The notes beneath the pieces are model-generated. The model made no database searches. It worked only from the letters and a program-made list of their open reading frames with translations, and had not been told where the DNA came from. The position numbers and the translations under genes are program-made. Shown piece by piece: positions 1-58,147 of a DNA stretch of 58,147 bases (position 1 is the stretch's first letter; every line of letters begins with the position of its first letter). Source of the stretch: Actinomycetes bacterium (lineage in GTDB: Bacteria > Actinomycetota > Actinomycetes > Streptosporangiales > Streptosporangiaceae); contig JAJYTD010000023.1 in assembly GCA_021793235.1 (NCBI GenBank), forward strand, positions 1-58,147, read 5' to 3'.

Positions 1-101
1 GCCGGCGGCCGCTCCGGCAGCAGCGGCTCCACGATCTCCCACAGCCCATCGGGCAACACATCACTCACAGCACGTGATGATGGCAGCTCCCAGTCACCCA
101 C
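1..101 (-). CDS. IS5-family transposase, N-terminal part, cut by the window edge
   Basis: Reading the minus strand from about 101 or 68 leftwards gives ...AVSDVLPDGLWEIVEPLL, followed by PERPP. The D-LW--IEPLLP pattern is typical of the N-terminus of actinobacterial IS5-family (DDE) transposases. The frame is open from GTG 101 through GTG 68 to base 1, and either GTG could be the start. The catalytic core lies outside the window. A matching C-terminal piece in the same orientation sits at the other end (58035-58147). The family call is solid; the subgroup is not determined. Confidence 0.75.
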   Translation of the reverse strand, partial: MGDWELPSSRAVSDVLPDGLWEIVEPLLPERPP

Positions 102-107
102 GCAGGC

Positions 108-125
108 TATTGAGACAAGTTCTTA
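108..125. repeat. Inverted-repeat end of the IS plus TTA flank
   Basis: Read from outside inwards on the minus strand, 122-108 is GAACTTGTCTCAATA. The other window end carries GAGTGTGTCTCAATA at 58026-58040. Twelve of 15 positions agree. Each is flanked on its outer side by TTA (123-125 here, 58023-58025 there), as expected for an IS that targets TTA. The exact element boundaries are inferred from this comparison. Confidence 0.65.
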
Positions 126-265
126 GCCCTCAACCTGAATAGGCAGGTCGATGACTCGATGAGCAAGACTATCCCGTGCTGTGTCCACTGCCCCAGGGGC
201 GGGCGTCGGCAGCGCCGCCCCTCGCGGGTGCGACCCTATGTACTGCGCGCCCTGGCGGTGGCCCG

Positions 266-721
266 ATGAGCGTGTGCTGTGCGACCTTCCCCGGTGTCAC
301 CGGCAGCGTGGCCGCCGCGCGGCGCTTCGCAGCCGGTGCGCTGCGCATCGCCCCCGGTATCGCGGTCCCCGACGAAGTGGTCGACAGAGCCGAGCTGATC
401 ACGTCGGAACTGTGCACCAACGCCGTCGTGCACACCCGCTCCGGCGACCCCGGCCGCACCTTCCACCTCCGCGTCCAGGTCGGCGAGCAGGGGGTACGGA
501 CCGAGATCCGCACCCGCCCGCCCCGCGTCCGGTCCTCGGTGCCCCGCGTGGCAGCACCTCGCCCCTGGGCCGAGTCCGGGCGCGGCCTGCTCCTGGTCGA
601 CCAGTTGGCCACCCGGTGGGGCACCCTCGCACCCCTGGAGGACGGGGTGTTCTTCACCCTGTGCTGGCTGCCCGGGCAGCAGTGCGCCCCCGACCGCGCC
701 GAACCGCTGGGTGCGGTGTGA
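266..721 (+). CDS. ATP-binding protein of the anti-sigma factor (RsbW-like) HATPase fold
   Basis: A protein of about 151 aa starting MSVCCATFPGVTGSVAAARR. It has the layout of actinobacterial HATPase_c_2 proteins: an N-box in ELITSELCTNAVVHTRSG (Glu and Asn of the Mg-ATP site) and a C-terminal G2-type lid ESGRGLLLVDQLATRWG. Relatives are anti-sigma or anti-anti-sigma regulatory kinases of stress and development switches. Oddly, the G1 position between these boxes reads VRTEIRTRPPRVR, where relatives have an Asp (about ...VRDxxPR). ATP binding may therefore be weak. ATG 266 is preferred over upstream in-frame codons because conserved sequence begins just after it. No sigma factor or antagonist gene is visible nearby; the left flank is an IS. 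Confidence 0.75.
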   Translation: MSVCCATFPGVTGSVAAARRFAAGALRIAPGIAVPDEVVDRAELITSELCTNAVVHTRSGDPGRTFHLRVQVGEQGVRTEIRTRPPRVRSSVPRVAAPRPWAESGRGLLLVDQLATRWGTLAPLEDGVFFTLCWLPGQQCAPDRAEPLGAV

Positions 722-968
722 CGTGTACGCCCTGACCCCCGCCGAAGCCCTGGTTCGCGCCCGCGCCGAGTTCCCGCACTACGAGATCTGCCGGTTCCAC
801 GACGCCGCAGGCGTCCCCGAAACCGTCGCCGTGCTCAAACCGCCCCACCAGAACACCATGCTGCCCCTGCTGGTGTGCGCCGCAACCGTGGCCGAACTCG
901 CCGCAACCCTGCGTGCCCACCACCGGCACCTCCCTCTGCCCCGGCGCCGGCCCCCCGCGGAAAGGTGA
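711..968 (+). CDS. Small hypothetical protein translationally coupled to the ATPase gene
   Basis: An 85-aa product starting at GTG 711 (81 aa if GTG 723 is used). It overlaps the stop of the preceding gene by 11 bases, which suggests translational coupling. The sequence has no motif I recognise: no Cys pairs, no signal peptide, and a mixed alpha/beta appearance (ALTPAEALVRARAEFPHYEI). The Arg/Pro-rich tail (PLPRRRPPAER) looks low-complexity. A strong hairpin follows 20 bases after the stop. Function unknown; it probably belongs with the upstream ATPase-fold protein. Codon use looks normal for the window. Confidence 0.55.
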   Translation: MRCDVYALTPAEALVRARAEFPHYEICRFHDAAGVPETVAVLKPPHQNTMLPLLVCAATVAELAATLRAHHRHLPLPRRRPPAER

Positions 969-987
969 TCGGCCGCGCCGAAACGGG

Positions 988-1021
988 CGCGGCGCCGACG
1001 GGAGGTCCCGTCGGCGCCGCG
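988..1021. terminator. Perfect 15-bp hairpin between convergent genes
   Basis: CGCGGCGCCGACGGG at 988-1002 pairs fully with 1007-1021 around the loop AGGT. It lies between the ends of the + unit (stop 968) and trpS (stop 1055 on the minus strand), so it can serve both directions. There is no U-tract, which is usual for high-GC actinobacteria. Confidence 0.7.
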
Positions 1022-1054
1022 GCCCGCCCGGCCCGGGTGCTTGGCGCAGGCGGC

Positions 1055-2065
1055 TCAGTCCATGCCCACGGCCGCGCGGACCTTGGCCAATGTGGCCCTG
1101 CTGCGTTCGCGTGCACGGGCGGCACCGGCTTCGAGGATGTCGTCGAGTTCGCTGCCGGGCGCCACGAGTTCGTCGTAGCGCTCCCGCATCGGGCCGAAGG
1201 TCGCGTTGAGCACCTCGAAGAGGTCGTTCTTCAGCTCGCCCCAGCCCATACCGCCGGCTTCCAGGCGCTTGCGGGTCTCGGCGGTCCGCTCCTTGTCGGC
1301 GAACTGGCTGAGCAGTTGGAACGGGACCGAGGTGTCGGGGTCTTTGGGGTCCTCCACCGGTGTGGAGTCCGTGGGGATGCGGCGCACCAGCTTCTTCAGC
1401 TTGTTCTCCGGCAGGAAGATGGGGATGTGGTTGTCGTAGGACTTGCTCATCTTCCGGCCGTCGATCCCCGGCAGGATGCTCGCCTCCCCCTCGGGGAAGG
1501 ACCCTTGCGGGATCGGGAAGCTGTAGGAGTCGCCGTAGAGGTGGTTGAACGACTTCGCGATGTCGGCGGCGTACTCGATGTGCTGGGCCTGGTCCCGGCC
1601 GACCGGAACGACGTGAGCCTCCATGACGAGGATGTCGGCGGCCATGAGGATGGGGTAGTTGAACAGGCCCATGTTGACCCCGGCGTCGAGGTCGGCGTTG
1701 CCCGCCGCTTCGTTGCGGTCCCGCGCCGCCTTGTAGGCGTGGGCGCGGTTCATCAGCCCCTTGGCGGTGACCGTGGTCAGCACGGTCGTCAGTTCGAACA
1801 CTTCGGGGATGCTCGACTGCCGGTAGATGGTGGTGCGCTCGGGATCGAGCCCGCAGGCCAGCCAGGTGGCGGCGACCGACCGGATGTCGTGGCGCAGCTT
1901 GTCGGGGTCCTTGACCGAGTTGAGCGAGTGGTAGTCGGCGAGGAAGTACAGGGTGTCGTTGTCCCCGGCGGCCTCCAGCGCCGGTTTGATCGCACCGATG
2001 TAGTTGCCGATGTGGGGCATCCCCGACGTCTGGATACCGGTCAGGTAGGTCTTGGTCGCTGCCAT
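1055..2065 (-). CDS. trpS: Tryptophan--tRNA ligase
   Basis: A 336-aa class I aminoacyl-tRNA synthetase that charges tRNA-Trp in the cytoplasm. Both ATP-site signatures are visible: the HIGH-type motif in GMPHIGNYIGA near residue 17 and GRKMSKSYDNH (KMSKS) in the middle of the chain. The length fits bacterial TrpRS. ATG 2065 (MAATKTYLTGIQTSG) is the natural start; the frame stays open further upstream only because of GC-rich sequence. The gene sits 47 bases downstream of the Ser/Thr kinase gene on the same strand and could be co-transcribed with it. Nothing suggests resistance-type or duplicate function, but a second trpS elsewhere cannot be excluded. Confidence 0.95.
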   Translation of the reverse strand: MAATKTYLTGIQTSGMPHIGNYIGAIKPALEAAGDNDTLYFLADYHSLNSVKDPDKLRHDIRSVAATWLACGLDPERTTIYRQSSIPEVFELTTVLTTVTAKGLMNRAHAYKAARDRNEAAGNADLDAGVNMGLFNYPILMAADILVMEAHVVPVGRDQAQHIEYAADIAKSFNHLYGDSYSFPIPQGSFPEGEASILPGIDGRKMSKSYDNHIPIFLPENKLKKLVRRIPTDSTPVEDPKDPDTSVPFQLLSQFADKERTAETRKRLEAGGMGWGELKNDLFEVLNATFGPMRERYDELVAPGSELDDILEAGAARARERSRATLAKVRAAVGMD

Positions 2066-2112
2066 GGGGCCGAGTTTATCGGGGTGCCCGCCCGCCGCTG
2101 TTCTGCTCCTTC

Positions 2113-4566
2113 TCAATCCTCGAACGAGGCGTCCTCCAGGATGTCGGCCAGGCCCCGGGTCTGGTAGTTGTCGACGATGAGGATCTGGGATTCCGGAAGC
2201 AGCCAGTAGCGCTGCTCGTAGTAGACGGTCGGCCCGTCGACACTGACGTTGTCCTCGCCGGAGTCCGTGCACGACACCGACCACACCCGGTAGAAGGCTT
2301 TCCGGTCGCCCATGTCGGCCAGTGACTCCCGCCGCGGCGCGAGCACGTCGGCGGGCTCGGGGGCGGTGGTGTCGTAGGACGGGTCGCATCCGTAGGGCTG
2401 GTTGCTCGGGTAGACCGGGGTGTTCTCATCCACGGGGCCGCTGCCGTAGCCAACGGCGATACCGGTCGGGCCCAGAATTTTGAGGTGGGGGCACTCGTAG
2501 TGGCCGCCCCACCAGTCGGGTTCCGCGCAGGAGCCGTCGGGGTCGGTGCGGATGAACAGCCATTCACCGACGTCACCCCTGCCATCCGCGCTACCCCATA
2601 CGGGGAATTCCTCTTCCCGCGCCTCCACCTCCCATTCCCCGGGTAGTTCCAGGGTCATGTTGCGGTAGCCGACCTCCTGGGTCTCCTGTTCGCCGGCCTT
2701 GCCCCATTCGGCCGCGGCGAGGATGTCGTCCATCTCCTCGACGCCCGAATCGTCGACGACGAAGATCTGCTCGTCGGGCAGGAACCAGGTGCGCTGGTCG
2801 TAGTACCACCAGTTGTTGACCCCGTTCTCGTCGACACCGGCGTCCTCGCCGAAGCAGGCCACCAGCACCTCCCGGTAGAGGGCCTCCCGGTCCCCGACCG
2901 GCCGGGGCTCAGCGAGCTCCGCGCGCCCGCTGGGGTCGCGGGCGTCGGGGTCCTCGTGTATCTCGCGGTCCTGCGGGCACGGCGGGGGGTTTCCGGAGGG
3001 GGCGTAGATGCCCGATGCCTCGTCCTCGGTGATGGGGCCCCAGCCGGGGCCGCCGTATTCGATTCCGCCGGGACCGAAGATCTTCACGTGGCGGCAGTCG
3101 GTCAGGACGGTCTCCCACAACCCCGGGTCCAGGCTCACGTTCTCGCATCCCGGCTGCCCGCCCGGGTACAGCAGCAGCCACTCGTCAGTGACCGCGTCCT
3201 CCGGGACAGAGGCATAGAAGTCGTCTTCGAGCGTCTGTGCTTTCCAGTCGTCGGGGATGCGCAGGGTCAACCCGCGGAACTCGATCTCCTGCCCGTCCGG
3301 CCGCTGTTCCTGCTGTTGCGATTCCGCGGTCTCCTCGGCACCGAACGGCAGGATGGGCTCGCCGGCCAGCGCCCGGCCCCCGACCCAGCCCCCCGTTGTG
3401 ACGGCCGTGGCGGTAGCGCCCGCGACGATGAGGGCGGTGGCCTTGCTCATCCCGGCGATGGTGCCGCCCGCCCCCACCGCCGCACCGGCGGCACTCGCGG
3501 CCCCTCCGCTCGCGGCGGCCGCCCCTCCGGCTGCCATGCCCCCGGCGGCGGCCGCTCCCCCGGCCGCGGCACCGCCGCCCGCCACCGCAGAGGACGCCGA
3601 CAGCACCGAGGCCGCGGCGATCCACGGGCCCGCGCCGCGGCCGGCATCGCCGAATCCGCGCCAGGTGCCCTGCAGCAGGGTGCGCAGCCGGTCGCGCAGC
3701 CCCACACGGTCGGCGTCGGCGACGTCGACACCGCTGGACTCCAGGACGGTGCGGAACGCGTCCTCGGCTGTCGGTCGCGTGTCGGGGTCGCGGTCGAGTG
3801 CGGCCCGCACCAGGGGCAGCAGGGCATCGGGCACCCCGTCGGTGTCCGGCTCGGCTTCACGGATGCGCTCGATCAGCGCCGCGGCGTCGCCGCGTCCGAA
3901 GGGGCCGCGGCCGGTCGCGGCGTAGACGACCAGGCCGCCCCAGGCGAACATGTCGGTCCCGCTGGTGGCGGGGCGTCCTGCCAGCCGCTCGGGCGCGATC
4001 CAGCCGGGGGTGCCGTAGATGCCCTCCTCGTCGCCTGCGTCATCGGCCGACCGCGCGATGCCGAAGTCGAGGACCCGCGGGCCGGCCGGGGACAGGATGA
4101 TGTTGGCGGGCTTGATGTCGCGGTGGACGATCCCGGCGGCGTGTACCGCCGCGAGCGCTTCGGCGGTACCCGCGGCGAACGCGGTCAGTTCGTCGCCGCT
4201 GAGCACGCCGTGCTCGGCGATGTGGTCTTTGAGGGTGGCGCCCTGCACGAACTCGGTCGCCAGCCACGGCTGCGGGGCCGCGGGGTCGGCGCCGAAGAAC
4301 GCCGGTGCGCATTCGGCGTCGACCCTGTGCAGCAGCTCCGCCTCGCGGGCGAATTGCTCCCGGTAGCCGGGGTCGGCGGCGAAGCGGGGGTGGATCACTT
4401 TGACGGCGATCCGCCCGCCGGAGTCGTCCAGTGCCCCGTAGACCGCTCCCATGCCGCCTTCGCCGATGCGTCCCACGACGCGGAAGGGGCCGATCGTGGT
4501 GGGGTCTGTTTCGGTCAGCGGCAGGAATCCGACGGGCAGCGGAGAGGGGGCGTCCTGAGGGGGCAT
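2113..4566 (-). CDS. Membrane Ser/Thr protein kinase with duplicated extracellular domain
   Basis: An 817-aa eukaryotic-type kinase. Residues 28-275 hold the catalytic domain: G-loop GEGGMG (35-40), Lys56 (AVK), HRDIKPAN (148-155), DFG (167-169) and APE (191-193), so it should be active. Residues about 315-370 are an Ala/Gly repeat stretch, followed by a likely membrane span (about 374-398). The outer part, from about 425, contains two copies of one module. Each opens with a G/Y-RxxTLxxPxxW strand, then has a Cys-containing YPGG/DPDGSC segment, HxKIxGPxGI, and a closing YYxQRxWxLPxxQIxxVDx helix. There are no PASTA repeats. ATG 4566 was chosen because MPPQDAP... leads directly into the kinase domain. 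The outer module is unknown to me and is presumably the ligand sensor. Confidence 0.9.
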   Translation of the reverse strand: MPPQDAPSPLPVGFLPLTETDPTTIGPFRVVGRIGEGGMGAVYGALDDSGGRIAVKVIHPRFAADPGYREQFAREAELLHRVDAECAPAFFGADPAAPQPWLATEFVQGATLKDHIAEHGVLSGDELTAFAAGTAEALAAVHAAGIVHRDIKPANIILSPAGPRVLDFGIARSADDAGDEEGIYGTPGWIAPERLAGRPATSGTDMFAWGGLVVYAATGRGPFGRGDAAALIERIREAEPDTDGVPDALLPLVRAALDRDPDTRPTAEDAFRTVLESSGVDVADADRVGLRDRLRTLLQGTWRGFGDAGRGAGPWIAAASVLSASSAVAGGGAAAGGAAAAGGMAAGGAAAASGGAASAAGAAVGAGGTIAGMSKATALIVAGATATAVTTGGWVGGRALAGEPILPFGAEETAESQQQEQRPDGQEIEFRGLTLRIPDDWKAQTLEDDFYASVPEDAVTDEWLLLYPGGQPGCENVSLDPGLWETVLTDCRHVKIFGPGGIEYGGPGWGPITEDEASGIYAPSGNPPPCPQDREIHEDPDARDPSGRAELAEPRPVGDREALYREVLVACFGEDAGVDENGVNNWWYYDQRTWFLPDEQIFVVDDSGVEEMDDILAAAEWGKAGEQETQEVGYRNMTLELPGEWEVEAREEEFPVWGSADGRGDVGEWLFIRTDPDGSCAEPDWWGGHYECPHLKILGPTGIAVGYGSGPVDENTPVYPSNQPYGCDPSYDTTAPEPADVLAPRRESLADMGDRKAFYRVWSVSCTDSGEDNVSVDGPTVYYEQRYWLLPESQILIVDNYQTRGLADILEDASFED

Positions 4567-4749
4567 GGTGTTGGGCGCTTCGCAGTCGAGGGATGGGGGG
4601 TGTATCGGCGGAGAAACTATGCCATACATCCGGGGGGTTCCCGCTCTGCTCCGTCCATGAACACCGGGGCTCGCCTACGCTGGGCTGTCGTCTCCCCGTC
4701 GGTCTCTTTGCCGGGCCGGCCCCGCAGAACGTCGGAACGGAGTCTGCTC

Positions 4750-4968
4750 ATGGACTACGCGAGCCGCACCTTCCTGCTCCAGGTGTATGACAAGGCGTGC
4801 ACTACGGCATGCCGCCACTGCCCGTGCCCGCTGCCGCCCGGGACCGTCAGGTGCCGCCTGTGCGGCCGCCTGCAGGAAGAGACCGCAGAACCCGACCGCG
4901 GCTCCGCTGTGTCTCCCAGCGCCAATGAGGGCGTCAAAGAGGACATCGGCGGCCGTGTGCGTACCTGA
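4750..4968 (+). CDS. Small Cys-rich (zinc-ribbon-like) protein
   Basis: A 72-aa product beginning MDYASRTFLLQVYD. Five cysteines and a His cluster in CTTACRHCPCPL and are followed by a CRLCG knuckle, a spacing compatible with a small zinc-binding domain. A GGAG lies 7-10 bases before ATG 4750. It is the only plausible gene between the divergent kinase (start 4566) and the convergent metalloprotease (stop 5062). I do not recognise the family, and the tail (PDRGSAVSPSANEGVKED) looks disordered. It could be a spurious ORF, since GC-rich DNA yields long open frames, but the Cys pattern argues for a real gene. Confidence 0.45.
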   Translation: MDYASRTFLLQVYDKACTTACRHCPCPLPPGTVRCRLCGRLQEETAEPDRGSAVSPSANEGVKEDIGGRVRT

Positions 4969-5061
4969 TCCGCGTCCGGTCGAAAGCGCCCCGCCGCGGC
5001 GTGTCCTGCTGTCGGGCCGTGTGGCGGGCCCGCCGCTCACACCGGGGCGGCGCCGAGCCCC

Positions 5062-6021
5062 TCATTCGCGGAAGGCGGTCCAGTGCTGGGCCATGCGCTG
5101 CCCCTGCCCCTCGGTGAAGTGGTTCAGGCAGGGGTCGTCGCTGTAGTTCATGAAATTGTGGACGGGGTCCTCGCCCGCCCGGTGGGGGCAGGTGTCGCGC
5201 CCTTTGGGGCAGCCCGTCGGCCGTTCGCGCTCATAGGCGGTATCGGCCACATAATCGCCCGGGCTGCTGCACCCGTTCTGGAACGTGTGGAACAGGCCGA
5301 GCCAGTGGCCGGTCTCGTGGACCGCGGTGTAGCCGTTCTCGAAGTTGGTCCGGCCGCCTCCCGGGAGGCTGCGGTAGTCGACGACGACTCCGTCGGCCTT
5401 TGGTGCTGTCCGGTACTGCTGCGGAAAGGTGGCCGTTCCGAGGACGGCCCCGCCGAGGTCGGCCATGTAGAGGTTGAGCGTCTCGGCGCCGCCTTGGCGC
5501 AGCCGGCTCTTGATGTCCCTCTCATGGCGGGAGAAGCGGTCGAACCAGGAGGAGTTCTCACTCCGGACGACTTCTGCCAGGGTGAACCGGAAACCGGTGT
5601 CCGCTCCTCCGTAGCCGCCTTTGAACGCCTTGTTCATGACCGAGACCTGCCGGTCGATGATCGCGTCGTCCAGGTCTCCCTGCCCGTCCTCGTGGGAGAT
5701 CACATGGACCACGATGGGCACGGTCCACGGGCCGGAGTCGTCGGGGGCCTGGGAGTCGCGTGAGGCGGCCCGCAGCTGCCGGTCGTAGTCGGCCGCCTGC
5801 TCGGCGGTGATCTCGTGCGGCCGGTCCCGCTCGGTTTCGGTGCGGGCCGCGCTGCTCTGCTCTGGCGGGCAGAACGGATCGTGGCCGCCTGCTATGCCCG
5901 GCTCCGCGACCGATGGTGCCACCGCGGTCGCCACAAGTCCGGCCAGGGCGACCGCGCTGAACAGCACACCGCCCCGTGTGCCCGCTTTTCCCGGCCGAGC
6001 CGCTTTTCCGCCGCAATCCAT
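5062..6021 (-). CDS. Secreted zinc metalloprotease, M43 (pappalysin/cytophagalysin)-like
   Basis: A 319-aa protein with a positively charged N-terminus and a hydrophobic signal segment (about residues 17-39, ending near SVAEPG), so probably exported. The zinc site HETGHWLGLFH (235-245) is an HExxHxxGxxH metzincin motif. It is followed about 50 residues later by NFMNYSDD, the Met-turn, in the arrangement typical of the M43 family. Conserved cysteines flank this region (NGCSS, TGCPK, DTCPH, DPCLN) and probably form disulphides. ATG 6021 is used; GTG 6027 is a possible alternative and neither has a strong ribosome site. The gene is monocistronic, convergent with the small Cys-rich gene. Substrate unknown. 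Confidence 0.88.
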   Translation of the reverse strand: MDCGGKAARPGKAGTRGGVLFSAVALAGLVATAVAPSVAEPGIAGGHDPFCPPEQSSAARTETERDRPHEITAEQAADYDRQLRAASRDSQAPDDSGPWTVPIVVHVISHEDGQGDLDDAIIDRQVSVMNKAFKGGYGGADTGFRFTLAEVVRSENSSWFDRFSRHERDIKSRLRQGGAETLNLYMADLGGAVLGTATFPQQYRTAPKADGVVVDYRSLPGGGRTNFENGYTAVHETGHWLGLFHTFQNGCSSPGDYVADTAYERERPTGCPKGRDTCPHRAGEDPVHNFMNYSDDPCLNHFTEGQGQRMAQHWTAFRE

Positions 6022-6133
6022 AGACACGGACGGTAGTTGAATGGAAACGGCGCATCATCGCGGACATAGACCTGTTGTGAAGTGTTTGCCCGGGATTGCC
6101 TCCCCGCGGACCACCGTCCGTATCCCGGCGCCC

Positions 6134-7849
6134 CTACCGGCCTCCAACGGCCCAACTGCGGATTTTGGCGATACGGTCGCGGATCTGCTCAGGCGATGCC
6201 TGGGCGATGGGCGGGCCTCCGCAGACGCGGCGCAGCTCGGTGTGGATGACCCCGTGCGGCTGCCCTGTCCGGTGGTGCCAGGCACCGACGAGGCCGTTGA
6301 GTTCCTTGCGCAGCTCGGCGATCACCTCATGGGCGGGGGCCTGCGGGGCCTCTGCCGGCGCCTTGCGTTCGCCGGCCTTCTGGTCGGCCTTGCGCTTACG
6401 CAGCAGCTTCGACACCTGCTCGGGTTCCAGCAGGCCGGGCAGACCGAGGAAATCCTCCTCCTCAGGGGAGCCGGGCGCGCCGCCGCCGAACTCGGAGCCG
6501 TCGTAGAGGGCGCGGTCGAACTCCGCCGACGCCTCCATCGTCTCGAAGGGCAGCTCCTCGCCGGCGTCGGGGGTGTCGCGCTTCTTGCGCGCCTCGTCGA
6601 TGAGGTCCTGCTCGGGGTCGAAGTCGCCGTCCTTGATCGGGCGGTCCAGCACGTGGTCGCGCTCGCGCTCCATCTCCCCCGCGTACTCCAGCAGTGTGGG
6701 TACCGACGGCAGGAACACCGAGGCGACCTCGCCGCGCCGCCGCACCCGCACGAAGCGCCCCACCGCCTGGGCGAAGAACAGCGCCGTACTGGTGGAGGTG
6801 GCATAGACCCCCACCATCAGGCGGGGCACGTCCACGCCCTCCGAGACCATCCGCACCGCGACCATCCAGCGGTCGTCGGAGTCGGTGAACTGCTTGATCT
6901 TCCTGCTCGCTGCCGGGTCGTCGGAGAGGACGACGGTGGCCCCGCGGCCGGTGATGGAGCGCAGGATCCGCGCGTAGGCGCGGGCGTTCTCGTGGTCGGT
7001 GGCGATGACCAGGCCGCCGGCGTCCGGGTTGGTGTTGCGGACCTCGGTGAGCCTGCGGTCCGCCGCCGCCAGCACCTTCTTGATCCAGTCGCCCTTGGGG
7101 TCGAGCGCGGCCCGCCACGCCTGGGAGAGCGCATCCTGGGTGAGCGGTTCGCCCAGGCGGGCGGCCAGTTCGTCACCCGCCCTGGTGCGCCAGCGCATCT
7201 CCCCCGAATAGGCCATGAAGATGACCGGCCGGACGACGCCGTCGGCCAGCGCCGGCGCATAGCCGTAGCTGTAGTCCCAGGAGCAGCGGCGCACACCGGT
7301 GTGGTCCTGGACATAGTCGACGAACGGGATCGGGTTGACGTCGGAGCGGAACGGGGTGCCCGTCAGTGACAGCCGCCGCGCCGCGGGATCGAACGCTTCG
7401 CGGACCGCCTCGCCCCAGGACAGGGCGTCGCCCGCGTGGTGTATCTCGTCGAAGATGACGAGGGTACGGCGGGCCTCGGTGCGGTTGCGGTGCAGCATCG
7501 GGTGTGCGGCGACCTGCGCGTAGGTGACGGCCGCACCGATGTACTGCTTGCCCAGCGCCCCCTGGGCGTTTTTGAAATCGGGGTCGATGGCGATCCCGAA
7601 GCGGGCCGCGGCCTCGGCCCACTGCTTTTTGAGATGCTCGGTCGGGCAGACCACGGTGATCGCCCGCACCGTGTGCCGGGCGAGCAGTTCACTCGCGAGC
7701 GTCAACGCGAAGGTGGTCTTTCCCGCTCCCGGTGTCGCCACCGCGAGAAAGTCGCGCGGGTCTCTCCTGAAGTACTCATCGAAGGCCTCACGCTGCCATT
7801 GCCGCAGGCCGCTGAGGCGTTCCTCCATGGTGGTCGCAACAAGCGTCAT
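6134..7849 (-). CDS. DEAD/DEAH (DEIH)-box superfamily II helicase
   Basis: A 571-aa SF2 ATPase. Motif I is TPGAGKTT (39-46), motif II is FDEIHHAG (133-140), motif III is LTGTPFR near 165. The C-terminal RecA lobe has SEGVDVPRLMVG and AQAVGRFVRVRR (motifs V and VI). The C-terminal 150 residues are charged and lack a recognisable nuclease or accessory domain. This resembles a widespread single-copy actinobacterial helicase of unknown substrate rather than a restriction or defence subunit, and no methylase or nuclease partner is adjacent. ATG 7849 starts MTLVATTMEERL. About 170 bases separate it from the upstream small membrane gene. Confidence 0.88.
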   Translation of the reverse strand: MTLVATTMEERLSGLRQWQREAFDEYFRRDPRDFLAVATPGAGKTTFALTLASELLARHTVRAITVVCPTEHLKKQWAEAAARFGIAIDPDFKNAQGALGKQYIGAAVTYAQVAAHPMLHRNRTEARRTLVIFDEIHHAGDALSWGEAVREAFDPAARRLSLTGTPFRSDVNPIPFVDYVQDHTGVRRCSWDYSYGYAPALADGVVRPVIFMAYSGEMRWRTRAGDELAARLGEPLTQDALSQAWRAALDPKGDWIKKVLAAADRRLTEVRNTNPDAGGLVIATDHENARAYARILRSITGRGATVVLSDDPAASRKIKQFTDSDDRWMVAVRMVSEGVDVPRLMVGVYATSTSTALFFAQAVGRFVRVRRRGEVASVFLPSVPTLLEYAGEMERERDHVLDRPIKDGDFDPEQDLIDEARKKRDTPDAGEELPFETMEASAEFDRALYDGSEFGGGAPGSPEEEDFLGLPGLLEPEQVSKLLRKRKADQKAGERKAPAEAPQAPAHEVIAELRKELNGLVGAWHHRTGQPHGVIHTELRRVCGGPPIAQASPEQIRDRIAKIRSWAVGGR

Positions 7850-8017
7850 ATGCCAATCCCCTGATACATCCCGGATGAGGGTATCCGGACCGGAGGGCCT
7901 CGGAGGCGAGGACGGGCGGTGCGTTCGTCACGTTCCGGTGCAGCGAGCGCCTCCCTGAGCATCGGCCGCGCCTGGGTCCTGGGCGGCGCGCGCCCCAAAT
8001 GATTCGGCGAACACGCC

Positions 8018-8185
8018 CTAACCGCCTTCGACCTCTACCGCGCCGTCGTTGAACGGCATGTAGGGGTCGGCCCAGGGGAAGACGACATACCACAGCAGCG
8101 CCGCCGCGCCCGCGATGAGCGCAAGCGCCAGCAGGAACTTCACGAACCACGGGCCGGGCAGGATATTCCAGATCAGGCCGTACAT
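8018..8185 (-). CDS. Small single-span membrane protein next to the sortase
   Basis: A 55-aa product, MYGLIWNILPGPWFVKFLL..., with one strong membrane helix (about residues 13-35) and an acidic tail (DGAVEVEGG). It starts 8 bases after the sortase stop, so the two are almost certainly co-transcribed and may interact. Small proteins of this shape commonly accompany class E sortases in actinobacteria. No catalytic motif is present. The function is unassigned; a membrane-anchoring or assembly role is only a guess. Confidence 0.75.
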   Translation of the reverse strand: MYGLIWNILPGPWFVKFLLALALIAGAAALLWYVVFPWADPYMPFNDGAVEVEGG

Positions 8186-8192
8186 CAGTGGA

Positions 8193-8990
8193 TCACTCCC
8201 CCTCGTTCTGGTTCTCCGGCGCCATGTCGGCGATGTTCTCCGGCATGCCATCGTCCTTGGAGCGGGTGTCGGTGAGCTCGGCGTGGATGATCAGTCGGTG
8301 CGTGTTGTTCAGCTTCGGCGCACACGTGGTGAGGGTCAGCAGGCGGCGTTGCGGATCGTCGTTGTTCTCCGGGTCGAACGGGTCGGGGTCGACCACCTCC
8401 ACCTGGTCGGGGGTGACCGTCGATTCCTCCACGACTTCATAGGTGTAGAAGTTGTCCTTGTCCTCCAGGACGATCTCATCGCCCTTCCCCAGCAGGTCGA
8501 GGTCCCAGAAGATGCCGGGGCTCCGGTGGCCCGCGACGGCGTAGTTGCCCGGTTGCCCGGCCTCGGCCGCATCGCCGCCGCTGACATCGTCGTCGCCGTA
8601 GTGGCCCGGGCTGTACTTGATGTCCTCTTGTGAAACCCCGTTGACGACGACCCAGTCGAGGTCGAGGTCGGGGATGTACATCCGGCTGTTGGCCGTTCCC
8701 GGCAGCGGCTCGGAATCGGGCCCCTTGGCCTCCTGCTCCGCCCACTGGTCGTTGAGCCCCTGCGCGAGTTCCGTCTGCTCGCGGTTGGTCTCGGCCTGCT
8801 TGCCGTACACCTCGTAGAGGGCGAAGAACAGCATGATGAGGCCCGCCGTGAACAGCAGTTCGCCGAAAGCGCGGATAATGCCGCGGACGATGTCACCGGC
8901 AGAGAGTCCCCGCTTCGCGGGTCCCCTGCGCCGACCGCGCGCGCCTCGGCGACCTCCTTGGTACGACTGCTGTTCACTTGTGGAAACCAT
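8193..8990 (-). CDS. Class E sortase
   Basis: A 265-aa membrane transpeptidase that cuts LPxTG/LAxTG-type sorting signals and joins surface proteins to the cell wall. It has a basic, disordered N-terminus, one membrane span (GELLFTAGLIMLFFALYEV) and then the sortase barrel. The catalytic His is in YAVAGHRSPG, the Cys in LLTLTTCAP and the Arg in THRLIIHAEL, so the triad is intact. ATG 8990 (MVSTSEQQSYQGG) fits other sortase starts; longer frames upstream have no signal. It forms a two-gene unit with the small membrane gene at 8018. No LPxTG/LAxTG substrate gene is visible in this window. Confidence 0.93.
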   Translation of the reverse strand: MVSTSEQQSYQGGRRGARGRRRGPAKRGLSAGDIVRGIIRAFGELLFTAGLIMLFFALYEVYGKQAETNREQTELAQGLNDQWAEQEAKGPDSEPLPGTANSRMYIPDLDLDWVVVNGVSQEDIKYSPGHYGDDDVSGGDAAEAGQPGNYAVAGHRSPGIFWDLDLLGKGDEIVLEDKDNFYTYEVVEESTVTPDQVEVVDPDPFDPENNDDPQRRLLTLTTCAPKLNNTHRLIIHAELTDTRSKDDGMPENIADMAPENQNEGE

Positions 8991-9209
8991 GTGACCTACC
9001 CGTGGTTGCGAAAACCCGCCACACCGGACCCGTGAGCACCGTGGAACACGGACATGGAATATGGACTCCGGGACGTGGCTGCGCCAGGACGATGCCACAG
9101 CGTATCGCGATCGCTATGCCCGCACACCGCGCATTGCGGATCGCTCGGCATCCGCCGCGCTTTTCCGGCACCCCTGTCTTCGGCGCATATGCTTTCGGCG
9201 CACATGGGG

Positions 9210-9240
9210 CCGGGGCCGGGCTGGATGCGCCCGGCCCCGG
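9210..9240. terminator. 12-bp hairpin in the 367-base gap between DUF3039 and sortase
   Basis: CCGGGGCCGGGC (9210-9221) pairs perfectly with 9229-9240 around TGGATGC. It lies about 120 bases downstream of the DUF3039 stop on the minus strand and upstream of the sortase. It probably ends the DUF3039 transcript. I see nothing else in the gap 8991-9357. Confidence 0.55.
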
Positions 9241-9357
9241 ACGAGGGTGACCGTCTCCTTTGCGGCGGGGACGAAAACCGCGGACCCGGTAGCGCCCGTA
9301 GCCGGCAGAACAGCGCCGAGCGAAGAAACCGGCGCCCAGACCAGGAGCAGGGCCGGG

Positions 9358-9606
9358 CTAGCGCGTCATCTCCTCGTAGATCTCCTTGCACTCCGGGCAG
9401 ACCGGGAACTTCTTGGGGTCGCGGTTGGGGACCCACACCTTGCCGCACAGGGCGATCACCGGGCTGCCGGTGACGGCACTCTCGGTGATCTTGTCCTTCT
9501 GTACGTAGTGCGCGAACCGCTCACGGTCGCCGTCATCATGCGAAATGTCCGGCCGAGTCTGTGTCTCGCTATCCGGAAGGACTTTGTTGACAACTTCCAT
9601 CGACAT
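9358..9606 (-). CDS. DUF3039 zinc-ribbon-like protein
   Basis: An 82-aa protein of a conserved actinobacterial family. The diagnostic block is RFAHYVQKDKITESAVTG, then ALCGKVWVP, then FPVCPECKEIYEEM. The Cys in ALCG and the CPEC pair look like metal ligands. ATG 9606 lies 11 bases after a strong AGGAGG-type ribosome site on the minus strand; ATG 9600 is also possible. The role is unknown. It is a single gene downstream of yqgE, separated by 53 bases. Confidence 0.9.
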   Translation of the reverse strand: MSMEVVNKVLPDSETQTRPDISHDDGDRERFAHYVQKDKITESAVTGSPVIALCGKVWVPNRDPKKFPVCPECKEIYEEMTR

Positions 9607-9659
9607 CGTGCCCTCACACCTCCTACATCCCATTCCACGTTATCGGCAGCACGTCGCTC

Positions 9660-10244
9660 TCAGTTCAGCGTCGGGTCGTCGGGCAGAGTCGATACCAAGG
9701 CGAGATCCCCGCCCTGCCTGCGCAGCACACGGGACCAGAGCGAATCCGGTGACTCGGAGAAGACATCGTCGGCGGTCGCCGGGAGGACGTACCAGGCGCC
9801 CTCGTCGATCTCACCGCTGAGCTGGCCCTCGCTCCACCCCGCATACCCCGCGAAGACCCGGAAACGGCCGAGCGCGGGACCGAGGATCTCCGGCGGGGTG
9901 TCCAGATCGACCACGCCCAGCCGCGAGAGCGGCGAGCCCGACCTCAGGTTCTCCATCGGCTTCCAGCCCAGCGGGGCGTGGTTGCCTGCGGGGACGCCCA
10001 GCGCGAGGCCCGCACCCGTGCCCACGGGCCCGCCGGCGAACATCACCGCCGGGTCACTGACGTAGTCGCTCCAGTCCTTCAGTACGTCATCGACCCGCAG
10101 ATCCGAAGGGCGGTTCACGATCACACCGAGCGTCCCGTCCGCGCCGTCGTCATCGATCACGAACACGACGGCCCGACGGAAGTTGGGGTCGTCCAGTAGC
10201 GGTGCCGCCACCAAGAGGCTTCCGGTCAGCGTCGGTTGATCCAT
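9660..10244 (-). CDS. YqgE/AlgH (UPF0301) family protein
   Basis: A 194-aa protein starting MDQPTLTGSLLVAAPLLDDP, the family's characteristic N-terminus. It continues with FRRAVVFVIDDDGADGTLGVIVNRPS, MFAGGPVG, and later FAGYAGWSEGQLSGEIDEGAWY, all hallmark blocks. The length is typical. The biochemical function is not settled in the literature I know; the family was linked to alginate regulation in Pseudomonas. ATG 10244 is the clear start. It lies 52 bases downstream of the malic enzyme gene on the same strand and may be read with it. Confidence 0.93.
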   Translation of the reverse strand: MDQPTLTGSLLVAAPLLDDPNFRRAVVFVIDDDGADGTLGVIVNRPSDLRVDDVLKDWSDYVSDPAVMFAGGPVGTGAGLALGVPAGNHAPLGWKPMENLRSGSPLSRLGVVDLDTPPEILGPALGRFRVFAGYAGWSEGQLSGEIDEGAWYVLPATADDVFSESPDSLWSRVLRRQGGDLALVSTLPDDPTLN

Positions 10245-10296
10245 GTCCCAACCTTTACCCGACGTACGCGTCGCACACCTCTCGGCGGAAGCCCGC

Positions 10297-11697
10297 CTAT
10301 TCTGGCCGCCCCCGCAGTGCCGTATCGCGGACGGCCGAGGCCACCTGCTGCGAGAGATCGGTGTGGAACACGCTCGGGATGATGTAGTGCGGACCGAGTT
10401 CGTCATCGGTGACGACATCGGCGAGGGCCTCGGCAGCGGCCACCATCATGTCGGAGTCGACGTGGCGGCTCTGCGCGTCGAGCAGACCGCGGAAGACGCC
10501 GGGGAACACCAGCACGTTGTTGATCTGGTTCGGATAGTCGCTGCGCCCGGTGGCCACAACGGCGGCGTGCAGGTGGGCGACCTCCGGGTCGACCTCGGGT
10601 TCAGGATTGGCCAGCGCGAAGATGATCGAGTCATCGTTCATCTCGGCGATGTCCTCGCCGCTGAGGATGTTCGGCGCAGAGACCCCGATGAACACGTCGG
10701 CGCCGCTCACCGCACCCTTGAGGTCGCCGCAGTACGCCGCGGGGTTGGTGTTGTCGGCGATCCACCGCAGGTTCGGATCGAGATCGTCCCGGTCCGAGTG
10801 CACCGCGCCGTGGACGTCGCAGACGATGACGTCCTTGGCGCCGGCGTGCATGAGCAGCTTGAGGATGGCGGTCCCGGCCGCACCTGCGCCGGACATGGTG
10901 ATGCGCACCTCGCTGAGCTCCTTGCCGACCACGCGCAGCGCGTTCTTCAGCGCGGCGAGCACCACAATGGCGGTGCCGTGCTGGTCGTCGTGGAAGACCG
11001 GGATGTCGAGCAGCTCGCGCAGCCGGGCTTCGATCTCGAAGCAGCGGGGAGCGGAGATGTCCTCCAGGTTGATCCCGCCGAAGCCGGGCGCGAGGACCTG
11101 GACGGTGCGGACGATCTCGTCCGCGTCCTGGGTGTCCAGGGCGATCGGCCAGGCGTCGATGTCGGCGAAGCGTTTGAACAGGGCCGCTTTTCCCTCCATG
11201 ACGGGCATCGCGGCTTCGGGGCCGATGTTGCCCAGGCCCAGGACCGCCGAGCCGTCGGTGACGACGGCGACACTGTTGCGCTTGATGGTGAGGCGGCGGG
11301 CGTCGTCGCGGTTGGCCGCGATGGCCTGGGAGACACGGGCGACACCGGGTGTGTAGGCCATCGACAGCTCGTCTCGGTTGCGCAGCGAAACCTTCGACTT
11401 CATCTCGATCTTGCCGCCGAGGTGCATCAGGAAGGTGCGGTCGCTGACCTTGTGCACGTGGACGCCTTCGACGGCACCCAGAGCGTCGACGATGGTCTGC
11501 GCATGGTCGGTGTCGCGCGCCGCGCATGTGACGTCGATACGGATCCGCTCGTGGCCGGCGGAGGCCACGTCGAGGGCCGTGATGACACCGCCTACGTGCT
11601 CGACGGCGTTGGTCAGGCTGCCGACCGCGCTGCCGTGCCCGTCGTCGAGTTCCAAACGAATCGTGATGGAGTAGGAGACACTGGGAAGGGTGGCCAC
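10297..11697 (-). CDS. NAD(P)-dependent malic enzyme with N-terminal ACT domain
   Basis: A 466-aa oxidative decarboxylase of malate to pyruvate, linking the TCA cycle with pyruvate metabolism. Residues 1-80 look like an ACT regulatory domain (SYSITIRLELDDGHGSAVGS, then IRIDVTCAARDTDH). The malic enzyme core follows: LSMAYTPGVARV, VVTDGSAVLGLGNIGP, IPVFHDDQHGTA, a dinucleotide fold SGAGAAGTAI and NPEPEVDP. GTG 11697 is chosen because GAGGAG stands 6 bases upstream and the ACT domain begins at once. An amino-acid or other effector probably binds the ACT domain (inference). The promoter and a 26-base palindrome upstream are listed separately. Confidence 0.92.
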   Translation of the reverse strand: MATLPSVSYSITIRLELDDGHGSAVGSLTNAVEHVGGVITALDVASAGHERIRIDVTCAARDTDHAQTIVDALGAVEGVHVHKVSDRTFLMHLGGKIEMKSKVSLRNRDELSMAYTPGVARVSQAIAANRDDARRLTIKRNSVAVVTDGSAVLGLGNIGPEAAMPVMEGKAALFKRFADIDAWPIALDTQDADEIVRTVQVLAPGFGGINLEDISAPRCFEIEARLRELLDIPVFHDDQHGTAIVVLAALKNALRVVGKELSEVRITMSGAGAAGTAILKLLMHAGAKDVIVCDVHGAVHSDRDDLDPNLRWIADNTNPAAYCGDLKGAVSGADVFIGVSAPNILSGEDIAEMNDDSIIFALANPEPEVDPEVAHLHAAVVATGRSDYPNQINNVLVFPGVFRGLLDAQSRHVDSDMMVAAAEALADVVTDDELGPHYIIPSVFHTDLSQQVASAVRDTALRGRPE

Positions 11698-11810
11698 GTA
11701 AAGCTCCTCAAATCTCACGGATCTACCGCGCTCGTCCACGGGCCGGTGCTTCTCACCCGCACGGCGCCGCTTGCCCGCGGCGCTCGCATCGCCGATGCCC
11801 AGGCGCATGA

Positions 11811-11875
11811 ATCATAGTGCCACCGGCGGCGGACTCCCCATGCCCTGAGGTGCTGTGATCCCGACGTCACAGCAC
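11811..11875 (-). promoter_or_regulatory. Malic-enzyme promoter -10 with upstream 9-8-9 palindrome
   Basis: In the 445-base gap 11698-12142, the minus strand carries TATGAT (11816-11811), a near-consensus -10 that stands out in this GC-rich DNA, 114 bases before the GTG. Upstream at 11850-11875 is the perfect inverted repeat GTGCTGTGA-N8-TCACAGCAC. Its centre falls near -58 from the expected start site, a position typical of activator sites. The regulator is unknown. I see no gene in the rest of the gap. Confidence 0.5.
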
Positions 11876-12142
11876 TGGGCGCGGCCCGGCCGAGGAAGGG
11901 GGCGGCCCGACGTCGGCAGGCTCCGGCCCGACCAGGCCATCGCCCGCACCGCCACCCGCGCCGCAGGCCGCGGAGGTCGCCGCCGCATATGTCATGGGAC
12001 TTTTCCCGGGGCCGGCCCTCCCGTCCGCCCCTACCCGGGGACAGGCGCGGTCACGGCACCGGCGCTACACCGACGGGTGGGGCGGGACGGGGGTGGGAGC
12101 GCCGGCGGCCGCAGCCGCACGCGCCCCCAGCGGTGCCGCACT

Positions 12143-13075
12143 CTAGAACAAGGCGGAGGTCAGGGCACGGCGCGCCTTGGCGACACGGGGGTCGCCCGCG
12201 GGCAGCACCTCGAACAGCAGCAGGAGGTGCTTGCGCGCCCGGTCGCGGTCGTCTTCCCGGGTGCGGCGGACCGTGCCGATCATGCGGTCGAAGGCGTCCT
12301 CGAACTTGCCGCCGTACATGTCGATGTCGGCCACACGCGCCTGGGACTCGACATCGTCGGGGTTCTCCGCGGCCGCCTGCCGAGCCGCGGCCGCGTCGAG
12401 TTCACGCACGCGCACAATGAGGCGGACCTGCGCCAGCTTCTGTCGGGCGGCCTCGTTCTTGGGGTCGTTCTCCAGAGCCTTGGCATAGATCGCTTCGGCC
12501 GCGGCGAAGTCACCGTTGTCGATCGCCTCCTGGGCTTCGGCGTCCACCGGGTCCTGCTCCTGCTGCTCCTCGGGAGGAGGGCCGTCCGGGCCCAGACCGG
12601 AGTAGTCCTGGGGCAGCACGCCCTGCTGACGCAGCCCGTCGAAGACCTGGGAGAGCCAGTCGCGCAGTTGCTCCTGTGTGGCCGGACCGGCCGGGCCGGG
12701 CACGACCTGGCCGCCGATGACCATGACGACCGTGGGCACCGCCTGGACACGCAGCGCCTGGGCGAGCTGCGGGCTGGCCTGCACGTCGATCTTGGCGAGG
12801 CCCCACTGTCCGCCGGCGTCGATGGCGAGCCGGTCCAGTGCGCTTTCCACCTGCGATGACTGATCGGAGTGCGACTGGAGTACCGCGAGGACGACGGGCG
12901 TGTTCAGCGAACGTTCGAGTACCTCCTGTTGGAAGTTCTGCTCACTGACGTCGATGGCGTAGGGATTGGCTGTACCGGATGACTCCTCGGCCTGCCGCTT
13001 GGCCTCGCGATCCAAGGCCGCCTTGCGAGCTCCGAGGTCGACCGCGCTCTGCATGGAGTAGTCCGAAGGCTGCAT
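12143..13075 (-). CDS. Thioredoxin-fold/TPR protein, YbbN (CnoX)-like co-chaperone
   Basis: A 310-aa protein. Residues about 40-150 form a thioredoxin fold (TPVVLAVLQSHSDQSSQVE..., GGQWGLAKIDVQASPQLAQALRVQAVPTVVMVIGGQ). At the active-site position SHSDQSSQ stands in place of CxxC, so it cannot act as a redox thioredoxin. A TPR-like helical region follows (DNGDFAAAEAIYAKALENDP..., EDAFDRMIGTVRRTREDD). This is the architecture of YbbN/CnoX, which holds client proteins for the DnaK and GroEL systems. ATG 13075 is used; ATG 13093 in the same frame is a possible longer start. It stands alone between icmA and malic enzyme. Confidence 0.88.
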   Translation of the reverse strand: MQPSDYSMQSAVDLGARKAALDREAKRQAEESSGTANPYAIDVSEQNFQQEVLERSLNTPVVLAVLQSHSDQSSQVESALDRLAIDAGGQWGLAKIDVQASPQLAQALRVQAVPTVVMVIGGQVVPGPAGPATQEQLRDWLSQVFDGLRQQGVLPQDYSGLGPDGPPPEEQQEQDPVDAEAQEAIDNGDFAAAEAIYAKALENDPKNEAARQKLAQVRLIVRVRELDAAAARQAAAENPDDVESQARVADIDMYGGKFEDAFDRMIGTVRRTREDDRDRARKHLLLLFEVLPAGDPRVAKARRALTSALF

Positions 13076-13254
13076 GTCTCCATCCTGCCCCATACCGCGC
13101 GAGCACAGTGAACGTTGGCGGATGTACGCGAGGGGCCGCGTGCCTGCGGCGCGGTACTCTCCCGCCGGCACGGGCATCCGCGGACGGGGCATCCGGTATC
13201 GGCGGGGCCGATCGTGCTGCCCTGTCGCGGATGTCGCCGCGAGCAACTACAAGG

Positions 13255-14958
13255 TCAGAACCGCGGGTCCTCCGTGTAGGTGCCGAACTCCGCGCCCATC
13301 GTCTGGCAGATCTCCCCGAGTGTCGCCTCGGCACGGGCCGCGTCCAGGATCACCGGGATGAGGTTGCCGCTGTCGGGTCGGCGCACCGCGTCCAGCAGCC
13401 GGGCCAGGGCGGCGTCGACCGCGGCCTGGTCGCGCCGGGCACGGCGGTCGGTGAGGGCCCGTTTCTGCTCGCGCTCTACCTCGTGGCTGATCCGTAGGAT
13501 CTCCAGCTCACCGGAGACGGTACCGGTGTGGCAGTTGACGCCGACGATGCGTTTCTCGCCCTTCTCCAGGGCCTGCTGGTACTGGAAGGCCGAATCGGCG
13601 ATCTCGGAGCTGAACCAGCCGCTTTCGATGCCTGCGAGGATGCCCGAGGTCATCGGGCCGATGGCGTGCTCGGCGGCGTCTCCGCCGCCCATGTGCAGGA
13701 TCCGCTCGAAAATGCGCTCCGCCTCGGCCTCCATCCGGTCGGTGAGGGCTTCGACATAGTAGGAGCCGCCGAGCGGGTCGGCGACGTTGACGACCCCGGT
13801 CTCCTCCATCAGCACCTGCTGGGTGCGCAGCGCGATCTCTGCGGCCTGCTCTGTGGGCAGCGCGAGGGTTTCGTCCAGGGCGTTGGTGTGCAGCGAGTTG
13901 GTGCCGCCCAGTACGGCGGACAGCGCCTCGACCGCGGTACGCACCACGTTGTTGTAGGGCTGCTGGGCGGTGAGCGAGACGCCCGCGGTCTGCGTGTGGA
14001 ACCGCAGCCACTGCGCCTTCTCTGTGGTCGCTCCGTAGCGGTCGCGCATCCAGCGGGCCCAGATCCTGCGGGCGGCGCGGAACTTGGCGATCTCCTCGAA
14101 GAAGTCGATGTGGGCGTCGAAGAAGAACGAGAGCCCGGGAGCGAACCGGTCGATGTCCAGTCCGCGCGACAGCCCGAGTTCGACGTAGCCGAACCCGTCG
14201 GCCAGGGTGAACGCCAGCTCCTGGACGGCCGTGGCCCCGGCTTCGCGGATGTGGTACCCGGATACCGACAGCGGTTTGAACGCGGGTATGTGCTCCGCGC
14301 AGTACTCCATGAGGTCGCCGATGAGGCGCAGGTGCGGTTCGGGGGGGTACAGCCACTCCTTCTGGGCGATGTACTCCTTGAAGATGTCGGTCTGCAGGGT
14401 GCCGTTGAGGGTGCCGATGTCGGCGCCCTGGCGTTCGGCGGCGGCGAGATACATGCAGAACACGGGGATCGCGGGGCCGCTGATGGTCATCGACGTGGTG
14501 GTGTCGCCCAGCGGGATGCCGTCGAAGAGGACGTCCATGTCGGCCGCGGAGTCCACGGCCACACCGCAGTGCCCGACCTCGCCGAGCGCGTGCGGGGCGT
14601 CGGAGTCGTAGCCCATGAGTGTCGGCATGTCGAACGCCACCGAGAGGCCGCCGCCCCCGGATTCGAGGATCATCTTGTAGCGTTCATTGGTCTGGACGGC
14701 GTTGCCGAATCCGGCGAACTGCCGGATGGTCCAGGGGCGTCCCCGGTATCCGGTGGGGTAGAGGCCGCGGGTGAAGGGGAACTCGCCCGGCCAGCCGATG
14801 CGTTCGAACCCGGGCGCTTCGGCGCCTTCCGGCGGGCCGTACGCGGGCTCGACCTGCTGTCCGGAGAGCGTGCTGAAATCGGCGTCCCGCTTCCGCGCGG
14901 CATCGTAGCGCGCCTGCCAACGGGAGCGCCCCGCCTCGATGTCCTCAGTCGTCGCCAT
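13255..14958 (-). CDS. icmA: B12-dependent acyl-CoA mutase large subunit, isobutyryl-CoA mutase type
   Basis: A 567-aa TIM-barrel mutase subunit without the C-terminal cobalamin domain, so it needs a separate B12-binding small subunit, which is not in this window. Family blocks: RPWTIRQFAGFGNA, SVAFDMPTLMGYDSD, TTTSMTISGPA, TLNGTLQTDIFKEYIAQKEW, LSVSGYHIREAGA and QPYNNVVRTA. Substrate-deciding residues: Phe81 and Gln199 stand where methylmalonyl-CoA mutases have Tyr and Arg. Phe/Gln is the isobutyryl-CoA mutase pair, and the numbering is one off from Streptomyces IcmA (F80/Q198, from memory). It therefore most likely interconverts isobutyryl-CoA and butyryl-CoA. MarR, MeaB, thiolase and epimerase genes lie just upstream. 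ATG 14958. Confidence 0.85.
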   Translation of the reverse strand: MATTEDIEAGRSRWQARYDAARKRDADFSTLSGQQVEPAYGPPEGAEAPGFERIGWPGEFPFTRGLYPTGYRGRPWTIRQFAGFGNAVQTNERYKMILESGGGGLSVAFDMPTLMGYDSDAPHALGEVGHCGVAVDSAADMDVLFDGIPLGDTTTSMTISGPAIPVFCMYLAAAERQGADIGTLNGTLQTDIFKEYIAQKEWLYPPEPHLRLIGDLMEYCAEHIPAFKPLSVSGYHIREAGATAVQELAFTLADGFGYVELGLSRGLDIDRFAPGLSFFFDAHIDFFEEIAKFRAARRIWARWMRDRYGATTEKAQWLRFHTQTAGVSLTAQQPYNNVVRTAVEALSAVLGGTNSLHTNALDETLALPTEQAAEIALRTQQVLMEETGVVNVADPLGGSYYVEALTDRMEAEAERIFERILHMGGGDAAEHAIGPMTSGILAGIESGWFSSEIADSAFQYQQALEKGEKRIVGVNCHTGTVSGELEILRISHEVEREQKRALTDRRARRDQAAVDAALARLLDAVRRPDSGNLIPVILDAARAEATLGEICQTMGAEFGTYTEDPRF

Positions 14959-14976
14959 TCTTCTGATAGTAGGACT

Positions 14977-14992
14977 TCCAACTAAAATTGGA
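14977..14992. promoter_or_regulatory. Candidate MarR operator upstream of icmA
   Basis: TCCAACTAAAATTGGA at 14977-14992 is an inverted repeat TCCAA-N6-TTGGA in a strikingly AT-rich patch. It lies 18 bases upstream of the icmA start and just after the MarR stop codon (15025). Position, symmetry and size fit a MarR-family site overlapping a promoter. The assignment is inferred. Confidence 0.45.
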
Positions 14993-15024
14993 TAGGGGTG
15001 CCAGGGCGGGACCGGGCACGGCGG

Positions 15025-15576
15025 TCAGGTCCGATCGGCGGGGGCGTCGCCCTCTCCGCTCTTCGGGTCCGGGTCGGGGAAGTCCCCGAAGCTCACCCGG
15101 AGCCTGGTGAACACCGTGTGCACCGCCCAGAGCTCCTCCTCCGTGTAGCAGCCCAGCCCGAAGTCCATGGCTGTCAGATCCCGTGTGGCCTTCTCGACCA
15201 CCTCGCGGCCCGCATCGGTGATCTCGGCGAGCGTTCCCCGACCGTCTCTGGGATTGGGCCTGCGGCACACCAGACCCTGCCGTTCAAGCCGGTCGATGGT
15301 GTTGGTGACACTGGTGGGGTGCACCATGAGCCGCTCGCCGATCTTGCCCAGCGGCAGCGCCCCCGTGGAACTGAACGTGAGCAGGACCAGCGCCTCATAG
15401 CGGGCGAAGGTCAGTTCATAGGGCTTGAGCGTGCTGTCGAGCCGGTCGATCAGAATCTGCTGCGCCCTCATGATCGACGTGACCGCGGCCATCGCGGGGT
15501 TGGCACCCCAGCGCCGGGCCCAGTTCTCATGAGCGCGCTCGATCGGGTCGAACGGAAGGTTCAGCGGGTTTCCCAC
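15025..15576 (-). CDS. MarR-family transcriptional regulator
   Basis: A 183-aa winged-helix protein. Core: SIMRAQQILIDRLDSTLKPYELTFARYEALVLL, then the recognition region KIGERLMVHPTSVTNTIDRLERQGLV, and the wing RRPNPRDGRGTLAEITDAGREVV. MarR proteins usually repress genes and are released by small ligands. The gene lies directly upstream of icmA on the same strand with a palindrome in between, so control of icmA and of itself is likely; acyl-CoA or carboxylate ligands are a guess. GTG 15576 (VGNPLNLPFDPIERA) is preferred over ORF starts further upstream, because relatives I remember begin MGNPLNLPFDP. Confidence 0.9.
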   Translation of the reverse strand: MGNPLNLPFDPIERAHENWARRWGANPAMAAVTSIMRAQQILIDRLDSTLKPYELTFARYEALVLLTFSSTGALPLGKIGERLMVHPTSVTNTIDRLERQGLVCRRPNPRDGRGTLAEITDAGREVVEKATRDLTAMDFGLGCYTEEELWAVHTVFTRLRVSFGDFPDPDPKSGEGDAPADRT

Positions 15577-15673
15577 ACCGCCACTGTAGCGACCTCCCGA
15601 CACCCCCACCCACCTCCTCTATGACCGGCTCGGATATTGCCGACCACTCCGGCCCCGCACACACCCGTCCAGG

Positions 15674-16633
15674 TCATTTCGGGGCCGACCGGTCCAGCGC
15701 GCGAAGCAGCCTGTCGGCCGCGGTGTAGGGGTCGATGCGGGCGGCGGCGACATCGCCGGCCAGCGCATCGAGGTCGGCATGGCCGTGAACGGTCCCCATC
15801 CGGTCCCGAAGCGCACCGACCACGATCGCCTCGACCTCCTGGCGGGCGCGCGCGTGCCGACGGCTGTCAAGACCCCCGGATCCGCGCAGGTAGGAGCCGT
15901 GCTGATCGATCCGCTCCAGCAATTCGCCGACACCTTCGCCCTTGGCCGCGACGGTGCTCACGACCGGCGGCTTCCACTCCTCTGGGCCCCGGTCCACCTG
16001 GGCGACCATCTGGCGCAGCTCGCGCGCAGCGGTACGGGCCCCCTCCCGATCAGCCTTGTTCACCACGAGGATGTCGGCTATCTCCAGTACCCCGGCCTTG
16101 GCCGCCTGGACGCTGTCGCCCATTCCCGGAGCGCAGAGCACCACTGTGGTATCGGCGTGCCCGGCGATGTCGACCTCGGCCTGGCCGACCCCCACCGTCT
16201 CCACCAGCACCGTGTCGAATCCGGCCGCGTCCAGCACGCGCAGGGCGTGCGGCGCCGCCCAGGAGAGCCCGCCCAGGTGCCCCCGGCTGGCCATGGACCG
16301 GATGAACACCCCGCTGTCGGTGGCGTGCTCCTGCATCCGCACCCGGTCGCCGAGCAGCGCACCGCCGGAGAAGGGAGACGACGGGTCGACCGCGAGGACC
16401 GCGACACTGCTCCCCCGGTCGCGCAGCACCCTCACCAGTGCGCTGGTGGAGGTGGACTTGCCCACACCGGGCGAGCCGGTGAGACCCACGACCCGCGCCC
16501 GGCCGGTATGTGCCGCCAGCCCCGCCATGATCTCCCGCAACTGCGGTGCGGTGTTCTCCACCAGGGAGATCGCGCGCGCTACGGCGCGCCGGTCGCCGCG
16601 CGGCACGCGGTCGACGAGTTCGCCGACGTCCAT
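15674..16633 (-). CDS. meaB: MeaB/ArgK-family GTPase, acyl-CoA mutase chaperone
   Basis: A 319-aa SIMIBI-class G protein that protects and reloads adenosylcobalamin in acyl-CoA mutases. Motifs: P-loop GLTGSPGVGKST, switch region LAVDPSSPFSGGALLGDRVRM, ETVGVGQAEVDIAGHAD, and the guanine-specificity NKAD in LVVNKADREG. Length and order are typical. ATG 16633 (MDVGELVDRVPRGDRRA) is the start; the longer open frame upstream is a GC artefact. It lies between the thiolase and MarR/icmA genes, so the natural client is the icmA product. Mutations in the human counterpart MMAA cause methylmalonic aciduria (family knowledge). Confidence 0.94.
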   Translation of the reverse strand: MDVGELVDRVPRGDRRAVARAISLVENTAPQLREIMAGLAAHTGRARVVGLTGSPGVGKSTSTSALVRVLRDRGSSVAVLAVDPSSPFSGGALLGDRVRMQEHATDSGVFIRSMASRGHLGGLSWAAPHALRVLDAAGFDTVLVETVGVGQAEVDIAGHADTTVVLCAPGMGDSVQAAKAGVLEIADILVVNKADREGARTAARELRQMVAQVDRGPEEWKPPVVSTVAAKGEGVGELLERIDQHGSYLRGSGGLDSRRHARARQEVEAIVVGALRDRMGTVHGHADLDALAGDVAAARIDPYTAADRLLRALDRSAPK

Positions 16634-16742
16634 GAGACTCCTCGACGCTGAAGGGCCTGGTCTGCCGAGTACCGCCGCACCCGGTCGCCCGGAACAGGGC
16701 GGCGCCGCCGCGAAGGTCCGCGGCGCCGTGCCCGCGTCCGGC

Positions 16743-17930
16743 TCAGGCGCCGGGGACCGAGAACAGCAGGGCGTCGCCCTGTCCCCCGCCGCCGCACAGC
16801 GCGGCGGCGCCCAGGCCGCCGCCGCGGCGGCGCAGTTCGTGGACCAGGTGCAGGGCGATGCGGGCGCCGGAAGCGCCGATCGGGTGCCCGAGCGCGATGG
16901 CCCCGCCGTTGACGTTGACGATGTCCTCGGAGATCCCGAGGTCGCGCATGGACTGCACGGCGACGCTGGCGAACGCCTCGTTGATCTCCACCAGGTCGAG
17001 GTCGGCCACATCGCGCCCGGCCTTGCCGAGTGCATGCCGGATGGCGTTGGCGGGCTGCGATTGCAAAGAGTTGTCCGGACCGGCGACGTTGCCGTGCGCA
17101 CCGATCTCGGCCAGGACCGCGCAGCCCAGCTCCTCGGCTTTCGCCCTGCTCATCACGGTGACGGCGCAGGCGCCGTCGGAGATCTGGGAGGAGGAGCCGG
17201 CGGTGATCGTTCCCTCGACGTCGAAGGCCGGACGCAGCCGCCCCAGACTCTCGGCTGTGGTTTCGGGGCGCACCCCCTCATCCTCGGTGAAAAGCCGCGG
17301 TTCGCCCTTGCGCTGCGGAACACTCACCGGCACGATCTCGTCCTCGAACCGGCCGTCCTTGATGGCGGCGGCGGCACGCTGGTGCGAGAGCGCGGAAAAG
17401 GCGTCCTGCTCCGCGCGGCCGATACCGAGACGGGCGTTGTGCCGCTCGGTGGACGCGCCCATCGAGTCGCCGTCGAAGGCATCGGTGAGGCCGTCGTGCG
17501 CGGTGGCGTCGAGCACTTCGATCGATCCGTATTTGTAGCCGTGCCGCGCCTTGGGCAGCAGGTGCGGAGCGTTGGTCATCGACTCCATTCCGCCGGCGAC
17601 GACCACGTCGAACTCGCCCGCGGCGATGAGCTGGTCGGCCAGCGCGATCGCGTCCAGGCCCGACAGGCACACCTTGTTGATGGTGAGCGAGGGGACACTC
17701 ATCGGGATTCCGGCCTTCACCGCCGCCTGCCGCGACGGGATCTGCCCCTGGCCCGCCTGCAGCACCTGTCCCATGACGACGTAGCCGACCTGGTCTCCGC
17801 TGATCCCGGCGCGTGCGAGCGCGGCCTCGATCACGGTCGCACCGAGGTCGACCGCCTGAAAGCCGGAGAGCGAGCCGAGCAGCCGACCGATAGGGGTCCG
17901 CGCCCCACTGACGATGACGGATCCAGGCAT
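16743..17930 (-). CDS. Acetyl-CoA C-acyltransferase (thiolase)
   Basis: A 395-aa thiolase of the acetoacetyl-CoA/3-ketoacyl-CoA type. It condenses two acetyl-CoA or cleaves 3-ketoacyl-CoA. The nucleophilic Cys is in [12 protein letters not shown], the GHP block is [16 protein letters not shown], and the C-terminal active-site Cys is in [11 protein letters not shown]. Start [15 protein letters not shown] at ATG 17930. It is divergent from the epimerase gene across an 86-base intergenic region and upstream of meaB by about 110 bases. With the dehydrogenase at 21637 it supplies part of a C4 acyl-CoA pathway leading to butyryl-CoA, the icmA substrate or product. Confidence 0.93.
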
Positions 17931-18016
17931 TGGGTGGCCTCCATTGATCGTGCTTCGCACCTGGTCTGACACCATACATACATGTCTTCCACCCGCCTTC
18001 CAGGAGGTTCGCCACT

Positions 18017-18457
18017 GTGCTCACCCGTATCGACCACATCGGCATCGCCTGCACGGACCTGGACGCCGCCGTTGAGTTCTACCGGAGCACCTACGGCTTC
18101 GAGGTGACCCACACAGAGGTCAACGAAGAGCAGGGCGTGCGCGAGGCGATGCTGCGGATCAACGGCACCGACGACGGCGGCGCGAGTTATCTGCAGTTGC
18201 TGGAGCCGATCCGCGACGACTCCCCTGTGGCGAAGTTCCTCTCCCGCAATGGGGAAGGCGTGCACCACATCGCGTTCGGCACCTCCGATGTCGCCGCCGA
18301 GGCCGAGGAGATCGGGCAACGGGGGGTGCGGGTGCTCGATGCCCGGCCGCGAAAGGGGTCGATGGGCTCTACGATCACCTTCCTGCACCCGAAGGACTGC
18401 GGCGGCGTGCTCACGGAATTGGTCCAGGCAGCCGAGGCACCGGCCGAACACGCCTGA
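18017..18457 (+). CDS. mce: Methylmalonyl-CoA epimerase
   Basis: A 146-aa vicinal-oxygen-chelate protein that interconverts (R)- and (S)-methylmalonyl-CoA. It has two beta-alpha-beta-beta-beta modules. Metal ligands are visible in [10 protein letters not shown] (His), GVHHIAFGT (His) and GGVLTELVQ (Glu). GTG 18017 is preceded by AGGAGG at 18002-18007. It is divergently transcribed from the thiolase gene. The partner methylmalonyl-CoA mutase itself is not in this window, since the mutase here carries isobutyryl-type residues. Confidence 0.93.
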
Positions 18458-18613
18458 CACCGTGCAAGGAACACCGGTGGACGGCACGATGGGCACGGGG
18501 GCGGCGGGAGCAGCGCAACCGCCGCCTCGGGAGGGATCAGTCCGGAGGCACACGCGTCGGTGCTTTTCGCATCATATTCCGGTAAACCCTCTTCCGTTGG
18601 GGCGCGGGCTTGG

Positions 18614-18781
18614 TAAGGTCTGCTAGCCGCCAGAATTATTGGCACCGCCTCTATACCCCGCCCGTTCAGGCAGATCGAGTCGGGGCGGCCGCGTCCAGCG
18701 TCCGCATCCGTGGGCCGAGGCTCCATATCAATGGAGCGAACTCCCATCGCGACCGGTCCCTTCGGGAGTACCCTCCCGAAG
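18614..18781 (+). promoter_or_regulatory. Possible long structured leader of the filP-like gene
   Basis: The 446-base gap 18458-18903 holds no convincing gene. It does carry a -10-like TAAGGT (18614-18619) with a weak -35 (CTTCCG, 18591-18596), then two hairpins: CTCCAT/ATGGAG (18721-18736) and a 9-bp stem CTTCGGGAG around TACC (18760-18781). A second -10-like TAATGT lies at 18865-18870, close to the gene. This may be a roughly 280-base leader or a small RNA; evidence is weak. Confidence 0.3.
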
Positions 18782-18903
18782 AAGCCCCCACAGGACCAAG
18801 CGCACAGAGCGGCCTTGCGTGCCGACGCTCCACCGTCCGCACCCCGACCCGACACGAACACTTGTAATGTAGCCGTCTCGTCACCTGTTCAGGATTCCGC
18901 CAC

Positions 18904-20202
18904 ATGTCGTCCGATATTGAAGCCCAGCTCACCAATTTCTTCGAGGAAGGCAATCAGGCCACCGAGTTCGACGTGGTGCTGCGCGGTTTCGACCGGCAGC
19001 AGGTCCTCGCCTTCACAGACCAGCTGAAGTCCGAGCTCCAGCGCGCGAAAGAGGAGGCCGAGCAGAGCCGGAACGATCTCGCCGAGGCCAAGCGCCAACT
19101 GCAGGAGCAGGAGCGCCCCACCTACTCCGGCCTGGGAGCGCGGATCGAGCAGTTGCTCCGTCTGGCCGAAGAGCAGGCCACCGAGCTCGTACAGGGCGCC
19201 CGCGCCGAGGCCAACGACATCAAGTCCGGGGCCAAGATTGAGGCTGCCGAGATGCGGGCGGCCGCCGAGAACGAGTCGACCGAGCTCCGCACCACCGCTC
19301 AGCGTGAAGCCGACGAGATGCGCAGCAGCGCCGAGGCAGAGGCCGAGGAGATCCGTACGACGGCCCGCCGCGAGGCCGACGAGCTCACCTCCACTACCGA
19401 GCGTGAGGTGCAGAAGAAGCGGTCCGCGGCCGACCACGAGATCGCCGAGAAGCGCGCCACGTTCGAGGGTGATATCGCGAAACTGCGCACCACCACCGAG
19501 CGCGAATGCGCCCAGGCCCGCGCCACCGCCAAGCGTGATCGCGACGAAACGCTGCAGACGGCCAAGCGCCAGGCCGACGAGATGCGCGCCCAGGCTCAGC
19601 GCGCACTCGAGGAGAGCGAGGCCAAGCGCGCCCAGGAGGAGGCCGAGTTCGAGATCCAGTTGGCGGCTCGGCGCGAAGAGGCCGAGCGCCAGGACGCTGA
19701 GCGTCTGGCCGCGGCCCAGGCCGCCACGCAGAAGCTGGTCTCGGAAGCGGAGGAGCGCGCCGCCAGCGCCGAACAGCGGGCCACCAAGGCCAGCTCTCAG
19801 GCGGAGCAGACCCGGCGCGAGGCCGAGCAGCACGCCAAGCAGGTCGTCAGCCAGGCCAAGAAGAACGCCGACTCGATCACCACTGAGGCCAAGAGCAAGG
19901 CCGAGCACATGGTCAGCGAAGCCAAGGCCGAAGCCGACCGGATCATGACCGAGGCCCAGCAGGAGGTCGAGGAACGGCGCGTACAGCGCGACAGCATCGA
20001 GTCGCACCTGAATGAGCTGCGCCACCGCCTGTTCGGCGGCGCCGAGATGCCCGCGGCTCCTGCGGCGCCCCCTGCGGAGGAGCCCGCTGCCATCGAGGCG
20101 AAGCCGGCCCAGGCACAGTCGACCCCGGCACAGCCCGCCAAGCAGCCTGTGGCGGCCAGGTCCAGCAAGGGCGCCGACGACGAGGACTGGTGGCAGGAGT
20201 GA
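18904..20202 (+). CDS. DivIVA-domain coiled-coil filament protein (FilP-like)
   Basis: A 432-aa protein. Residues 1-65 resemble the DivIVA N-terminus (TEFDVVLRGFDRQQVLAFTDQLKSEL cut here in two parts: TEFDVVLRGFDRQQ and VLAFTDQL). From about 30 to 375 it is almost pure Ala/Glu/Arg coiled coil built of AEAEEIRTTARREAD-like repeats. The tail is a Pro/Ala linker ending in DDEDWWQE. This matches FilP/'cellulose-binding' cytoskeletal proteins that form intermediate-filament-like networks behind growing hyphal tips and bind DivIVA. Its place next to mce and thiolase agrees with Streptomyces gene order as I remember it. ATG 18904. No separate Scy-type giant coiled-coil gene is present beside it. Confidence 0.82.
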   Translation: MSSDIEAQLTNFFEEGNQATEFDVVLRGFDRQQVLAFTDQLKSELQRAKEEAEQSRNDLAEAKRQLQEQERPTYSGLGARIEQLLRLAEEQATELVQGARAEANDIKSGAKIEAAEMRAAAENESTELRTTAQREADEMRSSAEAEAEEIRTTARREADELTSTTEREVQKKRSAADHEIAEKRATFEGDIAKLRTTTERECAQARATAKRDRDETLQTAKRQADEMRAQAQRALEESEAKRAQEEAEFEIQLAARREEAERQDAERLAAAQAATQKLVSEAEERAASAEQRATKASSQAEQTRREAEQHAKQVVSQAKKNADSITTEAKSKAEHMVSEAKAEADRIMTEAQQEVEERRVQRDSIESHLNELRHRLFGGAEMPAAPAAPPAEEPAAIEAKPAQAQSTPAQPAKQPVAARSSKGADDEDWWQE

Positions 20203-20203
20203 C

Positions 20204-20275
20204 CGCTACCGAAGGCGGTCTTCGGTAGCGAGCGGAAGGCCCCGGCCCGGGCGGAATCCCGGAGCCGGGGCCTTC
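20204..20275. terminator. Tandem hairpins after the filP-like gene
   Basis: Two stems in a row start one base after the stop codon. CGCTACCGAAG (20204-20214) pairs perfectly with 20220-20230 around GCGGT. GAAGGCCCCGGC (20235-20246) pairs with 20264-20275. The opposing gene ends at 20396, so this separates convergent units. Confidence 0.75.
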
Positions 20276-20395
20276 GCCGTAGGTAAGAAGCAAACGGAGT
20301 GGCGCCTCCCGGCACCGACAGCAGCCGAGGACGGTGCGGCTCTGCTCAGCCCCGCCCGGTTCGGGCGGTCCGCGTGGCTCCGCGAAGAGAGAGGG

Positions 20396-21127
20396 TCAAA
20401 CCGTGTCCTGCTCGTAGGGGCCGTCCCATTCCGTGGGCAGCGGGGAGGCCTTGGGGGCGACCCGGCTGACGACCTCGTTGAGCACGGTACGCACGTAGGG
20501 CTCCCCGACCCACAGGTGCTTGGCGCCGTCCACCCCGACGACCTCGGCCTGTGGGACACGGGCGAAGCGCTCGCGCGCCTCGGGCGGGCGCAGGTAGTCG
20601 TCGAACTCCGGGACCAGCGCCACCAGCGGCTTGCCGGATGCCGCCCACACATCGAGGTCGGCATCGCCTGCTCTGCGCAGCGGCGGTGACAGCAGGATCG
20701 CGCCGTCGACCTCCGGATCACAGCCCCACTTCAACGCGAGCTCGGTACCAAAGGACCAGCCCAGCAGCCATGGCCGGGGCAGCTCCTCGAACTCGGTGAA
20801 CTCGATCGCAGCGGCGACATCGAAGCGCTCACTCTCGCCGTCGCCGAATTCGCCCTGGCTCCTGCCGTGCCGGGAGGCCGTACCGCGCGTGTTGAAACGC
20901 AGCACGGCTACATCGGCCAGCGCGGGCAGCCGAAAGGACGCCTTGCGGAGTACGTGGCTGTCCATCATGCCCTCGGCCGTCGGCAGCGGATGCAGGCAGA
21001 TCAGCGTCGCCACCGGTTCGGTGCTCTCCGGGAGGGCGAGCTCGCCGACAAGCTCCAAGCCGTCGGCGGTGTGCAGGGTGATGGGGCGGCGCTCGGCCGG
21101 CAGCACCGTACTGGCGCGGATCTCCAT
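20396..21127 (-). CDS. Alpha/beta hydrolase
   Basis: A 243-aa serine hydrolase. The nucleophile elbow is LGWSFGTELALKWG, the oxyanion block is LICLHPLPTAEGMMDSHV, and the late His is in GAKHLWVGEPY. An acidic residue in PEFDDYLRP probably completes the triad. There is no signal peptide, so it is cytoplasmic. The type resembles the dienelactone-hydrolase-like hydrolases common in actinobacteria; the substrate is unknown. ATG 21127 (MEIRASTVLPAERRP) is preferred to the upstream open frame. It is 41 bases downstream of the small Cys/His gene on the same strand and may share its transcript. Confidence 0.85.
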   Translation of the reverse strand: MEIRASTVLPAERRPITLHTADGLELVGELALPESTEPVATLICLHPLPTAEGMMDSHVLRKASFRLPALADVAVLRFNTRGTASRHGRSQGEFGDGESERFDVAAAIEFTEFEELPRPWLLGWSFGTELALKWGCDPEVDGAILLSPPLRRAGDADLDVWAASGKPLVALVPEFDDYLRPPEARERFARVPQAEVVGVDGAKHLWVGEPYVRTVLNEVVSRVAPKASPLPTEWDGPYEQDTV

Positions 21128-21167
21128 GGCTCCTCGGTTCGGTTCAGGTGTGGCTTCCGCTCGCTGT

Positions 21168-21482
21168 CTAGTGGCGCGGAGGGCGCGCAGTGCGGTGGGC
21201 GCGCTTCTCCCAGCAGGACGAATGCCAGTGTCTGCGGTCCTCACCATCTCCGAACGGCCGCCACGCCACCACGTGCGGCATCCCGAGCGGGATCTCCTGG
21301 GCGCAGCCGGGGCAGCGGTAGGGCTTGGCCGCGGCAGCTCCGCTGATGCGCCGGATCACCCAGTCGCCATCGGCGCCGGTCTCCCGGCGCTCGCCGCCGG
21401 TAATGCGCAGGACCAGCGCGTTCTCGTCGTTCTTTGGGCGGCGGTCCCTTTTTCGGCGGGGGACGTTGCGACGCGGACTCAC
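21168..21482 (-). CDS. Small Cys/His-containing actinobacterial protein
   Basis: A 104-aa protein beginning VSPRRNVPRRKRD (GTG 21482). After a basic head comes DWVIRRISGAAAAKPYRCPGCAQEIPLGMPHVVAW, then DRRHWHSSCWEKR. CPGC together with HWHSSC looks like a zinc site. Proteins of this type are found across actinobacteria, often annotated only as 'ATP/GTP-binding protein' without visible nucleotide motifs. None are seen here either. The longer open frame to 21767 overlaps the dehydrogenase gene and was not used. Confidence 0.7.
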   Translation of the reverse strand: MSPRRNVPRRKRDRRPKNDENALVLRITGGERRETGADGDWVIRRISGAAAAKPYRCPGCAQEIPLGMPHVVAWRPFGDGEDRRHWHSSCWEKRAHRTARPPRH

Positions 21483-21636
21483 CCCTTCAGGGTATGGGAA
21501 CCCGCCTCTACTCTCGAACTGAACCGCGGTGGCATACGGCGCCCCCTGCCGCGGACCGGCCCAGGCGCCACGGCAGCGCCCCTGGAATCCGCCGTCCGCG
21601 GCAGCATGTCGCGCACCCGCATACCCCGGGTACCGG

Positions 21637-22836
21637 TCAGGAGGTCCGGAGCGTAGTACGGCCCGCACGCAGCAGGTGGGCCAGCAGAGGGGCGGGGGTG
21701 TGCTGTACGAAGCCGGCATCGGCCAGACTCTTGAGCACATCCGCGACCGAGTCCGCTCCGCGCTCATCGAGCAGCTCGATCAGGCCCTTGGGGTATCCGC
21801 AGCCGAACCGCATCGCGGTGTCGGCGTCCTCGACAGTGGCATAGCCCTCACCGACCATTCGCACCGCGTCGTCGATGTGCGGGACGATCAGCAGGTCGGC
21901 CAGGTCGAACCCGTGGGCGCCGTCGCGCACGGCCCGCGCGATGGGGCCGGTCGGCACCTCCTCGGCGGGCTCCTCCGCACCTGAATAGTCATAGAAGCCC
22001 TGTCCGCTCTTGCGGCCCAGCTTCCCGGCGGCGACCATGCGGCGCAACAGCGGAGCCGCGACGTAGCGGGACTCCCGGAACTCGTCCCACAGCACGTCCA
22101 TGACGGCCAGGCACACGTCCAGGCCGACGAGGTCGGCCAGGGTGAGCGGCCCCATGGGGAGTCCGACGCTCTTGGTGACGGTGGTGTCGATCTCCTCGCG
22201 GGAGGCGATCTTGTGTTCGTAGGCCTTGATCGCGTCGTTGATGTAGGGCACCAGCAGCGCGTTGGCGACGAACCCCGCCCGGTCGCCGACTGTGACGGGG
22301 GTCTTACCGATGCGCTTGGCGACCTCGCCTGCCAGTTCGATCGTGCCGGGCGCCGTGCCGACCGTGGCGACGACCTCGACCAGCTTCATGACCGGTGCCG
22401 GGTTGAAGAAGTGCAGTCCGACGACCTTGTCCGCGCGGCTGGTGAGGGCGGCGATCTCGGTGACGGAGAGGGAGGAGGTGTTGGTGGCCAGGATGGTGCC
22501 CGGCGGGCAGATGCGGTCCAGGTCGGTGAAGACGTCCCGCTTGATGTCCATGCGTTCGGGGACGGCCTCCACCACGAAATCGGCGTCGGCGAGGTTCTCG
22601 CGTTCTGTACTGAAGGTGACACGGCCGAGGATCGCGCTCTGCTCCTCCTCGGTGAGCTTGCCCTTGGCCACCGCCTTGGCAAGCGACTTCTCCACGTGGG
22701 CGCGGCCGCGACCGAGCGCGGTGTCGTCGATCTCCACGCCGGTCACGCGGAACCCGGCCCGCGCGAACACCTCGACTATGCCGGCACCCATGGTCCCGAG
22801 CCCGACTACCCCGACCTTGTCGAATTCCTGCACCAT
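21637..22836 (-). CDS. 3-hydroxyacyl-CoA (3-hydroxybutyryl-CoA) dehydrogenase
   Basis: A 399-aa NAD(P)-dependent dehydrogenase. The N-terminal Rossmann fold has VGVVGLGTMGAGIVEVFARAG, with FVVEAVPERMDIKR and LATNTSSLSVTEIA. The His in VVGLHFFNPAPVMKLVEV is catalytic. Two C-terminal helical domains follow (GFVANALLVPYINDAI..., GCGYPKGLIELLDE), giving a duplicated C-terminus longer than the usual 285-aa enzymes. It converts 3-hydroxybutyryl-CoA and acetoacetyl-CoA. With thiolase, mutase and epimerase in the same neighbourhood, it fits C4 acyl-CoA metabolism. ATG 22836 has AAGGTGG just upstream; GTG 22845 is the alternative. Confidence 0.93.
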   Translation of the reverse strand: MVQEFDKVGVVGLGTMGAGIVEVFARAGFRVTGVEIDDTALGRGRAHVEKSLAKAVAKGKLTEEEQSAILGRVTFSTERENLADADFVVEAVPERMDIKRDVFTDLDRICPPGTILATNTSSLSVTEIAALTSRADKVVGLHFFNPAPVMKLVEVVATVGTAPGTIELAGEVAKRIGKTPVTVGDRAGFVANALLVPYINDAIKAYEHKIASREEIDTTVTKSVGLPMGPLTLADLVGLDVCLAVMDVLWDEFRESRYVAAPLLRRMVAAGKLGRKSGQGFYDYSGAEEPAEEVPTGPIARAVRDGAHGFDLADLLIVPHIDDAVRMVGEGYATVEDADTAMRFGCGYPKGLIELLDERGADSVADVLKSLADAGFVQHTPAPLLAHLLRAGRTTLRTS

Positions 22837-22968
22837 GGTTCCCACCTTAAGGGTTGGCGGAAAAGGACCATTGCCGGGGAGTAATAATCGGTGTCGGCCG
22901 GGGCACGGGGCGATGCGCGAATCCGCGGTCTACTCGGCGCGCAGAGGAGACCGCGGAACAATGTCACC

Positions 22969-23997
22969 ATGCGTATCGGAGCGTTCCTTCCGGCCGCGGG
23001 GTTCCCCGGCCGGGACCACACCGCGACACTGGAGTCGACACTGGATGCCGCCGCCACCGCTGAGGCGGCCGGCTTCGACGACGTCTGGTTCGCCGAGCAC
23101 CATTTCATGTCCTACGGGATCTGCCCATCGGCAACAACCCTGGCCGGATTCGTGCTCGGCCGTACCCGCCGCATCGGCGTCGGAACAGCGGTCAGCGTAC
23201 TCAGCACGCAGCATCCGGTCGCCCTTGCCGAGCAGGCCAACCTGCTGGACCAGGTGTCAGGCGGGCGGTTCCGGCTGGGGGTGGGGCGCGGCGGCCCCTG
23301 GGTGGACCTGGAGGTGTTCGGCACTGGCCTGGAGCGTTACGAACACGGCTTCGCCGAGTCGCTGGAGTTGCTGCTGACCGCGCTGCGCGGCGGGCGGATC
23401 CGCGCCGATGGGGCGGTGTTCGGCTTCCGGGAGGTGGACATCGTGCCCGAACCGCGGACTCGGCCGCACCCGGACGTGTTCGTGGCGGCGACCTCGGCCC
23501 CCACGCTGGAACTAGCGGCCCGGTTCGGACTGCCGACGCTGCTGGGGATGCACCTCACCGCTGCGCAGCAGGCGGAGATGGTCGCCTCCTACACCGAGGC
23601 GGGCAGCCGTGCCGACAGCAGCAAAGGAGGCGTGGGCCACGCGGTGACGGCGCTGGCCCACGTTGCCGATACCGGCGAGCAGGCCCGCAAGACAATGCTG
23701 GACGCCCTTCCACGGTGGCTGGGCCCGGGGCTGGCCGGATACCTACCGATCGGCGGGCGGGCGCGCCCGCAGCGGGACCCGTACGAATACGCGCGCTTCC
23801 TCTGCGACACCCATGCCGTCGGCTCCCCCCGGGACTGTGCGGACCGGCTCGTCGCTCAGGCTCGCGCCACCGGCGCCGCCGACCTCATTCTGCTGGTCGA
23901 AGGCGCCGGCGACGCAGAAGCGGTCCGGGAGAACATCACCCGGCTGGGCCGCGAAGTGCTGCCGCGGGTGCGTGAGGAGGCGGGCGCCGGGCACTGA
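22969..23997 (+). CDS. LLM-class flavin- or F420-dependent oxidoreductase
   Basis: A 342-aa luciferase-like TIM-barrel protein. Typical blocks: MRIGAFLPAAGF, DDVWFAEHHFMSYGICPSA, RRIGVGTAVSVLSTQHPV, LAEQANLLDQVSGGRFRLGVGRGG and HPDVFVAATSAPTLELAARFGL. The cofactor (FMN or F420) cannot be decided by eye. ATG 22969 follows GAGGAGA by about 14 bases; the ATG at 22961 is out of frame. It is divergent from the dehydrogenase gene and convergent with the hypothetical at 24083. Substrate unknown. Confidence 0.87.
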   Translation: MRIGAFLPAAGFPGRDHTATLESTLDAAATAEAAGFDDVWFAEHHFMSYGICPSATTLAGFVLGRTRRIGVGTAVSVLSTQHPVALAEQANLLDQVSGGRFRLGVGRGGPWVDLEVFGTGLERYEHGFAESLELLLTALRGGRIRADGAVFGFREVDIVPEPRTRPHPDVFVAATSAPTLELAARFGLPTLLGMHLTAAQQAEMVASYTEAGSRADSSKGGVGHAVTALAHVADTGEQARKTMLDALPRWLGPGLAGYLPIGGRARPQRDPYEYARFLCDTHAVGSPRDCADRLVAQARATGAADLILLVEGAGDAEAVRENITRLGREVLPRVREEAGAGH

Positions 23998-24036
23998 CCG
24001 AGCGCGGTCCCGGACGGATGCGGTGGGCCGCCGCGA

Positions 24037-24062
24037 AGCGGCCGGGCCCGGGCCCGGCCGCT
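24037..24062. terminator. 26-base perfect palindrome between convergent genes
   Basis: AGCGGCCGGGCC (24037-24048) pairs with 24051-24062 across CG. As RNA this is a long GC stem with a minimal loop. It lies between the ends of the oxidoreductase (23997, plus) and the hypothetical (24083, minus) and can terminate both. Confidence 0.65.
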
Positions 24063-24082
24063 CACAGCACGAGAGCGCTGTT

Positions 24083-24469
24083 CTAGCAGTCGACCAACTC
24101 GGGGGACTGGTTGAGGAGCTGGGAGCGCGGGGTGATGAAGTCCGCGTAGGCGGCATCGGCCCCGGGGGCGAAGAGCGCTACCTTGTGGCAGTTCTGGAAG
24201 GCCAGCCGCATGCCGAAGTGGCGTTCCACCGCGGCCCGCATGGCATCGCTTGCGACCAGTCGGAGCAGTTGGCCCCGCTCGGCTTCGCCGGGCGGAGGCA
24301 CCTCGTTGGCCTCGTAGTCGGCGCCGGAGGTTGCGAAGCGCTCAGCCAGACCGCTGATGACACTCCAGGCATAGGGAAGGGACTCGCGGATACAGGCGAT
24401 GAAGTCCGCATCCTCGACGGGTCCCTGCTGCGCTTTGTTCAGAAGTTCCGGTGAAACCGTCAGCGACAT
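24083..24469 (-). CDS. Conserved actinobacterial hypothetical protein, divergent from nucS
   Basis: A 128-aa protein, MSLTVSPELLNKAQQGPVEDADF..., then CIRESLPYAWSVISGLAERF, NEVPPPGEAERGQLLRLVASDA, AVERHFGMRLAFQNCHKVALF, ending with LVDC. It is mainly helical, with no signal peptide. The PPPxExERGQLLR and LAFQNCHxVAxF blocks suggest a well conserved family restricted to actinobacteria that often lies beside nucS, as I recall. No enzymatic motif is recognised. ATG 24469 follows a weak purine stretch. A role in DNA maintenance is only suggested by its neighbour. Confidence 0.75.
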   Translation of the reverse strand: MSLTVSPELLNKAQQGPVEDADFIACIRESLPYAWSVISGLAERFATSGADYEANEVPPPGEAERGQLLRLVASDAMRAAVERHFGMRLAFQNCHKVALFAPGADAAYADFITPRSQLLNQSPELVDC

Positions 24470-24619
24470 GGAAGTCCTATCTCTCGGCGACAGGCCGCGG
24501 CGGATCCGCCGGCCGCTGCCGGCCGTGGTCCCTCGCGTACCTGTAGCGACGTTAATTCCCGCGCGCCGACACGTCACGGGGCGCGAAGGTCAGACATGGC
24601 TACCTTCACCGCTACAAGA

Positions 24620-24640
24620 AAATAGTTATCATTATCGTTT
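24620..24640. promoter_or_regulatory. AT-rich Fur/Zur-box-like site upstream of nucS
   Basis: The minus strand reads ACGATAATGATAACTATTTT around 24638-24619. Its left half GATAATGATAA matches the Fur-family consensus well, but the right half is degenerate. The patch is conspicuously AT-rich in a GC-rich 275-base intergenic region between divergent genes. Metal regulation is a weak hypothesis. Confidence 0.25.
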
Positions 24641-24707
24641 ACCGCCACCGAAAGCACCGCCGGATGCCCTCCTTGCCCTCATGGCCGGAGCATCCTCGAG
24701 AGGAAAG

Positions 24708-24736
24708 GTGAAGCGGCTCCCGGATCGCGGTAACGT
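24708..24736 (+). promoter_or_regulatory. Putative nucS promoter giving a leaderless or near-leaderless mRNA
   Basis: GTGAAG (24708-24713), 17 bases, then TAACGT (24731-24736). A start about 7 bases downstream of the -10 would fall at 24743-24745, exactly on the GTG initiation codon. No ribosome site precedes the GTG. Leaderless transcripts are frequent in actinobacteria. Confidence 0.45.
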
Positions 24737-24744
24737 GGCGTCCT

Positions 24745-25419
24745 GTGCGCCTCGTTATCGCCCGTTGCAGCGTCGACTACGTCGGCCGGCTCACCGCTCA
24801 TCTGCCCATGGCCCCGCGGCTCATCCTGCACAAGGCCGACGGTTCGGTCTCCATCCACGCCGACGACCGCGCCTTCAAGCCGCTGAACTGGATGAATCCG
24901 CCGTGTACGGTACGCGAGACCACCGACGACGACGGCACCGTGTGGACGGTCACCCACGGCAAGTCCGGCGAGAAACTCATCCTGCGCATCGAGGAGGTCT
25001 GGCACGACAGCTCCCACGAGCTCGGCCCAGACCCGGGGCTGCGAAAGGACGGTGTCGAGGCCCACCTGCAGGAACTCCTCGCCGAGCACATCACCACCCT
25101 TGGTGAGGGCTACACACTCATCCGCCGCGAGTACCCCACCGCCATCGGGCCGGTCGACATCCTGTGCCGCGACGGCGACGGCGCCACCGTCGCCGTCGAG
25201 CTCAAGCGCCGCGGCGACATCGACGGTGTCGAGCAGCTCACCCGCTACTTGGACCTCCTCAACCGCGACCCCGCTCTCAAACCGGTACGCGGCGTCTTCG
25301 CCGCCCAGGAGATCAAGCCCCAGGCCCGTGTCCTCGCCACCGACCGCGGCATCAGCTGCGTCACCCTCGACTACGACGCCCTGCGCGGTATCGAACCCGA
25401 TATTCCCCGGCTGTTCTGA
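24745..25419 (+). CDS. nucS: Endonuclease NucS/EndoMS, non-canonical mismatch repair
   Basis: A 224-aa nuclease that cuts both strands at mismatches, giving actinobacteria lacking MutS/MutL their mismatch repair. N-terminal DNA-binding domain: [45 protein letters not shown]-terminal RecB-like catalytic site: [23 protein letters not shown] (the D-ExK core), [12 protein letters not shown]. The C-terminus DIPRLF is the beta-clamp interaction tail type. GTG 24745 matches the start of known homologues (MRLVIA). Motifs are complete, so it should be functional. Confidence 0.96.
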
Positions 25420-25585
25420 TCGGTCCGCGGTGGTTTCGGCGCCGGCGGGATCGCGCCGCGTGGCCGGGACCGCAGCTGCCGTGGCAACGGTGGGATTCGC
25501 GCGGGCTCCTTTCGGAAGCAGGATGCGGGAATTTGCGGCTGTTCCCGGTCTGGTATCTCCTTCCCCACCGATACAAGATAGACGG

Positions 25586-26293
25586 GTGACCGTGAACTCC
25601 TCCTCGAACAGCGAACCCGACCGGATGCGCGCCTCCGACGCCGACCGCGATGCGGTCGCGGCGCGGCTGCGCGAGGCCCTCGCCGAGGGGCGCATCAACC
25701 CGGACGAGCACAGTGAGCGGCTCGACGCCGTGTACGGCGCGAAGACCATGGGCGAACTCGTACCGATCACGCGGGACCTGCCCGATGCCCCCACCGCGGC
25801 CGACGCACCCGAGGCCCCCGGATCTCGCGCGCGCGGCTTTGTCTCGCCCCGCCCCGTCTACGGAGCAGAGAGGGTCGTCACCACTCCCGCCAGCGGGCAC
25901 TTCTCCATCGCCGTCATGGGCGGCGCCGAACGCAGCGGCAACTGGACCGTTCCCGCGACCTATCAGGCGGTCGCCATCATGGGCGGCGTGGAGATCGACC
26001 TTCGGGAGGCGACATTCGCCCAGCGCGAGGTCACCATCTGGGCCAACGCGCTGATGGGGGGCATCGGCATCATCATCCCCGACGACATCGACGTCCGCGT
26101 CAGCGGTGCGGGGATCATGGGCGGCTACGGGGCCGATGGCGGCATGCCCCCTAGTGTGACCGACCCCGGTACTCCCATCGTGCACATCAAGGGCATCGCT
26201 GTCATGGGCGCGGTGGTCGTGGAGCGGAAACCGCGCAAGCACCAGAAGCAGCGCGATGACGCGAAGAAGCGCGAGCTCGGCTCCGGTGATTGA
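25586..26293 (+). CDS. DUF1707 protein with LiaF-like C-terminal domain
   Basis: A 235-aa protein. The DUF1707 block is MRASDADRDAVAARLREALAEGRINPDEHSERLD (residues about 14-47, cited in part). A Pro/Ala linker leads to a LiaF/DUF2154-like beta domain with repeated MGG turns (FSIAVMGGAERSG, AIMGGVEIDLREA, ALMGGIGIIIPDD, GIMGGYGADGG). There is no membrane span, unlike many relatives. LiaF-type domains sense or modulate envelope stress kinases; the role here is unknown. Start GTG 25586 or 25592 gives an extra Ser-rich head; ATG 25625 is a good shorter alternative because DUF1707 proteins commonly begin MRASDAE. Confidence 0.8.
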   Translation: MTVNSSSNSEPDRMRASDADRDAVAARLREALAEGRINPDEHSERLDAVYGAKTMGELVPITRDLPDAPTAADAPEAPGSRARGFVSPRPVYGAERVVTTPASGHFSIAVMGGAERSGNWTVPATYQAVAIMGGVEIDLREATFAQREVTIWANALMGGIGIIIPDDIDVRVSGAGIMGGYGADGGMPPSVTDPGTPIVHIKGIAVMGAVVVERKPRKHQKQRDDAKKRELGSGD

Positions 26294-26493
26294 CCGGCCG
26301 TCCGATTCGCGCGGAAACCATCAATAACACCACAGGCCGCCCTCCGCGCGGAAGCCGTTCAGCCGAATGTGGCAACCGAGTGCTCCTCTGCTTGCTCTGC
26401 TGTACCTCCACCTGACAAGCTGCACGATACCTCACACGTTCCGCGTCCACTCCGTCACTCCTGGTAGGTGGACGCCCGTACAGGAGGAGCATC

Positions 26494-28008
26494 GTGCCCA
26501 GCACACCATCCCGACATTTCCCCCGCCGCACCGCGGCCACGCGGCGACGCCTGGCCGGCGGCGCCACCGTTGTCATGGCGCTCGGTCTCGGTATGGCGCC
26601 CACCACCGCCCACGCCGACGACGCCCAGCTGCCCACTCTGGTGAAGACGGAGAACATCCGCTCTCACATGGAGAACCTACAGACCATCGCCGAGTACAAC
26701 GGCGGCAACCGGGCCAGCGCCGAACCCGGCTACGACATCGCCGCGAAGTACGTCATCGACCAGTTGGAGCGCGCGGGTTACACACCCGAGAAGCACACCT
26801 ACGAATACGACAACTGGAATGAGAACTCTCCAGCCGTTCTGGCGCAGACCGCACCGGAGGAACGGGGCTTCACCCTCGAGGACGACTTCGTCACCATGGC
26901 CTACTCCGGGGCCGGCGACACCACCGCCCCGGGCATCGCGGTGAACGCCGAGACCGACGAGAGCGGCTGCTCCGCCGACGACTTCTCGGGTTTTCCCGAG
27001 GGTGCGATCGCCATCGTTCAGCGCGGCACCTGCACGTTCACTGAGAAGACACAGAATGCCGCCGACGCCGGAGCGGCCGGAACCGTGATCTTCAACAACG
27101 AGCCCGGCCCGCTTCTCGGCACGGTCGGCGAGGAATCGGCCATCCCCGTGGTGGGGGCCACCGAGGAGGTCGGCGCCGAGCTGCTCGCCGCAGGCGATGA
27201 CCTGGAGCTGCGTCTCTCGGTCGACTCCGAGGTCGTCACGAAGTCCTCGTACAGCATCATCGCCGAGAGCAAGGGCGGCGCAAAGGACAACGTAGTCGTC
27301 GTCGGCGCCCACCTTGACGGCGTTCCCGACGGCCCGGGCGTCAACGACAACGGCAGCGGCACCGCGGCGGTTCTGGAGACCGCCAAGCAGTTCGCCGAGC
27401 TCGGCGCCCCCAATAACAAGCTGCGGTTCGCCTTCTGGGGCACAGAGGAGGAGGGCCTGGTCGGCTCGACGAAGTACGTCGAAGGGCTCAGCCAGAAAGA
27501 GATCGACCGGATCGCTCTCTATTTGAACTTCGACATGATCGGCTCGCACAACTTCGGCCGTTTCGTCTACGACGGTCGCGGCGAACTCGACGGGTCGCTT
27601 CCGCCGCCCGCCGGATCAGCCGCCATCCAGAAGCTCTTCGAGGACTACTTCGAAAGCCAGGGGCTGGTGAGCGAACCCACCGAGTTCAGCGGCCGTTCCG
27701 ACTACAGCGCCTTCATGGAGGCCGGGATCGCCTCCGGCGGTCTGTTCAGCGGGGCTGACGGCGTCAAAACCGAAGAGCAGGTCGAATACTACGGCGGGAC
27801 CGCTGGTGAACAGTACGACCCCTATTACCACACTCCCGAGGACACCATCGACAAGATCGACTGGGACTCCGTCGAGGACTTGTCGAACGGCATGGCCTAT
27901 GCGGTGGAGGCCTATGCCGACAGCACGCTCCCGGTGAACGGTGTGCTTCGAACGCACCAGACCCAGGAGTTCGTGGCTGATCGCCTGGGCGACCTCTGGC
28001 TGCGTTGA
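26494..28008 (+). CDS. Secreted M28-family aminopeptidase with PA domain
   Basis: A 504-aa zinc exopeptidase. The basic N-terminus plus hydrophobic stretch (AGGATVVMALGLGMAPTTAHADD) is a signal peptide with an AxA-type cut near 43. A protease-associated (PA) insert lies at about 140-250 (GCSADDFSGFPEGAIAIVQRGTC). The di-zinc ligands are His in VVGAHLDGV, Asp in PGVNDNGSG, Glu in WGTEEEGLVG, Asp in NFDMIGS and His in YYHTPEDT, so the site is complete. GTG 26494 stands after AGGAGGA. It resembles Streptomyces extracellular aminopeptidases. Monocistronic, with a strong terminator. A nutrient-scavenging role is likely. Confidence 0.94.
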   Translation: MPSTPSRHFPRRTAATRRRLAGGATVVMALGLGMAPTTAHADDAQLPTLVKTENIRSHMENLQTIAEYNGGNRASAEPGYDIAAKYVIDQLERAGYTPEKHTYEYDNWNENSPAVLAQTAPEERGFTLEDDFVTMAYSGAGDTTAPGIAVNAETDESGCSADDFSGFPEGAIAIVQRGTCTFTEKTQNAADAGAAGTVIFNNEPGPLLGTVGEESAIPVVGATEEVGAELLAAGDDLELRLSVDSEVVTKSSYSIIAESKGGAKDNVVVVGAHLDGVPDGPGVNDNGSGTAAVLETAKQFAELGAPNNKLRFAFWGTEEEGLVGSTKYVEGLSQKEIDRIALYLNFDMIGSHNFGRFVYDGRGELDGSLPPPAGSAAIQKLFEDYFESQGLVSEPTEFSGRSDYSAFMEAGIASGGLFSGADGVKTEEQVEYYGGTAGEQYDPYYHTPEDTIDKIDWDSVEDLSNGMAYAVEAYADSTLPVNGVLRTHQTQEFVADRLGDLWLR

Positions 28009-28025
28009 CCGTCCGACCGCGCCGG

Positions 28026-28063
28026 ACGCCCGTGGACGAGGACCCCTCCTCGTCCACGGGCGT
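28026..28063 (+). terminator. 16-bp perfect hairpin after the aminopeptidase gene
   Basis: ACGCCCGTGGACGAGG (28026-28041) pairs completely with 28048-28063 around ACCCCT, 17 bases after the stop. The following bases are TCCTCTTCC. The rest of the gap to 28386 has no gene that I can support. Confidence 0.85.
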
Positions 28064-28386
28064 TCCTCTTCCCCCCGCGGCCGGGGCGCCCCTACTTCGC
28101 GGGGCGGACTCCCCTCATGCCCGCTTCGCGGGACGACCGGACCCCCCGACCCGATCGCCCGTGCGCGCCCCGGCCGCGTCTTTCACAGGAAGCGCCTCTC
28201 AGCGCCTCCCCTTCGGCTGGCCCCCGCCATCACACCCGAAGGAGACACGGTCGCCCACACCACCCAAAGAAACTACCCTAAGTAGCTTCTCAGATCCATA
28301 GAGTATCATTTGGCGAGGGGTGCTCGTCCACCAGTACCGAGTGGTTACCGTCAGGCGGCGGCGACGCGTGCTTCTATGGTGTTCCT

Positions 28387-28983
28387 ATGACCAAACGGGA
28401 TAACGACAAACCTGTCGTGCTGTCCAAGATCTATACGCGAGTCGGCGACAGCGGAACCACCGACCTTGGCGACATGAGCCGGACGTCAAAGACCGACCTC
28501 CGGCTGGCCGCCTATGCCGACGTCGAGGAGGCCAACGCGGCCATCGGAACGGCGCTCTCCCTGGGCAAGGTGCCAGGCGACATACGCACGCTGCTCGGCC
28601 GGGTGCAGAATGAACTGTTCGACCTGGGGGCGGACCTGGCCTGCCCGATCACCGAGAACCCGGAGTTCCCGCCACTGCGCGTCGAGCCCGACTACATCGA
28701 CCGGCTGGAACAGGCCTGCGACTCCTACAACGCCGACCTGCCCACGCTGCGCAGTTTCCTCCTTCCCGGCGGATCTCCGACGGTGGCGCTGATGCACACC
28801 GCCCGCGTTGTGACACGTCGGGCCGAACGTAGCGCGTGGGCGGCGATCGAAGAGCACGGCGACACCGTGAACCCGTTGACCGCCCGCTACCTCAACCGCC
28901 TCTCCGACCTACTGTTCGTCCTCTGCCGGGTGCTCGGCGCTGACGGCACCGAAGTACTCTGGAAGCCGGGCGGCGAACGCTGA
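28387..28983 (+). CDS. Cob(I)yrinic acid a,c-diamide adenosyltransferase, PduO type
   Basis: A 198-aa enzyme that transfers adenosyl from ATP to cob(I)alamin, making the coenzyme used by acyl-CoA mutases such as the icmA product at 13255. Hallmarks: SKIYTRVGDSGTTDLGD (ATP-binding P-loop-like N-terminus), YADVEEANAAIGTA, LPGGSPTVALMHTARVVTRRAER and LNRLSDLLFVLCR. Start ATG 28387 (MTKRDNDKPVV). A -10-like TATGGT sits at 28375-28380, but the distance is short and no -35 is evident. No cobalamin riboswitch is visible in the 378-base upstream gap. Convergent with the thiamine-binding gene. Confidence 0.93.
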   Translation: MTKRDNDKPVVLSKIYTRVGDSGTTDLGDMSRTSKTDLRLAAYADVEEANAAIGTALSLGKVPGDIRTLLGRVQNELFDLGADLACPITENPEFPPLRVEPDYIDRLEQACDSYNADLPTLRSFLLPGGSPTVALMHTARVVTRRAERSAWAAIEEHGDTVNPLTARYLNRLSDLLFVLCRVLGADGTEVLWKPGGER

Positions 28984-28989
28984 GACATC

Positions 28990-29016
28990 CCTGGGCGCGA
29001 ACACCGACCGCCCAGG
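28990..29016. terminator. 8-bp hairpin between convergent genes
   Basis: CCTGGGCG (28990-28997) pairs with CGCCCAGG (29009-29016), seven bases after the adenosyltransferase stop and before the end of the opposing gene at 29052. Modest strength. Confidence 0.5.
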
Positions 29017-29051
29017 ACCCCGCCAAGGCGAGAACAGCCGTGGAGAAGGGC

Positions 29052-29348
29052 TCACTCCTGTTCGAGCTCCCGCTCCACGGCCTCGACCTTGCTCGTCAGG
29101 CCGTCGTTGACGCCCTCGCGTATGTCGGCCTTGAGGGTGAGACTCACGCGCGGCGCCCCCTCGCCCGCGGCGAAGACAGCGCGCTTGACAACGTCCATCA
29201 CCTCGTCCCACTCCCCTTCGACGCTGGTGAACATCGCGTCGGTACGGTTGGGCAGGCCGCTCTCGCGCACCACGCGGACCGCACGTGCCACAGCAGGAGC
29301 AACGGACTCGCCCGTGCCCATGGGACTCACCGAGAATGCCACGATCAT
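29052..29348 (-). CDS. MTH1187/UPF0045-family thiamine-binding protein
   Basis: A 98-aa ferredoxin-like fold protein: [32 protein letters not shown], then [35 protein letters not shown]. These are the family's strands, and the length is typical. Members bind thiamine or related pyrimidines and form tetramers; the physiological role is unclear. ATG 29348. It lies 68 bases downstream of the DUF2550 gene, at the tail of the atp gene string. Confidence 0.88.
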
Positions 29349-29416
29349 GGCCGTAGCCTAAGGCGCACACCCGCCGCATGTCTCGCAGGCGTGCCAGCGC
29401 GGCCGCCAGAGGGCTG

Positions 29417-29902
29417 TCAGGACTGCCAGACGGTTCCCGGAGGCAGGGACTCCAGCCACGAGAGAAATCCGGTCAGCGCGCTCTCGGTCATGGCGAGTTC
29501 GTAGACCGGCTCCTTGGGATCGGAGCCGTCGGCACCCGTCCAGCCCACCTCGATCACCACCAGGTCAGCGGTGAGTTCGGCAAGATCACGGGGGGTGGGA
29601 GCGCGCCGCCCCATAACGACAAGACCGCGGCGCGGCAGCTCTACTGCCGGCCGCGGCCACAGGGAGAAGATGCGGTACCAACGCAGCTCTTCGGTTCCAT
29701 AGCGCCCGAATCCGATACGCCACGGGGCCCTGGGGGCACCGGCCCCGCGCCGCAGGTAGCACTCGACAGCGCCGCCCCCGCGCTCCAGGACGAACCTGCG
29801 CACGGTCACGGCCACCAGACCCGCCAGAGCGGTGATGAGCAGGGCGAAGAACAGCCATTCGGCGACCAGAAACCACGATTGGCTGAACAGCTGCTCCCCC
29901 AC
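29417..29902 (-). CDS. DUF2550 membrane protein
   Basis: A 161-aa protein with one N-terminal membrane helix (FLVAEWLFFALLITALAGLVAVTV), followed by a small cytoplasmic domain: GGAVECYLRR, PWRIGFGRYGTEELRWYRIFSLWPRP and TESALTGFLSWLESLPPG. This is the DUF2550 family, which regularly follows atpC in actinobacteria. It starts 16 bases after the atpC stop, so it is read as the last member of the ATP synthase operon. Function unknown. Confidence 0.9.
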   Translation of the reverse strand: MGEQLFSQSWFLVAEWLFFALLITALAGLVAVTVRRFVLERGGGAVECYLRRGAGAPRAPWRIGFGRYGTEELRWYRIFSLWPRPAVELPRRGLVVMGRRAPTPRDLAELTADLVVIEVGWTGADGSDPKEPVYELAMTESALTGFLSWLESLPPGTVWQS

Positions 29903-29918
29903 TCTCTCTTAGCTCCGG

Positions 29919-30326
29919 TTATACCGTCTCACCGGCAGCCCGGAGGCGGCTGCGGGCGCGAGCGATTCGGGCCTGCTGGTCCGGGTCTCCCAGGTTCGCC
30001 CCGCCGGCTGTGGCTTCGGCCAGCGCGGCCTTGGCCCGTTCGACGTCGATGTCCTCGGCCAGCTCGGCGATCTCGGCGAGGATCGAGACGCGGTTACGGT
30101 CGGAGACCGAGATGAACCCGCCGTGCACCGCCACGGTGACCTCACCGTCTTCCCGACCACCCAGGACCCGGATCACCGAGCCCGGCGCAAGCAGCGCGAG
30201 CACCGGGACGTGCCCGGGCTGCACACCGATCTCACCCTCGGTGGTCTTCGCGATGACCATGTCGCCCTCGCCCGCCCACAGCTCTTGCTCGGGCGAGACG
30301 ATCTCGACAAAAAGCTTCTTCGACAC
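29919..30326 (-). CDS. atpC: ATP synthase epsilon subunit
   Basis: A 135-aa F1 stalk subunit that couples rotation to the c-ring and can inhibit ATP hydrolysis. The beta-sandwich (KKLFVEIVSPEQELWAGEGD, GEIGVQPGHVPVLALLAPG, VTVAVHGGFISVSDRNRVSILAE) is followed by two C-terminal helices. GTG 30326 is chosen because GAGGAG stands 9 bases upstream; GTG 30332 would leave only 3 bases. It lies 72 bases after atpD. Confidence 0.95.
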   Translation of the reverse strand: MSKKLFVEIVSPEQELWAGEGDMVIAKTTEGEIGVQPGHVPVLALLAPGSVIRVLGGREDGEVTVAVHGGFISVSDRNRVSILAEIAELAEDIDVERAKAALAEATAGGANLGDPDQQARIARARSRLRAAGETV

Positions 30327-30398
30327 TGCCACAAACTCCTCTGCTCGCGGGCGGTTATGCGGGGAGCGGGCGGATTCCGCCCGCTCCCCGCACACCTG

Positions 30399-32767
<2,369 letters not shown>

Positions 32768-32770
32768 GGG

Positions 32771-34411
32771 CTACTTCCCGGCGCTCTTGGCGACCTTGAT
32801 GGTCTCCTGGCCGACCTCGTCCTCCTCCAGGGCTTCGGCTTCCTCTGTACCGAGGATGCTGCCGGAGCTGGTCTGGAAGGACTGCTTGAACTCCGCGATG
32901 GCGTCCTTGAGCGCGGCCTCGGTCTCCTCCTCGAACTTCTCGCTCTCACGGATGGTGTCGAGGATCTTGGCGTGTTCGCGGCCGAGGTAGTCCAGGAAGT
33001 CCGTCTCGAAGCGGCGCACGTCCTCCACGGGGACCTCGTCCAACTGGCCGGTGGTCCCCGCCCAGATCGAGACGACCTCCTGCTCGATCGGGAACGGCGA
33101 GTACTGGCCCTGCTTGAGCAGTTCCATCAGCCGCTCACCGCGCTCCAACTGGGCCTTGGACACCGCGTCCAGGTCGGAACCGAACGCGGCGAACGCCTGC
33201 AGCTCGCGGTACTGGGCCAGGCCCAGGCGCAGCGAACCGGTCACCTTCTTGATCGCCTTGGTCTGCGCGGCGCTACCGACACGCGACACCGAGACACCGA
33301 CGTTGATGGCCGGGCGCTGCCCCTGGTTGAACAGGTCGGTCTCCAAGAAGACCTGGCCGTCGGTGATGGAGATGACGTTGGTGGGGATGTAGGCCGAGAC
33401 GTCGCCGGCCTTGGTCTCGATGATCGGCAGGCCGGTCATCGATCCCCCGCCCATCTCGTCGGAGAGCTTCGCGCAGCGCTCCAGCAAACGGGAGTGCAGG
33501 TAGAACACGTCACCGGGGTAGGCTTCGCGGCCCGGCGGGCGGCGCAGCAGCAGGGACACGGCCCGGTAGGCCTCTGCCTGCTTGGTCAGGTCATCGAAGA
33601 CGATCAGGACGTGCTTGCCGCCGTACATCCAGTGCTGGCCGATGGCCGAACCGGTGTAGGGGGCCAGGTACTTGAAGCCGGCGGGGTCGGAGGCGGGTGC
33701 GGCGACGATGGTGGTGTACTCCATCGCGCCGGCCTCTTCCAAAGCGCCGCGCACGCTCGCGATGGTCGAGCCCTTCTGGCCGACCGCCACGTAGATACAG
33801 CGCACCTGCTTGGTGGGATCGCCGGACTCCCAGTTGGCCTTCTGGTTGATGATCGTGTCGATGCCGATGGCGGTCTTGCCGGTCTGGCGGTCACCGATGA
33901 TCAACTGGCGCTGGCCGCGGCCGATCGGGGTCATGGAGTCGATCGCCTTGATACCGGTCTGCATCGGCTCGCCGACCGGCTGGCGCTGCATGACACTGGG
34001 TGCGCGCAGCTCCAGTTCGCGGCGCTCGGTGGTCTCGATCTCGCCCTGGCCGTCGATCGGGCGGCCGAGCGGGTCCACCACGCGGCCCAGGAAGTTGTCG
34101 CCCACCGGAACGGAGAGGACCCGGCCGGTGCGGCGCACCGTCTGGCCCTCCTCGATGCCGGTGAAGTCGCCCAGGACGACGGCGCCGATCTCGCCGATCT
34201 CCAGGTCCTGGGCCAGGCCCAGTGTGCCGTCTTCGAATTCCAGCAGCTCGTTCGCCATCGCAGAGGGGAGGCCACCGACGCGGGCGATTCCGTCACCGGA
34301 GTAGGTGACGGTTCCGATCTCCTCGCGTGCGGCGGCGTCGGGCTCGTACGACTGGACGAAGCGCTGCAGCGCGTTCCGGATTTCCTCCGGCCGGATGGTC
34401 AGCTCCGCCAT
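32771..34411 (-). CDS. atpA: ATP synthase alpha subunit
   Basis: A 546-aa non-catalytic nucleotide-binding F1 subunit. The P-loop is [15 protein letters not shown], with [10 protein letters not shown] and [27 protein letters not shown]. The C-terminal tail of about 35 residues ([32 protein letters not shown]) is longer than in E. coli; actinobacterial alpha subunits have such extensions, which in mycobacteria suppress ATP hydrolysis. ATG 34411 ([15 protein letters not shown]). Confidence 0.98.
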
Positions 34412-34487
34412 CTCAGGTATGTCCTTGCTCTCGTATGGCGCCGCGTTCCCCGGCGCCGTGCGTGCTTTCGTTGGCCGTTCCGTCGCG

Positions 34488-35296
34488 TCAGCCGGCCAGG
34501 CGCCGCCGGACCTCGGCGATCCGCCCGGCGACAGTGCCGTCGATGACCTCATCGCCCACGCGGATGGAGAGTCCACCCACGATCTCCGGGGCGATTTCGA
34601 TGTTCAGGTGGATGGTCCTGCCGTACACCCGGCTCAGCGTGCTCTGCAGCCGCTCCTGCTGCCCCTCAGACAGCGGGACGGCCGTGCGCACGTGTGCGAC
34701 GTAGCGCTGGGCACGCTCGGCCACGAGCTGCCCGTAGTGCTCCAGTCCCTGTTCCAGGGTACGTCCCCGCGGACGGGCCACCACCTCGGTGACCAGCCTC
34801 AGCGCCGCGGCGCTGGCCTTGCCCGAGAGGAGGTTCTCGACCAGCGTCCGCTTGTGCTCGACGGCGACGCCTTCCATGGTGAGCGCCGCGCGCAGCTCCG
34901 GCTCTGCGATGACAACCCGGCCGAACCGGAAGAGCTCGTCCTCCAGCTCGCCGAGCCGCTGTTCGCCTTCGACCGCGGCGGCCGTCGCGTAGACGGCCAT
35001 CCGCTCGACCGCGTCGACCAGGTCACGCGGTGCCGACCACCGCGCCTGGACGATGTCGCTGACCACGAAGACCGTGGCCGGCGACACCTTCGACTCCAGG
35101 AGCTCCCCGATCAGACCGGACTTGCTCTCGGCGTCGTTGGCCGGGTCGGCCAGCCATCGGCGCAGGGAGTGCTCCTCCTGCAGGAGCGCCGCGGCCTCGA
35201 AGAGCTCGTGCCCCAGCCTCGCGGCGTTGGTCGATGGGAGGATCGCATCGAATTTCCGGGTAACCTCGGCCAGTGAGGTGCGGCTGATACCTCTCA

Positions 35297-35297
<1 letters not shown>
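34488..35297 (-). CDS. atpH: ATP synthase delta subunit
   Basis: A 269-aa peripheral stalk subunit joining F1 to b. It is longer than the usual 180 aa, as in Streptomyces, but not fused to b as in mycobacteria. The C-terminal block is [28 protein letters not shown], with [20 protein letters not shown]. The ATG at 35297 overlaps the atpF stop (TGATG), showing translational coupling. Confidence 0.95.
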
Positions 35298-35869
<572 letters not shown>

Positions 35870-35891
35870 CTAGTTCCTTCGCCGGTTCGCT

Positions 35892-36095
35892 CTAGATGGC
35901 GAACGCGAGAACGAAGCCGAGCAGGGCCAGAGCTTCGATCAGGGCGAATCCGATGTAGATGTTGGTCTGCAGCGGGCCGCGGGCCTCAGGCTGGCGGGCG
36001 ATGGCCTGCATGCCCATACCGAATACGATCCCCACACCGATGCCCGCACCGATGACGCTGATGCCGTATCCGATGGCGTTCAGGCTGCCTTCCAT
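35892..36095 (-). CDS. atpE: ATP synthase c subunit
   Basis: A 67-aa hairpin of two membrane helices forming the proton-driven ring. The first helix carries the Gly-rich packing motif GAGIGVGIVFGMG. The second carries the essential carboxylate Glu54 in FALIEALALLGF. The short polar loop is ARQPEARGPLQ. There is no sodium-type ligand set, so it is presumably proton-coupled. Confidence 0.97.
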   Translation of the reverse strand: MEGSLNAIGYGISVIGAGIGVGIVFGMGMQAIARQPEARGPLQTNIYIGFALIEALALLGFVLAFAI

Positions 36096-36219
36096 TGCTT
36101 CTCCTTGAGAGTCGTGACCACAGGGTCGGTTGAGTTCGCGCGACTCGGGTCAGCCGCGCTGAATGGCCAAAGGCCGAATGGTCAGAGTCGGAAAGTCGTT
36201 TCGCATGAGCCGGTCCGGA

Positions 36220-37080
36220 TCAATGCGCTTCCTGCGCCTGGCCGATGTACAGCGCCGCGAGCAGCGTGAACACGAAGGCCTGCAGGAACATGATCACCAT
36301 CTCGAAAGCGGTGAACACGATGAATCCCACCAGGGAGGCGCCGGAGAACAGCACCGAGATGCTGCCGAACAGCGGGCCCGCACTGGGGTTGAACATGTAC
36401 CAGCCGGCCGCGGCGAACGTCGCGAGCAGCAGGTGCCCGGCGAACATGGTGGCGAACACACGGATGGCGTGCGTGGCCGGACGGATCAGGAAGTTCGAGA
36501 TGATCTCGATCGGCACCAGCAGCGGAAGAATCCAGCCGGGCGCTCCGGAAGGTACGACGGCGCTCTTGAAGTACGCGGCGACCCCGCCCTGCGACTTGAT
36601 GCCCACCGCGATGAAGATGATGTAGACGATCAGCGCGAGGCCCACCGGATAGGACAGGTTGCTGGTGACCGGCAGCTGCAGGAAGGGGATGATCCCCATG
36701 ATGTTCATCGCGAACACGAACAGGAACAGCGAGAGCAAGAGGGGGAGGTACTTGTCCCCCTTCGCCCCCATCATCGGCCGGGAGATCTGCTCGCGGATGA
36801 AGAGGTAGAAGATTTCGCCGAGGCTCTGCCGCCGGTCCGGGACCATGGACAGCCTGCGCGACGTCCACCACAAGAACAGCAGTACCAGAGCGGTGGCCAC
36901 CACCAGCAGCACCGCGTACTTGGTGATTCCGCCGAGGTAGGGGCTGGTCTCGCCATAGTTGCCCCAGGACCACGCGCTCGGGAAGAAGATCCCGACGGAA
37001 GGAGCCTCGAAGCCGGGCCCTCCCGGCGTGAACAGACCGCCACCGCCCTCGGCAGCGAGGTTGAGCGTGTCAGCACTCAC
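36220..37080 (-). CDS. atpB: ATP synthase a subunit
   Basis: A 286-aa membrane stator that forms the proton half-channels. It has about six hydrophobic helices, with the essential Arg in FLIRPATHAIRVFATMFAGH. GTG 37080 overlaps the stop of the upstream atpZ/I-like gene by 4 bases. A 124-base gap separates it from atpE, the widest inside the Fo part. Confidence 0.96.
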   Translation of the reverse strand: MSADTLNLAAEGGGGLFTPGGPGFEAPSVGIFFPSAWSWGNYGETSPYLGGITKYAVLLVVATALVLLFLWWTSRRLSMVPDRRQSLGEIFYLFIREQISRPMMGAKGDKYLPLLLSLFLFVFAMNIMGIIPFLQLPVTSNLSYPVGLALIVYIIFIAVGIKSQGGVAAYFKSAVVPSGAPGWILPLLVPIEIISNFLIRPATHAIRVFATMFAGHLLLATFAAAGWYMFNPSAGPLFGSISVLFSGASLVGFIVFTAFEMVIMFLQAFVFTLLAALYIGQAQEAH

Positions 37081-37448
37081 GGCGAACCTTTCCGTCGTGA
37101 ATCAAGAGAATCTGGTCGGTTCTGAGCGGCCCCCGAACGGCGGTCCGCGGAAGTTTTCCCGCCCTCATGAGCCGGGTCTGCCCCGGGGCGGATGTTGCTG
37201 GAGGAACCGCGCCCCAGGACATGGAGCCTGACGAAGACCATGTACATCGCCAGGCCAAGCCCGAGCAGGATCCCAATGGGCAGGAACAGTCCCTGATGGC
37301 CCGTTGATCGATCGAGCAACCAGCCGATACCGCCCCACACCGCCATACCGGATACAAGCAGGGAAATCGTACCGATTCCATCGACCCTGGCCTCGGTGGC
37401 CTCGGTCCCGTCCAGAGCGGCTTCGCCCGATTTTCGCGGCTCGCTCAT
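37077..37448 (-). CDS. AtpZ/AtpI-like small membrane protein of the atp operon
   Basis: A 123-aa protein with two membrane helices (IGTISLLVSGMAVWGGIGWLL and LFLPIGILLGLGLAMYMVFV). The GWxxD between them is typical of AtpZ-type proteins, thought to assist c-ring assembly or Mg/Ca movement. The C-terminus is basic and disordered. ATG 37448; the end overlaps atpB by 4 bases. It stands second in the operon. Confidence 0.8.
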   Translation of the reverse strand: MSEPRKSGEAALDGTEATEARVDGIGTISLLVSGMAVWGGIGWLLDRSTGHQGLFLPIGILLGLGLAMYMVFVRLHVLGRGSSSNIRPGADPAHEGGKTSADRRSGAAQNRPDSLDSRRKGSP

Positions 37449-37529
37449 CTCGCTCCGGAAGATAGCAGGCTCTGGCGAGAATCCATACCGCGGGGGACGT
37501 GAGACCGGCACGGTGCCGCGCTGCTGGTT

Positions 37530-37979
37530 TCACGTGTTCTCATGGCCGGGCTCCGAACCAGACGGGACAGTACTCGACAGCGGTTCCACATGCAGGGTCT
37601 TGGCAGTCGCGATCACGCGGACTTGGCCGGCCAGCCAGGCGACCACACAGAGCAGCGCAGCCACCGCGAAAGCCGTCGCGTCCAGCCAGGGAATCGAACC
37701 GACACCGCGCAGCACAAGCAGCGCGACCGCCAAGAGCACCGCCTTGACGAGGAAAGATCCCAGCAAGGCCGGCATGAACATGTCCGGGTTCCGCTTACTT
37801 ATCCGGGCCACCGCAAACCCGCTGACGCCGAAGAAGGCGAGGACCAGCAAGAGCGCGGCCCCGGCACCGAAGGTGCCTGCTGTGCCCGAGATGACGGAGA
37901 AGGCGACGATGGCCCCAACCCCGATGATCAGTGTGGGAATCGCGGCGCCGCAGAGAACCTTGGCGTCGTGTTCCTGCAT
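37530..37979 (-). CDS. atpI: ATP synthase protein I-like membrane protein
   Basis: A 149-aa protein with four predicted membrane helices (starting AAIPTLIIGVGAIVAFSVIS and AALLLVLAFFGVSGFAVARIS). It occupies the first position of the operon, where Streptomyces has atpI (from memory). AtpI proteins aid c-ring assembly. Sequence identity to that family is low by eye, so the symbol rests mainly on position, size and topology. ATG 37979. Confidence 0.72.
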   Translation of the reverse strand: MQEHDAKVLCGAAIPTLIIGVGAIVAFSVISGTAGTFGAGAALLLVLAFFGVSGFAVARISKRNPDMFMPALLGSFLVKAVLLAVALLVLRGVGSIPWLDATAFAVAALLCVVAWLAGQVRVIATAKTLHVEPLSSTVPSGSEPGHENT

Positions 37980-38014
37980 ACGTGAACTCCGGTGCGGTTA
38001 AGTGGAGTGGTTGC

Positions 38015-38032
38015 TCGTGAAAGCTATCACAA
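38015..38032. promoter_or_regulatory. Rex-type redox operator upstream of the atp operon
   Basis: The minus strand reads TTGTGATAGCTTTCACGA. Against the Rex consensus TTGTGAAnnnnTTCACAA it matches 12 of 14 defined positions. It lies 36-53 bases upstream of the first gene, over or near the promoter. It also resembles the CRP/GlxR site (TGTGA-N6-TCACA). Rex control by NADH/NAD ratio of atp genes is known, as I recall, in Streptomyces. Confidence 0.6.
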
Positions 38033-38208
38033 GGATTTCGGCCCCCGATCCCAGGTGACCTTTATATGCAGCTTACCCGGGGGGCGTACCCCCTTGGTCA
38101 CTGACTCTTCATGAGTTATGTCGTCTATGTCATGTTCTGTTGTCCTGATGTTTCCGCCCGGTGCTCTCCATTCCGGAGTGCACGCCTGCCACTGACCGAA
38201 CGCCTGAA

Positions 38209-39360
38209 TCACCCTTCGGTCGACGACGTGCGGCGTTCTGTGATCTTCACCGCCGCCCTCAGCCGGACGGCCCGCCTTCGCCGCAGCCGGGGAAGAGTGA
38301 TCAGCCCCACAGCGCAGAGCGCGACCAGCAGAGTCACCGTAAGGACCATGAACACCGAACTGAACACCGAGAGTGAAACCGCGGCGAACGCGATGATCGC
38401 CGCCCACAGGTACATGAGCAGTACGGCCCGTGCATGCGAGTGGCCCAGCTCCAGCAACCGGTGGTGCAGGTGCTTCTTGTCCGGGGCGAACGGCGACTTC
38501 CCGGCCATGGTGCGGCGCACCACGGCGAGCACCAGGTCGGCCAGCGGCAGCGCTAGCACCAGCAACGGCAGCAGAACCGGCAGGAACAACGCGAGGCCGT
38601 GCACGCTCGTGCGGCCCTCAGGGTAGAACTGGCCGGTCACGGTGATCGTGATGGATGTCAGCAGCAGGCCGAGCAGCATCGATCCGGTATCGCCCATGAA
38701 CACCCGTGCAGGGTTGAAATTGTGCAGGAGAAACCCGATGCAGACTCCGGCCAGGATGATCGCGATCATCGCCGGATAGGACTGGCGCTCGAACCCCTGG
38801 TCGACGGCTGCCACATAGTAGTAGGCGAAGAACGCGAACGCCGATACCGCCACGATCCCCGCGGCAAGCCCGTCAAGACCGTCGGCGAAATTGACCGCGT
38901 TGATGGTCACCACGATCAGCAGCACCGACACCACCGCCCCCAGCCACGGCCCGAGCGAGAGCTGGGTCCCCGGCAGCGGAAGCCAGAGCATCTGCACGCC
39001 CGACCAGACGAGGATGCCGGCCGCGGCCGTCTGTCCGGCGAGTTTGGGGATCGGTCCCATCCCCCAGCGGTCATCGACGATGCCGATGACGGTGATCAGT
39101 CCGCCCGCCAGCAGCAGACCGCGCCAGGTGTCGTAGACGAAGACCTCCTGCAGGTGCGGCAGCCGGTAGGAGATCAGCAGCGCGGCCGCGAACCCGCCAT
39201 AGATGGCGATACCGCCCATTCGCGGAATCGGCTCGGTGTGCACGTCGCGGTCACGGACCGGGGGTACCGCACCGAAGGTGATGGCTGCCCGCCGTACAAA
39301 AGGGGTGAGCAGATAGGTGACCGCCAAGGCGATAACGAAAGTGAGCGCGTACTCACGCAC
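38209..39360 (-). CDS. Undecaprenyl-phosphate N-acetylhexosamine-1-phosphate transferase (WecA/TagO/MraY family)
   Basis: A 383-aa membrane enzyme that transfers a HexNAc-1-phosphate from a UDP-sugar to undecaprenyl phosphate, the first step of wall teichoic acid, arabinogalactan or other glycan assembly. It has about eleven membrane helices. Conserved cytoplasmic motifs are VIGIVDDRWG, INAVNFADGLDGLAAG, FMGDTGSMLLG and the basic HLHHRLL. It is WecA/TagO-like rather than MraY by the HLHHRL loop. GTG 39360 (VREYALTFVIALAVTYL) is preferred over the longer frame to 39447. It is adjacent to the atp operon, as in other actinobacteria. Confidence 0.92.
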   Translation of the reverse strand: MREYALTFVIALAVTYLLTPFVRRAAITFGAVPPVRDRDVHTEPIPRMGGIAIYGGFAAALLISYRLPHLQEVFVYDTWRGLLLAGGLITVIGIVDDRWGMGPIPKLAGQTAAAGILVWSGVQMLWLPLPGTQLSLGPWLGAVVSVLLIVVTINAVNFADGLDGLAAGIVAVSAFAFFAYYYVAAVDQGFERQSYPAMIAIILAGVCIGFLLHNFNPARVFMGDTGSMLLGLLLTSITITVTGQFYPEGRTSVHGLALFLPVLLPLLVLALPLADLVLAVVRRTMAGKSPFAPDKKHLHHRLLELGHSHARAVLLMYLWAAIIAFAAVSLSVFSSVFMVLTVTLLVALCAVGLITLPRLRRRRAVRLRAAVKITERRTSSTEG

Positions 39361-39513
39361 GGCTGTCCAAAAGCCTTTCGCAGATCCGGCACGCCGGGCG
39401 GACCCGTAACGCGCGACCGTTGTCTGGGATGGTGTCGAACCTAGCACTCTCCAGTGGCCGTCTCGCTTCGAGCAGCGCGCTCCAGAGCGGTCCGTGGACT
39501 CCGGCGGGCGGTC

Positions 39514-40212
39514 TCAAGCCGAGCAGGCGCCTTCCGGAGCGTCATCGGCGGGATCGGCCAGAATCGTGTCGGCGACCCAGGTGCCTCCGGGCCCGCGTTC
39601 CATTGTGTAGCCCATCCAGAGGAGATCGCTCCCGGAGACATCATGCCCGTCCTGCTCCCCGCCCTCTCCGATGGTGCTCAGCCGCACACCGCTCTGGTCC
39701 AGGCACACGTCGACCTGCACCAGATCCGGTGCGAACGCGCCCACCTCGAAGTCGCGGAAGACGTACTCGCCGACCGGAGCGGCACCCGAATCCGCGGCCT
39801 CGTCCAGCCGGTCCCGGACATAGGAGTGCGCGTCGCCGCCCTCGACGGTCCACTCCAGTGCGTCCTCGTCCTTCCCCTCGCTGTGCAGGCCTCTGAGCAG
39901 CGCACTGTGCAACTCCAGGACACTGATGACCGCGCCCCGGTAGTCATACTCGACCCCGTCGTCCCCAGTGGCCGATTCCGGCGCTCCCTCAGCGGTGACC
40001 TCCACCCCGTCGGGGAGCGCGGAAACAGGGGCGAGGACCTCCTGCCGTTCCTCGTATGCGGCTCCGGCCGCCGCATCCCCCGGCACCGCCTCCCCGCCGT
40101 CCGTACCACACGCGGTCGCGGCCGCCAGCACGGCCGCAACCACCACGCACACCCCTGCCCGCACCGTCCAACCCGCCTTCTCACGTCCGCGAAGGTCGCA
40201 GGCCGACACCAC
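39514..40212 (-). CDS. Predicted lipoprotein, function unknown
   Basis: A 232-aa protein with a basic head, a hydrophobic segment and the lipobox-like end AAVLAAATAC-GT (Cys35), which suggests lipid anchoring outside the membrane. The mature part is acidic and opens with a Gly/Glu/Ala-rich linker (DGGEAVPGDAAAGAAYEERQ). It then has a compact domain with ALEWTVEGGDAHSYVRDRL and LVQVDVCLDQSGVRLST, ending MGYTMERGPGGTWVADTI. The pattern resembles small secreted actinobacterial domains with a C-terminal W-V-A-DT strand, as in NTF2-like proteins. Family not recognised. GTG 40212; 34 bases after the preceding gene. Confidence 0.72.
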   Translation of the reverse strand: MVSACDLRGREKAGWTVRAGVCVVVAAVLAAATACGTDGGEAVPGDAAAGAAYEERQEVLAPVSALPDGVEVTAEGAPESATGDDGVEYDYRGAVISVLELHSALLRGLHSEGKDEDALEWTVEGGDAHSYVRDRLDEAADSGAAPVGEYVFRDFEVGAFAPDLVQVDVCLDQSGVRLSTIGEGGEQDGHDVSGSDLLWMGYTMERGPGGTWVADTILADPADDAPEGACSA

Positions 40213-40246
40213 GGAGCGGCACCGGCCCCTCGGGCAGCGCGTGGAA

Positions 40247-41065
40247 TCAGGCCTCGCTACCCGGTCTTTCCGGGCTTACGACGTCGCTGACGGGCTCATC
40301 GGTTCCCTGCGTTCGCCCTCCATCCGGACCGGAGTCCGCCGCGTCCTCGTGCCCGCCGTCCTCGTCGCCTTCGCCCTGATCGGCATCTTCCGCCTGCGCC
40401 GCGGTCGCGCGCCGCGGCGTGGACTCGCCGATGACCGTTCCGCAGACCTCGCGCAGCCGCTCGATCGGTATCGCCCCGCTGCGCAGCACCCGCGGAACCG
40501 CATAGGTCAGGTCGACGATCGTGGAGGGGCTGTCAGCAGAGCACGCACCGCTGTCGAGGTACACACCGACACTGTCCCCAAGCTGTTCCACGGCCTCCTC
40601 GACCGTGGTCGCCGCCGCCCGCCCGGAGATGTTGGCGCTGCTCACCGCCATCGGGCCGACCTCCTTCAAGAGTTCCAGGGCGACCGGATGCATCGGCATG
40701 CGCACCGCGACCGTCCCCTTGGTATCTCCGAGGTCCCATGACAGGCTCGGGGTCGCGACGCACACAAGGGTGAGCGGACCGGGCCAGAACTCCTCTATAA
40801 GATCCTGCCCGTGCCGGCCCAGGTCGTCGATCAGTGCCTGAGCGGCCCGCACCGACCCCACCAGCACCGGCGGCGGCATGTCGCGCCCGCGCCCCTTGGC
40901 CTTCAGCAGCCCGGCGACGGCACTGGGACTGAACGCGTCCGCGCCGATCCCGTAGACGGTGTCGGTGGGCACCACCACCAGTTCACCCCGGCGAACGGCC
41001 GAGGCGGCATCGGCCATACCGTCCTTGCGTCGCTCGCCGTCAGTACAGTCGTAGCTGCGGCTCAC
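40247..41065 (-). CDS. L-threonylcarbamoyladenylate synthase (Sua5/YrdC/TsaC family)
   Basis: A 272-aa enzyme making threonylcarbamoyl-AMP from threonine, bicarbonate and ATP for the t6A tRNA modification. YrdC motifs: VVPTDTVYGIGADA, KGRGRDMPPPVLVG, EFWPGPLTLV, TVAVRMPMHP and AVSSANISGR. The last 60 residues are a Glu/Asp/Gly-rich disordered tail rather than a true Sua5 C-domain. GTG 41065. It follows prmC in the conserved prfA-prmC-sua5 order. Confidence 0.93.
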   Translation of the reverse strand: MSRSYDCTDGERRKDGMADAASAVRRGELVVVPTDTVYGIGADAFSPSAVAGLLKAKGRGRDMPPPVLVGSVRAAQALIDDLGRHGQDLIEEFWPGPLTLVCVATPSLSWDLGDTKGTVAVRMPMHPVALELLKEVGPMAVSSANISGRAAATTVEEAVEQLGDSVGVYLDSGACSADSPSTIVDLTYAVPRVLRSGAIPIERLREVCGTVIGESTPRRATAAQAEDADQGEGDEDGGHEDAADSGPDGGRTQGTDEPVSDVVSPERPGSEA

Positions 41066-41131
41066 CTGCGGTCACCTCTCTCATCTCAACGCCACGCAGG
41101 CGCGGAAGCCGGTGTCGATACGCCGTCGCCG

Positions 41132-41992
41132 CTACACGCCGTCGGCCCGGCGCATCGCCACGAAGCGGTCCCGATGCGCCAGGTCCTTGCGGTTCCGGAC
41201 GTCGCGCCAGCCCAGTCTTTCGGGGAACAGAGGGGGGATATCGATCCCTTGGCCGTCGCCGTGCTCGATCGCCATGGCCCCGCCGGGGCGCAGTATCCGC
41301 CGGCCGACCCGCTCCAGTTCCCGGATCATGTCCAGACCGTCATGCCCCGCCCACAGCGCCGGTGCCGGATCGTAGTCGCGTACCTCGGGCGGGATCTGTT
41401 GTGCCTCACTGGTGGGCACGTACGGGGGGTTGCTGATGAGCAGGTCGACGTGGCCGCTGAGTTCGGGCAGGGCCGTGCGCATGTCCGCCTGGTGGGCGCT
41501 GACCCGGTCAGCGTGGTCGCTGGCGTCGATGTTGCGCTTGGCCCATGCCAGCGCCGCAGAATCGATCTCAACCGCGTGGACCCGGGAGCGCGGCACCTCC
41601 TGGGCGATGGAGATGGCGATGGCGCCCGACCCGGTACCGAGGTCCACCACAAGGGGATCGGCGACGTCCATGGCGCGCAGGGTGTCGATGGCCCAGTCGA
41701 CCATGATCTCGGTCTCTGGACGGGGCACGAACACCCCCGGGCCGACCTGGAGCTCCAGATAGCGGAAGTAGGCGCGGCCGGTGATGTGCTGAAGGGGCTC
41801 CCGCGCGGCACGGCGGGCGACGCATTCCCAGTAGAGCGCGTCGAAGTCGGCGTCGGCGACCTCGTGCAGTTCTCCTCGGCGGACGCCGTGCACGAACGCC
41901 GCAAGCTCCTCGGCGTCGGTGCGGGGCGAGGGGACGCCGGCTTCGGCCAGCCTCAGCGTGGCGCGTGCGACCTCCTCGAGGAGGAAGTTCAT
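41132..41992 (-). CDS. prmC: Release-factor glutamine N5-methyltransferase
   Basis: A 286-aa SAM enzyme that methylates the Gln of the GGQ motif in release factors. The SAM fold has [14 protein letters not shown], and the catalytic NPPY is in [10 protein letters not shown]. The N-terminal release-factor-binding helices include [22 protein letters not shown] and [12 protein letters not shown] 41992 overlaps the prfA stop by 4 bases (ATGA), linking enzyme and substrate genes. Confidence 0.95.
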
Positions 41993-43056
41993 GACTGGGC
42001 CTGTTCCAGCCTTTCCTTGGTGTCGGCGTCGATGAGGGCCTGTAGTACAGCGTCCAGGTCGCCGTCGAGGACCTGGTCGAGGTTGTAGGCCTTGTACCCG
42101 ACACGGTGATCGGAGATCCGGTTCTCCGGGAAATTGTAGGTGCGGACCCGTTCGGAGCGGTCGACGGTGCGGACCTGGCTCTTGCGCTCCGCTGCGGCCT
42201 CGGCTTCGGCGCTGGCCTGGGCCTCGGCCAGCAGCCGGGCACGCAGGATCCGCATGGCCTGCTCTTTGTTCTGCAGCTGGCTTTTCTCGTTCTGGCAGGA
42301 GACGACGATGCCAGACGGCAGGTGGGTGATGCGCACGGCGGAGTCGGTGGTGTTGACGCTCTGGCCTCCGGGCCCTGAGGAGCGGAACACGTCCACCCGG
42401 AGGTCGTTCTCGCTGATCTCGATCTCGACCTCCTCGGCCTCGGGCACAACGAGCACGCCGGCGGCAGAAGTGTGGATGCGCCCCTGGGACTCGGTCACCG
42501 GGACGCGCTGCACACGGTGCACACCGCCCTCGAACTTCAACTGGGGCCACACGCCCTGACCGGGTTCGGGGACGCCCTTGTTCTTGAAGGCGATGGTGAT
42601 GTCCTTGTACCCGCCGAGGTCGGACGGGGTGGAGTCGATGACCTCGGTCTTCCACCCCTGGCGCTCGGCGTATCTCAGGTACATGCGGACCAGGTCACCG
42701 GCGAACAGCGCGGACTCCTCGCCGCCCTCGCCCGCCTTGACCTCCATGATGAGATTCTTGTCATCGGCGGGATCGCGTGGGATGAGCAGGTAGTGGAGCC
42801 GTTCGGTCAGCTCCTCCTTCTGCTCGGTGAGTTCACGCGCCTCTTCGGCAAAGGCGGGGTCCTCGGCGGCGAGCTCCTCGGCGGCCGCAACGTCGTTCTC
42901 GACCCGCACGAGTTCGCGGTAGGCAGAAATGATGGGCGTGAGCTGGGAATACCGCTTCCCCAGGCGGCGCGCCTGCCCCGCGTCGGCGTGCACAGCGGGA
43001 TCAGCGAGCTGCTGTTCCAGCTCGTAGTACTCGCCCAGAAGGTCGTCCAGCTTCAC
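41989..43056 (-). CDS. prfA: Peptide chain release factor 1
   Basis: A 355-aa factor that reads UAA and UAG and triggers peptide release. The GGQ loop is [20 protein letters not shown]. The N-terminal coiled coil and domain 2 include [17 protein letters not shown] 43056. It is coupled to prmC downstream and lies 127 bases after rpmE. Confidence 0.97.
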
Positions 43057-43183
43057 GTGTCGTCCGTCCCCGTCGATAGCGTCCCAACCGGCTGCCGCGT
43101 CCGAGCGCGACCACCGGACCTGCTAATGGCGGCGCCGACCGCGAGTGCGTGGGCACCCGCGGGCCGACGCCGCCGGACAGACG

Positions 43184-43393
43184 CTACTTGCGCTTGCCGA
43201 AACGCTTCTCGAAACGGGCGACCCGGCCGCCGGTGTCCAGGATCTTCTGCTTGCCCGTGTAGAACGGGTGGCAGGCGGAGCAGATGTCGGCACGGATGGT
43301 GCCGTTGGCGGCGGTGCTGCGGGTGGTGAAGGTGTTCCCGCACGTACAGGTCACCTGGGTGACGACGTACTCGGGGTGGATGTCGGGTTTCAC
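43184..43393 (-). CDS. rpmE: 50S ribosomal protein L31, zinc-containing type
   Basis: A 69-aa ribosomal protein. [21 protein letters not shown] and [20 protein letters not shown] carry the cysteines (CTC, CSAC) of the zinc-binding C+ form, so this is the zinc-replete paralogue, not a Zur-induced zinc-free one. GTG 43393 follows GAGGAG by 6 bases. Confidence 0.96.
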
Positions 43394-43550
43394 GTGGATC
43401 TCCTCGCTAGTGACGGGCGCCGGACGCACGCGATGGCGGGCATGAGCGCAACAGTCGCTCACGGTTTGGGCGTGCGCGAACCGGTCCCGCGGCGGTCGGT
43501 ATACCAGTTTGCCAGACCTTCAACCAAGAACCGACCAGCGTCTATTCCCG

Positions 43551-44834
43551 TCAGCCGCCGTCATCGTCCTTGCCGGTGCCGGCCACCGGTTCACTGGGGC
43601 GTGCGGTGGGGGTCGGGTCGGGGTTCTTGGGGGCGTCAGCCGGGCACATGGCGGTCTCGATGGCCTCCCATGCCGGCGGGTCCGGATCCTCTGCGAAGCG
43701 CGCCTGAAAAAGGGTGAAGTGCCGCTCAGCGCTGTGCACCGTCCAGTTGCGGTAGCCGGGGATGTTGCCCGAGTGCATCCACACGTCCACCCCGCAGGTG
43801 AGCGTGTACTGGCGGGGGCCGAGCGCATAACCGTAGCCGTCGTCGGTGGTCCCCTGGACGGTCAGCATCTCTTTCAGCACGGCGTCGCCGAGGACCTCTC
43901 CTCCCAGCAGCGCCTCCCAGAAGCGGTTGATGTCGCTGACCGTGGACACGATCTGCGCTGTTCCGTACCAGCGGGTGGGGTTGAACTCGGTGATGTCGCT
44001 CGGCTCGGGGGCCGCCCCCTCATGGGGCGGGATCGCGAGATAGGCGTGCATGACCGGCTCGGGCATCGCCGATTCGCTCGGGATGGAGGTGTCCTTCAGC
44101 CCCAGCGGCTGGATGATCCGCTCGGTGACCGCCTCGGTGTAGGGGCGTCCGGTGACCTTCTCGATCACCATGGCCACCAGAACGTAGTTCGTGTTGGAGT
44201 ACTCGACGTCGGTACCGGGCGTGAACACCGGGTCATGCCCGTTCGCGACCTTCACGAGCTCTTCGGGGTCCCACACCCGGTCGGGGTCGCGCCGCACAGA
44301 GGGCATGTCCTTGTTGTAGCTGAACAGTCCGCTGGTGTGGCTGAGCAGTTGGCGCAGGGTGACCTGGCCGCCGCCCTTGACCACACCGGGAAGCAGCTCC
44401 TCAACCGTGTCGTCAAGGCCGAGCCTGCCCTCTTCGACGAGCTGCAGCACCGTCGCAGCGACGAACGGCTTGGACAGGCTCGCGATGCGGAAGTGCGCGG
44501 TGGGATCGACCGGTTCGCCGGTCGTGCGGTCGGCCACTCCGGCCACACCGTTCCAGACGTCGGCGCCCTCTTCGTTGCGCACGACGAGCTCGGCGACAGC
44601 GCCGCTGGAGCCCTGCTCGACGACCTGGTTCAGCGAACGCTGGAGAAGAATCCTTTCCTTTGCGGTGAGGCGCGGCGGTGGTAAAGCCTCCTCGGAGGCT
44701 CCGAGAGCGTCATCGTCTGTGCCGGCGCTGTCGGCGCTGTCAGCCCCCTGCGGCCGTGTCAGCTGCACCCCGATCACCGTCGTGGTCGCCGCCACCACGA
44801 CACCGACGAGCGCGGCCCATCTCTTCTTTTCCAT
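43551..44834 (-). CDS. Secreted or membrane-anchored serine hydrolase, beta-lactamase/DD-peptidase class C fold
   Basis: A 427-aa protein. An N-terminal hydrophobic anchor or signal (WAALVGVVVAATTTVIGVQL) is followed by an acidic linker. Active-site motifs: SxxK in FRIASLSKPFVAAT, YxN in DVEYSNTNYVLVAM, and HxG as MHSGNIPGYRN. These fit D-Ala-D-Ala carboxypeptidase or esterase-type members of the class C family. The Pro/Gly C-terminal tail is disordered. ATG 44834 (MEKKRW). It interrupts the usual rpmE-rho adjacency together with the toxin-antitoxin-like pair, and is divergent from it. Confidence 0.9.
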   Translation of the reverse strand: MEKKRWAALVGVVVAATTTVIGVQLTRPQGADSADSAGTDDDALGASEEALPPPRLTAKERILLQRSLNQVVEQGSSGAVAELVVRNEEGADVWNGVAGVADRTTGEPVDPTAHFRIASLSKPFVAATVLQLVEEGRLGLDDTVEELLPGVVKGGGQVTLRQLLSHTSGLFSYNKDMPSVRRDPDRVWDPEELVKVANGHDPVFTPGTDVEYSNTNYVLVAMVIEKVTGRPYTEAVTERIIQPLGLKDTSIPSESAMPEPVMHAYLAIPPHEGAAPEPSDITEFNPTRWYGTAQIVSTVSDINRFWEALLGGEVLGDAVLKEMLTVQGTTDDGYGYALGPRQYTLTCGVDVWMHSGNIPGYRNWTVHSAERHFTLFQARFAEDPDPPAWEAIETAMCPADAPKNPDPTPTARPSEPVAGTGKDDDGG

Positions 44835-44982
44835 CGGCTCGCCATAGAAGCACGGAACAGGATTTTTGGCGAATACACCTACGTGTCGGGGAAGTAGATC
44901 GTGGTCACCACGGCCGGACACCTCCGCCCAAGGTCCGCGTTCGGCACGGACCACCTGGAAGGAGGGGTTACGGACACGTCCT

Positions 44983-45012
44983 TCCGGTTGGAAAATTCCG
45001 ATCTGTATATAT
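44983..45012 (+). promoter_or_regulatory. Promoter with internal palindrome for the toxin-antitoxin-like pair
   Basis: TTCCGG (44983-44988), 18 bases, TATATA (45007-45012). The spacer contains the palindrome GGAAAATTCC (44991-45000). It stands in an AT-rich pocket 74 bases upstream of ATG 45086. Palindromes inside the promoter are usual for self-regulated toxin-antitoxin operons. Confidence 0.45.
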
Positions 45013-45085
45013 CCGCGGTGGGCAACAGGGAAAACGCCGTACGTTACCACGCGTTCACCGCCATGTGGCCGAAAGCGAGATCCGC

Positions 45086-45412
45086 ATGACCAGTCGGGAG
45101 TGGGACGACTTCGAGGAGTTCGTCGAACTCGACCACGAACGGGAACGCGCGGCCCTCCGCGAGGACCGCGCGCGGGCCGTCCAGGCCGCTCAGGAGGTAG
45201 AAGAGACCTCCGAGGACGGGAAGGACGCCGCGTGGACCACGGCTATGTCCTCGATTCGGGGGCTCTCATCGCCGTTGAAAAGAGCACGGGGAACCTTCGC
45301 AAGAAACTTGACCACCTGCGCCGGCGGAACACACCGGTGCTCGTTTCGGCGGGTGTCGTGGCGCAGGTCTGGTGGGACACTCCTCGTCAGGCCCCGTTGT
45401 CCGCCCTGCTGA
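45086..45412 (+). CDS. Putative antitoxin-position protein, acidic helical
   Basis: ATG 45086 starts MTSREWDDFEEFVELDHERER, then AALREDRARAVQAAQEVEETSEDG, a strongly charged helical segment. It has no ribbon-helix-helix, AbrB or Phd motif. The frame then runs on for another 60 residues inside the following PIN gene (overlap 181 bases), with an Arg-rich sequence that looks non-native (SSPLKRARGTFARN). Either the true product is 109 aa with a spurious tail, or a frameshift removed the original stop near 45230. Its role as antitoxin is inferred from position only. Confidence 0.45.
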   Translation: MTSREWDDFEEFVELDHERERAALREDRARAVQAAQEVEETSEDGKDAAWTTAMSSIRGLSSPLKRARGTFARNLTTCAGGTHRCSFRRVSWRRSGGTLLVRPRCPPC

Positions 45413-45612
45413 AACTGCGCAGCGTCGATGTCGTTCCCCTCACCTATGAGGCATCCCGGCTCGTCGACCGCCTGCTGAAGAAGAGCGGAACGCGAGACGC
45501 CGTGGACGCGCACGTCGCACTGCTCGCGTTCGAACGGAAATGGCCGGTGTTCAGTTCCGTTCCCGGGGGCCTTCGCATCCTGTGTCCGGAGGTCCGGATC
45601 GAGCACATCTGA
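45232..45612 (+). CDS. PIN-domain (VapC-like) toxin homologue, possibly inactive
   Basis: A 126-aa PIN-fold protein: YVLDSGALIAVEKST (first acidic residue), VLVSAGVVAQVWWDTPRQAPL, SGTRDAVDAHVALLAFERK (central Asp), ending VFSSVPGGLRILCP. In VapC enzymes the last strand is normally TSDPxDL, where Asp is a metal ligand; here it reads SSVPGGL. The second-site Glu is Gln (VAQVW), which I believe is common in this actinobacterial subgroup. GTG 45232 has AAGGA 6 bases upstream. With a lost ligand, ribonuclease activity is doubtful. Confidence 0.75.
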   Translation: MDHGYVLDSGALIAVEKSTGNLRKKLDHLRRRNTPVLVSAGVVAQVWWDTPRQAPLSALLKLRSVDVVPLTYEASRLVDRLLKKSGTRDAVDAHVALLAFERKWPVFSSVPGGLRILCPEVRIEHI

Positions 45613-45632
45613 TCCCGCCCCCGAGAAACCGG

Positions 45633-45667
45633 AGCGGCCCTGCCCAGCAGTGCTGGGCAGGGCCGCT
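45633..45667. terminator. 16-17-bp hairpin between PIN gene and rho
   Basis: AGCGGCCCTGCCCAGC (from 45633) pairs without mismatch with the sequence ending at 45667, around a 3-base loop AGT. It lies between the convergent PIN gene (stop 45612) and rho (stop 45683). It is the strongest stem in the window apart from the 56046 palindrome. Confidence 0.85.
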
Positions 45668-45682
45668 GTCGGATCTCAACGG

Positions 45683-47734
45683 TCAGTGCTCGTTCGGCCC
45701 CACCGTGGTCTTCTGCACCTGCAGTAGGAACTCGGTGTTGCTCTTGGTGTCCTTCATCTTCTCCAAGAGCAGCTCCAGCGCCTGCTGGGTGTCGAGCGCG
45801 TGCAGCACGCGGCGGAGCTTCCAGATGATGTTGAGCTCCTCGCCCGACATCAGGATCTCCTCCTTGCGGGTGCTGGAGGAGTCGACGTCGACGGCGGGGA
45901 AGATCCGCTTGTCGGCGAGGGACCGGTTGAGCTTCAGCTCCATGTTGCCGGTGCCCTTGAACTCCTCGAAGATGACCTCGTCCATCCGCGATCCGGTCTC
46001 GACCAGCGCGGTGGCCAGGATCGTCAGCGACCCGCCGTTCTCGATGTTGCGGGCTGCTCCGAAGAAGCGCTTCGGCGGGTACAGCGCGGTGGAGTCGACA
46101 CCGCCGGACAGGATGCGCCCGCTCGCCGGCGCGGCGAGGTTGTAGGCACGGCCCAGCCGGGTGATGGAGTCGAGCAGCACCACGACGTCCAGGCCCATCT
46201 CGACGAGCCGCTTGGCGCGCTCGATGGCGAGCTCGGCGACTGTCGTGTGGTCCTCGGCAGGCCGGTCGAAGGTCGAGTGAATGACCTCGCCCTTGACCGT
46301 CCGCTGCATGTCGGTGACCTCTTCGGGGCGCTCATCGACAAGAACGACCATGAGGTGGCACTCGGGGTTGTTCTCAGTGATCGCGTTGGCGATCGACTGC
46401 AGCACCATCGTCTTGCCGGCCTTGGGCGGGGAGACGATGAGCCCGCGCTGGCCCTTGCCGATCGGTGCGACCAGGTCGATGATGCGCGTGGTCAAAATGT
46501 TCGGCTCGGTCTCCAGACGCAGGCGGTCCTGCGGGTACAGCGGGACCAGCTTGGAGAACTCGGGCCGATTGCGCGCCTGGTCGGGCGCCATCCCGTTGAT
46601 GGTGTCGAGCCGGACCAGCGCGTTGAACTTCTCGCGGCGCTCGCCCTCGCGCGGCTGGCGCACGGCGCCGGTGATGGCATCGCCCTTGCGCAGACCGTTC
46701 TTGCGGACCTGGGCCAACGACACATAGACGTCGTTGGCGCCGGGCAGGTATCCGGTGGTCCGGACGAAGGCGTAGTTGTCCAGGATGTCGAGGATGCCGG
46801 CGACCGGAAGCAGGACATCGTCCTCGCTGATCACCGGCTCGGCTTCCTGACGGTCGCGGCCGCGGCGGTCGCGGCGGTCACGCCGTCGGCCGCGGCGCCG
46901 TCCGCCGCCGAAGTCGTCATCGTTGTTGCGACCGTTCTGGCCGTTGCCTTGACCGGCGTCCTGGGACTGCTGCTCCCCGGTGTTGGCGTTGTCGTCGCGG
47001 TTGCCGCGGTTGCGGCGGTTGCGCTGGCGTTCCCGACCACCGCCCTGGCCGTTGCCCTGGCCGGACTGGCCATTGCCCTGGCCGGACTGGCCATTGCCCT
47101 GGCCGGACTGGGAGTCGGAACCGCTCTTCTGGGGAGTACTGGATGTCTTGGTCACGCTGCTCGCGGAGGTAGAGGGGTCAGTGCCGTCCGACGGCCGGTC
47201 CTGGTCACCGGAGTCGTCGCCGCGCTTGCGGGACGAACGGCGGGTGCGAGCGGGCTTCTCAGACCGCTCGGCCTGCTCCGGTTCACCGCCGTGTGCAGCG
47301 GCCTCCGACTGCGTTGCGGCCGGTTCACCGGCCGCCGCATCGGCGTCACTGTCCTTCGTGGAGGCGGGACGCTGTTTGGCGGCTGCCCCGTCGGTCTCGT
47401 CGACCTTACCTGTTGCGGCCCGGCCCGCAGTGCTTTTCGCGGTTTTCTTGGCCGCGGGCGCGGAAACGGGACCGCCCTGCTTGGCTTCGATCGCGGCGAT
47501 GATGTCGTTTTTACGCATCCGCCCCGTACCCGTGATACCGAGACTCGACGCCAACCGCTGAAGTTCGGTGAGCTTCAACGCCGACAGCCCTGTGGCGCCG
47601 GATTGGCTCCGAGACCGCGTCTGCGTGCTCTTGCCGGCCGAAGCTGCGGCGTCGCCGGCTTCCGCACCTGACGCGGTCGAATTCTGTTGCGTACTGACCG
47701 CCGCGTCCGTGTGGAGTTCGGTGGTGTCGCTCAC
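45683..47734 (-). CDS. rho: Transcription termination factor Rho with long actinobacterial N-terminal insertion
   Basis: A 683-aa RNA-dependent ATPase. Residues about 45-80 are the Rho N-terminal helical domain (LSALKLTELQRLASSLGITG). About 80-300 is a disordered Arg/Gln/Gly/Asn-rich insertion typical of actinobacteria, including three 7-residue repeats. The RNA-binding fold (GILDILDNYAFVRTTGYLPG) and the ATPase core follow (RGLIVSPPKAGKTMVLQ, VLVDERPEEVTDMQR, LLDSITRLGRAYNL). GTG 47734 has AAGGA 6 bases upstream; the frame extends much further only by GC bias. The insertion gives extra RNA affinity in relatives. Adjacent to thrB, as in Streptomyces. Confidence 0.96.
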   Translation of the reverse strand: MSDTTELHTDAAVSTQQNSTASGAEAGDAAASAGKSTQTRSRSQSGATGLSALKLTELQRLASSLGITGTGRMRKNDIIAAIEAKQGGPVSAPAAKKTAKSTAGRAATGKVDETDGAAAKQRPASTKDSDADAAAGEPAATQSEAAAHGGEPEQAERSEKPARTRRSSRKRGDDSGDQDRPSDGTDPSTSASSVTKTSSTPQKSGSDSQSGQGNGQSGQGNGQSGQGNGQGGGRERQRNRRNRGNRDDNANTGEQQSQDAGQGNGQNGRNNDDDFGGGRRRGRRRDRRDRRGRDRQEAEPVISEDDVLLPVAGILDILDNYAFVRTTGYLPGANDVYVSLAQVRKNGLRKGDAITGAVRQPREGERREKFNALVRLDTINGMAPDQARNRPEFSKLVPLYPQDRLRLETEPNILTTRIIDLVAPIGKGQRGLIVSPPKAGKTMVLQSIANAITENNPECHLMVVLVDERPEEVTDMQRTVKGEVIHSTFDRPAEDHTTVAELAIERAKRLVEMGLDVVVLLDSITRLGRAYNLAAPASGRILSGGVDSTALYPPKRFFGAARNIENGGSLTILATALVETGSRMDEVIFEEFKGTGNMELKLNRSLADKRIFPAVDVDSSSTRKEEILMSGEELNIIWKLRRVLHALDTQQALELLLEKMKDTKSNTEFLLQVQKTTVGPNEH
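47050..47112 (-). repeat. Three near-identical 21-base repeats inside rho
   Basis: Units at 47050-47070, 47071-47091 and 47092-47112 differ by only one to three bases and encode GQGNGQS three times on the minus strand. They lie in the disordered N-terminal insertion. DNA identity beyond protein need suggests recent slippage expansion. Confidence 0.85.
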
Positions 47735-48166
47735 TAAGGGTCCTTCCCAAGGAGCGGGCTCTGGCCGTCTTCGTGTCCTGGACGGCCGGCCCGGTGGTGC
47801 GAACCGGCGGGGGCCGGGTCGTGCTTGCCCCACGTGGATGTTGGAAACCGTCGAACGGCCCTTACCCGATCGCGGTGAGCTCTGAGTACAACCAGGCGTT
47901 GGGGCGATGAGCTCGGCGGCGCGACCCGCGGACCATTCCGCCGCTCTCGCTGCACGAGCAAGTGACTTCGGTGGGGTAGGTAGAGTCACGGATGCGCCGC
48001 GAACTCGACACAGTGGCAACCGTGCGAAGCGCTCGCATGGATCTGACCACGTGCGCATTGGACGCGGAAAACACTGTGGCGGATGAGCACACACCCCGCA
48101 TCGGGGCATCTGGTGCTTCATCTAGCCTAACATCACCGGAGCCCACAGCTATTCCTCGACACAGGT
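47735..48166 (-). promoter_or_regulatory. Long rho leader with candidate -10
   Basis: A 432-base stretch between thrB stop and rho start with no supported gene. On the minus strand TAGGCT (48129-48124) is a typical actinobacterial -10, but its -35 is weak. It would give a leader of about 380 bases. A GC-rich inverted region occurs near 47780-47820. Rho genes are often autoregulated through such leaders. Confidence 0.35.
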
Positions 48167-49156
48167 CTATGAACGGGGGAAACTGACCCGGACCCCGACC
48201 GGATCGATTGTTAAGGGGCGTATGTGCCATCCAGTACCCGTTCGCTCCCGTATTGAATCAACCCGCTCCCCAATGATTTGCGTGAGATCGCCTGCCTCGG
48301 CGGACGCCCTCTCCTGCGTCGGCCCCCCAGAACTCATGCCGAGGACCAGAACCGTGGGGCCGGCACCCGAGACGACCGCTGCAAGCCCGTCGCACCCGCG
48401 CAGTTCACCGATCAGTCGGGCACTCACGGGCATAACGGGTTCACGATATTGCTCATGCAACCTGTCCTCCGTCGCTTCCAGCAACAGTTCGGGGTGGCCG
48501 GAAACGGCCGCGACCAGTAAAGCGGCACGTCCGGCGGTGAACGCGGCGTCGGCGTGCGGCACCGATCCGGGCAGCAGGCCGCGCGCACGCTCCGTCGACA
48601 GCCGCTCCTGCGGCACGCACACTACTGGACGCAGCCGCGGCGAAACCGCCATGGCCATCGCCCTCCACACCTCCGCGCCACGCCAGGCGATGGTGAACCC
48701 CCCGTAGACGCACGGCGCCACGTTGTCGGGGTGGCCCTCAATGTCCGCGGCGGCCTGGAAGACGCGGTCGCGGTCCACCCTGTCGGCAGCCGGTTCGCCG
48801 TTGCTCAGCAGACCGGCCGCCGCGCTCACCCCCGCCACGATCGCCGAGGCCGAAGAGCCCAGGCCGCGGCCGTGCGGAATCCTGTTGCGGCAGTGCAGGT
48901 CCAGCCCCGGCAACTGTGCCCCCTCCGCCTCGAATACGGTCCGCATAGCCCGCACCACCAGGTGCGATTCGTCGGTGGGCACATCCTCGGCCCCCTCACC
49001 CTCGACCGAGACGGTGACCCGGTCGTCGCCACGAAGCCGGACTTCGACCTCGTCGTACAGCCCCAGGGCCAACCCCAGGGTGTCAAAACCCGGCCCGAGA
49101 TTGGCGCTGGTCGCGGGGGTGCGGACGTGCACGGCCGCGGGAGGTGTCTGAGACAT
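48167..49156 (-). CDS. thrB: Homoserine kinase
   Basis: A 329-aa GHMP kinase that phosphorylates homoserine for threonine synthesis. Motifs: VRTPATSANLGPGFDTLGLAL, the ATP loop IPHGRGLGSSASAIVAG, GHPDNVAPCVYGG and VSGAGPTVLVLG. ATG 49156. It follows thrC by 103 bases in the hom-thrC-thrB string. Confidence 0.96.
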   Translation of the reverse strand: MSQTPPAAVHVRTPATSANLGPGFDTLGLALGLYDEVEVRLRGDDRVTVSVEGEGAEDVPTDESHLVVRAMRTVFEAEGAQLPGLDLHCRNRIPHGRGLGSSASAIVAGVSAAAGLLSNGEPAADRVDRDRVFQAAADIEGHPDNVAPCVYGGFTIAWRGAEVWRAMAMAVSPRLRPVVCVPQERLSTERARGLLPGSVPHADAAFTAGRAALLVAAVSGHPELLLEATEDRLHEQYREPVMPVSARLIGELRGCDGLAAVVSGAGPTVLVLGMSSGGPTQERASAEAGDLTQIIGERVDSIRERTGTGWHIRPLTIDPVGVRVSFPRS

Positions 49157-49259
49157 GCGTGGCTCCGGGGGGTCGAGATTTCAGACTCTTTTCGCACCGC
49201 CTCGCGCCCGCACACCGGCCGAACGGGTGGGCGAGCTGAGCGGCCGGAGGCTCGGCCCC

Positions 49260-50324
49260 TCAGCCGAGCCCGAGGGCCGTGGCCGCCGCATGCGCATCGA
49301 CCGGGACAACGGTCGCAGACGATGCTCCGGCCAGCGCCCAGTCGGGATCCTTGAGGCCGTTGCCGGTCACCGTACAGACCACGCGGCTGCCGCGCTCGAT
49401 CCGCCCGGCCTCCACTGACTGCAGCAGACCGGCGACGCTCGCGGCCGAGGCCAACTCGACGAACACGCCCTCTTCCGCGGCGAGCATCCGGTAAGCGGCC
49501 AGGATCTGGCGGTCGGTCACCGCGTCGATACGTCCGCCGGATTCGTCCCTGGCCCGCTCGGCATAGGACCACGAAGCGGGGTTGCCGATACGAATCGCGG
49601 TGGCGATGGTACGCGGCTGCTGCACAGGGTCGCCGTTGACGATCGGCGACGCCCCGCTGGCCTGGAAGCCGAACATTCGCGGGCTGCGCTCGGCCAGACC
49701 GTCGGCAGCGTACTCCTTGTAGCCCATCCAGTACGCGGTGATGTTGCCGGCGTTGCCCACCGGCAGGCAGTGCACGTCGGGCGCGTCACCGAGCGCGTCC
49801 ACAACCTCGAACGCGGCCGTCTTCTGCCCCTGCAACCGATAGGGATTCACCGAGTTCACCAGCGCGACCGGGTAGTCCACGGACAGTTTGCGGGCGAGTT
49901 CCAGGCAGTCGTCGAAGTTGCCGTCGACCTGCAGCAGCTTCGCGCCGTGCACCAGGGCTTGGGCCAGCTTGCCCATGGCGATCTTGCCCTGCGGGACCAG
50001 GACCGCACAGGTCATCCCGGCACGGACGGCGTAAGCGGCCGCGCTCGCGCTGGTGTTGCCCGTCGACGCGCAGATGACGGCCTTGGCCCCGTCCTCGGCG
50101 GCCTTGGTGATGGCCATGGTCATACCGCGGTCCTTGAAGGACCCGGTGGGGTTGAGGCCCTCGACTTTGAGGAATACCTCGCATCCCGTCAGCGCGGACA
50201 CCCGCTCTGCGGGTACCAGCGGCGTCGCCCCCTCAAGCAGAGTGACGACCGGGGTCTTCTCCGTGACGGGCAGACGGTCGCGATACTCCTCGACGACCCC
50301 CCGCCACGCCCGTGCCATGCTCAC
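49260..50324 (-). CDS. thrC: Threonine synthase
   Basis: A 354-aa PLP enzyme converting phosphohomoserine to threonine. The PLP lysine is in [14 protein letters not shown], the phosphate loop in [13 protein letters not shown], and substrate Ser/Thr residues in [13 protein letters not shown] 50324 is selected because GAAAGGG stands 7 bases before it; ATG 50318 (MARAWRG) would be 13 bases away. The length is that of the short bacterial thrC type. Confidence 0.95.
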
Positions 50325-50524
50325 GACAGGGCCCTTTCGAATGGGTGGACATGCATATGGGAAAGGACCGGTCTCTTCCCCGACGCGGCACGGTCCGCCG
50401 CGAACGGCATCGGATACGGCGGGCACCCCCGAGAGCGCCTCCGCTCGGCCCAGGAACCACTTCTGAGTCTAGAGCCACCACAGGGCGGTCAGTGCATCCG
50501 GAGCCACTTGTCTCGGCAGGTGGA

Positions 50525-50550
50525 GCGGGGGCGCGGCTCCCGGCCCCCGC
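50525..50550. terminator. Hairpin in the 310-base hom-thrC spacer
   Basis: GCGGGGGC (50525-50532) pairs with GCCCCCGC (50543-50550), about 85 bases downstream of the hom stop. The whole spacer 50325-50634 is very GC-rich and has no gene. It may end or reduce hom transcription before thrC. Confidence 0.4.
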
Positions 50551-50634
50551 CGCCCGGCCGGCCGCGGTGGGCCCAGCGGACGGCACGGGGCGGTGCGGCC
50601 CAGGCCCGGGAAGGCCGCGAGGCGGCGGCAGCGG

Positions 50635-51933
50635 TCAGGTCGCCTCGCCGAACGTTTCGACCCGCATGACACTGGCCACCGAACGGACCATGTCCAGCGC
50701 GCGGAGCCGCTCGACGGTCGCGGCCAACGCGGCATCGGACGCCTGGTGGCTGACCAGGACGAGCTGGGCGTCGTCGCCCGTCCCCTCCTGGCGCACATTC
50801 TTGATGGAGACGCCGTTGTCCGCGAACACTTCCGCTACGCGGGCGAGCACTCCCGGGCGATCGGCGACGTCGAGCGCCACGTGGTACCGGGTGATGGTGT
50901 GGCCCATCGGATGCACCGGCAGCCCGGTGTCGTGCGCGCCCTCGCCCACCGAGGTCGCGGCGAGCCGGTTGCGCGCGATCGCGACCAGATCGCCCAGCAC
51001 CGCGCTCGCGGTGGGCACCCCGCCGGCGCCGGCTCCGTAGAACATCAGCCGGCCCGCGGATTCGGCCTCGACGAATACGGCGTTGTAGGCCTCGGTGACG
51101 GTGGCCAGGGGATGCTCGCGGGGCAGCATCACCGGATGGACCCGCACCCCCACGGACGCACCGTCCTCCGAGCGTTGGCAGATCGCGAGGAGCTTCACCA
51201 CACAGCCCATGGCTTTCGCGCTGGCGATGTCGCCGGCGGTGACCTCGGTGATGCCTTCGCGATGCACGTCAGCGGCTGTGACCTGCTGGGTGTGGAACGC
51301 CAGCCGGGCCAGGATCGCGGCCTTGGCGGCCGCGTCGAAGCCTTCGACATCGGCGGTGGGGTCGGCCTCGGCATACCCCAGCGCCTGCGCCTCCTCCAGC
51401 GACTCGGCGAACCCGGCGCCCATGGTGTCCATCCGGTCCAGGATGAAATTGGTGGTGCCGTTGACGATGCCCAGCACCCGGTGCACGCGGTCGCCGGCGA
51501 GTGAGTCGCGCAGCGGGCGGAGCAGCGGAATAGCGCCGGCGACGGCCGCCTCGTAGTAGACGTCCACACCCGCCTCGCGGGCGGCCGCGTGGATGGTCGC
51601 CCCATCCTCGGCCAGCAGGGCCTTGTTCGCCGTGACGACGGACTTGCCGCTCTTGATCGCGGCCAGGATCAGCGACCGGGCGGGTTCGATCCCGCCGATG
51701 ACCTCGACCACGAGATCGATGTCACTACGCGTCACCAGACTCATAGCGTCAGTGGTGAACAGCTCGGGGTCGATACCCGTACCGCGGGCGCGCCCGAGTC
51801 GGCGCACCGCGATACCTCCGATCTCCAGGGACGTACCAACGCGCGCGGCGAGCTCGGACGACTGCTCACCGATCAGCCGTACCACTTCCGCACCCACAAC
51901 GCCGCATCCGAGCAGCGCCACCTTCATCACCAT
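50635..51933 (-). CDS. hom: Homoserine dehydrogenase with C-terminal ACT domain
   Basis: A 432-aa NAD(P)H enzyme reducing aspartate semialdehyde to homoserine. Rossmann motif KVALLGCGVVGAEVV. Catalytic region SVVTANKALLA, YYEAAVAGAIPLLRPLRDSL, GIVNGTTNFIL and EADPTADVEGFDAAAKAAIL. The C-terminal ACT domain (HVALDVADRPGVLARVAEVFADNGVSI) is the threonine feedback site in relatives. ATG 51933, 70 bases after lysA. Confidence 0.97.
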   Translation of the reverse strand: MVMKVALLGCGVVGAEVVRLIGEQSSELAARVGTSLEIGGIAVRRLGRARGTGIDPELFTTDAMSLVTRSDIDLVVEVIGGIEPARSLILAAIKSGKSVVTANKALLAEDGATIHAAAREAGVDVYYEAAVAGAIPLLRPLRDSLAGDRVHRVLGIVNGTTNFILDRMDTMGAGFAESLEEAQALGYAEADPTADVEGFDAAAKAAILARLAFHTQQVTAADVHREGITEVTAGDIASAKAMGCVVKLLAICQRSEDGASVGVRVHPVMLPREHPLATVTEAYNAVFVEAESAGRLMFYGAGAGGVPTASAVLGDLVAIARNRLAATSVGEGAHDTGLPVHPMGHTITRYHVALDVADRPGVLARVAEVFADNGVSIKNVRQEGTGDDAQLVLVSHQASDAALAATVERLRALDMVRSVASVMRVETFGEAT

Positions 51934-52003
51934 AGAGGGATGACTCCCACTTCATTCACGTCGTGCAATCCGAATCGTCGCGGCCCTGGTACACCAGGGC
52001 AAT

Positions 52004-53395
52004 TCAGCCTACGTCGAGGCGGAGCAGGTCCTCTTCGGTCTCCCTGCGCACCAGTGTGCGTGACTCCCCTTCCCGCACCGCGATGACGGCAGGGCGCGGG
52101 AGGTGGTTGTAGTTGCTGGCCATCGAGTGGCAGTAGGCGCCGGTGGCCGCCACCGCGACGAGGTCGCCGGGACGCAGGTCGGCGGGCAGGTACAGATCGT
52201 GCACGATGATGTCACCGCTCTCGCAGTGCTTGCCCACAAGGCGCGACAGCATGGGGTGCGCACCGCTCTCCCGCGAGGCCAGGACACAGGTGTACTCGGA
52301 ACCGTAGAGGGCGGTACGGATATTGTCGCTCATACCACCGTCCACACTGACGTAGGTGCGGATGCCTTCGACATCCTTGATAGTGCCGACACGGTAGAGG
52401 GTGATCCCGCACGGGCCGGCGATGGCGCGCCCGGGTTCGACCGCGATACGCGGCATGGGCAGGCCGTGCGCGACGCACTCGCGGCGCACGATGGTGAGCA
52501 GGCTCTCGGCGATGGTCTTGGGCTCCAGCGGATCGTCATCGGGGACGTAGGCGATGCCGAGGCCGCCGCCGAGGTCAAGCTCTGGAAGGAACACTCCCAA
52601 GTCGGAGTGGAGACGGGTGAGGAACTCGGTGACACGCCGGGCCGCGACCTCGAACCCGGCCGTGTCGAAGATCTGCGATCCGATATGGGAGTGCAGCCCC
52701 ACAAGGTTGATGTGCTCTGCGGCCAGAACGCGGCGGACCGCCTCGTCGGCGGCTCCGGTGCTCAGCGCGAACCCGAACTTCTGGTCGTCGTGTGCGGTGG
52801 CGACGAACTCATGGGTGTGCGCTTCGACACCGGTGGTCACCCGGACCAGCACGTCGGGAACGCGATCGCGTTCGGCTGCCAGTCGCTCCAGACGTTCGAT
52901 CTCGTCGAAGGAGTCGACGATGATCCGGCCGACCCCGACCTCCACGGCACGTGCCAGCTCGGTCTCGGACTTGTTGTTGCCGTGCATGCCGATGTGCTCG
53001 GGCGGGAATCCCGCGGCCAGCGCGACCGCGAGCTCGCCCCCGCTGCACACGTCGAGCTTGAGGCCTTCCTCGTGCACCCAGCGCGCCACCGCCTTGGTGA
53101 GAAGCGCCTTGCCGGCGTAGTAGACGTCGGCATCGTTGTCGCTGAAGGCGTTCCGGTAGTCGCGGGCGCGGCTCCGGAAGTCCTCTTCGTCCAGCACGTA
53201 CAGGGCGGTTCCGTGCTCGACTGCGAGGTCGGTGACGCCGATACCGCCGACCGTCAGCTCCCCGTTCACGCGCCTGGCCGTGGTGGGCCATACCCGAGGG
53301 TCGATCTCGGTGAGATCGTGCGGCGGGCTCGGCGGATTCTCTTCGGGCAGCACATCGGCGTGGCGCGGACCGGCGGGGTGGGCGTAACGGCTCAT
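52004..53395 (-). CDS. lysA: Diaminopimelate decarboxylase
   Basis: A 463-aa PLP enzyme, last step of lysine synthesis from meso-diaminopimelate. The PLP lysine is in DVYYAGKALLTKAV. Barrel motifs: LDVCSGGELAVALAAG, HGNNKSETELA, GLHSHIGSQIFD and ELDLGGGLGIAY. The C-terminal domain has HDLYLPADLRPGD and AATGAYCHSMASNYN. The N-terminal 50-residue extension is typical of actinobacteria. ATG 53395. Confidence 0.96.
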   Translation of the reverse strand: MSRYAHPAGPRHADVLPEENPPSPPHDLTEIDPRVWPTTARRVNGELTVGGIGVTDLAVEHGTALYVLDEEDFRSRARDYRNAFSDNDADVYYAGKALLTKAVARWVHEEGLKLDVCSGGELAVALAAGFPPEHIGMHGNNKSETELARAVEVGVGRIIVDSFDEIERLERLAAERDRVPDVLVRVTTGVEAHTHEFVATAHDDQKFGFALSTGAADEAVRRVLAAEHINLVGLHSHIGSQIFDTAGFEVAARRVTEFLTRLHSDLGVFLPELDLGGGLGIAYVPDDDPLEPKTIAESLLTIVRRECVAHGLPMPRIAVEPGRAIAGPCGITLYRVGTIKDVEGIRTYVSVDGGMSDNIRTALYGSEYTCVLASRESGAHPMLSRLVGKHCESGDIIVHDLYLPADLRPGDLVAVAATGAYCHSMASNYNHLPRPAVIAVREGESRTLVRRETEEDLLRLDVG

Positions 53396-53558
53396 GGGCG
53401 TGCACTCTCGGCTGATTCGATGGGCGGACCCGGGTTCTCGGCGGGTCAATGGGGCGGTGCTTCAGCGGATCCGTCCCGGTCGATCCGGCTCCGCGCCGCT
53501 CTGGTGGCTCCGGTCGCCTCGGGACACAAGTTGTTGCAGGCAGCACGGCACGGAGCGT

Positions 53559-54806
53559 TCACAGCCTTGTGGGCGCGGACACACCGATTACGGACAGCCC
53601 CGTTCTGAGAACACCGGCCGTAGCGGCGCACAGTTCAAGCTCCGCGTCAGCGGCTTGCCTACACGCGTCATCGGCCATGGCCCGGCCAGTGGTCGTCCCC
53701 GTGCTGACGCTGCGGTCCTCTCGCCATTCATGGTAGGCAATGGCCAGACTCTCGAGGTAACGCACGAGGATATGAGGTGCGCCCCGCCGGGCCGCGGTCC
53801 GCAGCACGCCGGGCCCGTCGAAGACCGCGCCGAGCAACGCGGCGGCCGAAGGCTCCTCCAGTGCCGCGACAGCCGCACCGGTGAGCTGACCGGGGTCGAC
53901 CGCACCGGGAGCGTGTCCGGCCTCGCGGGCCCATCGCCGGACACTGAGCGCGTGGGCATGGGCGTAGCGGATCGCGAACGCCGGGTTGGCATCGGTGTGC
54001 CGGATCCAGTCTCCGGGATGCTCGGCGGTCGGCAGGGCGGGCAGCCGCGGACCGGTCTCCTCACCGGGGCGCGGGTGCTCCGGAACGGACCGGCAGAAGG
54101 CGATGCGGGCGGCGGCCGCCCCGATGACGGTGAGCAGGCGCCCGACCTCACCACCGCTTTCCAGTGGCGCATCGAGATAGGGATCGCGCCAACCGGCCTC
54201 GGTGTCCCCGGCGGGGAACGGGATGTCCGCGGCCAGGGAGGGATTCGGCACATTCTTGGCAGGGCCGCCCTCGGCCGGGCCGCCGACGGCCGCGGCCATG
54301 CGCCGCCGGGCATCCTCACGGGCCCACCGGTACGCCTGTGCCAGGTCCCCGGCCCGGTGCAGCGCAGAGAGCTTCCACGGCCCCTCAGCGCCTTCCGGCC
54401 TCCTGCCCCGGGAAACCGCGCCTGTCAGATACCCGGCTCCCTCCGCGGCACCGCAGACCAGTGAGACGCGTGTTCGCGGAGTCAACTCGATCCCCACGAA
54501 ACCCGCTCCCTCGACCGTGGCCTCCACCACATGGGGACAGGACCGGAGCTTGGCCGCCATCGCCTCAGCGAGCTCAAGGGCCGACGCCCCCAGGGAGCGC
54601 GCCGTGCGCAGAGGCAGCGCCGTGGCGTAATCCCCTGCCCTGTCCTTGGCCGTACGCCGCGGCTCGGCATCGGGAAGCTCCGCCGGGTCCGTTCCGGTGA
54701 CCGCTCCCATGGCTGAACGCAGCAGCACCTCCACCGCCCACGGTGTCGCCCCGCCCTCGCCCGGCCACTCCTCGACGAACCGGCCACACCAGCGCTGATT
54801 CTCCAC
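53559..54806 (-). CDS. nrtL: ArgS-related anticodon-binding protein NrtL
   Basis: A 415-aa protein resembling arginyl-tRNA synthetase with the catalytic Rossmann core missing: there are no HIGH or KMSKS motifs. The N-terminal part has an Add1-like domain (TAKDRAGDYATALPL, AKLRSCPHVVEATVEGAGFVGIEL). The C-terminal DALR-type helical domain has FAIRYAHAHALSVRRWA and APHILVRYLESLAIAYHEW. Such proteins sit upstream of lysA in actinobacteria. Interaction with tRNA is presumed, function open. GTG 54806 is 16 bases after the receiver gene's stop. A tRNA-Arg gene lies 500 bases upstream on the other strand. Confidence 0.85.
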   Translation of the reverse strand: MENQRWCGRFVEEWPGEGGATPWAVEVLLRSAMGAVTGTDPAELPDAEPRRTAKDRAGDYATALPLRTARSLGASALELAEAMAAKLRSCPHVVEATVEGAGFVGIELTPRTRVSLVCGAAEGAGYLTGAVSRGRRPEGAEGPWKLSALHRAGDLAQAYRWAREDARRRMAAAVGGPAEGGPAKNVPNPSLAADIPFPAGDTEAGWRDPYLDAPLESGGEVGRLLTVIGAAAARIAFCRSVPEHPRPGEETGPRLPALPTAEHPGDWIRHTDANPAFAIRYAHAHALSVRRWAREAGHAPGAVDPGQLTGAAVAALEEPSAAALLGAVFDGPGVLRTAARRGAPHILVRYLESLAIAYHEWREDRSVSTGTTTGRAMADDACRQAADAELELCAATAGVLRTGLSVIGVSAPTRL

Positions 54807-54822
54807 GCCACCCGCCTCGGGC

Positions 54823-55203
54823 TCAGCCGGCCCCGGCCAGGCCGCGCACGGTCCCGATGAGCTCTTTCGGGTCGAACGGCTTGGTGACATAGGCGTCAAC
54901 CCCGATGTCCTGACCGCGCCGCAGGTCGTCCTCCTGCGCCCGAGCCGTGATGAGCACGACCTTCACCGTGCTGGTCTCCTCTCGTTCCCGGAGCCGCGCC
55001 ACGGTCACCCACCCGTCCAGCCGCGGCATCATGACATCGAGCGTGATCACATCCGGCCGGACCTCGTCCACCTGCTCCAGGCAGTCCTGCCCGTCCACCG
55101 CGGTATGCACCTCGAATCCTTCGAGCTGCAGATTGACGGCGATCAACTGCCGGATCACCTCGTTGTCGTCGACCACCAGTACCCGTGCCAGCGCTTCACC
55201 CAC
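54823..55203 (-). CDS. Single-domain response regulator receiver
   Basis: A 126-aa CheY-like protein without an output domain. Acid pocket in VLVVDDNEVIR (DD), phospho-acceptor Asp in DVITLDVMMPRLDGW, Thr in KVVLITARAQ, Lys in DAYVTKPFDPKEL: all complete. GTG 55203. It starts the unit that continues with nrtL. No histidine kinase is visible in the window; such receivers in actinobacteria often act through protein-protein contacts. Confidence 0.9.
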   Translation of the reverse strand: MGEALARVLVVDDNEVIRQLIAVNLQLEGFEVHTAVDGQDCLEQVDEVRPDVITLDVMMPRLDGWVTVARLREREETSTVKVVLITARAQEDDLRRGQDIGVDAYVTKPFDPKELIGTVRGLAGAG

Positions 55204-55310
55204 GGCCGCGAGACTAGCGCCCGCACCGTTCCCCCCGCTGGCGTATCCCCAACCCGGACGAAATTGCGCGACCCACCTCGTGGGCCCTGCTAAGGTTGTT
55301 CACGCAAAGC

Positions 55311-55382
55311 GCCCCCTTAGCTCAGGGGATAGAGCAACGGCCTCCGGAGCCGTGTGCGCAGGTTCGAATCCTGCAGGGGGCA
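55311..55382 (+). tRNA. tRNA-Arg (anticodon CCG)
   Basis: A 72-base cloverleaf: acceptor GCCCCCT/AGGGGGC, D-arm GCTC-AGGGGATA-GAGC, anticodon arm ACGGC-CTCCGGA-GCCGT with CCG at positions 34-36, short variable loop, T-arm GCAGG-TTCGAAT-CCTGC, discriminator A. CCA is not encoded. A -10-like TAAGGT lies at 55291-55296. The 3' end borders mobile DNA, consistent with use as an integration site. Confidence 0.96.
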
Positions 55383-55412
55383 CCGGGCGGGAAGCAGCCG
55401 AAACCAGGAACT

Positions 55413-55444
55413 GACCAGCGGAAACGCATGTGCGACCGCTGGTC
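55413..55444 (+). terminator. Terminator-like hairpin after tRNA-Arg
   Basis: GACCAGCGG (55413-55421) pairs with CCGCTGGTC (55436-55444), loop 14, followed by TTTCC. It is 30 bases beyond the tRNA 3' end on the same strand. Confidence 0.6.
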
Positions 55445-55523
55445 TTTCCATGTCATCTTCGGTCACGTGAATCCAGCTTTTTCGAACATCTGTGGACCAG
55501 CCGTGGACCAAGGCATTACAGAC

Positions 55524-55564
55524 AAAAAGGGCGGCGCCCCCGTATCAGACAGGAGGCACCGCCC
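55524..55564 (-). terminator. Intrinsic terminator of the integrase remnant
   Basis: On the minus strand GGGCGGTGCC (55564-55555) pairs with GGCGCCGCCC (55538-55529, one G-U), followed by TTTTT (55528-55524). This is a classical rho-independent signal 28 bases after the integrase stop, and it is rare in form for this GC-rich genome. Confidence 0.8.
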
Positions 55565-55591
55565 TTCACTGTGAGTCCGTTGTGTCCTACG

Positions 55592-56040
55592 TCACTCGTG
55601 GTCGCCCATGCGATCGATCCACACGTCGTCCATGTCCTGCCAGACCTGGGCGTAGACGCGCTGCAGCACTTCCACGCTGTGACCGGCCCACTTCGCGACC
55701 TGGGGCGCGGGGACGCCCTTGTTGAGCCTGTAGGTGACCCCGGCATGCCGGAGGTCGTAAGGCCGCTTCAGGAGCGGCCCTTCCCTCTCTTCGGGCGTGA
55801 GCGCAAGCTCCCGGGTTCGCTGCCACACGCGCCAGTACGTGGACGGCTGGATTGGGTTTCCCTGCTCACTGCGAAATAGCCGCCCGTCCATCCCGATTCC
55901 GAACTGCCGAAGGTGCTCGCGCAACATCCCCACCAGCACGGGCGGTATCGGCACCGTGCGCGACGCGCGCCTTCCGCGCCCTTTCAGGCCGCGTTCCTCG
56001 TGGACGGCGCCATCGTTCGTCCACTGTCGACCGGGAGCAG
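55592..56040 (-). pseudogene. Tyrosine site-specific integrase, 3' remnant
   Basis: About 148 C-terminal residues of an AICE/phage-type integrase: WTNDGAVHEERGLKGR, RTVPIPPVLVGMLREHL, DGRLFRSEQGNPIQP, PYDLRHAGVTYRLNKGV, WAGHSVEVLQRVYAQV. The late catalytic residues (R-H---, H of GHS, Tyr of RVYAQ) are present. The N-terminal core-binding domain and the first catalytic Arg are missing. Homology stops at the left arm of the palindrome (56046), and the frame runs on through unrelated sequence to 56419. Its 3' end faces the 3' end of tRNA-Arg, the arrangement of an element integrated there. Inactive. Confidence 0.8.
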
Positions 56041-56045
56041 AAAAT

Positions 56046-56107
56046 GCTGATCTTGACGTTGTGCACGTGTGGGCGCGCGTTTTGACGTGCACAACGTCAA
56101 GATCAGC
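56046..56107. repeat. Large palindrome, 23-bp perfect arms, 16-base loop
   Basis: Left arm 56046-56068 begins GCTGATCTTGACG and ends TGCACGT; right arm 56085-56107 is its exact reverse complement. The loop is GTGGGCGCGCGTTTTG. It lies exactly where the integrase remnant ends and sequence related to the DUF2637 remnant region begins. No gene explains it. Confidence 0.9.
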
Positions 56108-56249
56108 GCAGAGGGGGCCGAGGGCGTCGCGGAGGTGGATGTGATGGTGCGCACGCCGGGCCGAAGATCGCGCGGTAGCGGTATAGGAATACGGCTTCCA
56201 GCCGAGTGCGAGGATCCGGTTGCGGCGCGCGGCGTCCTCGCGCCGGTTA

Positions 56250-56720
56250 GCCAGCGCCCACCGCCATGTCTCCACCTGGACCTGCGAAACCACGCCCTCA
56301 GGCGAGGCCGACACCCGAGCCTCGACCTTCTCCGTCCCGCCGTCTCGGGTCTCGGCCACCTGAAGACGAGGCGACTGCGCCCCACAGTCCTCGTTCTCCG
56401 GAGCCAGCGGGGACAGCACCCCACCGTCCTCTGAGGGCTGTGTTTGCCGCGTGCGTGCTCATTGCGTACGCACGCGGCGTTAGCGCGGAACTGCCGCATC
56501 AGGAGCTCGTAGGCCCCGATCAGCGCGACCGCAGGCCAGGTGTGGATGATCCAGGACCAGGCCGTGGGCTCGGCGACCGTACTGTTCGCCGCCAGCGACG
56601 CCGCGCTGCCGATGATGAGCAGGGTCCATGGCAGCACACCGCCACGCCGTCCCTGGCGGGCGTCGTTGAACAGGGTCATAGACGAGGCGATGACCCTGCC
56701 GTCCACCGACAGCGGGAACA
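56250..56720 (-). pseudogene. DUF2637 (SpdB-like) membrane protein remnant with frameshift
   Basis: From about 56720 leftwards, one minus frame reads FPLSVDGRVIASSMTLFND, ARQGRRGGVLPWTLLIIGSA, then WPAVALIGAYELLMRQFR. This is the membrane core of DUF2637 proteins found in actinobacterial integrative conjugative elements. Near 56420-56450 the coding shifts to another frame, which continues QTQPSEDGGVLSPLAPEN, later VETWRWALANRRED, the usual C-terminal region. After that the expected ending is lost (ARRNRILALGWKPYSY is unrecognised). The 5' end is cut by transposase sequence at about 56725. Boundaries are approximate. Confidence 0.7.
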
Positions 56721-56726
56721 GCGTCG

Positions 56727-56998
56727 CCCGCGTCTGGCGCATCGGCGACCGGATCGCCGCCGCCGGCCTGTTCGGGCTGGGCGACAAGGGGTACGCGGGC
56801 TACTCGCCGGCGGTGCTGACCCCGTTCAAGGGGCGGAACAAGCCGGAGTGGAAGAAGGAGGCCAACCGCGTCCACGCGCGCCTGCGCAGTCCGGGCGAGC
56901 GCACGATGGCCCAGCTCAAGAACTGGCGCATCCTGCGCCGTCTGCGGTGCTGCCCGCACCGGGCCACCGAGGTCGCCCGCGCGGTGCTGGTCCTTTAA
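56727..56998 (+). pseudogene. DDE transposase C-terminal fragment (IS5-like)
   Basis: About 90 residues: VWRIGDRIAAAGLFGLGDKGYAG, then TPFKGRNKPEWKKEANRVHA, RLRSPGERTMAQLKNW, RILRRLRCCPHRA, ending at TAA 56998. The last third of an actinobacterial DDE_Tnp_4-type transposase is recognisable (DKGY second catalytic Asp region and GER Glu). Upstream sequence in this frame belongs to the DUF2637 remnant, so the 5' two thirds are gone. It differs from the IS at the window ends. Confidence 0.75.
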
Positions 56999-57028
56999 CT
57001 ACGCGAAGCACGATGAAAAACGCTCAGT

Positions 57029-58024
57029 TCAGTGGGCGGTCTCATGCTCGGCCGGCGGGACGCGGCTGATTCTCGTATCCAGCCAGATCTTGACATCAGC
57101 CACAGCACTGGTGACGAGTTCGTTGGGTGCACCGGAGGCTTGGATTGAAGTACTGGCTAGTGCCGCGAGCTGTGGATCTGTCAGTGATAATTGCGAGCGG
57201 GCGATCTGGTACTCCATAAGCAAGCTGGTTTCAAGTAGCAGCGGGTCGTCGGAGCCCAAGGAACACGGCACCCCAGCCTTCAGGAGTTGAGGGAGGGGAT
57301 GCTCGTCGAGGTGCTTGATGACTCCTAGCACGTGGTTGGATGTCAGGCACACGTCCAACGTTGTGCCTTCGTCAGCGAGGCGCTTCATAAGCGGTGGGTG
57401 CTCAACGGCACGCACGCCGTGGGCGATTCGGTTGGGAGAGAGCGCGTCGACCGCGTTTTGAATGCTCGGTGCGCCAGCAAGTTCGCCTGCGTGCGGTGCG
57501 ATGATCAGGTTTGCTTCCCGGGCGATCATGAAGGCTTTTTCGAAGGCTTCCGGAGGCGCTGCGGCCTCATCACCGGTAAGGCCGAAGGTTACGACTCCGC
57601 GGTCGGCATAGTCGGCGGCAAGCTGTGCCAGGGCGATGGCGTGGTGCGGATCACGGTTGCGGCTGGCACCGAGTACAAGCCCAAACCCCACGCCCAAGCG
57701 CGCGCCTGTGGCGTTCCCCGTTTTTAGGACAAGGTCAAGCACCTCTTCGATGGAACCGAGCGTGGGCGCGTAGGTCGTTGGGGTGAAGTGTGGCTCGATC
57801 CAGACCGCTCCTGAGGCTGCTGCGTCTTCCACAACTTCATGCACGAGGCGTTGGAGGTCGCTCCTGGTGCGAATCAGTTTGACGATCTTTCGGTAACAGT
57901 TCTGAAACTGATCAAACGAGTCGTAGGGAGCGGTCTGTGGTATCGGTTTCCCGTAGGTGCGTGCCAGGTCCGCAAGCGTGGCGGGCCGCATGGCGCCTTC
58001 AAGATGGAGGTGGAGGTCGGCTTT
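57029..58024 (-). pseudogene. Adenosine deaminase family gene, 5' end removed by IS insertion
   Basis: Reading from the IS border: KADLHLHLEGAMRPATLADLA (cited in part), with the HxH zinc ligands, then IIAPHAGELAG (His, catalytic Glu), NRIAHGVRAVEH and CSLGSDDPLLLE (zinc Asp). About 331 codons remain, ending EHETAH. Only the first few codons are missing: TIR bases begin at 58026, and upstream the frame meets a stop at 58060 without a good start codon. An internal ATG at 57991 exists but would exclude the HxH motif. The enzyme deaminates adenosine or a related purine. Probably non-functional, unless translated from an IS-supplied start. Lower GC than neighbours, suggesting transfer. Confidence 0.85.
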
Positions 58025-58025
58025 A

Positions 58026-58147
58026 GAGTGTGTCTCAATACCGTGGGTTGTGCTTGGTCAGATGGCGGTAGCAGATTTTGATGCAGCCGATAGCGACCAT
58101 GGCGAGGAAATTGCTGGCCTTGCGCTCCCAGCGGATGCCCAGGCGGC
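58026..58147 (-). mobile_element. IS5-family element, 3' end with transposase C-terminus
   Basis: A 36-codon frame (58147-58035, stop TGA) reads RLGIRWERKASNFLAMVAIG, then CIKICYRHLTKHNPRY. The RxxxRWERxxxxxLxxxxLxCxxIxYR pattern is the C-terminal end of IS5-type transposases. The inverted repeat GAGTGTGTCTCAATA at 58026-58040 overlaps the stop codon. TTA precedes it. It pairs in orientation and repeat sequence with the IS part at 1-122. Confidence 0.8.

Follow-up and report, generated by a model that had tools for sequence, protein, structure and literature searches.

The 62-bp palindrome near the right end of the DNA stretch analyzed here (58,147 nucleotides of contig JAJYTD010000023.1 from an actinomycete of the family Streptosporangiaceae, hereinafter the window) belongs to a family of dispersed REP-like repeats. 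Their spread, or their overwriting at existing sites, is probably the work of a dedicated nuclease that is not related to the RAYT transposases. Copies of the palindrome flank a gene for this putative nuclease, and homologs of the gene in other genomes are often enclosed by repeats of their own. The arrangement points to a selfish repeat of a type not yet described, in which a DNA-cutting enzyme is the driving force; no published report of such a nuclease–palindrome pairing was found in the PMC literature, which omits most subscription journals.

The palindrome is as real as the preliminary description of this region had it: two perfectly complementary arms of 23 nt are separated by 16 nt (Table 1). 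Folded as single-stranded DNA, it reaches -29.2 kcal/mol, compared with -12.8 (sd 2.2) for shuffled sequences (z -7.6), and none of 200 shuffles was as stable. Related loci contain only 30 hairpins with a score of at least 14 and a loop of at most 30 bases in 772,744 bases, so that a perfect 23-bp stem goes far beyond what chance would yield. Neither a T run nor a terminator-like match is present at the palindrome, which bears out the earlier remark on the missing U-tract and eliminates an intrinsic terminator. A known Rfam RNA was rejected as well, the tRNA being the only match above the gathering score in positions 54000-58147.

Table 1 Features at and around the palindrome in the window
Feature	Position	Strand	Evidence or remark
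62-bp palindrome, member of the dispersed family	56046..56107	+	Closest kin are the two C70 copies (96% and 95%)
Left arm of palindrome, 23 nt	56046..56068	+	Inverted-repeat detection
Right arm of palindrome, 23 nt, perfect complement of left arm	56085..56107	+	Inverted-repeat detection
Truncated 3' end of AbiEi-DUF559-type nuclease gene, contiguous with palindrome	56108..56244	-	56046-56244 is 92% identical to C70:3895-4091; protein residues 263-306 of 309
Tyrosine integrase remnant, C-terminal third	55592..56032	-	PF00589 positions 64-167 of 172, 24.5 bits, under the cut-off of 27.1
tRNA-Arg(CCG) adjoining integrase remnant (context only)	55311..55384	+	

The palindrome had been placed exactly at the break of an integrase gene, which is nearly correct: the remnant corresponds to residues 309-457 of the intact 459-aa integrase of NZ_CP109278.1 (a reference taken from plasmids), and the homology ends 14 bases before the palindrome begins. 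No relatives of this integrase were detected by tblastn in the viral_contigs set. On its other side, the palindrome is joined to the 3' end of a nuclease gene, and the 92% match of the combined segment to C70, a contig of the same genome, identifies it as the downstream palindrome of a broken nuclease unit. This gene, which is the key to the finding, was missed when it was proposed that no gene explains the palindrome. The truncation of the integrase at so short a distance would fit a deletion scar or an origin remnant peculiar to the integrase locus, but 61 other places in the genome match the same family, and this copy number refutes such a reading, to which we attach next to no credence. 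The earlier suggestion of a deletion scar is only partly apt: the integrase remnant borders on the broken end of another unit, made up of the nuclease gene 3' end and its flanking palindrome; nothing in the analysis supports a remnant of a replication or transfer origin. To the right of the palindrome, the C-terminal part of a DDE_Tnp_4 transposase (56540-56998, plus strand, E 2.6e-9) adds to the broken mobile genes of the region, and an adenosine deaminase-like gene (57029-57991, minus strand, PF00962, E 1.5e-70) lies beside this mobile-element debris. A second, unrelated inverted repeat with 16-nt arms (88%, 1-nt spacing) is present at 56446-56478.

Within the 4.8-Mb genome, a BLAST search seeded with a 91-base query produced at least 75 matches, and a covariance model built from 39 copies produced 122 matches that correspond to at least 62 places. 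Of these, 54 score at least 40 bits, and some of the other eight, which score less, may be chance matches; the family copy numbers are lower bounds because the best 40 candidates per genome (150 of 3881 for the covariance model) were scored. The consensus of the 39 copies has GCTGATC at one end and GATCAGCG at the other, and the family consensus comprises an arm GCTGATCTTGACGYTGTGCAC, a loop of about 16-20 bases, often with CGCGCGTTTT, and an arm GTGCACARCGTCAAGATCAGC. The two arms covary: in the 52 of the 62 copies with both arms, the fraction of Watson-Crick pairing between the arms is 0.944, compared with a mean of 0.915 and a maximum of 0.936 in 2000 trials in which right arms were shuffled between copies. 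Furthermore, none of the 62 places falls inside a called gene, compared with 2340 of 4000 random positions in the fetched loci; the custom gene call is rough, and an overlap of up to about 26 bases with the end of a gene was still counted as outside. The gaps that harbor the copies are convergent in 23 cases, tandem in 24, divergent in 5 and unresolved in 10. Several copies lie less than 250 bases from contig ends (L082, 24; L083, 174; L087, 170; L014, 141; L039, 10), which may reflect assembly breaks caused by repeats; C27:24 and C47:174 are possibly the same locus. Two copies in L015 (2469 and 2936), 467 bases apart, have the right flank in common, which suggests a local duplication.

A search with the exact two-arm pattern found nothing in 84,980 species genomes, a set from which the source genome may have been left out, and nothing in viral_contigs, so that carriage by phages was dismissed. 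Among 40 other genomes of the same family, order and class, there was a single weak match, to a palindrome whose ends are similar but whose inner stem differs. Of the three origins offered in the preliminary description, the small mobile palindrome of the MITE or REP type was thus the right guess in that the element is multi-copy, extragenic and not found as an exact pattern in other species. The strict MITE features, a target duplication and the ends of a DDE element, were not found in the copies checked, and mobility is inferred. The element is dispersed in many copies, contrary to the first half of the outcome (unique, and inside an intact conserved gene in relatives) that had been held to speak against a mobile palindrome.

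The link to the nuclease is clearest in C70, where two copies of the palindrome (2996-3068 and 4020-4091) enclose a single gene for a protein of 309 aa and the second copy overlaps its stop codon. The nuclease protein is encoded at three places in the genome, namely C70, C36 and the window. The C36 paralog, 57% identical to the C70 protein, also lies between two palindromes; these are of similar length and have similar ends, but possess another stem and represent a second family, counted by hand at 22 places. Hence two nucleases and two matching palindrome families coexist in one genome.

The C70 protein matches AbiEi_1 (PF09407, E 5e-8), with MTES_1575 and DUF559 below the cut-off, and none of four nucleases examined had an NCBIfam match above the curated cut-off. 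A structure model was generated for the protein of locus L126 together with 44 relatives (mean pLDDT 94.4). In this model, residues 199-299 are similar to the homing endonuclease I-Bth0305I (3r3p; Z 11.2, 2.7 A, 92 residues aligned) and to Vsr (Z 9.3, 2.4 A, 93 aligned), whereas residues 7-194 are similar to the AbiEi antitoxin of a type IV toxin-antitoxin system (6y8q; Z 9.7, 8.3 A, 173 aligned), with Rv2827c as the best Foldseek match (E 3e-4); the absence of other families from this comparison carries no evidential weight. Profile search of the PDB also retrieved 3hrl (E 4e-6) and 3r3p (E 0.03). In an alignment of 45 sequences, E202 is conserved in 45, D235 in 42, H252 in 32 and D259 in 44, and we infer that these columns hold the residues for which the EDxHD nucleases are named. 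By its modeled structure, the protein is an AbiEi-like DNA-binding part joined to a homing-nuclease fold of the Vsr/I-Bth0305I type, and the predicted fold places the enzyme among the Vsr/EDxHD nucleases. It differs from the AbiEi antitoxin in being fused to a predicted nuclease. It also differs from EDxHD homing endonucleases, with which it shares the predicted catalytic fold and the conserved E, D, H and D: the gene was not seen in an intron or intein, and it sits between two repeat copies instead of interrupting one target, with many solitary repeats elsewhere. AbiEi is reported to bind two 23-bp inverted repeats (PMC7319586), and I-Bth0305I to dimerize on a target of nearly 60 bp (PMC3943268). 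The agreement of these target sizes with the 23-bp arms and the 62-bp length of the palindrome is suggestive.

The same report describes both AbiEi and Rv2827c as binding 23-bp inverted repeats in their own promoters (PMC7319586), which raises the alternative that the AbiEi-like protein is a repressor whose operator is an inverted repeat. In that case the palindromes beside its gene would serve as operator and terminator, the dispersed copies would form a regulon or terminate transcription at 3' ends, and mobility would play no part. The predominance of convergent and tandem gaps (47 of the 62 copies, only 5 being divergent) is in line with this proposal, but the presence of the palindrome downstream as well as upstream of the gene and the predicted nuclease fold, with its conserved E, D, H and D, are not. 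Two further observations, given below, bring us to regard the repressor as unlikely.

Homologs of the nuclease at an E-value of 1e-20 or better were found in 30 of 200 genomes of the family. Of 17 close homologs, 13 have a long hairpin upstream, 14 downstream and 12 on both sides; when the two loci of our own genome, the source of the idea, are set aside, hairpins on both sides remain in 10 of 15. The 13 distant homologs have a long hairpin upstream in two cases and none downstream or on both sides. The split between the groups was drawn after the hairpins had been seen, along a gap in bit score (at least 130 versus at most 89 in the fetched loci); the frameshifted L115, with an N-terminus of the close type, is in neither group. 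The hairpin background in these loci is 3 in 36,556 bases for the close group, the palindrome beside the frameshifted gene of L107 being counted as background, and 0 in 28,612 bases for the distant one.

A scan of named genomes yielded 76 nuclease loci, in Actinorugispora, Planomonospora, Nocardiopsis, Pseudonocardia, Nocardioides, Marmoricola and others, as well as in one Chloroflexi and one Dormiibacterota assembly. A hairpin is present upstream in 14, downstream in 13 and on both sides in 9 of these. The two flanks resemble each other beyond the 99% control level in 39 of 65 loci, compared with 17 of 1625 controls, which were equally spaced stretches within each locus; of the 76, eight loci were not entered, L177 has no located gene, and L144 and L155 have less than 300 bases on one side. 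The 26 loci that do not exceed the control level include L172 of Allonocardiopsis, a fairly close homolog (49%). In a second test with other windows, 50 of 72 loci (L168, L196, L200 and L201 being omitted) exceed 24, the 99% level of controls made of random locus pairs, which include repeat-sharing pairs (maximum 79.8). The named loci and those of the 200 genomes overlap (for example, L097 and L126, with identical palindromes), and because the loci share ancestry, the locus counts are not independent. Not every homolog has a palindrome, since many flanks in Nocardioides and Marmoricola consist instead of short repeats in arrays that run in opposite directions on the two sides. In Nocardioides, nuclease genes flanked by such short direct-repeat arrays were seen in L175, L176, L179, L182, L187 and L189. 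Pseudonocardia eucalypti has four nuclease loci, in which the flanking repeats match clearly at L134 and L138, with a different sequence at each, and more weakly at L136 and L151.

The repeats are specific to the genome and to the nuclease. In genome G020, the palindrome beside the nuclease gene occurs full-length at 87% identity or better in at least 21 places (40 of 153 candidates scored). In the congener G091, at least 6 places were found among the best 40 candidates, none of them above 80% identity. Two genomes of Nocardiopsis, from which L147 and L143 come, gave at least 9 and at least 33 matches, full-length at 80% or less, with some short pieces at 93-100%, and six other genomes, including our own, gave none. 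The palindrome of Actinorugispora endophytica has at least 80 matches in its own genome, both readings counted (40 of 168 candidates scored); seven other genomes gave no match. For a Nocardioides repeat, 30 matches were found in the home genome and 15 weaker ones in one further Nocardioides genome, with none in four others. Across 27 loci, chosen for having hairpins, nuclease similarity and palindrome similarity are correlated (Mantel r 0.26, exceeded in none of 5000 permutations). Such genome specificity is not expected of regulatory sites, which tells against the repressor.

A comparison of G020 and G091 shows palindromes changing at fixed sites. Nineteen solitary palindromes of G020 were read together with the pair that flanks the nuclease gene. 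Ten of the nineteen (four reversed) occupy one fixed point in a larger dispersed repeat, and 3 of 12 further stretches contain the larger repeat with a different 62-bp palindrome at that exact point, which shares only about the outer 12 bases with the first type. For this second type, scoring of 40 of 139 candidates gave at least some 40 places in G020, and G091 has diverged copies; no nuclease gene was seen beside it. Several copies of the larger repeat (L231-L246) also contain a second palindrome of another kind. A query of joined G020 flanks retrieved eight orthologous sites in G091, of which four (L251, L255, L256 and L257) have a palindrome of another type at or near the site. In L252 the palindrome is reduced to its outer part, in L254 a short remnant was seen by eye, and L253 and L258 have no hairpin and no precise junction. 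A precise empty site with a target duplication was not among the eight. Judged from these sequences, the differences fit either an inner stem that was overwritten or insertion at the same points more than once.

A swap of sequence at one site between congeners is not expected of a repressor system either. The same turnover is not readily explained by a role in genome marking or defense, with palindromes that label self DNA or act as decoys and a nuclease directed at invading DNA. A self mark would be well served by dispersed sites, and the AbiEi models of the defense library PADLOC match the nuclease protein; nevertheless, we consider this role very improbable.

The system can be compared with REP/REPIN-RAYT elements, which it resembles in consisting of short extragenic palindromes in tens of copies or more, some of which flank the gene of the enzyme, and in having enzyme-specific palindromes and sites that differ between relatives. 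However, the consensus of the 39 copies lacks the GTAG tag, and the palindromes in the 27 loci measure 42-72 bp (mostly 58-72), compared with 20-40 bp given for REPs (PMC3733652). Furthermore, a search for the Y1 transposase family PF01797 found nothing in the genome (119 contigs, 99.97% complete), whereas an identical search found the family in 5 of 14 control genomes, so that a RAYT-type transposase as the mover is out; the partner is instead the predicted Vsr/EDxHD-type nuclease with its AbiEi-like domain. The system works like REP/RAYT but, with no HUH enzyme match and no GTAG, is not a member of that class. Dispersed palindromes without a RAYT are also described among the CGTC-tagged REPs (PMC3733652). 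In our family, by contrast, CGTC lies inside the arm, followed by AAGATC, and not at the repeat end, and a linked nuclease is present, whereas the CGTC-tagged REPs are described there without a dedicated transposase. With MITEs the palindrome shares its short, dispersed, non-coding inverted repeat, but neither a parent DDE element with these ends nor a target duplication, which the preliminary description proposed to look for, was found among the copies checked.

REPs and MITEs are common, and the palindrome could be an ordinary one moved by some other transposase, with the nuclease gene as a frequent passenger or a user of the sites. The CGTC-type REPs, known without a dedicated transposase (PMC3733652), offer a precedent. 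Against this stand the lack of Y1_Tnp and the pairing of nuclease-specific repeats with homologs of one gene in several genera; in addition, no transposase was seen by eye in two other intervals between close copies, where the genes looked unrelated to transposition. We rate an ordinary element slightly below the repressor, and improbable.

Our preferred explanation remains a REP-like palindrome with a nuclease of its own. In its autonomous form, the element would be a nuclease gene of some 300 codons enclosed by a pair of almost identical palindromes, mostly of 58-72 bp, and the solitary palindromes would be its non-autonomous copies. The AbiEi-like N-terminal part may bind the two arms of about 23 bp, one subunit per arm, and the Vsr/EDxHD-type C-terminal domain may nick or cut at the palindrome or at a target. 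Repair, or copying of the hairpin strand, would then place the palindrome at a new extragenic site or overwrite an older one. In the window, the unit is broken, its nuclease 3' end and downstream palindrome being joined to the truncated integrase beside a tRNA gene. In a more specific form of the model, which we put forward tentatively, each AbiEi-fused nuclease would recognize palindromes by the conserved outer arms and cut them, and repair would overwrite the inner stem with the version that belongs to that nuclease. It is conceivable, with equal reservation, that successive nucleases sweep through a genome and recolor its extragenic palindromes in place.

A genome without a detectable RAYT contains two families of palindromes, and each family is tied to a nuclease gene of its own. 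Several actinobacterial genera share the arrangement, which gives a named enzyme as a candidate. If cutting and conversion in place are true, they would represent a second, independently evolved way of spreading short palindromes, and the enzymes might provide sequence-specific nucleases for palindromic targets as long as about 60 bp. A homing drive of the kind outlined above, if true, would constitute a class of mobile repeats that is separate from RAYT/REP, MITEs and classical homing, and might explain palindrome families in genomes that lack RAYTs.
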